From a virus, in the IMG/VR virus record IMGVR_UViG_3300035698_012251, positions 1 to 28,999 of that record: 28,999 nucleotides of DNA, one strand, 5' to 3'. This document shows positions 1-28,999 of the stretch, piece by piece; positions within the stretch are counted from its first letter, which is position 1, and every line of letters begins with the position of its first letter. The notes beneath the pieces are model-generated. The model saw only the letters and a program-made list of their open reading frames with translations, did no database searches and had not been told where the DNA came from. The position numbers were made by a program, and so were the translations under genes.

Positions 1-342
1 AATGATCGGCCAGCACGGTTCCACCGAGAAAACGCCCGACTCGAACTGTTTCCCCCGCTTGAACTTCCGCGCGCCCATGACCATCATACGATCAATGTTC
101 TCGGAAGGGATCACCACGCGCGCCCCCTTCATTTTGCCACCGGGCACAATCTCGGGGTCAGTGTACAGACTCGCGAACCATTGGACTTCTGCGTACTCCT
201 CGTGATCCTCGCGGGTCTTGTTGCGTTTGCCCTTGAGCTTGCTCAACTCCTCGACCCACGGATCTAGAGGGTTGGCCAATCTGCCGTTGTGCATGAGCAA
301 CGCCCACGTCCCTTGAATCTCAAACTCGATCTCGTTCAACAT
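1..342 (-). CDS. conserved phage protein of unknown function (3' part cut by window edge)
   Basis: An open frame starts at ATG 342 and stays open for 114 codons to position 1, so the C-terminus lies outside the window. The start has a GGGAG ribosome site 8 bases upstream. The N-terminus reads MLNEIEFEIQGTWALLMHN, followed by a LANPLDPW segment, a Lys/Arg-rich KGKRNKTREDHEEY helix, and a VIPSENIDRMMVMGARKFKR segment. From memory, this layout (a short strand, 'LLMHN', 'LADP', a KRKKT-DHEE motif, then a P-x-E-N-I helix) is that of a widespread phage and mobile-element family with no assigned function. It follows recT across a repeat-rich gap and may share promoter P1 with it. The coding call is strong; the family recall is moderate and no role is claimed. 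Confidence 0.8.
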   Translation of the reverse strand, partial: MLNEIEFEIQGTWALLMHNGRLANPLDPWVEELSKLKGKRNKTREDHEEYAEVQWFASLYTDPEIVPGGKMKGARVVIPSENIDRMMVMGARKFKRGKQFESGVFSVEPCWPII

Positions 343-609
343 CGTTTGGTCTCCCTAAACTGTGTTGTCTTTTGGTGACTAATCGTCACGCTCAGACTGT
401 TTGTCGTTTCGGATCCTGTGTCGTCCTCGTTCGTGTCCTCCTTTTTTGATTCCTTGCCTCGCCCAGCCTTGCCAAGCCATGCCGCGCCCAGCCCAGCCAG
501 GCATCGAGCAACTCGTATTTTAGGGTCCTCGCATGATTCCTATATCTCCTTGCCTTGCCTTGCCCCGCCATGCCCCGCCAGGCCATGCCGGGCCAGGCCT
601 TGAGCAAAC
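343..609. repeat. gap after recT holding two NNGCC pentamer arrays
   Basis: This 267-base gap has no convincing gene. It holds two short-period arrays. Read on the plus strand, 454-498 is nine consecutive pentamers of the form NNGCC (TTGCC, TCGCC, CAGCC and so on). 550-599 is ten more, beginning with three TTGCC units. On the transcribed strand these are GGCNN repeats, and both arrays end in GGCAAGGA. The two are separated by about 50 unrelated bases. A frame through the arrays (607-392) is open but has no ribosome site and low complexity. No promoter is evident, so the array RNA would be the 3' tail of the recT transcript and the leader of the next gene. Confidence 0.8.
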
Positions 610-1728
610 CTATGATTGCACCTTGTATCGCTGTTCCAGGATGGTGAGCAGAGCCGACAGTTGGTTACCCGTCGCATCCTCAATTGATCCGAGGATCCCG
701 ACCTTCGTGCTTTCCTCGTCGACGACCTCTGTCGGAATGGAATGGGTGACGATCTTCGCCAGCACTTGCCTCTTGAGTCGTTCGCAGGATGACTTCTCGG
801 ACGTGCTAGAGGGGAGGGCCGCGGGCTGTACCACTGTACCGCCAGAGTCATGGGGTGGTACCGCATTGGAATCGGTGGGCAATTCGGCACCTGACTCAGT
901 GCCACCCATCCGCTGTGCTAGGTCACCTAGAGACCTGGGAGCGGGCTCTTCTGCTAGGCCGTTTTCGATGTTCCCGACGAAGTCAATGCCCTCATCGGCC
1001 CCTGCGTCAAGCAATAGGGCGCGCGTCATCAGCTTGATCCGGGGGACCCATTGCATGTGCCGATGGAAAACCGTTTTCATACCCATCGGCCCGGGCGCTA
1101 TCTCCCACGCAGAATAAGCCGCCCTTTGCCCACCGCCCCCGCAGAACTTGGCCCGGTGTTCCTCCATCTCGTCGTTGCCCATGATCTCGAATACGCTGGC
1201 ACCAGACGGCTCTAGTGTTGTGATAGCATAGTAACCGGTAACGGGACCCCGATCATTCAGGGCTTGCTTGTGGTGCAGATACTGGTCCGTACCCTTGGAG
1301 GCGTCGAATTCATCTGCCTCATGGATGATCGCCGCATAAGTGGTTCGCACCTTACCACAGCGATAGGCCAGGAGCAGTTGCCCCTGATAGCCAGTTTGGT
1401 AGCACGCCGTCATGTTGCCGTCGATCTTGCGCGGGATAATCCACGCTTGGCCTAGGACGCCGGATGGTACAAGCCCGAGCATGCAGCAGTTCTGCAGTGC
1501 AATCCGTAAGCTAACACGCCCACACGTGATAAGGCCGGCCGTGGTCCTTACCGTATTGATGAAGCTAGCCCGGATCATGTCGTAGCTCGGACCATCCTCC
1601 GGGATTAGGTCCGCATACGATCCGCACTCTTTGTCGAGATACGCGTCCAATCCCGCCAGGGCCTCCTCTATGGTCTGTGTCCTCTGGGCTTCGGCTTCCT
1701 CTTCGCTCACTCTTGCGCGTCCTGACAT
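610..1728 (-). CDS. recT: RecT-family single-strand annealing recombinase
   Basis: The 372-residue product matches the RecT family. The core (about residues 60-245) contains the run GLVPSGVLGQAWIIPRK, then a YQTGYQGQLLLAYRCGKV segment and an IIHEADEF motif, all in the order seen in RecT proteins. RecT coats single-stranded DNA and anneals complementary strands, usually working with a 5'-3' exonuclease. The YqaJ-type nuclease immediately upstream is the expected partner. The C-terminal quarter is longer and Ser/Thr/Pro-rich and ends in a predicted helix. ATG 1728 is preceded by CAGGAG about 10 bases upstream. Promoter P1 lies between this gene and the exonuclease gene, so recT can be transcribed separately from its partner. 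Confidence 0.92.
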   Translation of the reverse strand: MSGRARVSEEEAEAQRTQTIEEALAGLDAYLDKECGSYADLIPEDGPSYDMIRASFINTVRTTAGLITCGRVSLRIALQNCCMLGLVPSGVLGQAWIIPRKIDGNMTACYQTGYQGQLLLAYRCGKVRTTYAAIIHEADEFDASKGTDQYLHHKQALNDRGPVTGYYAITTLEPSGASVFEIMGNDEMEEHRAKFCGGGGQRAAYSAWEIAPGPMGMKTVFHRHMQWVPRIKLMTRALLLDAGADEGIDFVGNIENGLAEEPAPRSLGDLAQRMGGTESGAELPTDSNAVPPHDSGGTVVQPAALPSSTSEKSSCERLKRQVLAKIVTHSIPTEVVDEESTKVGILGSIEDATGNQLSALLTILEQRYKVQS

Positions 1729-1769
1729 CGTATCTTTACTCCTGCCAAACTGTCGCTCAACTGTCCCAC

Positions 1770-1798
1770 ATTATATCAGATTTGGAAAGAAAAGTCAA
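1770..1798 (-). promoter_or_regulatory. sigma-70 promoter P1 (recT)
   Basis: On the minus strand, TTGACT (1798-1793), a 17-base spacer and TATAAT (1775-1770, preceded by TG) form a near-perfect promoter about 40 bases upstream of recT. An A8 tract lies just upstream of the -35 and may act as an UP element. The -35 overlaps the last codons and stop of the exonuclease gene. Confidence 0.9.
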
Positions 1799-2889
1799 CC
1801 CCTTTTTTTTGCCCTATTTCTTCGTAGCGTCCTACTAGTACTGCCACCGCTCACTTCGTAGGGGACTTCTGACGCCTCTAGTTGAGGGCCATAAGGGGAC
1901 GGGACCGAGAGTGTAGTTTTCCTCGTCGTGGTCTTCAAGGAATACCGCGCACCGTCCGGCAATCCGCCGAATGTATGATCCCCGATCATCTCACGTAGAC
2001 GATTATCAATACCGTCCCGCTCACTTTGCAGGGCCTTGCGTGTGGCGTTGATCTCCAATCGTCGCCGATCTAGATCCATGGCACACGGCGGCAGATGTAC
2101 GGTAAAACCGTTATCGTTGGGATGAAGCTGTTTCAATGCCTGTGTGGTGGCCCTAGTACTGTCAACATCCGGGGGGATCCCTGGCTCGACATGATCGGTC
2201 CAGAAACGAGAGACCTCCCCAACTAGTGCAGCCTGGAACGTGGGGTTTGCCTCCACGTCACAGTAGCGCCACTTCTGCCCCCCTATTAGCACAGCGACGG
2301 ACCCGTGTGTGGTCCCTGTGCAAATCATCTGGTGCTGTACCTGTATCTGAACGTCCAGAGGAACCTCATGATCCCAAGTGTAGTATGGTACTACAACAGG
2401 ATCCTCGGGAATGTATTCCTCTTCTTCTAGATCGCACCAGTTGGCAGGGGTGAAACCTTGCATCGCGCGCGTCTTGAGTTCTAACGGGCCAATGATTAGT
2501 CCGTCGTGGAACAGCGTCAACCGGTCAAGGGTAGCCGCCATCAAGGGATGGGCAGGATTAACGAACAGGGTATATTCGCCGGGATCATAGACTTGGCGAC
2601 CAGTCACTTCGGTGTACCGCTCCGCTATGACAGACTCCAATCTATGACCCCAGTCAAGCCACTCCCCCGATAGAGGCGCTGAAATACCTCGCTTGCGAAG
2701 GTACAACGAATAGGGTGATTCGTAGGTGCTTTCCCCGCATATGGCCGCCGCTTCCGACGCAGTGATATATTCGAGTCTCGTAGCTAGCCACTCTTCGGGA
2801 GTTGAATGCGAATGCATTTCAATCCCATTTGGGAGCAGACCCATCACTAGGTCAACGATGTGCTCCTGTACTACGTTAGTGTCGTCCAT
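1795..2889 (-). CDS. YqaJ-like viral recombinase exonuclease
   Basis: The 364-residue product has the YqaJ/lambda-exonuclease type PD-(D/E)XK nuclease signature. Features in order are: RLEYITASEAAAICG (residues 38-52), SPYSLYLRKRG (58-68), GHRLE with E85, LD with D122, an ELK motif (E137, K139) and a QVQHQM helix (185-190). These supply the metal-binding acidic residues and the catalytic lysine. Such enzymes resect double-stranded DNA 5'-3' and hand the exposed strand to an annealing protein, here RecT. The tail from about residue 270 has a coiled-coil-like stretch and a basic end. The gene overlaps the preceding one by 19 bases. Its start follows an AAGGGGGGACACT element that also occurs before the neighbouring gene. 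Confidence 0.88.
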   Translation of the reverse strand: MDDTNVVQEHIVDLVMGLLPNGIEMHSHSTPEEWLATRLEYITASEAAAICGESTYESPYSLYLRKRGISAPLSGEWLDWGHRLESVIAERYTEVTGRQVYDPGEYTLFVNPAHPLMAATLDRLTLFHDGLIIGPLELKTRAMQGFTPANWCDLEEEEYIPEDPVVVPYYTWDHEVPLDVQIQVQHQMICTGTTHGSVAVLIGGQKWRYCDVEANPTFQAALVGEVSRFWTDHVEPGIPPDVDSTRATTQALKQLHPNDNGFTVHLPPCAMDLDRRRLEINATRKALQSERDGIDNRLREMIGDHTFGGLPDGARYSLKTTTRKTTLSVPSPYGPQLEASEVPYEVSGGSTSRTLRRNRAKKRG

Positions 2890-3368
2890 GATAAGTGTCC
2901 CCCCTTCGCTAGTAGTGTGGCAACCTGTTTTTTCAGATCCTGTGCCATTTGTGCATTGATCCCCTCAAGTCGTTGACGGGGTTTGTCTGGCAGATAATCC
3001 CACTTGCGCGCCTTGGTTAGTGAGCTAGTGGCGTGATATACCTCAGTGGCAAGGTGCTTGGGGGTTGGTCCAGGAAGGCAGAAGAACAGGTGAGTCGCTA
3101 TCCTATTATAAGGGAGCGTGTCACCATACTGCGTATCTATCTCAATCGGCATAGGAGTAACCGAAAGATCTGAGAACTCGATGAGAGTAGCGGCGTCTAA
3201 CGACCAGTGATAGTACTTGAACACACTATTTGACCGCGCCTGGGTACGCCGAAGACCTCGCTGCATATTCGCCTTCGTGGCGTAGACCCTCACGTCGACA
3301 CTGAAGATCGCTTCATCGACACTGAAGATCGCTTCATCGACACTGAAAAAAGTGGTCCAATGTTGCAT
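2871..3368 (-). CDS. hypothetical protein with N-terminal heptad repeat
   Basis: The 165-residue protein has no family I recognise. Near the N-terminus, FSVDEAI occurs twice in tandem and then FSVD again, encoded by a 21-bp direct repeat. The remainder is a compact mixed alpha/beta sequence with a C-terminal Lys/Gln-rich helix ending in LLAKGGH, whose codons double as the ribosome site of the exonuclease gene. The start is translationally coupled: the stop of the preceding 47-codon gene overlaps this ATG as TAATG. Its place just upstream of a YqaJ/RecT pair suggests an accessory recombination or DNA-binding role (for example a single-strand DNA binding protein), but I see no motif proving this. 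Confidence 0.8.
   Translation of the reverse strand: MQHWTTFFSVDEAIFSVDEAIFSVDVRVYATKANMQRGLRRTQARSNSVFKYYHWSLDAATLIEFSDLSVTPMPIEIDTQYGDTLPYNRIATHLFFCLPGPTPKHLATEVYHATSSLTKARKWDYLPDKPRQRLEGINAQMAQDLKKQVATLLAKGGHLSWTTLT
3295..3347. repeat. 21-bp in-frame direct repeat, 2.5 copies
   Basis: Copies lie at 3295-3315 and 3316-3336, with 11 bases of a third at 3337-3347. The unit begins TCGACACTGAAGATCGC. Being a multiple of three, it lengthens the encoded N-terminus by seven residues per copy. Confidence 0.95.
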
Positions 3369-3511
3369 TAGTGTCCCCCCTTAGCTAGCGCAGCAGGCGC
3401 CGCCTCATACTGCCCCGCGTCTAGATCACCGTCTTCGTATGCCGCCGTCAACGCATCCCCTGCCCGCAGTCGTTGTCGCACTGTTCTACGACAGCCATTC
3501 TCCTCACTCAT
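3368..3511 (-). CDS. small hypothetical protein, 47 residues
   Basis: A short frame begins at ATG 3511 behind a good AGGGAGG ribosome site and ends with a TAA that overlaps the ATG of the next gene (TAATG). That arrangement is strong evidence for a real, coupled gene. The peptide starts MSEENGCRRTVRQRLRAG and ends with an acidic stretch and ALAKGGH. The final LAKGGH is shared with the C-terminus of the next protein, because the same AAGGGGGGACACT sequence serves as coding sequence and ribosome site at both junctions. The first third is basic and the middle acidic. Function is unknown. Confidence 0.7.
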   Translation of the reverse strand: MSEENGCRRTVRQRLRAGDALTAAYEDGDLDAGQYEAAPAALAKGGH

Positions 3512-3534
3512 CAGTTCCCTCCCTTATTGGCCGC

Positions 3535-3578
3535 CCTATGCGTCCAGCCGGAACCGCTCGGGGTCCGGCTTGAGGCAC
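3535..3578. repeat. 44-bp hairpin repeat, copy 1
   Basis: This 44-base sequence is identical to 8948-8991. It contains AGCCGGA and TCCGGCT arms that form a strong stem, and it has no U-tract. It begins at the stop codon of the 3856-3578 gene and sits just upstream of the ribosome site of the 47-residue gene. It is either a portable transcript-end or processing hairpin, or a relic of a duplicated coding 3' end (one frame reads LKPDPERFRLDA then stop). Confidence 0.85.
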
Positions 3579-3856
3579 TAGGATCTAGATCTCGTCGCCT
3601 GGCGATCGTCACGAAAGACCAGGGGACAACCGAATAATCGTTGGACTTCGCTAATCGCCTCGACCAATCCGCTGGCCTGGAGTCGGTTTATCTCCTCGTG
3701 CCAGATAGGCCACCCTTCCGTATGGCTCGGTGTAGGGGTGCAGATGCTATAACCGAAACACCCCCACCCGTGCCACGGGCCTATCTCAAGATACGCCCCG
3801 TTTGGTAGGTGCCCTTGCACCCTATCCGAGACCCCCATTCGCTCAAGTATTACCAT
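3578..3856 (-). CDS. hypothetical protein, 92 residues
   Basis: I prefer ATG 3856 because AAGGA lies about 8 bases upstream. A GTG at 3874 in the same frame has its only Shine-Dalgarno-like bases too close. The protein begins MVILERMGVSDRVQG and is rich in aromatic and glycine residues in the middle (LEIGPWHGWGCFGYS), with a helical C-terminal half and a basic end. I do not recognise a family. It follows the coiled-coil gene at 4462-3896 within the P2 transcript. The base sequence just before its start (GGAGGATGCCTGTCATAGGACAGTGCG) closely resembles that inside the 47-residue gene, so local duplication shaped this area. Confidence 0.7.
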   Translation of the reverse strand: MVILERMGVSDRVQGHLPNGAYLEIGPWHGWGCFGYSICTPTPSHTEGWPIWHEEINRLQASGLVEAISEVQRLFGCPLVFRDDRQATRSRS

Positions 3857-3895
3857 GTCCCAATCCTTCCGCACTGTCCTATGACAGGCATCCTC

Positions 3896-4462
3896 CTAAT
3901 CGGTTGCACTCGCAGTTCTGAGCGTCTGGGCCACGCGCAAGTAGTAATTCCGATACACGGGTTCGCGCTCCGATTCCTTTTCCCAGTCTACCGCCCGAGC
4001 TAGCAGGGCGGTGCGCGATCCGCGAAAGACCAGCACGGACGGGGGCGGGCTCGCGACGCTTGAACGATCCCATCGCTCCTCCCCTGCTGGAAATGCCCGG
4101 AACCCTGGCGTATGCGCAGGCCACGAATCCCATCTCCAGACTCCGACGACCAGGATCGCCCTATCCAATCGCTCCTGTCGCTCCTGCTCGTACGCACGAA
4201 CTCCTTCCGCGTGAGGGTCGCGCGGGACTTCGGCTCGTTGCAGTCTCACCAGTTCGGCATCGATTGCGTTTCCTGCGGCGAGCAGTTCGTCGGCCCGAAC
4301 TTCCATTTTGTCCATGATCGCGTAGGCCTTTTCCATCGCGACTTCTTGCGCATGACGCAGATTCCGAATGGCCGCAATATACTTGATCCGATCCTCCCGG
4401 AGGACCTTGATCTTGTTTGCGTTCTGGGCTTCCGTGGTCGCGTTCTCGTTCTGGTCTGACAT
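3896..4462 (-). CDS. coiled-coil hypothetical protein, paralogue of the 5046-4654 gene
   Basis: The 188-residue protein starts at ATG 4462 (MSDQNENATTEAQ) behind GAGGAG with 8 bases of spacing. The open frame extends further upstream but without a ribosome site. The first half is a long charged helix likely to form a coiled coil (RIKYIAAIRNLRHAQEVAMEKA and on), then a Trp/Pro-rich segment. The C-terminal part aligns by eye with the product of 5046-4654: V-x-x-F-x-G-S/T-R, then LL-x-x-A-x-x-W, then Y-x-x-R-V-A-x-T-x-R-x-A. The two are therefore likely paralogues. It is first in the P2 transcript, and its leader is a copy of the leader of the 5422-5117 gene. Function is unknown. Confidence 0.8.
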   Translation of the reverse strand: MSDQNENATTEAQNANKIKVLREDRIKYIAAIRNLRHAQEVAMEKAYAIMDKMEVRADELLAAGNAIDAELVRLQRAEVPRDPHAEGVRAYEQERQERLDRAILVVGVWRWDSWPAHTPGFRAFPAGEERWDRSSVASPPPSVLVFRGSRTALLARAVDWEKESEREPVYRNYYLRVAQTLRTASATD

Positions 4463-4646
4463 GGGATGTTCTCCTCGTTCATTTTTGGGCCGAGAGCCCT
4501 TATGGCCCCGCCCACTTTGCTTCAAGTTATCCCCGCCTCCGCCTCCCTCACTACGATCCAAGTATATCACGTCCAAGAGCAGAAGTCAAGACTTTTTTTG
4601 ATTATCTTTTCCGGGGGTTTTCTGTGGGTTTCGAGGGCTAGAATGG
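4455..4646. repeat. duplicated promoter-leader segment, copy A
   Basis: This segment and 5415-5616 are copies. They share the start codon region (TCTGACATGGGAT), the GAGGAG leader, a CCGCCTCCGCCTCC stretch, the promoter, and a 59-base block (4584-4642 and 5551-5609) that appears identical. The match continues into the TCCATTCTAG that forms the end of the helicase gene in copy B, so copy A contains a relic of that 3' end. Confidence 0.9.
4561..4589 (-). promoter_or_regulatory. sigma-70 promoter P2
   Basis: On the minus strand, TTGACT (4589-4584), a 17-base spacer and TATACT (4566-4561) lie about 100 bases upstream of the 4462 start. The upstream tract AAAAGATAATCAAAAAAAG resembles an UP element. 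It lies in the duplicated segment shared with P3. Confidence 0.9.
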
Positions 4647-4653
4647 ATACCCG

Positions 4654-5046
4654 TCAACAATCCCGGAATAGACTGGAAACAACCGCCGACCTTATGGTCC
4701 TAGCCACGCGCCACATATAAGCCCTGATGTTAGTATCCCGCGTGTGCCCCTTGGCTAGTATATCCCATTGATCCGCCTGGTCGAGCAGTTCGCTCCGTGT
4801 ACCTGTGAAGGGCATCACTGGTACGCCGTACATTGCGCGCCAGTCCTCTAGTGCTGCATCCCTGCTGAAGACGGCGCTCTGTAATTCCATGCGGCATCGT
4901 TGGACTTCCAGGTTCAGTGTTTGGCAATCCATCCATGCATCTAGCTCCATCTGTGGGACGGGCCCTCCAGACAGTTCACGGGCAGGGTCGTAATTGTACG
5001 CACCTACTGTCATAGTTGTCTGCGGTTCGTACTCATCCTTGGGCAT
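4654..5046 (-). CDS. hypothetical protein, paralogue of the 4462-3896 gene
   Basis: The 130-residue protein starts at ATG 5046 with GGAGG 7 bases upstream. The first third is Pro/Gly-rich, followed by a helical segment (MELDAWMDCQTLNLEVQRCR) and a C-terminal half with the pattern VMPFTGTRSELLDQADQWD, later YMWRVARTIRSA. The same pattern ends the 188-residue product of 4462-3896, so the two appear to descend from one gene. It lies second in the P3 transcript, after a strong hairpin at 5109-5078. I do not recognise a family beyond that pairing. Confidence 0.78.
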   Translation of the reverse strand: MPKDEYEPQTTMTVGAYNYDPARELSGGPVPQMELDAWMDCQTLNLEVQRCRMELQSAVFSRDAALEDWRAMYGVPVMPFTGTRSELLDQADQWDILAKGHTRDTNIRAYMWRVARTIRSAVVSSLFRDC

Positions 5047-5077
5047 TGTATCGCCTCCGTAGTTTCACCCATCCCAA

Positions 5078-5109
5078 AGACAGCCCCCGTCCCATGACGG
5101 GGGCTGTCT
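5078..5109 (-). terminator. strong hairpin, probable attenuating terminator
   Basis: A perfect 14-bp stem (AGACAGCCCCCGTC and its complement) with a 4-base loop lies between the 5422-5117 and 5046-4654 genes. On the minus strand only a short TTT follows, so termination may be partial, and the next gene may depend on read-through. Confidence 0.65.
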
Positions 5110-5116
5110 GATTCTA

Positions 5117-5422
5117 CTACCACGCATTGATCCCCGCGGTCCGGCTTTCGCGCTCATGTGGGGGTATCGCAGAGCTTTCGACGATATCCAGGGCCTGATG
5201 CCGGATTCGTTCTCGGTCAGCCCAGAGCATAGCCTCCATATAGTGGCCACACAGATTGGTGATCGCGTGGTGTGCCTCCATCCGTCTGCCCGCGCAAGGG
5301 CCACAATACCAGTGCGTATACCGCGGATCAAGCGCCGGATGGGATGGGCCTTCGGGGTACCACCGGAAGCACATATCACACCGGATTCTCTGTCCTGCTG
5401 GTGTCTGCATCGTGTCTGACAT
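5117..5422 (-). CDS. small zinc-ribbon-like protein
   Basis: The 101-residue protein begins MSDTMQTPAGQRIRC at ATG 5422, with GAGGAG 8 bases upstream. It has two CxxC knuckles, C15-x2-C18 (CDMC) and C40-x2-C43 (CGPC), spaced as in a treble-clef or zinc-ribbon finger. A helical, His/Met/Arg-rich C-terminal half follows. Small proteins of this kind are common in phage early regions and may bind nucleic acid or a host protein, but nothing here fixes the target. It is the first gene of the P3 transcript, directly downstream of the helicase gene. Confidence 0.78.
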   Translation of the reverse strand: MSDTMQTPAGQRIRCDMCFRWYPEGPSHPALDPRYTHWYCGPCAGRRMEAHHAITNLCGHYMEAMLWADRERIRHQALDIVESSAIPPHERESRTAGINAW

Positions 5423-5616
5423 GGGATATTCTCCTCGTTCTTTTTTTGGGCCGAGCCCCTTATAGGCCCCGTCCGCGTTGCTTCAAGTTGTCCCCGCCTC
5501 CGCCTCCGCCTCCCTCACAACATCCGTATTGTACCACACCCGAGGGCAAAAGTCAAGACTTTTTTTGATTATCTTTTCCGGGGGTTTTCTGTGGGTTTCG
5601 AGGGCTAGACTAGAAT
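5415..5616. repeat. duplicated promoter-leader segment, copy B
   Basis: This is the counterpart of 4455-4646 and includes the last codons of the helicase gene, promoter P3 and the leader of the 5422-5117 gene. The stretch 5551-5609 appears identical to 4584-4642; the rest differs by substitutions and small indels, including a different number of CCGCCT units. Confidence 0.9.
5528..5556 (-). promoter_or_regulatory. sigma-70 promoter P3
   Basis: On the minus strand, TTGACT (5556-5551), a 17-base spacer and TACAAT (5533-5528) lie about 105 bases upstream of the 5422 start, with the same A-rich upstream tract as P2. Confidence 0.9.
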
Positions 5617-7037
5617 GGAATATCGTCGTCGTCAGGTTCAGGATCGGAAATGGAAGGACTCGGACTCGTCCGATCTAGATCCGAGGAATCCGAAGAGTCG
5701 GCAGCGAACCGAGAAAATCGTTGTGTAGCCTTATCATAGTACAGAAAGAATCGCCCTGTGGCCCCATTCCTGTGCTTGGCCAATGTGCAGTCAAGCACAT
5801 TGCTAGGATCGTGTCCGTTGGCCTCTATCCCATCAGCTACGTCTTTCGAAGGGTGCGACAGTATCAGAACTAGATCGGCATCCTGTTCTATGGCACCAGA
5901 TTCCCGCAAGTGGGCCATCTTGCGGAACCCGTCGGCTTCCGACTCCGCGGATCGCGCCAGCTGTGATAGTGCAATGATTGGACTGTCGATCTCCTTAGCT
6001 AGTGCCTTCAAGGCATGAGAGATCTCCCCCACTTGTACGTATCGTTGCTCCCGCCCCCCGAGTCCTGGCGGGGTAATCAACTGCAAATAGTCTACGATCA
6101 CAAGCCCCGATCCATGTTCAGCGGTAAACCGACGGATCTTTGATCGCAATCCGGGGACAGTCTGATACCCGGCGTCGTCGATTGTAATAGGTAAGCGTCC
6201 AAGCGAATCGGCCCCTCGCCGCAATGTTGCGGCCTCGTTTTTCCCGAGGGCACCCGTCCTAAGTTTTCCGGACGCAATCCCCGCGAACGAGCCCAACATC
6301 CGTTGAGTCAGTTGTGCGCGCGCCATTTCGAGAGATATATAGAAGACTGGCACACCACGTTTGCTCGCCACTAGTGCATTAGCCAACCCGAACGCTGTCT
6401 TCCCGACCGAGGGCCTCGCGGCCAAGATCACAAGATCCGTCTTCTGCCATCCGCCCGTCAGCCGATCTAGCGCCTCCACTCCCGCAGTAATCCCATTTGG
6501 CATAGACTCGCCCGATACTAGGCGTTCTATGTGCGTCATTGTAGGGCCAACCAGATCCCCTATCGATACCACTTCCCCCGTGTACATACTACGGGCCGCC
6601 GCGAAGGCCATGGAATCGGCCCGGGCGATCACTTCGTCCGTCTCAGTATCGCGATCGCCGGCCATCATGGCGACTTCCCTAGCTCCCTCCCTCAAGTCTC
6701 GACGCACCACAGCATCGCGTACTAACTCAGCGTACTGGGTCGCGTAGCAGGATAAGGGGGCTTCGACCAGCATTTCGCCGATGGTCAAGGTCTGATCGGG
6801 CACTAGATCGGTCACAGACACAGGATCGCACGTCTTGCCTCGACCGTAGAGGGCTAGAATAGCTCCCCAGACGGCCCGTGTCGAACTTTCGGCCATTACC
6901 TCGACCCTAGCCCCCAGAATGGCCACCACGTCGTCCACGACGCAAGGACGGGACAGTATGGCCCCTATTAGAGCCCGTTCAGTGGCGGATATGTCTCTTT
7001 CGTTCATCTGCGAGGGCTCCGAGCTACGTTTCGACAT
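5610..7037 (-). CDS. dnaB: DnaB-family replicative helicase with SSB-like C-terminal tip
   Basis: The 475-residue protein has the DnaB layout. An N-terminal helical domain (ERALIGAILSRP, residues 20-31) is followed by a RecA-like motor with Walker A ARPSVGKT (207-214), Walker B LVIVDYLQL (312-320), SQLAR (358-362) and the AKHRNGATG loop (420-428). It would unwind DNA 5'-3' as a hexamer at the phage replication fork. Residues 446-475 are unusual: a Ser/Asp/Pro-rich linker ends in EPDDDDIPF, matching the acidic protein-docking tip of bacterial SSB. ATG 7037 has a perfect AAGGAGG 9 bases upstream and overlaps the end of the preceding replication gene by 14 bases, consistent with helicase and loader being made together. 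Confidence 0.95.
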   Translation of the reverse strand: MSKRSSEPSQMNERDISATERALIGAILSRPCVVDDVVAILGARVEVMAESSTRAVWGAILALYGRGKTCDPVSVTDLVPDQTLTIGEMLVEAPLSCYATQYAELVRDAVVRRDLREGAREVAMMAGDRDTETDEVIARADSMAFAAARSMYTGEVVSIGDLVGPTMTHIERLVSGESMPNGITAGVEALDRLTGGWQKTDLVILAARPSVGKTAFGLANALVASKRGVPVFYISLEMARAQLTQRMLGSFAGIASGKLRTGALGKNEAATLRRGADSLGRLPITIDDAGYQTVPGLRSKIRRFTAEHGSGLVIVDYLQLITPPGLGGREQRYVQVGEISHALKALAKEIDSPIIALSQLARSAESEADGFRKMAHLRESGAIEQDADLVLILSHPSKDVADGIEANGHDPSNVLDCTLAKHRNGATGRFFLYYDKATQRFSRFAADSSDSSDLDRTSPSPSISDPEPDDDDIPF

Positions 7038-8031
7038 CTAGACCAGCCTCCTTGAGTAACCTCAGCCCCTCTGTGTCTGCAGGACATAAGTCCGACTTGG
7101 CGCCCGTCTTGACCGGTAGCTCATCATCCCACCGTCTACCGTTCAACCAGGTCGCCGGATGGGGGAAGAACTTGATCTCTGTGGGATATCCCTCACTGTC
7201 CTGCCAGGCTACCAGAGAAGCGACAATGCAGTGGGTCAAGTCTGCGTCGGGGAGACCTCCGTCAATCTGCCCCCACGCCTTGCGCGCCCGAACCTTGACC
7301 ACCTTGCGAGGATAGGCGGACCAGAACTCCTCGAATCGTTCGATGTCCTCAGCCGACCACGTCTTGATCCTACTCTTGGCCTGGGGCTTCTTTACCGGGG
7401 GATCATCGTGATCGCCTAGATCATCATGATCGCCAGGATCACCTGGATCACTGAGACCACCAGGATCACCAGGATCACCAAGATTACCAGGCCCCCTAGG
7501 GGATTGATCATCGGAAAAAAAGATCGTATTAAGATCTCCTATCCCCTCCTCTCCTCTCCTTGGTATGCCTGAGCTGTGATCGATCCGTGATCGATCCGTG
7601 CCTGAGCTGTGATCGATCCGTGATCGAGCTGCGCCAATAGTGTCAATCTCCCCCTGTACTGGAAGGATAGATTTGAACTCCCCATCGGCGCCAGTAAAGC
7701 CCTTTGGGGAGGTAACCGGTAAGGGGTATTCGTAGTACGGTCGATGTGTCTTCTGGTCGCGCTCAAAGTCGACTAGTGCGAGGTATTCCTCCCCGTTATC
7801 GGTCTGATATCGGAAGACCTGGCCGAGTCTCACCATTTCGTCTAGTAGGAGGTAGATATCTAAATCGTCCAGTGGGCACAGTGTGATCTTGATGTGGAGC
7901 GGATCATACGGTAGGATCCCGTGGTCGTCAGCTAGATTCCTCATGCCAAGCGATAAGAGCCGCGCCGGAACAGACATCTGGACCCATGGGACACGGGTCC
8001 ACTGCTCTGGTCGTATGCTACGTATACGCAC
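7024..8031 (-). CDS. replication initiator or helicase-loader type protein
   Basis: I choose GTG 8031 (RIRSIRPEQWTRVPWVQ...), which has AGGAG 10 bases upstream and starts just after the stop of the preceding gene, giving 335 residues. The N-terminal domain (LLSLGMRNLADDHGILPYDPLHIK, then DEMVRLGQVFRYQ) is a winged-helix type found in phage replication proteins. A low-complexity middle has RSRIDHSSG twice and a GDPGDPGG-like Gly-Asp region. The C-terminal domain has FEEFWSAYPRKVVKVRARKAW and HPATWLNGRRWDDE, typical of phage replisome organiser and DnaT/DnaD-like proteins that load the helicase. The adjacent DnaB gene supports this. The middle DNA forms a GATC-rich array like the lambda O gene origin arrangement. 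Confidence 0.85.
   Translation of the reverse strand: MRIRSIRPEQWTRVPWVQMSVPARLLSLGMRNLADDHGILPYDPLHIKITLCPLDDLDIYLLLDEMVRLGQVFRYQTDNGEEYLALVDFERDQKTHRPYYEYPLPVTSPKGFTGADGEFKSILPVQGEIDTIGAARSRIDHSSGTDRSRIDHSSGIPRRGEEGIGDLNTIFFSDDQSPRGPGNLGDPGDPGGLSDPGDPGDHDDLGDHDDPPVKKPQAKSRIKTWSAEDIERFEEFWSAYPRKVVKVRARKAWGQIDGGLPDADLTHCIVASLVAWQDSEGYPTEIKFFPHPATWLNGRRWDDELPVKTGAKSDLCPADTEGLRLLKEAGLDVET
7401..7625. other. candidate replication origin: GATC-rich iteron-like array
   Basis: Eighteen GATC sites occur in 225 bp. Eight lie in strict 9-bp phase (7401, 7410, 7419, 7428, 7437, 7446, 7464, 7473). A second cluster, 7578-7625, is formed by two adjacent 33-bp near-repeats (7568-7600 and 7601-7633), each with GATCGATCCGT units. 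Between them lies an A/T-rich patch (7513-7533). Direct repeats plus an AT-rich patch within an initiator gene are the arrangement of the lambda origin. The 9-bp phase also encodes Gly-Asp-x repeats, so a coding explanation is possible. Confidence 0.5.
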
Positions 8032-8033
8032 TA

Positions 8034-8348
8034 CTACTTCTCTCCTACAGTGGTTGGGTGTGTGTTTCCTTTGAGGCGACGAATCCGGTAGCACCAGAAT
8101 CCACGCGGGGGATCTGATCGTGTGGTGAGGGGGGATCCTAGTGCAACAGACCACGCCTTATCCAGGACGAACCTCCGCCGCAGAAACGGGAGCTGGGCGC
8201 GGACCTCAGCTAGGCGCGTTGCCGGACAAGTGGTGTTCAGCATTCGCGCGATCTGGCGCGTGGTGATCCACGTCCGGGGATTCGCGCGGAACCATGCATA
8301 GAGTACCCCCGCGCATGTGCTACGTTTATAGATGCTTCCATGATGCAT
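8034..8348 (-). CDS. winged-helix-like DNA-binding protein
   Basis: The 104-residue protein starts at ATG 8348 (MHHGSIYKRSTCAGVLYAW) with AGGGAGG 7 bases upstream. Residues 25-55 (NPRTWITTRQIARMLNTTCPATRLAEVRAQL) fit a helix-turn-helix of the type that recognises DNA in small phage regulators, followed by a basic strand region ending FWCYRIRRLKGN, which could be the wing. It stops 3 bases before the initiator gene start, so the two are co-translated. It is probably a regulator or replication accessory protein. I infer the fold from the pattern only. Confidence 0.72.
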   Translation of the reverse strand: MHHGSIYKRSTCAGVLYAWFRANPRTWITTRQIARMLNTTCPATRLAEVRAQLPFLRRRFVLDKAWSVALGSPLTTRSDPPRGFWCYRIRRLKGNTHPTTVGEK

Positions 8349-8484
8349 TGTACTACCTCCCTAGGCGTAGTTCTATCGTAGGTGATTCGGTAATGGGGCG
8401 CGGCAGGACGGGAGAGAATCGCCCCGCCGCGCCAGAAATCCACACGCGACAACAGGCCACGCGAGGACAGGGATCCGAACTGTA
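8349..8484. other. short intergenic gap
   Basis: This 136-base gap holds no supported gene. It has TGTACTA words at both ends (8349-8355 and 8481-8487) and a GC-rich stretch; I see no convincing promoter or hairpin with a U-tract. Confidence 0.5.
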
Positions 8485-8907
8485 CTATTCCTGCGTCTCA
8501 GTCACCGAAAAAACGCGGGCCGCTTCGGCAGGGGTGGCCCGGACAGGAACGCCGATTTCCCAGAGCCGGATCTGCTCTGCTGTGACAGTGCCGCCCCGCT
8601 TGCGTGCTTTGCGCGCTTCGTTGACCAGTTCGGCCGTTCGCTCCAAGGTCAACCCGGCATCGATTCGGGCTTCCCGTAGCAGGTGACCAGTAGGGGGGGT
8701 GAGCCCCAGGAGCCAGTCGGCCGATACGCCGAGTTCACGCGCCAACTTGGTCAAGATCTTTCCGCCGGGAACATTCGCGTCTTTTTCGAGACGGGGTACA
8801 TCCCAGTGGCGAAGCTCTGCGGCGAGCATCAGATTGTATGGGGAGAATCCGATACCGAGCCGCGCCGCGCGCAGCCGTTTACCAATAGTGTCAAGTTTGG
8901 GTCTCAT
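8485..8907 (-). CDS. double helix-turn-helix (XRE-type) regulator
   Basis: ATG 8907 follows AAGAGGAG at good spacing. The frame is open further upstream, but that part covers the untranslated leader and lacks a ribosome site. The 140-residue protein begins MRPKLDTIGKRLRAARL. Its first domain (residues 5-68) ends with KILTKLARELGVSADWLLGL, the classic last helices of a Cro/C1-type repressor. A second related unit (71-135, beginning LLREARIDAGLTLERTAELV) has a longer insertion and ends PAEAARVFSVTE. The arrangement suggests two XRE-like folds in one chain. As first gene of the P4 transcript it may control its own operon and possibly the early promoters. Confidence 0.85.
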   Translation of the reverse strand: MRPKLDTIGKRLRAARLGIGFSPYNLMLAAELRHWDVPRLEKDANVPGGKILTKLARELGVSADWLLGLTPPTGHLLREARIDAGLTLERTAELVNEARKARKRGGTVTAEQIRLWEIGVPVRATPAEAARVFSVTETQE

Positions 8908-9096
8908 GTACTGTACTCCTCTTGTAGGTATCCTGTTGTTCTGGCTGCCTATGCGTCCAGCCGGAACCGCTCGGGGTCCGGCTTGAGGCACCAGGCTATG
9001 CGGTATGGAAATGCTCGATGCGGACCGAACCATCGGGCCAAATGCTCTCGACAAGTGTCCCGGTCCCCTTGCCTGGTCTCGTTTCAACTTGCCCCC
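8908..9096 (-). promoter_or_regulatory. long leader of the regulator operon
   Basis: From the likely start site of P4 (about 9090) to the regulator ATG is roughly 180 bases. It contains the second copy of the 44-bp hairpin repeat (8991-8948). Several short frames cross it without a ribosome site; one ends SIWPDGSVRIEHFHTA and then a TAG just before the repeat, which could be a decayed or leader peptide. Such a long structured leader could be a control point. Confidence 0.4.
8948..8991. repeat. 44-bp hairpin repeat, copy 2
   Basis: This is identical to 3535-3578 and lies in the leader of the regulator gene, upstream of its ribosome site. AGCCGGA and TCCGGCT arms form the stem. As in copy 1, a TAG stop codon precedes it on the minus strand. 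Confidence 0.85.
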
Positions 9097-9125
9097 ATTG
9101 TATCACATTGCGCGATAGAAGTCAA
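9097..9125 (-). promoter_or_regulatory. sigma-70 promoter P4 (regulator and replication operon)
   Basis: On the minus strand, TTGACT (9125-9120), a 17-base spacer and TACAAT (9102-9097, preceded by TG) follow an A-rich tract. The upstream AAAAAAAGTC next to the -35 is identical to P2 and P3. It serves 8907-8485 and probably the genes through the helicase. Confidence 0.9.
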
Positions 9126-9180
9126 GACTTTTTTTGTTTCTTTTTTCGCCCCTTATTCTGGGGCTCGCCTGCTGTGTCGC

Positions 9181-9489
9181 TTAGGGGGTGAAGTCTTCGT
9201 GCTCACACGCATGGAACAGGGTCACTACTAGGCGCCTATCGTAGCTCCACTGATCACGGCTTTCGTGGGGATGGTAATCCCGCACCATCCCTCGTTCGAC
9301 GGCCTCCGCGGCGGCCCGGATCTGTGCTTTGGTTCCGATGTACAATTCGAGGTGCGCCCCTGCCTCTTTTTCGTGTCCGGGCTGATCCCAGACTTCGCCC
9401 TCCTTTGGCCACACACGCGCACCCGCGCGTAAGTAACCCTCACGCATACATCCCACAACCATACAATTCGGTCCGCGTTCGTGCAACAT
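9181..9489 (-). CDS. hypothetical protein, 102 residues
   Basis: ATG 9489 follows TAGGAGG with a GTAGTACA spacer, the same spacer sequence seen before the 8348 start. The product begins MLHERGPNCMVVGCMREGYL and has a LELYIGTKAQIRAAAEAVERGMV segment likely to form a strand then a helix, and a His/Asp-rich end (FHACEHEDFTP). It is the last gene of the P5 transcript, just upstream of P4. I recognise no family. The coding call rests on ribosome site, codon structure and tight packing with the upstream gene. Confidence 0.72.
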   Translation of the reverse strand: MLHERGPNCMVVGCMREGYLRAGARVWPKEGEVWDQPGHEKEAGAHLELYIGTKAQIRAAAEAVERGMVRDYHPHESRDQWSYDRRLVVTLFHACEHEDFTP

Positions 9490-9501
9490 TGTACTACCCT
9501 C

Positions 9502-10464
9502 CTAGGTTGTTTCCCGATCTATTTCAACGCCTTGGTTCTCTAACTGTTCAAGGACCCACCATACCACACCCGCCTCCGTGTGGAACCTTGAGTCATTGTG
9601 TGCGACCTCGATGGCCTCATCGCCCACGTCAGCAGGTAGGGGGACTTGGGTCCAGGGGGCTCCGTAGGATCCGTGTGGCAGGTAGACCCTCAAGACTCGC
9701 CGCATGCCGGCGCTCAATCCCTCAAGTAGTGCAAACGATATCCTACGTTGTGCATCAGGGTGACACAGGGCGAAATATAGCTCATCTAGATCAAGAGGTT
9801 CGTCCGGCATCTTAAGGGTGATGACATCCGCATAACCAACCGAAGTCTGGCAAGCCTTGCGCTGGCGACTTCTTGCGACATTACAGGTCGAAAACGAAAC
9901 GAGGATCTCAACGCGAAATCCTGCCGACTCAAGTGCGTCACATAGTACAGCCACCGCGGCCCCTCGCCGATGGTATTCGACCGGCAGCCAGTCGAATGTC
10001 GCAGATCCGTGTAATGCTACAGTGATGACCTTCCCGCGTTTGGCCTGGAGTGTCGCGCGAAATCCTCGCATACAATCCGGGCGCCCTTGCAGATACCGGC
10101 CGATGTTTACCCCAGCCCCAGCGACCGTCCAGTGTCCAGTTTGCCTGTAGTCCCTTGGGGCCCCCTTGACGGCCGCCAGGACTCTCTGGCGCAAGGGCTC
10201 GACGATGGCCCTGCCTTCCGGCCATCCGTCCTTGGCGAGCTTCAGGGCTTCGGCATATGTGCCCGTTCCCCAGAACTTCGAGTTAGCCTGTATCCTCACT
10301 ACCCTCGTAGAAGCCTGGCCTCCTAGTTTGGGGTCCGTGGCCTCCGGACTGTCAACGGCGACTTGTGACGCGCCCACGAAGTCCAGCCAAGAAGGATAAT
10401 CCCGAACTAGCCGTCCTGTCACCAGACCGTTGTCGGTCTTGAGCGTGTTGATCCGTTCGTTCAT
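9502..10464 (-). CDS. probable partner protein of the MoxR-like ATPase
   Basis: The 320-residue product begins MNERINTLKTDNGLV, with GGGGAG 10 bases upstream, only 4 bases after the ATPase gene. The first 60 residues form a variable region; a PRDYRQTGHWTVAGAGVNIGRYLQGRPDCM segment follows. The central part (146-190) is strand-helix-strand: VITVALHGS, a RRGAAVAVLCDALESAGF helix, then RVEILVSF. This is the topology of the first half of a von Willebrand A or similar Rossmann fold, but the DxSxS metal motif is absent. MoxR ATPases usually pair with VWA proteins, so I infer that this is a degenerate or analogous partner. The pairing recurs, as I recall, in other phages, with no known role. Confidence 0.7.
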   Translation of the reverse strand: MNERINTLKTDNGLVTGRLVRDYPSWLDFVGASQVAVDSPEATDPKLGGQASTRVVRIQANSKFWGTGTYAEALKLAKDGWPEGRAIVEPLRQRVLAAVKGAPRDYRQTGHWTVAGAGVNIGRYLQGRPDCMRGFRATLQAKRGKVITVALHGSATFDWLPVEYHRRGAAVAVLCDALESAGFRVEILVSFSTCNVARSRQRKACQTSVGYADVITLKMPDEPLDLDELYFALCHPDAQRRISFALLEGLSAGMRRVLRVYLPHGSYGAPWTQVPLPADVGDEAIEVAHNDSRFHTEAGVVWWVLEQLENQGVEIDRETT

Positions 10465-10468
10465 GACC

Positions 10469-11596
10469 CTAGTTCTCCCCGTCTGTTCTGATAGCTGCCT
10501 TCACGCGGCGTTCGACGTCTTGCGACATCCGAGACCAGATCAATCCCTGCTCAACCCACTTGCGGGCTACACCTGCCTCTAATACCTGCCATCCGATAAT
10601 GGTTGCCCGAGGACTGATGATGATCCGCGCGTCTAGACTGGCGATGATCTTCCGAACCCTCAAGACTAGTCCAAGCCATTCTTGGGGCGTGGTCTGATTC
10701 CCGCGGGCAGGTAAGGGATTGATCTTCAGGGGCTCGGGACAACGCGCGCCGATCAAGGCTGCCTCCAGACTGGGATCATAGGGAAAATCGAGCAAGTAGA
10801 ATCGGTCGACCGTCGCCGCGTCGAGTTGGACGCGTCCGACATATTGGCGGTTGGCCCCCTGTAGTGCTGTATTGGCACTGCCGATGAAGCGGAAGTCCGG
10901 ATGCCGTGGGACTTCACGATCTGGGAATGCGCAGTGCTCGTTAGCTAGGGCACTGTTCAGGGCCACCATAACCTCCGCGGGTCCTGCGTCCAGCTCATCG
11001 AGCAAGAACACGCCACCGGATTCCCAGCACTTCCGGAAGCTAGTCGACACATACTGCCCCTGTGCGTCCATGTAACCCACCAGGGCGACTTCGGTCGATT
11101 GGATGCACAGGGACTGCTGGCCGAAATCGAGCCCTAGGGCTCGGGCCACGGAACGGGCAATGTGGCTCTTGCCGCTACCTGCGGGGCCTACTAGACAGGT
11201 TGTGATATTGGCTTCCATCAGGCGCAGGACCAGCGGAAAATAGGCGTGTTGCAATCCTAGCTCAACCTCTGGAACCTTGGGATCCCGCCTACGGATCGTG
11301 ATGGTCGCCGCCGACGGTCCGACCGGATCGATCTTCTGTGCCGCCAGGGCCGCCAGGGCCTCCTGTCGGGCAATCTTGCGGATGCTCGCCAGATCAAGAT
11401 CCGTTGTCCCCTTGTCACCTTCCCCCCCGCCGTCTTTTTCGATTATGATGGTATCACGGGGGACGATCGCCCCGTCCGATTCGAGGAACCGATCTAGATC
11501 CGCCTGTGAGGCTGCTGCAACCCACGTTCGCCGGATGTGCAAGTCCTTGCACATTTCCCGCACCCTTGCCCGTTTCTCTTGGCCCAAAGTCCGCAT
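10469..11596 (-). CDS. MoxR/CbbQ-type AAA+ ATPase
   Basis: I choose ATG 11596 (MRTLGQEKRARVREMCKDL), which has AGGAG 10 bases upstream. A TTG 48 bases earlier lacks a ribosome site. The 375-residue protein has an N-terminal basic helix and acidic Gly-rich linker, then an AAA+ core: Walker A GPAGSGKS (137-144), Walker B FLLDELD (197-203), sensor-1-type FIGSANT (237-243) and a DAATVDRF arginine-finger region (259-266). This is the layout of MoxR/CbbQ ATPases, which use ATP to remodel or insert metal into partner protein complexes. The downstream gene is the likely partner. In a phage it could act in assembly, host takeover or defence avoidance; the sequence does not decide. Confidence 0.9.
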   Translation of the reverse strand: MRTLGQEKRARVREMCKDLHIRRTWVAAASQADLDRFLESDGAIVPRDTIIIEKDGGGEGDKGTTDLDLASIRKIARQEALAALAAQKIDPVGPSAATITIRRRDPKVPEVELGLQHAYFPLVLRLMEANITTCLVGPAGSGKSHIARSVARALGLDFGQQSLCIQSTEVALVGYMDAQGQYVSTSFRKCWESGGVFLLDELDAGPAEVMVALNSALANEHCAFPDREVPRHPDFRFIGSANTALQGANRQYVGRVQLDAATVDRFYLLDFPYDPSLEAALIGARCPEPLKINPLPARGNQTTPQEWLGLVLRVRKIIASLDARIIISPRATIIGWQVLEAGVARKWVEQGLIWSRMSQDVERRVKAAIRTDGEN

Positions 11597-11660
11597 TAGA
11601 TTCGCTCTCCTGTGATTAGGATCTAGCCAGCCCCAAGTGGACAAAATGCCGTGTTGTTGT

Positions 11661-11688
11661 GCGCCCCAGGCCCGCAGGCCCAGGGCGC
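11661..11688 (-). terminator. GC-rich hairpin between unknown gene and ATPase gene
   Basis: GCGCCC and GGGCGC arms flank inner GGCC pairs. On the minus strand only a distant TTTT follows (about 15 bases away). It lies between the 12058-11699 stop and the ATPase start and may attenuate transcription. Confidence 0.4.
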
Positions 11689-11698
11689 GGCGGCAGAC

Positions 11699-12058
11699 CT
11701 AATACAGCGCGGAAATCTGCAAGGCCATCAGTTGCTCTGCAACGTCGGCGAGATCACTCTCAGATACCGGCACATTGTGCAGGCTGCCAATGGGCCGGCA
11801 AAATGCATCCTTGTGCGCCTTGCAATAATCCGCAGTATTAGCCGCGGTAAGTCCATCACAGACACTACCCTGTGAGCGCCAAACCCACAGGCCATCCTTG
11901 CGCTTGGCCGCGCAATAATCCACGACACCAATACGATGCCCACGAGGATAACCCCACAGCCAACCGCCCATGCGCATATTGATACGCGCTGTGGTGTGCA
12001 TCGGAGCACCAAACATGTCAATCGGCTCCCATGTCTCGCTCTTCGTCGTCTCGCTCAT
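11699..12058 (-). CDS. hypothetical protein, 119 residues
   Basis: ATG 12058 follows AAGGAG at 7-8 bases. The product begins MSETTKSETWEPIDMFGAPMH and contains a glycine/tryptophan-rich strand region (MRMGGWLWGYPRGHRIGVVDYC) with a KRKDGLWVWRSQG segment, resembling a small beta domain. Four cysteines at YCAAK, VCDG, YCKAH and FCRP could bind metal or be structural. The C-terminal third is helical and acidic. It is first in the P5 transcript ahead of the MoxR pair. I recognise no family. Confidence 0.75.
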   Translation of the reverse strand: MSETTKSETWEPIDMFGAPMHTTARINMRMGGWLWGYPRGHRIGVVDYCAAKRKDGLWVWRSQGSVCDGLTAANTADYCKAHKDAFCRPIGSLHNVPVSESDLADVAEQLMALQISALY

Positions 12059-12106
12059 TGTCTCTCTCCTTGGGCTCCCGCCCTGTTGCGTCCCTTTGAC
12101 AATCTA

Positions 12107-12135
12107 CTTATATCATACCCGGCCCCGTATGTCAA
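12107..12135 (-). promoter_or_regulatory. sigma-70 promoter P5 (AAA-ATPase operon)
   Basis: On the minus strand, TTGACA (12135-12130), a 17-base spacer and TATAAG (12112-12107, preceded by TGA) lie about 50 bases upstream of ATG 12058. AAAATAAGGCAAAAAA lies upstream of the -35. Confidence 0.82.
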
Positions 12136-12241
12136 GAGGTTTTTTGCCTTATTTTCCCTAGCGTCACCCACAATCCAACAATCACCAATGTTTGCAGGGG
12201 TATCATGAGCAAAAAAAAGATCCATAATTCGTGAAATAGGC

Positions 12242-12379
12242 CCCGGATTGGGGGTCCGGGTCACAGAATACCGCCCCCTGAACGGGGGATCCCGATCATA
12301 GAACGAGCCCCCAAAGGGGTGGGATCCCTTGGGGGGCTCGGAATGCGTCGGAACAGACCGATGGGGGCTACACTGTTCC
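12242..12379 (-). terminator. cluster of four hairpins after the lysis genes
   Basis: The gap 12136-12402 has no supported gene. In order on the minus strand it has: GGAACAG/CTGTTCC arms (12379-12373 and 12356-12350); a 14-bp stem with one mismatch (12339-12326 and 12318-12305); CCCCC/GGGGG (12288-12274); and CCCGGA/TCCGGG (12260-12242). A T8 run follows at 12218-12211. Together they probably end the late transcript before P5, although no single hairpin is directly followed by a U-tract. Confidence 0.55.
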
Positions 12380-12402
12380 GCGCTATGCGAGACGGTTACC
12401 TA

Positions 12403-12675
12403 CTAGGGGGGCTGTGGGGGATGAGACCAAGGCCACCACACCCACAAAGGGCTCCCGTCTGCAGATCGGTTTTTCCGGTAATTGTCAAGGGCCTTGATCA
12501 GGCCCAAGACTAGCGGAAGAATCAGGGTAGGCCACAGCTCCCGGAATTGAGCATAGGACTCGGGAAGTGAGACTGCTAGTACAGTCCCACCAACACCGAA
12601 TGTGGCCACCAGAAACGTCAGGATCGACTTCCACAGTGTAGTAGCGAGCCTGTATCTTTCATCTGCCCTACTCAT
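12403..12675 (-). CDS. holin-like membrane protein
   Basis: ATG 12675 has GGGAGG 9 bases upstream. The frame is open to a TTG at 12744, but I see no ribosome site there. The 90-residue protein has two hydrophobic segments: SILTFLVATFGVGGTVLAVSL (about residues 17-37) and LWPTLILPLVLGLIKAL (47-63). They are joined by a short charged loop and followed by a basic DNYRKNR and a Trp/Pro-rich tail. The pattern 'LWP-lilPlvlGliKAldNYrKN' is one I associate with a phage holin family. Holins form holes in the inner membrane at a set time so that the endolysin reaches the wall. It is the last gene of the lysis cassette. Confidence 0.75.
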   Translation of the reverse strand: MSRADERYRLATTLWKSILTFLVATFGVGGTVLAVSLPESYAQFRELWPTLILPLVLGLIKALDNYRKNRSADGSPLWVWWPWSHPPQPP

Positions 12676-12740
12676 CCATACTGTCCTCCCTTCTGTGTTC
12701 GGTGGTTTGTCGGACCAATCTACTTGCCCATCATGGCGCT

Positions 12741-13259
12741 TCAACGTCGGGCTACGATACCAATCGGCGCCGTTTGGTAGAGGGGTCCCTCATATAGCGC
12801 AGGACAAGAGGGGGGGAGCGCGCCGATTGGTCCTGATGGTATCAGTGGTGCGGCGCGTAATACGCTCAGGGCCTCCGATAGGTCTTGTAGGACAGTCGTT
12901 TCGCTGGCCTTAGCATCCAAGTATCGTTCGACAATTTGCACAAGCGCCGACATGACGCCTTCGGTGGACTGTATGCCCTTCACCGTTGAACCCGAAGCCA
13001 TTGTGCTAATTTGGGATTCACCATCGGTGTCACGCTCATTGAGCGTATCGGGCTGTGCTGCTTCAATCGAGGAGTTGCCGAACGCCAGGACCACAGTCTT
13101 CTGCGACGTGACTTCCGGCGTCCCGTCTTCGAGGGTAGTCTCCATTCGTTGTGTCGTCATGGTGGTAGCACAACCCATCAGTACGACGGCGCAGACGAGG
13201 ATTAGAACGCCAATAATGGCGCCCTGGTAAATCGTTCGTCTAGCAGAGTCAGTCATCAT
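12741..13259 (-). CDS. phage lipoprotein in lysis cassette (possible outer-membrane spanin)
   Basis: The preferred start is ATG 13259: AAAGGAG lies 8 bases upstream, whereas an ATG at 13265 is only 2 bases from it. The 172-residue protein begins MMTDSARRTIYQGAIIGVLILVCAVVLMGCATT, a signal peptide with a type II lipobox (LMGC) that predicts lipid attachment at the cysteine. The mature part is polar, with Thr/Ser/Glu-rich stretches, a helix near IVERYLDAKASETTVLQDLSEAL and a Pro/Gly-rich C-terminus. In phages of diderm hosts, lipoproteins beside endolysins are often outer-membrane spanins that disrupt the outer membrane. That role is inferred from location; its length exceeds most o-spanins, so another surface function is possible. 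Confidence 0.78.
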   Translation of the reverse strand: MMTDSARRTIYQGAIIGVLILVCAVVLMGCATTMTTQRMETTLEDGTPEVTSQKTVVLAFGNSSIEAAQPDTLNERDTDGESQISTMASGSTVKGIQSTEGVMSALVQIVERYLDAKASETTVLQDLSEALSVLRAAPLIPSGPIGALPPSCPALYEGPLYQTAPIGIVARR

Positions 13260-13279
13260 ACCCATGTCTCCTTTCTATC

Positions 13280-13307
13280 CGTACTACGGTCCTATTACCG
13301 TAGTACG
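13280..13307 (-). terminator. hairpin at the end of the endolysin gene
   Basis: A perfect 10-bp stem (CGTACTACGG and its complement) with an 8-base loop spans the endolysin stop codon, just before the ribosome site of the lipoprotein gene. No U-tract follows, so it may act in RNA stability or translation rather than termination. Confidence 0.5.
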
Positions 13308-13774
13308 GGGGGTTGGGGGTGCTCTATCATCCACTGCCACGCATACGAAAACGAGACGTAACGCCCATCGATACGTCCCCAACGAGCTTGCCTTCCGCGT
13401 GTGTCACCGTGACAGAATCCTTGTTGTGGATAGATCCCTATGCCGCCCTTCTCGAAGGCAGGCACATGGCTAACCAAGTAGAACATCTCCTCGACCGTGT
13501 AGCCTGAGACCACTAGGTCTACTGCTAGGCCATTACAGTGCTGCGAAGTCTCGTTGCCGTGATGGGGGCACCGATAGCCAGAGTTGACATAGACGGGCCG
13601 GCCGGCCAATGTCCGGACCTGTTGCGTCGCGCTTACCGCGGAATGCTGGATCCCGTTGCCTGCCTTACCACACCGTCGGCACCAGAATTCCCACGCGCCG
13701 AAGTTAGGGTATCGGACCCATTCGTTCTCAGGGATTGCCACTGGTTGATTGTGTCTGTCTGGCAAGAGAGCCAC
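13295..13774 (-). CDS. endolysin, M15-family peptidase
   Basis: The start is GTG 13774, with TAGGAGG 8 bases upstream. The 159-residue protein matches zinc D,D-peptidases of family M15. YVNSGYRCPHHG leads to SQHCNGLAVD with zinc ligands H79 and D86, then GGIGIYPQQGFCHGDTRG with the third ligand H122, and ARWGR. An N-terminal EFWCRRCGKA motif with paired cysteines is also common in this subfamily. It would cleave peptide bridges in the cell wall to release phage. There is no signal peptide, so it needs the holin to leave the cytoplasm. It lies in the P6 lysis cassette between an XhlA-like protein and the lipoprotein. Confidence 0.92.
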   Translation of the reverse strand: MALLPDRHNQPVAIPENEWVRYPNFGAWEFWCRRCGKAGNGIQHSAVSATQQVRTLAGRPVYVNSGYRCPHHGNETSQHCNGLAVDLVVSGYTVEEMFYLVSHVPAFEKGGIGIYPQQGFCHGDTRGRQARWGRIDGRYVSFSYAWQWMIEHPQPPVLR

Positions 13775-13786
13775 TGTATTAGCCTC

Positions 13787-13984
13787 CTAGAAGATTTTCC
13801 GCATTCCGAGAAACGTTGTCAGAACACCGATCACCATCCCCCCTGCCCCAAACGCCCACGCGACCCACGGGGGGAGTCTCGACGAAACGGCGTCCCGTAT
13901 CGTTTCGACGGCCTCGAAGAGCTTCTCGATCTGGGTTCCGTGCTCCTTGATGATTGCCCTGGCAACGTGGTCTTCACCAGCCAT
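13787..13984 (-). CDS. XhlA-like small membrane protein
   Basis: ATG 13984 follows GAGAGGAG at good spacing. The frame extends to a GTG at 14020 with no clear site. The 65-residue protein has an N-terminal amphipathic helix (AIIKEHGTQIEKLFEAVETIRDAV) and one C-terminal membrane segment (WVAWAFGAGGMVIGVLTTFLG), ending in a short basic tail. This matches the layout of haemolysin XhlA-type proteins, which sit beside holins and endolysins and assist lysis. Its stop codon is part of the ribosome site of the endolysin gene, so the two are translated together. Confidence 0.78.
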   Translation of the reverse strand: MAGEDHVARAIIKEHGTQIEKLFEAVETIRDAVSSRLPPWVAWAFGAGGMVIGVLTTFLGMRKIF

Positions 13985-14035
13985 GTCCCTCTCCTCTCTC
14001 TTGTCTGTCTTGTGGGTCACTGCTGTACTGCGAGA

Positions 14036-14509
14036 CTAGTCACCCGGTGTGTCACCTCCGCGCTTCAGTGCCTCTACTGCGATCATGGCGTTGTCGTTCT
14101 CTGGCAAGCCTAGGCCACGCAGTGCGTCCTTGATCGCATCGAGGCGCCGAAGTCGCTCTAGTGGCGTAGGGGGTGGACATAGGCGGACTTCGATGGCGTC
14201 GGCCTGGTCCTGTGTGACCTCACCGGCGATTACCATCATAGCGAAGTGGGGCGCATTATCAAGTGCCCTCGCTACGTCAAGAGGATTGCGAAACATGACC
14301 ACAGGCACCAGCTCGCCTTCGCCCTCACCTTCCCCTAGTGGGAGAGTGAGATCACCGCCATCGACGATGAAGTCCTCTTGTGCGTATACTACTGAGCTAG
14401 GACCAGAGCGGAGTACAGCAGCCATCGTACTAGACCAGCACCAAACCACGAAGGCGCAGATCACAATGTACCCCACCACATACGCACACACATGAACAGA
14501 TTTCCGCAT
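14036..14509 (-). CDS. signal-anchored protein of the lysis cassette
   Basis: ATG 14509 follows AAAGGAG with 8 bases of spacing. The 157-residue protein begins MRKSVHVCAYVVGYIVICAF, a basic end then a hydrophobic segment ending near residue 35, which is a signal anchor or cleavable signal. The outer part has an acidic GEGEGEGEL stretch, a segment around residues 75-100 and a C-terminal helix pair (LERLRRLDAIKDALRGLGL). It is the first gene downstream of P6. Topology (N-in, bulk outside the inner membrane) would suit an inner-membrane spanin or lysis regulator, but it lacks the long coiled coil usual for i-spanins. I do not recognise a family. Confidence 0.75.
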   Translation of the reverse strand: MRKSVHVCAYVVGYIVICAFVVWCWSSTMAAVLRSGPSSVVYAQEDFIVDGGDLTLPLGEGEGEGELVPVVMFRNPLDVARALDNAPHFAMMVIAGEVTQDQADAIEVRLCPPPTPLERLRRLDAIKDALRGLGLPENDNAMIAVEALKRGGDTPGD

Positions 14510-14543
14510 GAGTCAATCTCCTTTGCCTCTACATTTGTAGATG

Positions 14544-14572
14544 ATTATACTCTTTTCGCCCGGAAAAGTCAA
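14544..14572 (-). promoter_or_regulatory. sigma-70 promoter P6 (lysis cassette)
   Basis: On the minus strand, TTGACT (14572-14567), a 17-base spacer and a perfect TATAAT (14549-14544) lie about 35 bases upstream of ATG 14509. A GGGGCAAGAAAACCCC sequence upstream of the -35 could form a small stem at the end of the preceding gene. Confidence 0.92.
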
Positions 14573-14592
14573 GGGGTTTTCTTGCCCCTCCC

Positions 14593-16716
14593 TTATGGTG
14601 TTATCCTATGAATCGTGAGATTGCACGAATAGATCGACAGGTTGCCATTGCTCGTATCGTTGTAGAACGCCATATCCACGGTGTCTGTGGCGGATAAGGT
14701 CTGGAGTAGTACACCGGCACAATTCCCCACATCGCCGCCTGCTCCCAGTTTCCGGAATATTATCGCGTCGTTTGCAGGGGCCGTTGTGGCTGCCGCGGGC
14801 GAAATGCGCACGCCCACCCGTATGATGTCGTTCGCTGGTCCGCCAAACGAGCACGACCAGTGTATTATATAGGTCCCGCCCCCATAGGTGCCAATCGTGA
14901 AATCGTCTGTGGCAGCAGACCCCACGACTAGCGACCAGTCTTGGTTCCCGACGGTGAAAGTCTCAAACTGCGTCCATTCGTCGACGTTCGCAATCGTCAT
15001 CGTGTCTGCTGTAGCATTGTAGGAGTACAGTCCCCCATATGCTGATGGCGGCGAAGCTAACAGCGACCATTCTGATGGGGCGGCGGTGGTCGTGGCCCCA
15101 TACCAGTGTTTATAGGTCGAATCATAGACGATCTCTCGTTCGGTCCCTGCCGCCGTTCCTATGACACCTACTTCCCTAGGACGTAAGCGCCCCAGGCAAG
15201 TGATTAGGTCGGCGGCATCGTTTCCTAGATTAGTCGGTCCTTGAGTGCTGAATGTGTCGCTCACTGTGAGGTCCGTCACTGATAGGGTTTGATCGATGTG
15301 CGCGCTATCCAGGATACCAGCCACTTCCGCCGTAGCGAGATCAACAGCGTTTGTACCTGCGGCGGCGACAAAGATCGAAGAGGTCAGGGTATCTGAGACT
15401 TCGGCATCTGCCCAAGGGTGGGCAGTATTGACCCAGTCACCTGTTATGGTCTCGGCCGCGTCTAAGTGGGCAATATCCTTCCACGTAGTGACCTCGTTGA
15501 ATGGCTCAATGCCCACCTGGTACAACCCATGCGCCTCGTCAGCAGAGATGACGCGGTCGAAGAGGATCAACGAGTCGATCAACACATCGAGAGACTTCGC
15601 CCCCTCGCGTGAACCTACCAGAAAATCCGTATTCGCAGAGGCATCCCCATCCGACCCATAGCTGTCTGTGGCAACGAAGACGCCATCGAGATAAATGCAA
15701 ATGTCAACGTCCGCCACTTTATGATCTATCGTGTAAACGTAGTGATGCCACTCTCCTGTCCCGACGGTCCCTGCGTTGGCGCTGATGTAGGTTCCCTCAT
15801 CATCCCCCTGGAAGATGCCTTGAAGTTCTGAGCCTGCACCATTCCGCCGGATGGACAGTCCGGGATAGTTCACCGCCGGTCCCTTCCATCCACAGACCCC
15901 ACCACCAGACACGTTCCAGTTTTGGACATTCACCCATACAGAGATAGACAGATCAACCGCGCCGTACACATTCGATATTGTCGTAGCAGACCCACCAATC
16001 CACCCTGTCGCCGTAGTGTCAAGCGCCGTCGCAAACTTCCCCGCTACTGCTGCCCGTCCAGTCCCACCCGTTGTGCTAAGGTTCTCGCCATTACCAGAGT
16101 AGTCATTCAGAACCGCGGCTGAGTCACATGCCCACGCTGCTATTACACCTTCCCACGAGACGGACTCCCTGTCCCCGTCTTGCGAGAAATAACCGCTCAC
16201 CGTGAGCGTACCAGTGATGTGGGTATCCCCGCCCTCTGGGGCAATGGTCAAGTCCACTCCTGCGCCAGTGGTAAGGTCACCACCCCCGATAGCTGCGTCA
16301 CCTGTTATGGCCGCGATCCCGCGAATGGTAAGCGTCCCATCCCCAAGCCCGACAAGGTCCGGGTCCGCCGTCGTGCCCACGTCGCCCCCGTCAGCGACAA
16401 CGTCCCCGTCCGTTTCGAGGTTCCCGACCGCGTCAACCTTGCCGTCCGTGACAACGTCCCCGTCCGTCTCGATGGTCGCGCCACCGCCACCGGCTCCGCC
16501 GCCCACGTCTAGCTCGTCGTCTATTTCCCCCTTACCGTCCGTGCCGAAGTTGCCTTCGTCGTCGACGGTCATCCCCCCGTCAGAGTCGATGGTTTCGCCG
16601 TGCCCCTTGCCTATCTTGACCTCCTCGAACCAGTCAGGACGTGTGGCAGTAACCTGCCCCCAACAGGTCAATGAGAACATGACCAGAACGAGGATGGCTA
16701 GTGTACTACGACGCAT
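14593..16716 (-). CDS. secreted or virion adhesin with LamG-like and C1q/TNF-like domains
   Basis: ATG 16716 follows AAGGAGG. The 707-residue product begins MRRSTLAILVLVMFSLTCWGQ, a typical Sec signal peptide. Next comes a low-complexity Gly/Asp/Thr region (to about 165; ETDGDVV repeats), then a LamG/concanavalin-like domain (about 192-402) with AAWACDS, a WVNVQNWNV strand, GEWHHYVYTID and the IYLDGVFVATDSYG motif. The C-terminal region (about 600-707; GGTYIIHWSCSF to NLTIHRI) has the strand pattern of C1q/TNF-like jelly-roll domains. Such domains bind sugars or receptors in phage fibres. A signal peptide is not expected on a virion protein assembled in the cytoplasm, so either the protein is exported or the hydrophobic N-terminus anchors it in the tail. 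Confidence 0.82.
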   Translation of the reverse strand: MRRSTLAILVLVMFSLTCWGQVTATRPDWFEEVKIGKGHGETIDSDGGMTVDDEGNFGTDGKGEIDDELDVGGGAGGGGATIETDGDVVTDGKVDAVGNLETDGDVVADGGDVGTTADPDLVGLGDGTLTIRGIAAITGDAAIGGGDLTTGAGVDLTIAPEGGDTHITGTLTVSGYFSQDGDRESVSWEGVIAAWACDSAAVLNDYSGNGENLSTTGGTGRAAVAGKFATALDTTATGWIGGSATTISNVYGAVDLSISVWVNVQNWNVSGGGVCGWKGPAVNYPGLSIRRNGAGSELQGIFQGDDEGTYISANAGTVGTGEWHHYVYTIDHKVADVDICIYLDGVFVATDSYGSDGDASANTDFLVGSREGAKSLDVLIDSLILFDRVISADEAHGLYQVGIEPFNEVTTWKDIAHLDAAETITGDWVNTAHPWADAEVSDTLTSSIFVAAAGTNAVDLATAEVAGILDSAHIDQTLSVTDLTVSDTFSTQGPTNLGNDAADLITCLGRLRPREVGVIGTAAGTEREIVYDSTYKHWYGATTTAAPSEWSLLASPPSAYGGLYSYNATADTMTIANVDEWTQFETFTVGNQDWSLVVGSAATDDFTIGTYGGGTYIIHWSCSFGGPANDIIRVGVRISPAAATTAPANDAIIFRKLGAGGDVGNCAGVLLQTLSATDTVDMAFYNDTSNGNLSIYSCNLTIHRITP

Positions 16717-16728
16717 GGTGTACCTCCT

Positions 16729-17751
16729 TCACCCGTAGGTGAGATGTGTTCCTATTTCCAGTTCCGTCCAAACGCGGGTCATGTTGCTCAGTGTCGTACC
16801 ACCATATGCCGCGATTATTTGCCATCTACCCTGCCAGGTATGGTGTTCATCGTCGAGCGGAAACGGCACATCCGCAGGTTCTGCCGTGACAACTGCGAGG
16901 GTGATATCCGTGTCGCTCCCAATGTTCGGCCAGTCATCATGCTCGTTAGTCGTATACTCATAGCCCTCGGCTTCTGCATCCACTGTTACCGTGTCTACGC
17001 CGTCGCCGAAAACGATATCTATCGTCTGCCCATCCCCCCCAACAGATCGAAACACCTTGAAACTTTTAAGCAATGTTCCTGTCACGCGCGCAGTTTCTAA
17101 AGTCCCACTCCAATCATCGTGCAGCACGACCATATAAGTGGGACCAGCAGCAGGCGCAGTTACGATCCATAAGATATCTACGACCGAGATGTCCTCTGGT
17201 GTGTCGGCTTTCGCGGCATCCCATGCCTCCTCTGCTGTTGACCCATAGGCATAGCGAAGTGACGCCTTCTTTCCCGAATGCGTAAGAAAACACACCGGCC
17301 AGCGCATCGCTTCCAATGCCGTTTTGATCTCCACCCACGGGGCAATCAGATGGGGCGCTGTCAAGGCGGTATAAGTCCAACTCCACGCCGTCAAATAGGT
17401 CTCATTACTTGCCGACGTGGCCCATTTCGCAGGATTCGCCCCGACCACTGTTGGCGGATCGCCCGTGATGCCCCCTGCGCGCAGCGCATTGATTGCCGTG
17501 TGCGCCTCGTCCAGGATATCCTCGAGCCAATCCATTCGCCCGCCAGTGCCCGTGATGTCGCCGCGCGCGAATGCCCCCGAGAAGTCCGCCGCGGTAGGCC
17601 GCGCCTTCGTCCCGCCTTCGGTCGCCCAAGTGGTCTCTGTCCAACCGACAGCGTCCTCGCGTTCGTTGATGGCGATCAGCAGTTGGGATAGGATGGCGGG
17701 GAAGTCGGAGATCTGCGGCCCAACCCATGTGCCGCTGTTGAACCAAGCCAT
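16729..17751 (-). CDS. putative virion structural protein, 340 residues
   Basis: The gene starts at ATG 17751 (MAWFNSGTWVGPQISDFPAI), 8 bases after the large tail protein ends, and stops 12 bases before the signal-peptide adhesin. The N-terminal half is helical with Trp-rich patches (AWSWTYTAL), and the C-terminal half is beta-rich (VVVLHDDWSGTLETARVTGTLL, then a run ending VWTELEIGTHLTYG). No catalytic motif is visible. Location between a tail-tip protein and a receptor-binding protein suggests a tail fibre component or adaptor. I do not recognise the family. Confidence 0.72.
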   Translation of the reverse strand: MAWFNSGTWVGPQISDFPAILSQLLIAINEREDAVGWTETTWATEGGTKARPTAADFSGAFARGDITGTGGRMDWLEDILDEAHTAINALRAGGITGDPPTVVGANPAKWATSASNETYLTAWSWTYTALTAPHLIAPWVEIKTALEAMRWPVCFLTHSGKKASLRYAYGSTAEEAWDAAKADTPEDISVVDILWIVTAPAAGPTYMVVLHDDWSGTLETARVTGTLLKSFKVFRSVGGDGQTIDIVFGDGVDTVTVDAEAEGYEYTTNEHDDWPNIGSDTDITLAVVTAEPADVPFPLDDEHHTWQGRWQIIAAYGGTTLSNMTRVWTELEIGTHLTYG

Positions 17752-17759
17752 CGTGTCAC

Positions 17760-20738
17760 CTACTTGAAGTAGTCAAGGGGAATCCAGGTAGCCAACTTGA
17801 ACCAATAGTGCGGATCTTCGTCCTCGCCGACATGAGTGGTATATCCGAATGCCGGCCCATCAATTGCGGGAAGGGCGGCGTAAGTTGCAGCCTCATAGAA
17901 CGGCAACCGGCCCACTTCTTCCCATGCGGTCTTTGCAGCATCGATCTTGTAGAGTTTGCCGTCGTCATCATCTTCCGAGTTGCTCACCCGCGCCAGGGCG
18001 GTCTCGGGCACATTCGCAGCATCAGGTAGGTTGGCAAACGAGTTGGCCACGAAGGTGCCACAGTGGATTGCCCATGCTGCGTCCTTGCGGCAGTACAGCA
18101 CGTCACCACCTGTGGTGGTCAAACAGAAGTCCCCGTCCCGGAATACAAGATCGGGATACGTCTCGCTTTCCTCCAGGGCCTCCACCGCCGCAAGATCGGC
18201 CCCCGTGAACATGCGCGCCATGTGCAATTCGACGAGCAGGTCATCATCTGCCGCAATCTCCTCGATGACCGCGTCTGTGATCGCCTCGGACAGTTCCTCG
18301 ATGATGCTCTCCTGCAACTCTTCGTCGCCCGCAAGTACTTCCTCAAAGGCGTCCGCCAGGGTCTGCTCGGTGATAATGTCGCACGTCACCGGGGTCTCGC
18401 GAGTCACCGAAGAAATCCCGGACCCCGAGACCCACGCCCGGGCCGTACTGTCGCCATCCCCGCGACTGGACAGGGTGTAGACCCATGTGGTCTCGTTCAC
18501 GCTTGAGACCGTGACCAGCTCGTAGGTCGTGGGTGTCGCCAACAGGTACAATTTCAACTGGAACGGGCACTCCGCGTCCTTCCCGATTCTCCGCCGACCC
18601 CGGTCGCTCACTGTCAGCGTCATGTCCGAATCTGTGAGGCCCGCGCCAAGCGTGGCCTCAGGGCACTTCTCTAGTTCAGCCATTAGCTCGTCGACCACAT
18701 CATCCTTCGTGGCAAGATCACAGGTGACGGGCTTTGCCCGATAGACGTCACGAGCCCAAGTCCCCGCAGGCCATTCCGTATCCCCGAGTAACCGATCCGC
18801 CTTTTCGAGCGTCGTCAGTTCGGGAGCGTCATCCCCACGACTTGAGAGGGTATATGTGCGATCTACTACAGCCGATACAGTGACACGCTCGAATTGGGAG
18901 TCGTCATTCGGAGCGTATAGATCCATTTGCCAGGGACAATCCGCGTCGTCGGGTAGCTGGGATTCGTAGCCTACTGTCACCAGTAGCGAACCCCCTGCCA
19001 CAGCGAGGAGGTCTTCTAGTACAGCCTCCGGGCATCGGTGCATCTTGTCCAATAACCCTTGCCCCTCATGTAGGGCACTCCACTTATCCCTGTCCGTAGG
19101 ATCGTAGGGCAGGTTGTCCGCCCGTAGGATGTCACAGACAGAGGGGCGGGCTTTGGTGTCTTGCCCTGCATCGAGCTTCTGGAGCCACGTCAGGGCCGGC
19201 CAGGCGCGTTCTACCGTACCCTCTAGCGCCCGTTCCGAGATGGTGAACGTGATCCGACCGTCGGGATCTTCACCGATTGCGTCGACTTCGACTACTTCAT
19301 TAGTCTCGTAGCTGCCCGAATCGGGAAAGAGGCGGATTGTGGCGGGCAGGTCATCTTCAGACCACAGGCGATCCAAGTAATCGGGATGCACGACGATCGT
19401 CCCTAACCCTGCACCAAGGAACTGGTACAGCACGGCATCAGGACAGTGACGCATCGAGTCTAGTAGCGAGTTCAGTTCAAGGGGCGTATGGCCGATCTGT
19501 TCTCCGATCCGTACCACACCAGTCCCACGACGAGTAATGTGGGCAAGAAGGGATTCGGTCAATCGGCCAAGCACGCACTTGGCCTTCGGCTCGTCAAGAC
19601 TCCGCTCAATTCGGACGATATTCCGTTGAGTCTGTCCGGCTTGAATTGCCGCGTTCGTGATGGCCACGGAGTCCCCTATCCGTAGGGACAGATCTAGATC
19701 GAACCGATAACGGGGATCCTGTGACAGGTCCAGCACCTCAACGGCATAATCCGGACTCAGATCCTGATACTCTGCGAGGTATGTCTGTGCCTGCGAGAGG
19801 ATCTGTGCTGCTGACGTGACTTGACTATCGAAGATGAATCGCTTCAGGAGTCCATACTTCGTTCGGTGGTCCTCGTCGGCCAGTAAGTATTCTTCGCCTT
19901 CGCCTGCATCCTTCAGTGTAATTTCTCTCCCTGCTAGATCTTCCCCGTAGTAGTACAGCTTGGTCACTATGTCGGAATCATTCAGCAGGGAACGCATGCC
20001 CGTCAGGTTTTTCCCATAGACCATGTCGGGACCAGTCAACTCGCTCCGTTTCCGTCGCCACACGAACTGACCCGCTGGAGTGGCCCAGTAGTAGCCCCCG
20101 ATTGCCTCGTGTAGCTTCCGAATGCCGAGTAGTAGGGATTCACCTTTGCGGATCGTCAATCCCCGCACGCGGGAACCTATGGCCGCATCCATGAATCCGT
20201 AGGCTATGGCAGGAGGATCGTTGTCCTGGAAGGCCAGGATGGCGCGGATGTGCTCTTCTGCTGTAGTCCCCGCCTCATACGGGACGACATAATCCTGGTC
20301 GAATGTCTCGCGGGCCAAGTGGCTCAAGGAGGAAAGCCCCCGGAAATGTAACCATTGTCCCGTAGAATCATCCTCCCGCTCAGAGTTCCACGGAGTATAG
20401 CGATCAACAAGGTTCCCGGCCTGGTCCCATACCTCCGCGCGATAGGGCCGTACCAGATAGGTGGTGCAGGCCTCCGACATTGCGACAGTAAACCGCAACA
20501 CTGACGGCTGATTGATCTCCTCGATGATACTCCCCTTGACGAATACCGGCACTTCTGAAACGATATCCCCATCCGTGCCTATCAGACTGATACGGTATCC
20601 TGGTGAACGGGGTGAACTAGCACTGCTAGGCAACTCAGGATCGAGGCTGGCAGGTGGCCACGTCGGGATATCGGGAGACCAGTCCCCCGAGAATAGACGC
20701 CGCATGTGTCCGAAGAGTTTTTCCCCGAAGGCTATCAT
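17760..20738 (-). CDS. large tail-tip / tail-associated fibre protein with three tandem repeats
   Basis: The 992-residue protein starts at ATG 20738, overlapping the preceding gene by 4 bases. Residues 1-400 resemble the tail-tip hub (Tal/gp27-like) of siphophages: RFTVAMSEACTTYLVRPYRAEVWD, then a segment around LSHLARETF, IRKGESLLLGIRKLHEAIGGYYWATPAG and YYGEDLAGREI. Residues 430-788 hold three divergent copies (about 430-536, 567-674, 690-788) that begin CP[DE]A and end near a VxCD motif, each with a V-x-x-V-x-x-x-x-YTLSSRG-like core. A probable coiled coil (799-837) precedes a C-terminal domain with FANLPDAANVPETALARVS. The protein probably links the tail tip to receptor binding. Confidence 0.8.
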   Translation of the reverse strand: MIAFGEKLFGHMRRLFSGDWSPDIPTWPPASLDPELPSSASSPRSPGYRISLIGTDGDIVSEVPVFVKGSIIEEINQPSVLRFTVAMSEACTTYLVRPYRAEVWDQAGNLVDRYTPWNSEREDDSTGQWLHFRGLSSLSHLARETFDQDYVVPYEAGTTAEEHIRAILAFQDNDPPAIAYGFMDAAIGSRVRGLTIRKGESLLLGIRKLHEAIGGYYWATPAGQFVWRRKRSELTGPDMVYGKNLTGMRSLLNDSDIVTKLYYYGEDLAGREITLKDAGEGEEYLLADEDHRTKYGLLKRFIFDSQVTSAAQILSQAQTYLAEYQDLSPDYAVEVLDLSQDPRYRFDLDLSLRIGDSVAITNAAIQAGQTQRNIVRIERSLDEPKAKCVLGRLTESLLAHITRRGTGVVRIGEQIGHTPLELNSLLDSMRHCPDAVLYQFLGAGLGTIVVHPDYLDRLWSEDDLPATIRLFPDSGSYETNEVVEVDAIGEDPDGRITFTISERALEGTVERAWPALTWLQKLDAGQDTKARPSVCDILRADNLPYDPTDRDKWSALHEGQGLLDKMHRCPEAVLEDLLAVAGGSLLVTVGYESQLPDDADCPWQMDLYAPNDDSQFERVTVSAVVDRTYTLSSRGDDAPELTTLEKADRLLGDTEWPAGTWARDVYRAKPVTCDLATKDDVVDELMAELEKCPEATLGAGLTDSDMTLTVSDRGRRRIGKDAECPFQLKLYLLATPTTYELVTVSSVNETTWVYTLSSRGDGDSTARAWVSGSGISSVTRETPVTCDIITEQTLADAFEEVLAGDEELQESIIEELSEAITDAVIEEIAADDDLLVELHMARMFTGADLAAVEALEESETYPDLVFRDGDFCLTTTGGDVLYCRKDAAWAIHCGTFVANSFANLPDAANVPETALARVSNSEDDDDGKLYKIDAAKTAWEEVGRLPFYEAATYAALPAIDGPAFGYTTHVGEDEDPHYWFKLATWIPLDYFK

Positions 20739-21493
20739 GCTCTGTCCCTCATGTCGGTAAGGTCAGCATCATAGAGCTGTGTCACACCCGCCCCAACCTC
20801 AACGGACCACAGGGACACACAATTCGCGTCAGGATCAGGGGGCACACCCGCAGCAGGTACGCCGTCCTTGGACTCGACGGAATCGAGCAGCCCCGATATG
20901 CCGAACTTGCCCTGTATCAGATCGTGACGTGTCTGCGCCCCCTCAGCCGTTGAGATGGCTACAGTGACTGCCTCAGCGAGGTAGTACACTCCTCCACCAA
21001 TCCAGTGCAGCCCCGGTGAGATCTCGATGGTCATGGCCGGCGTGTCAGATTCCTCTGCCACTAGATTTGTGGGTGCTCCGTCTGCCCCCCATAGTGGGGC
21101 GGTGTTGTAGCCACCCGATACAGCGAACAGCATGGCTTCGATGCCTTGAATCTTCCGAAACACGACTTCCCACAGGAACGCGCTGGGCGAAATGAACAGG
21201 TATTCTCCCGCTGCAAGGGCTCGGGCGGTCGCTGTACGCGCCACGGTGAGGGTGTCGACCGTCCGCGATGTGATGGTGAGCCAGTCACCTGCCTGTAGAT
21301 CTATCAGTCTGACACGGTCAGGATCATCGCAGGCAACTACCACACCGGGGAGCCAGTGTCCTGCTGCAATCGTTGGCAGTTCAGCCCCGTCCCCCGTAGC
21401 TAGTTCAATCTCTGTGGCGGCGTCGGTTTCACCTCCGCCTTCAGGATCGATTCGGATCACGACGTAATCGGCTGGGTTGGCCGGCAGTTTCAT
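20735..21493 (-). CDS. baseplate / tail-fibre-type structural protein
   Basis: ATG 21493 (MKLPANPADYVVIRIDPEGG) follows the Dit-like gene. Residues 55-100 contain LTITSRTVDTLTVARTATARALAAGEYLFIS, a strand-rich motif common in phage tail-tip proteins. Residues 150-252 (ITIEISPGLHWIGGGVYYLAE..., RHDLIQGKFGI, then CVSLWSVEVGAGVTQLYDADLTDMRDR) fit the baseplate and fibre module in which a coordinate-style 'R-x-D-x-x-x' segment is followed by L-x-x-V-x-V-x-x-G and a final D-R. The protein is probably an upper baseplate component lying between Dit and the hub. The last 4 bases overlap the hub gene start. Confidence 0.75.
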   Translation of the reverse strand: MKLPANPADYVVIRIDPEGGGETDAATEIELATGDGAELPTIAAGHWLPGVVVACDDPDRVRLIDLQAGDWLTITSRTVDTLTVARTATARALAAGEYLFISPSAFLWEVVFRKIQGIEAMLFAVSGGYNTAPLWGADGAPTNLVAEESDTPAMTIEISPGLHWIGGGVYYLAEAVTVAISTAEGAQTRHDLIQGKFGISGLLDSVESKDGVPAAGVPPDPDANCVSLWSVEVGAGVTQLYDADLTDMRDRA

Positions 21494-21508
21494 AACTGTA
21501 CTCCCTCA

Positions 21509-22306
21509 CTAGGTCAGATACCGTTCTCGGAAAGTCACATCCATAGTTCCCGTCTCGATGCCGGTAACCTTGATCGTGTTGGCGATCCTCGGGGTCAAGG
21601 CAGGATAGACGCCAGACTTCCCGGCTAGTGCATTCGTGCCCGGCCATGCGTCGGCGTTGGCCTTTTCGATTGTCATCAGGTCGGCGTCAACCTTGAACCA
21701 CCACGTAGCAGTTAGTACACTGTCCCACGTGAGCACTTCTTGACGTGTGGTGTTCTCCAGAATGATCCCACTGGGAGCGCCCGACGTTGCCAGGATCTTG
21801 TACTCGGGATAGACTAGCGCGGAAGCATTTTCGAGATCCACCGCGGGGACAACGAACGTGTCCGGGTCCGTCGTGATGACGTATTCCTTGACCGTCTCGC
21901 TAGTGGAGTAGGCCGCTGGCTTAGGCGAGACAAACTGAAGTGTCAGTTCCGCCCCACGGTCTCCCAGCATTTCCAGATCCCAGATCCCATCCGTCTCAAC
22001 GTTCCAGAACCGGCCCGGAAACAGAGAGCAGACGAGCGTCTCTTCACCGCCGATGTTCATGAGCACCTGCAAGGCATCTAAGCGGGCAAGTAGGGCAGCC
22101 GCCGAAGCGGCATAAGTGCTTAGGCGTATCCTGAACGTTCCGCTGTCCAGGGCGCCCCCACTCGACACTGCACCATCTCGGGCGCCCCTGCCAATCCGAG
22201 ACCGTCTAGATCCCGCAAGATAGGGCTTATCGAAGGAGATCAAGTCCATGAAGTAGGGGGTCTTATCTAGTTCGGCGCTGTTGTAGTCTACTGTGTGATC
22301 GGCCAT
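21509..22306 (-). CDS. distal tail protein (Dit-like)
   Basis: The 265-residue product begins MADHTVDYNSAELDKTPYF at ATG 22306, whose A overlaps the tape measure stop (TAATG). Its place directly after the tape measure and before the hub protein is that of Dit, the ring that caps the tail tube. The N-terminal part has GGALDSGTFRIRLSTYAASAAALLARLDALQVLM, a strand plus helix typical of Dit N-terminal domains, and GRFWNVETDGIWDLEMLGDRGAELTLQFVSPKP, also Dit-like. The C-terminal half is beta-rich, like a galectin or carbohydrate-binding extension. The family call rests mainly on order and this pattern. Confidence 0.75.
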   Translation of the reverse strand: MADHTVDYNSAELDKTPYFMDLISFDKPYLAGSRRSRIGRGARDGAVSSGGALDSGTFRIRLSTYAASAAALLARLDALQVLMNIGGEETLVCSLFPGRFWNVETDGIWDLEMLGDRGAELTLQFVSPKPAAYSTSETVKEYVITTDPDTFVVPAVDLENASALVYPEYKILATSGAPSGIILENTTRQEVLTWDSVLTATWWFKVDADLMTIEKANADAWPGTNALAGKSGVYPALTPRIANTIKVTGIETGTMDVTFRERYLT

Positions 22307-24672
22307 TAGTACGCTCCCCGCAGAAGTAGCTCGCCTTGCACCTGGCGCCCGATCTCCTGTACTACCACATCGACATCAGCAGTTTCGCGGATCGTGGTCC
22401 CGTACAGGTTGACGATCACAGAGCCGCCACCACGGGGAGCCGCGGGAACCGGTCGGGGGGCCTGTTGGGCTCTGTCAGCCTGTGCCACAGCCATCCCCGT
22501 ACCCGTTGCGGCCATTGCGCTACTGGCCTCATACACGGCGTTACGCCCGAACCCCGTTGCCCCAGCAATCCCGCCCATACCCCGCGCGAAGATGCCCTGC
22601 GTATCCCGTAGTGCCTTTCGGAATCGATCATTGAGCGAGGGACTATGACGTTGATTCATGTCCAATTGCGCCATCATATCGAGGGTCATCTGCGTGTCCT
22701 GCTGCATTCGTACAGCAGCATCGTGGAAGTTGTCGGCCGCCTTCCCCGCTCCGCGGCCTACTGCTTCAGGCAACCGCTCAAATCCCTGTACTACCTTGTC
22801 ATTTGACTGGTCGACAGCGAAGTAGGTCGAGTCAACCCGGTTGAGGATGTCGCCCAGTGTACTAGAGATCTGGTTCCCGCTCCAGGCGTACATGTTCGCA
22901 GACTCGACGATTCCTTCTTCTGTGCTCTTCTTGAGGCCCTTCGAGTGCTCGTTGTAGATCCCTGTGAGGTACGAGATCTGCTGACCTGTCGTCATCGAGG
23001 CGGTCTTCTGCTTGTCGTATGCGATACCTGACTTATCTAGCAACGCAGTAATGTTTGTCAGATCACTCTTGTTCTGCTCGTGGACCTTTTCGAGGGCCTT
23101 CTCCGCGTCGTGTGCCATCATAATGGCGGCGACATACTTGAGCACATAGAACGTCAAAACACCCCACACTACCCCAGTCCCTATTGTCCCCAGGAGGCCA
23201 TTGTATGCACCACCGGCGGCCCGGGCCGCCTTGGCGGCCGAGAATAGGACCTTACTAGCCTTCACAGCATGGAACGCCTTCCACAAACCTGTGAGAGTAG
23301 GAAGCATCATGATCATAGGCCCGAAGGCCAGCATGAGCCCACCAATCCCGCCGATTATCACGGCAAAGGACTTGCCGACGAAACCGCTTCCGCGTACTAG
23401 ATCAGCCAGTTTGGATACCACTGGTGTAACGAGTAGGGCAAGATTACGCAAGGCAGGGAGAAGTAACCTCCCTATCTCAATAGCCAGCTTCTCCAGGGCC
23501 GCCTTGGCCTGAGCGAACATGAACGCTGGATTGTCCTTTTTCCACTCCTCGAACGTCAAATTGAGAGTGGCGGCCCCATCATCCATCTGCTTAAGTGCTT
23601 CATCGAACTTCTCCGCGCCCGTTCCGCTTGTCAGAGCTAGTACAGCATTCAAGCCCTCAATAGAGCCAAATAACACAGCCATTGTGGAGACTGATTCGTT
23701 ACTGACGCCTTGCAATTCCTTGTAGCGGGACTTCATCTCCTTGATCTGGGCGACGTTTCGTTTCCCCGCTTCGGTGTTCTCGTCAAGTGAGGCGATCTGC
23801 TCTCCTAGCTGATCACGCATGGCCGCCAGTGCCGGCCCGTTTTGGGTGACTTTTTCGTTGACATCCTGGAGGAGGCCGGCCCATCCCTTTGTCTTGATCG
23901 CCGAGACATCGAACTGCAACCCTAGTGCAGCAGATACCTCAGTTGCTTCCTTGCTGGGCTTGATTACATTCGACAGTGCGGCCTTCAACCCACTGATGGC
24001 CTCACGGGGCTTGATCCCCACGGCCGTAATCCCCGCCATCGAGGCGAATAGTTCCTTGAAAGACAGGCCCGCTGACTGTGCTATAGGAGCGACACGGCCC
24101 ATGGCGGCGCCCATCTCGCCAATTGTGGTCGAGCCTAGCTTAACAGCCGTCACAGCAGAGCCCAGGATGTTCTCGTACTGGGCCATGGCTGCAGCCGTGC
24201 CGTCGAGTTTGATCCCGTATGCGTTGGCCACAGACGTGCCTAAGTCCAGCGCGTCGGACACTTCTCCGACGCCAGCCGCCGCAGCCTTGGCCGAAGAGGT
24301 CAGAACATCCAGGGCGCTACCCTCAGAAACGCCCTTCGATAGGGCCTGATACAGGTCAACAGTGGCCTGCTTGGCGTCCTGTCCCATCGCAACAGTATAG
24401 TCCAGAACGCCATCCCTGAGCTTGCCAAGATCCTTCACCCCGAGCGTGCCCACGTCCCGCATCCCACTCTCGAAGCTCAGGGCGGCCTTAGTGGCTAGTC
24501 CTAGTGTACCGACTATAGCGGCCCCGGCGACCGTCATCCCAGCCCCAGCCACCCGCGCGATCTCACCGAAGTTTTTCTTCGCGTTCCCCCGCGCCTTGGC
24601 GAACTCGTCATTGATCTTGACGAACCCCTCGGACCGATACAGGACTCTGAGATCTGCTAGTGTAGCAGCCAC
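22306..24672 (-). CDS. tail tape measure protein (TP901-like)
   Basis: The start is GTG 24672, with AGGGG 9 bases upstream, just after the stop of the chaperone extension. The 788-residue protein has the TP901 tape measure core: ALSFESGMRDVGTLG, then ATVDLYQALSKGVSEGS and ALDLGTSVANAYGI, TTIGEMGAAMGRVAPIAQSAGLSFKELFASMAGI, and KPREAISGLKAALSNVIKPS (about residues 65-250). Hydrophobic stretches near 40-65, 435-465 and 500-525 may aid DNA delivery across the membrane. The C-terminus is Gln/Pro-rich. At about 1.5 angstrom per residue it would measure a tail near 120 nm, by the usual rule of thumb. Confidence 0.92.
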   Translation of the reverse strand: MAATLADLRVLYRSEGFVKINDEFAKARGNAKKNFGEIARVAGAGMTVAGAAIVGTLGLATKAALSFESGMRDVGTLGVKDLGKLRDGVLDYTVAMGQDAKQATVDLYQALSKGVSEGSALDVLTSSAKAAAAGVGEVSDALDLGTSVANAYGIKLDGTAAAMAQYENILGSAVTAVKLGSTTIGEMGAAMGRVAPIAQSAGLSFKELFASMAGITAVGIKPREAISGLKAALSNVIKPSKEATEVSAALGLQFDVSAIKTKGWAGLLQDVNEKVTQNGPALAAMRDQLGEQIASLDENTEAGKRNVAQIKEMKSRYKELQGVSNESVSTMAVLFGSIEGLNAVLALTSGTGAEKFDEALKQMDDGAATLNLTFEEWKKDNPAFMFAQAKAALEKLAIEIGRLLLPALRNLALLVTPVVSKLADLVRGSGFVGKSFAVIIGGIGGLMLAFGPMIMMLPTLTGLWKAFHAVKASKVLFSAAKAARAAGGAYNGLLGTIGTGVVWGVLTFYVLKYVAAIMMAHDAEKALEKVHEQNKSDLTNITALLDKSGIAYDKQKTASMTTGQQISYLTGIYNEHSKGLKKSTEEGIVESANMYAWSGNQISSTLGDILNRVDSTYFAVDQSNDKVVQGFERLPEAVGRGAGKAADNFHDAAVRMQQDTQMTLDMMAQLDMNQRHSPSLNDRFRKALRDTQGIFARGMGGIAGATGFGRNAVYEASSAMAATGTGMAVAQADRAQQAPRPVPAAPRGGGSVIVNLYGTTIRETADVDVVVQEIGRQVQGELLLRGAY

Positions 24673-24676
24673 GGGA

Positions 24677-24991
24677 TTATACCCCTACTCTGTTGTCCGG
24701 TTGTCGTGCCTTCGCCATTCTACGGCCATACTCCATGAGTGATACAGCCTTCCGTCGGCTCGGTTCCTCCTCATCGCGCAAACGCCGCAATCTAGCGATT
24801 TCAACCTGTCGAAGACGCGCAATGGTCATCCAGATCTGTTCGTAGGTCAGATTGCTACGTACCTCGAAGGGCGACATGCCTCCGCAACGCTCCGCAACGG
24901 CTTCATAGGTCACTAGCTCAGCTAATGGCAGAGGCTTGCCCTCTACTGAAGCCTGGCCGCGAGTAGTTCGGAAACGCGCCGTTGTGCGACT
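24677..24991 (-). CDS. tail assembly chaperone, frameshift extension (GT-like)
   Basis: This -1 frame is open from the slippery site through to the tape measure start and has no good start of its own (a GTG at 24913 has no convincing ribosome site). Joined to the upstream frame at CCCTTTA it would make a product of about 288 residues: 184 from the first frame, then about 104 beginning SRTTARFRTTRGQ. It includes PLAELVTYEAVAERCGGMSPFEVRSNL and LRRLRDEEEPSRRKAVSLMEYG. This is the classical G/GT arrangement, in which the longer form binds the tape measure and the shorter form binds tube protein during tail assembly. Confidence 0.8.
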   Translation of the reverse strand, partial: SRTTARFRTTRGQASVEGKPLPLAELVTYEAVAERCGGMSPFEVRSNLTYEQIWMTIARLRQVEIARLRRLRDEEEPSRRKAVSLMEYGRRMAKARQPDNRVGV

Positions 24992-25542
24992 AAAGGGTCG
25001 GAGAAGTACCGCAGAGTCGTGAAGGCCGAGAGCACCTGCTCATCAGTCAACTGCGGTCGTAGCTCGACGGGGACCTCGTCGTATGAGAAGACTAGGTCAG
25101 CCAAGGACTCCATGAAGTCCCGGACCCGGGTACGTCTCATGGCCCGGGCATGCAGCATCCCCGCGTGAGCCCATTCCAAGCCCTTCCCGCTGCCCGATGG
25201 GGTATCGGCCCCGGATTCGTCCTGGTCGTCGCACACGGGCGAACCTGGTACGGTTCTCGTGGGTTCCGTCTGCTCGATTGGTCCGGGGGGCTCGTCCAGA
25301 TTCCGGGCCAATTCCTCCGCGTATCGCTGTTCCCATACAGCGACGGAGTTCTGTAGCAGGTCAATCTCTGTGGCGATGTCGATCACACCATCGCTGTCGG
25401 CCAACCATTCGTCGACCATGCGGGCGACGCGTAACCGGACCTTGTACATCTTCCCCTTGATCGAGAAAAGCGGGATCCCGGCATTCGACAGGATCTCCCC
25501 ATCCGTCCGCTCGAAACTTCGTGCTTCTGTCTGGTCTGACAT
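24943..25542 (-). CDS. tail assembly chaperone, short form (G-like)
   Basis: ATG 25542 is preceded by CAGGAG at 8-9 bases. The 199-residue product begins MSDQTEARSFERTDGEILS. It has a PLFSIKGKMYKVRLRVARMVDEWLADS segment, an acidic disordered middle (EPPGPIEQTEPTRTV, DESGADTPSGSG) and a C-terminal helical domain (ALADLVFSYDEVPVELRP-like, LTDEQVLSAFTTLRYF). The place between tail tube and tape measure, and the overlapping -1 frame behind it, identify it as the short tail assembly chaperone. Confidence 0.82.
   Translation of the reverse strand: MSDQTEARSFERTDGEILSNAGIPLFSIKGKMYKVRLRVARMVDEWLADSDGVIDIATEIDLLQNSVAVWEQRYAEELARNLDEPPGPIEQTEPTRTVPGSPVCDDQDESGADTPSGSGKGLEWAHAGMLHARAMRRTRVRDFMESLADLVFSYDEVPVELRPQLTDEQVLSAFTTLRYFSDPLVAQRRVSELLAARLQ
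24991..24997 (-). promoter_or_regulatory. candidate -1 ribosomal frameshift site CCCTTTA
   Basis: On the minus strand the heptamer reads C CCT TTA in the frame of the short chaperone, fitting X XXY YYZ. After slippage the -1 frame continues with AGT and has no stop before 24677. The stop of the zero frame lies about 50 bases further on. Confidence 0.75.
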
Positions 25543-25561
25543 TGTACTGGTCTCCTGTTGT

Positions 25562-25634
25562 GCGGGGTGATCTAGATCATCCCCGCGGTGGTCTCTGGTG
25601 AGCCCGTGGCGCCACTTACCGACGCCACGGGCTC
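25562..25634 (-). terminator. two hairpins between tail tube and chaperone genes
   Basis: A 12-bp stem (25600-25611 with 25623-25634, GAGCCCGTGGCG arms) is followed on the minus strand by a second hairpin at 25586-25562. The second has GCGGGG arms around the 12-bp palindrome TGATCTAGATCA. Neither has a U-tract. They could reduce read-through after the abundant tube protein or protect its mRNA 3' end. Confidence 0.6.
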
Positions 25635-25674
25635 GTCTACTGTACTACAGCACAGGGTCAAGAGGGACATGCGC

Positions 25675-26520
25675 TTAGGTGAAGAAGTGCATGTACCCTA
25701 CAATACCACTGTCATCCTCGCAAGTCTCGAAGGTGATCTCAGGCGTCGTCAGTTCCGCGAGCTGGAGGGCGAGCGCGCTCTGGTCGACGGGGGAGACCTT
25801 CTTGAGTTCGAGGATGAAAAACGGCGTCTCGATTGCGATGGCAACGTAAGCCGCCTCGACGTTCGACGCGCTCAGTGCTACCCTGGTCGCTGGAGCAGCG
25901 GTCCAGTTAGGGAACATGGTAGCAAGCGCCGTCTGGGCCGACTCCGTCAACGCGAGAGTCACGGACTTGATGGCCGAATGCAGGATCACGATCCGCTTGG
26001 GCCGTTTCGCCCCCACGGGCCACACCTGCTTAATCACCTGCTCTGGCACAATACCGATGTCCTGTTCTGCGTCCACCGCCAAAGTAGTCCAGGCACTCGA
26101 TACCGCGACACCGAGATTCGTCTCTGCGATGACGACCTCTTCGCCGCCGCCACCAGTGATCTCGGTATCGTCGATCGTCATCAATTCAATGGGTAACGAA
26201 CCCAAATCGTTGATGAATGTGCAGACGAATGGACCTTCCGCAATCCCGGTAACCTGGACGTTGCCTTCGCCAATGGTCGACAACAGTTCCAGCACCGCCT
26301 CGACGTCGGCCCCTGTGGCGTCATACGGGATAGCCGTCGTTTCCTGCTCGTCATAGGTCACCGTGAAGGTACCACCCGTCACGTCGTTCTCCGTGATCGT
26401 CTGGATCTCATCCTCCGCCACCGTCTCGTCCCAGTCCTGTCCGGCGGCCCCGACCGTCGGCATGGCCGCACCCACATCACCTGTTTTGACGACTACCGCG
26501 CCTCCGCCTTCGTTACTCAT
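25675..26520 (-). CDS. major tail tube protein with inserted Ig-like or repeat domain
   Basis: The 281-residue product begins MSNEGGGAVVVKTGDVGAA at ATG 26520, with AACAGGAGG upstream. Residues 38-125 form a module with GGTFTVTYDEQETTAIPYDATGADVEAVLELLSTIGEGNVQVTG and GPFVCTFINDLGSLPIELMTID. This module is known to me as a domain that recurs in many phage virion proteins. The rest (about 130-281) is a beta-rich core with RPKRIVILHSAIKSVTLALTE, typical of tail tube proteins, and ends in YMHFFT. Its place after the terminator-type and gp10-like genes and before the chaperone supports the call. Confidence 0.82.
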   Translation of the reverse strand: MSNEGGGAVVVKTGDVGAAMPTVGAAGQDWDETVAEDEIQTITENDVTGGTFTVTYDEQETTAIPYDATGADVEAVLELLSTIGEGNVQVTGIAEGPFVCTFINDLGSLPIELMTIDDTEITGGGGEEVVIAETNLGVAVSSAWTTLAVDAEQDIGIVPEQVIKQVWPVGAKRPKRIVILHSAIKSVTLALTESAQTALATMFPNWTAAPATRVALSASNVEAAYVAIAIETPFFILELKKVSPVDQSALALQLAELTTPEITFETCEDDSGIVGYMHFFT

Positions 26521-26559
26521 ATCTAGATCCTCCTGTTGTGGCTTGTGCCACTCTGCTGG

Positions 26560-26985
26560 TTAGGTAGCTCGGCAGTTCACATCGAAGTATACTATGGCGA
26601 ACGGTTCCACGCCCCGTGGCGTCCACAACACGCGCTCCCCGCCACCATTATGCACAGCACTAATGATTATCCCGCTAGCTACTGCGGTAGTACGCACTTT
26701 GTGCATCCGCTCGACTAGCACACGCACAAGAGTCTTGGTGGCCACTGGACTGTCTGTGCCACCATAGCAGAGCACCCCCACACGCATCAGCCCGGACGAC
26801 GAGGAAACCCGAAAATGGCCATCCTCCGACTGTATGATCAGCGTCGCGGCAGTAGGAGCGTGGTCTAGCGGCTTACTCTCACAGAATACTCGCTTTACAC
26901 TCAAGGCATAGAGCGCCGCATTGTCTGCTACCGTTGAGGATAGTAGCAGTTCGCTCACTAGCTGTACTACATCAGGATATGGCAT
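26560..26985 (-). CDS. tail terminator-type protein
   Basis: The 141-residue product begins MPYPDVVQLVSELLL at ATG 26985, which overlaps the stop of the gp10-like gene (TAATG). The layout (initial helix, then SVKRVF, TLIIQSEDGHFRVSSSSGLMRVGVLCYGG, a VATKTLVRVLVERMHKV helix and PFAIVYFDVNC) fits the tail terminator family, which forms the ring that ends tube growth and joins head to tail. Gene order (neck, gp10-like, this gene, then tube) agrees. Confidence 0.7.
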   Translation of the reverse strand: MPYPDVVQLVSELLLSSTVADNAALYALSVKRVFCESKPLDHAPTAATLIIQSEDGHFRVSSSSGLMRVGVLCYGGTDSPVATKTLVRVLVERMHKVRTTAVASGIIISAVHNGGGERVLWTPRGVEPFAIVYFDVNCRAT

Positions 26986-27398
26986 TACAATCCTGCCAAT
27001 CTGGCGACGGTGGTGAAAATCGCCTTAGCCCTACGCCCCACCGTCTTAGCTGCCGGAAACAGAAACGGCCGGATCGCTTCCTGGTATGCAGCGTACTCCG
27101 CAGGGCAGACTACCGCCGCCGCGGCGTCCCTCGGAATGTCGATGTCCCCCACGACGATACCTCGCTTGCGGTAGATGGCCCGAGACGAATTGATCATGGC
27201 CCCGGTATCGATCTGGCCGCGATTCTCACCGTCGGCGTGCTCGAAAGGCTTGGCGATATTGACCTTGACATGCGCCTCCGTCTCCAGCACTAACGCCTTC
27301 ATGGCGTCCTCGCTTACGCCCTCTAGTTTCAGTAGTAGATCCTCACCATGCCAGTCCACCTCCACAGATACGAACCTACCTTTTGCATCACGGGGCAT
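26985..27398 (-). CDS. HK97 gp10-like tail completion protein
   Basis: I choose ATG 27398 (MPRDAKGRFVSVEVDW), with GGGAGG 8 bases upstream, over a TTG 9 bases earlier. The 137-residue protein shows the gp10-like signature: an N-terminal strand, a VSEDAMKALVLETEAHVKVNIAKPF helix, a segment with DTGAMINSSRAIYRKRGIVVG, AAYQEAIRPFLFPAA and a C-terminal helix. Such proteins connect the neck and tail during assembly. It overlaps the previous gene by 11 bases and the next by 1, as usual in this operon. Confidence 0.8.
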   Translation of the reverse strand: MPRDAKGRFVSVEVDWHGEDLLLKLEGVSEDAMKALVLETEAHVKVNIAKPFEHADGENRGQIDTGAMINSSRAIYRKRGIVVGDIDIPRDAAAAVVCPAEYAAYQEAIRPFLFPAAKTVGRRAKAIFTTVARLAGL

Positions 27399-27846
27399 CG
27401 TCAACACCTCCCGCGACCAGCTCGATGTCGACGAGCATTCCTAGCATATCTAGTACAGGCTCCCCGACCACGTCGAACGTCAAGGACCGTGCTAGGGTTG
27501 TCCCAAACTTGGACACTAGGCGAACCCTATCCCTACGCCCGATAGTTTCCTCGTTGACTGCGGGATACAAGAGCTTTCCATGGGCCTCCTGAAGGCGATT
27601 CCAGTCCGGGCTCTCGGCTGACTTCGCCAGGCGAATCTGGCACTTGAGCGTTACCCCATCAGCCCATGAGCCTCCGAACTGTGCATACCCTGAACCTGCC
27701 ACGGCGGTGTACGGCTGATGTACTACGCTATCCCAGAAGACAACGCCATCCACCGCTTCGCGTATGCCCGGAATTACATCGTTGAGAAAACTCCCTCCCA
27801 CATCGATTAATGGCGGTGCGGTCACTGGCGGTAAAGTCAACGGCAT
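27388..27846 (-). CDS. neck / head-tail connector protein
   Basis: The 152-residue product begins MPLTLPPVTAPPLIDVGGS at ATG 27846, with a poor ribosome site. It is probably coupled to the 24-codon frame that runs over its start. Beta-rich with an SGYAQFGGSWADGVTLKCQIRLAKS segment, then an SPDWNRLQEAHGKLLYPAVNEETIG helix and a RDRVRLVSKFGTTLARSLTFDVVGE strand pair. It lies between a connector-like gene and the gp10-like gene, where stopper or head closure proteins are usual. The exact family is not recognised. Confidence 0.65.
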   Translation of the reverse strand: MPLTLPPVTAPPLIDVGGSFLNDVIPGIREAVDGVVFWDSVVHQPYTAVAGSGYAQFGGSWADGVTLKCQIRLAKSAESPDWNRLQEAHGKLLYPAVNEETIGRRDRVRLVSKFGTTLARSLTFDVVGEPVLDMLGMLVDIELVAGGVDDAP

Positions 27847-27911
27847 GATTCATGCTCGCAATCGTCATCCTGTGCCTGGATGCCCGAAACTACATCGTTG
27901 AGAAAACTCAT
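27837..27911 (-). CDS. possible coupled leader peptide, duplicate of the neck gene's N-terminal region
   Basis: A 24-codon frame begins at ATG 27911, overlapping the preceding stop as ATGA, and ends inside the next gene (TGA at 27839-27837). Its first codons read MSFLNDVVSGIQ, and the neck protein has SFLNDVIPGI near residue 19. The matching DNA (27881-27909 and 27765-27793) is nearly identical. It is either a translational-coupling leader or a remnant from partial duplication. Confidence 0.4.
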   Translation of the reverse strand: MSFLNDVVSGIQAQDDDCEHESCR

Positions 27912-28363
27912 TCGCTATACTCGCTGTCTGTGTCCTGCTCCTGGTACGGATCATCGAGGCGAGTCACTCCCCACGAACGCACACTGCCATCCGTCACTCC
28001 CTGTAGGGCCACCCTATAGCGCGACACATCGACCCTGGCCTCCGCAAGGGACTTCCGGGCATGATCGTTCAACTGCGCCACTGCTACACTGTTTTGGCCC
28101 CCAAGATTGGGGAAAACGTTGGTATGCTCTGTGGCATATAGCCAGGCATGATACCTAGCACACGCAAGAAGTAGCTGTACTGTCTCGATGGTGCTGATGT
28201 CCGCGATGGTCACGGTCCCGTATTCCAGGACGGCCAGCCCGACCAGCTCGGCGTAGTCCCCATCTGCCAATACGAGCCCCAGAACCCCCGCAAACGACGA
28301 GCCTAACCGCACAGACATGTACGTGGCTAGTTCCGCCTCAGTGTAGGTCAGCTTAACGGCCAT
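27908..28363 (-). CDS. head-tail connector-like protein
   Basis: The 151-residue product starts at ATG 28363 (MAVKLTYTEAELATYMSVRLG) with AGGAG 9 bases upstream. It is mostly helical, with an ADISTIETVQLLLACARYHAWLYATEH segment, VAQLNDHARKSLAEARVDVSRYRVAL helix and an acidic C-terminus (DDPYQEQDTDSEYSE). Small helical proteins at this place are usually the first neck protein that binds the portal. Family assignment is not certain. Its stop overlaps the start of a small coupled frame. Confidence 0.68.
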   Translation of the reverse strand: MAVKLTYTEAELATYMSVRLGSSFAGVLGLVLADGDYAELVGLAVLEYGTVTIADISTIETVQLLLACARYHAWLYATEHTNVFPNLGGQNSVAVAQLNDHARKSLAEARVDVSRYRVALQGVTDGSVRSWGVTRLDDPYQEQDTDSEYSE

Positions 28364-28375
28364 GAGTGATCTCTC

Positions 28376-28999
28376 CTATGATGGCGTGACGGTCGTAGTC
28401 GTCGTTTGCTGTCCTGATCCAGATCCCTCAATGGTGTACTGGACGCCTGAGCTAAGCAACATGTAACCAACCCATGCGCCCGAATGATCGGTTGCTACTT
28501 GCGCGCGGATTGTTGCCCCGCCAGCCGGGTATTCGGCCGTGATGTATGCCCGTACCACCCCTTGGAGACCAGCCCCTTCCGGGTCCTTGAGTTCCATCGT
28601 ATCACCCTCGTCGTCGAGGGTAAGGTGATTAACCTGCGTGTCCCCATTGCCGGCCAACACAGTTGACTGTGCTAGTTTGGCCACCGACCCCGCAACGGTA
28701 GTTGTCTCGCCTGTGTCCGTGTCGGCGAACTTCGCAAGCGCCGCAGTAGATAGGGCGGCGGCACCGATCGCGTCATTAGCAAGACCCATCAAGTCACCGG
28801 CTTTGGCCGGCGCATACAGGGCCTGTGCCGTGGCGAGGGTAGCGCCGTCCGTTCCCTTAATCGTGTCCAGGTCCACCTGCGCCGTGTCGAGCTTGCCGTC
28901 GTGCGTGGTCAACGCGGAAGTCGTGGCCAACGCGCTCACGTCGGCGGTGCTCCACGTGCTGTCCCCATGCGTCTCAAGCAAGCCAAGCAGCGTGGCGGC
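28376..28999 (-). CDS. virion-associated protein (5' part cut by window edge)
   Basis: The frame is open to the right window edge (208 codons seen, no start in view), so only the C-terminal part is present. It contains LLETHGDSTWSTADVSAL, then a low-complexity Ala/Thr/Asp region with DGKLDTAQVDLDTIKGTDGATLATAQALYAPAKAGD. This is a pattern I recall from phage structural proteins that follow the capsid genes. The last part (VVRAYITAEYPAGGATIRAQVATDHSGAWVGYMLLSSGVQYTI) resembles a carboxypeptidase-like or Ig-like beta domain and ends in a Thr-rich tail. It is probably a head decoration or neck-whisker protein. The call is by position and composition only. Confidence 0.65.
   Translation of the reverse strand, partial: AATLLGLLETHGDSTWSTADVSALATTSALTTHDGKLDTAQVDLDTIKGTDGATLATAQALYAPAKAGDLMGLANDAIGAAALSTAALAKFADTDTGETTTVAGSVAKLAQSTVLAGNGDTQVNHLTLDDEGDTMELKDPEGAGLQGVVRAYITAEYPAGGATIRAQVATDHSGAWVGYMLLSSGVQYTIEGSGSGQQTTTTTVTPS

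Follow-up and report, generated by a model that had tools for sequence, protein, structure and literature searches.

A phage DnaB-type helicase ends in an SSB-like tip that recurs in viral and Bacteroidota helicases

Replisome models are based largely on E. coli, B. subtilis and T7. The C-terminal hexapeptide of E. coli SSB (SSB-Ct) is, as printed, DDDIPF, and the C-terminal domain of DnaG primase binds both this peptide and DnaB (PMC5872125). In SSB-interacting proteins the Phe of the SSB-Ct enters a pocket, its carboxylate meets a basic lip and the Asp residues meet a basic ridge; RecG binds the free peptide as well as whole SSB, and this binding is weakened by loss of the Phe or by a Pro-to-Ser change (PMC10164576). 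Since recognition needs the terminal peptide only, moving that peptide onto another protein should carry the binding with it. In T7, the helicase gp4 ends in NDTDF and the SSB, gp2.5, ends in DEDGDF. The gp4 tails bind the gp5 polymerase, and removing 17 residues lowers processivity from 17 to about 5 kb (PMC12593628). We found no published description of an SSB-like tip on a DnaB in the open-access papers searched.

The DNA analysed here, which we call the window, is an entire IMG/VR record of 28,999 bp, a linear virus fragment whose left end is cut inside a gene. It carries a gene for a DnaB-like replicative helicase of 475 amino acids (positions 5610..7037, minus strand), identified from its translation, its family matches and its solved relatives. 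The product matches phrog_19 (3e-84, 285 bits), PF03796 (3.6e-72, 243 bits) and, less strongly, PF00772 (1.1e-7, 32 bits). The DnaB N-terminal domain (PF00772) covers residues 19-108 (6714..6983, minus strand), and the RecA-like helicase domain (PF03796) covers residues 182-442 (5712..6494, minus strand), where the alignment shows the core motifs common to all relatives. Invariant or nearly invariant columns include the Walker A GKT, DYLQL, LRESG.IEQ.AD and K.RNG, and the closest solved chains are bacterial replicative helicases, e.g. 2r6a. By its domains and core residues the protein is classed as a DnaB-type helicase.

The minus-strand translation of this gene terminates in ...RFAADSSDSSDLDRTSPSPSISDPEPDDDDIPF*, the 475-residue product ending DSSDSSDLDRTSPSPSISDPEPDDDDIPF, and the last codons are GAC GAC GAC GAT ATT CCA TTC TAG. 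The tail peptide that carries the tip is SSPSPSISDPEPDDDDIPF. Within it, a flexible Ser/Asp/Pro-rich stretch spans residues 448-475 (5613..5696, minus strand), the acidic end DPEPDDDDIPF occupies 5613..5645 (minus strand) and the final hexapeptide DDDIPF, residues 470-475 (5613..5630, minus strand), is identical to the E. coli SSB-Ct (PMC5872125), with acidic residues followed by the I/L/V-P-F-COOH pattern. The original prediction of a Ser/Asp-rich linker and an SSB-type tip on a DnaB-like helicase is therefore borne out, in its coordinates as in its residues. An AlphaFold2 monomer model has a mean pLDDT of 82 overall, with most of the core between 70 and 95, and falls below 50 over the last 28 residues (448-475). 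Such low values fit a free, disordered linker that would expose the tip.

The gene lies in a replication region. Directly upstream, and overlapping the helicase start by 14 bases, lies a replication-initiation protein gene (7024..8154, minus strand; phrog_16167, phrog_9474, phrog_270), a probable initiator or helicase loader; RecE/YqaJ and RecT genes, assigned from PHROG and Pfam matches, are found further along. Tandem repeats of 9 and 11 bp (window 7400-7498 and 7555-7631) lie inside the initiation gene and could be iterons of a phage origin; in lambda the origin is placed inside the initiator gene, O. A 48-nt direct repeat, 98% identical between its copies (window 3535-3582 and 8948-8995), flanks the region. 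Upstream of the replication genes, a MoxR-like AAA ATPase (phrog_249, PF07728; window 10469-11644) sits beside a DUF7192 protein (window 9502-10464). An intergenic segment of about 200 bp is present twice (window 4454-4647 and 5414-5614, 80-86% identical), and in each copy a small ORF with the N-terminus MSD begins and a sigma-70-like promoter (TTGACT-17-TATACT/TACAAT) is found; the helicase-side copy extends into the helicase's last codons and stop. A third copy of the promoter is found at window 9125-9097.

The original prediction also drew on the lack of an SSB gene in the window. No PF00436 match, the SSB OB-fold domain, occurs anywhere in the record, and the helicase matches helicase and ATPase families only. 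However, because the window is a linear fragment whose left edge interrupts a gene, this absence says nothing about the complete phage.

A second strand of that argument was that such a tip is not usual on a DnaB, and this is contradicted by the relatives. The first ones fetched already ended in DSIPF, HDEVPF, LDDTPF and NDIPF. As one pattern in that search lay inside the tail, the scan was repeated with core motifs only, blind to the tail, and a tip was counted when a protein ended in Pro-Phe and had one or more acidic residues among its last ten. This tail-blind scan found an acidic Pro-Phe end in 17 of 67 non-redundant viral DnaB relatives. Among all viral DnaBs the count is 28 of 91; shuffling the last 25 residues yields 0.4 on average and never more than 3. 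Of 1997 further genes from these viral contigs, 14 fit the strict tip pattern. A tip of this kind is borne by roughly one in four related uncultivated-phage DnaBs and by most sampled Bacteroidota DnaBs (below), and the T7 gp4 tail is comparable. The tip is therefore not unique to this phage. Nor is it a general trait of phage DnaBs: none of 16 DnaBs fetched from a phage collection had a Pro-Phe tip (that of Riemerella phage CRP6 ends in KDAF), and most characterised phages thus manage without one.

Of the strict-tip genes examined, three were assigned to SSB or single-strand-binding families by PF00436 or by DUF3127/phrog_4932, and the others have no assignment. The DUF3127/phrog_4932 single-strand-binding proteins of two loci (L067:7849-8196 and L003:6650-7060) have DDLPF tips, and the DnaBs of those phages are tipped too. 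An unassigned 82-residue protein ending in VEDDLPF (L013:2338-2586, L015:1553-1801, L017:2436-2684) is encoded upstream of the DnaB, which is tipless in L013 and L015 and a fragment in L017; in these three loci the tip perhaps sits on the neighbouring protein instead.

The same feature is found on bacterial chromosomes. We sampled 30 chromosomal helicases per phylum, with phylum labels taken from the seed-genome titles (e.g. Flavobacteriaceae, L121) and from the tool's grouping. Among the Bacteroidota, 27 of 30 DnaBs end in PF and 23 of 30 have acidic residues in the last ten, compared with tips on 2 of 30 DnaBs from the Planctomycetota and 0 of 30 from the Bacillota. Two Planctomycetota tails (L227 and L228) end in EADDDTPPW and EPDDDTPPW, an acidic tip with Trp in place of Phe. 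In the non-redundant Bacteroidota set, Pro is at -2 in 20 of 22 sequences (0.4 bits) and Phe at -1 in 21 of 22 (0.3 bits), while linker positions have an entropy of about 3 bits and positions -4 to -6 are 50-68% acidic. A near-fixed Pro-Phe on a variable linker is the sequence pattern that a selected docking peptide on a free linker would leave. A tipped SSB was also present in each of the ten Bacteroidota genomes checked, and so the helicase tip is an addition rather than a substitute. Among viral loci, another tip-bearing gene, in some cases SSB-like, was found in 6 of 21 with a helicase tip and in 10 of 55 without. With tipped SSBs in Bacteroidota and other tipped genes at tipped loci, we rejected the idea that the helicase tip replaces a missing SSB.

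With the tails left out, a tree of 220 rows requires at least 23 changes of tip state by parsimony. FastTree groups the window helicase, with modest support and a long end branch, with the tipless L019, L072 and L094, and places it, with weak support, away from a clade in which Bacteroidota and many tip-bearing phages fall together. The tree thus gives no support to simple inheritance from a Bacteroidota helicase, and its simplest reading is that the window tip was probably gained separately. The host, too, is probably not a member of the Bacteroidota, because the window's three near-identical sigma-70-type promoters are unlike the promoters known for that phylum. The best matches of neighbouring genes are about 30-35% identical and are spread over phages of many host phyla.

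On balance, we favour the view that the helicase tip works as an SSB-Ct-like docking tail, present in six copies, by which host SSB-binding proteins are held at the fork; DnaG is our best guess among them. A flexible tail of about 28 residues would end in a copy of the SSB-Ct docking peptide, and in the assembled hexamer six of these tips would project from the C-terminal (motor) tier and together offer docking sites, as the tips of SSB do. The terminal Phe would enter a hydrophobic pocket, with its carboxylate at the basic lip and the Asp run along the basic ridge. Host SSB-interacting replication proteins would be kept at the phage fork with no prior need to find SSB-coated DNA. Among the window genes examined we recognised neither a primase nor a polymerase, and the partner is therefore probably a host protein. 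DnaG is the first candidate because its C-terminal domain binds both DnaB and the SSB-Ct; PriA, RecO, RecG, the clamp loader and the polymerase are others. We infer all three of these points: that the tip binds SSB-Ct pockets, that the partner comes from the host, and which protein it is.

Docking is supported by the exact DDDIPF, the predicted disorder, the excess of tips over chance, the near-fixation of Pro-Phe, the repeated changes on the tree and the T7 precedent. Against it stand the tipless nearest neighbours (L019, L072 and L094, in a weak placement), the absence of Pro-Phe tips from the 16 phage-collection DnaBs, and the fact that DnaB already binds DnaG, which would make a second tether redundant unless affinity or exchange changes. 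SSB mimicry, as originally proposed, remains the best reading, even though the arguments from an unusual tip and a missing SSB both fail.

The T7 replisome suggests another way in which such a tail could work. Acidic, Phe-ended tails may hold a DNA polymerase, either host Pol III or a phage polymerase encoded outside the fragment, by electrostatics and with no SSB-Ct pocket, much as the gp4 tails bind basic patches of a gp5 that faces the helicase's C-terminal tier (PMC12593628). The likeness between the gp4 and gp2.5 tails agrees with this. We think it unlikely here: the window tip matches the SSB hexapeptide exactly and so has Pro at -2, unlike NDTDF; the fixed Pro-Phe of the Bacteroidota suggests a pocket rather than charge alone; and the window genes examined include no recognisable polymerase. 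It is less likely still that the tip, when DNA is absent, occupies the helicase's own DNA-binding channel or a neighbouring subunit and so regulates loading. SSB offers a parallel, since its tip is able to touch its own OB fold, and the helicase tail is long and acidic, but AlphaFold2 gives no confident placement of the tail (pLDDT below 50, a weak test in a monomer model), and self-docking leaves the fixation of Pro-Phe amid varying acidic content in Bacteroidota unexplained.

Helicases are made in few copies compared with SSB, and Bacteroidota bear a similar tip on their own chromosomal helicase, where a decoy makes no sense; both points leave very little room for a phage tip that titrates host SSB-binding repair or defence proteins off host SSB. 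In favour of titration, any SSB-Ct-like peptide could compete for pockets with the features described above (PMC10164576). We give equally little weight to a disordered acidic tail that ends in DDDIPF by accident or through a frameshift or sequencing error: the window tail is known from one contig only, and beside the gene end lies an intergenic duplication that takes in the last codons (CCATTCTAG), but the tip is rare by tail shuffles and among other genes on the same loci, and the recurrence of its class in about a quarter of viral relatives makes a sequencing error unlikely.

The wider pattern, a tip on the helicase that recurs in phages and is close to fixation among the Bacteroidota we sampled, is of more interest than the single case. 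It raises the possibility, which we put forward tentatively, that DnaB is a second SSB-Ct hub at the fork, fixed across most Bacteroidota, where SSB keeps its tip, and repeatedly gained by phages, in which case SSB-interacting proteins would reach these replisomes through the helicase ring and also through SSB-coated DNA. Should the tip indeed dock SSB partners, recruitment of primase, polymerase or repair proteins via the helicase would extend to many phages and to most of one bacterial phylum, and our understanding of priming, restart and polymerase exchange in Bacteroidota and such phages would change.

How, then, does the window compare with the known systems? Among PHROG 19 phage helicases, it shares the family and an initiator or loader gene as neighbour; about three quarters of the relatives sampled lack the Pro-Phe tip, unlike the window. 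The chromosomal DnaBs of Bacteroidota likewise combine a DnaB with an acidic end in PF, on a linker that is variable in that phylum, whereas the window helicase falls, with weak support, outside both the Bacteroidota and the Bacteroidota-like phage clades. T7 gp4 is also a RecA-like ring helicase with an acidic, Phe-ended tail, one that resembles the tail of its own gp2.5; however, gp4 is a primase fusion and not a DnaB orthologue, and its NDTDF has no I/L/V-Pro-Phe core and docks on gp5. With E. coli SSB the window shares the last six residues, a flexible linker before the tip and an oligomeric carrier that presents several tips. The carrier here is a DnaB-type helicase with no SSB-family match, and its docking is predicted. 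With no Pro-Phe core in the T7 tails, bacterial SSB is a closer match for the window tip than T7.
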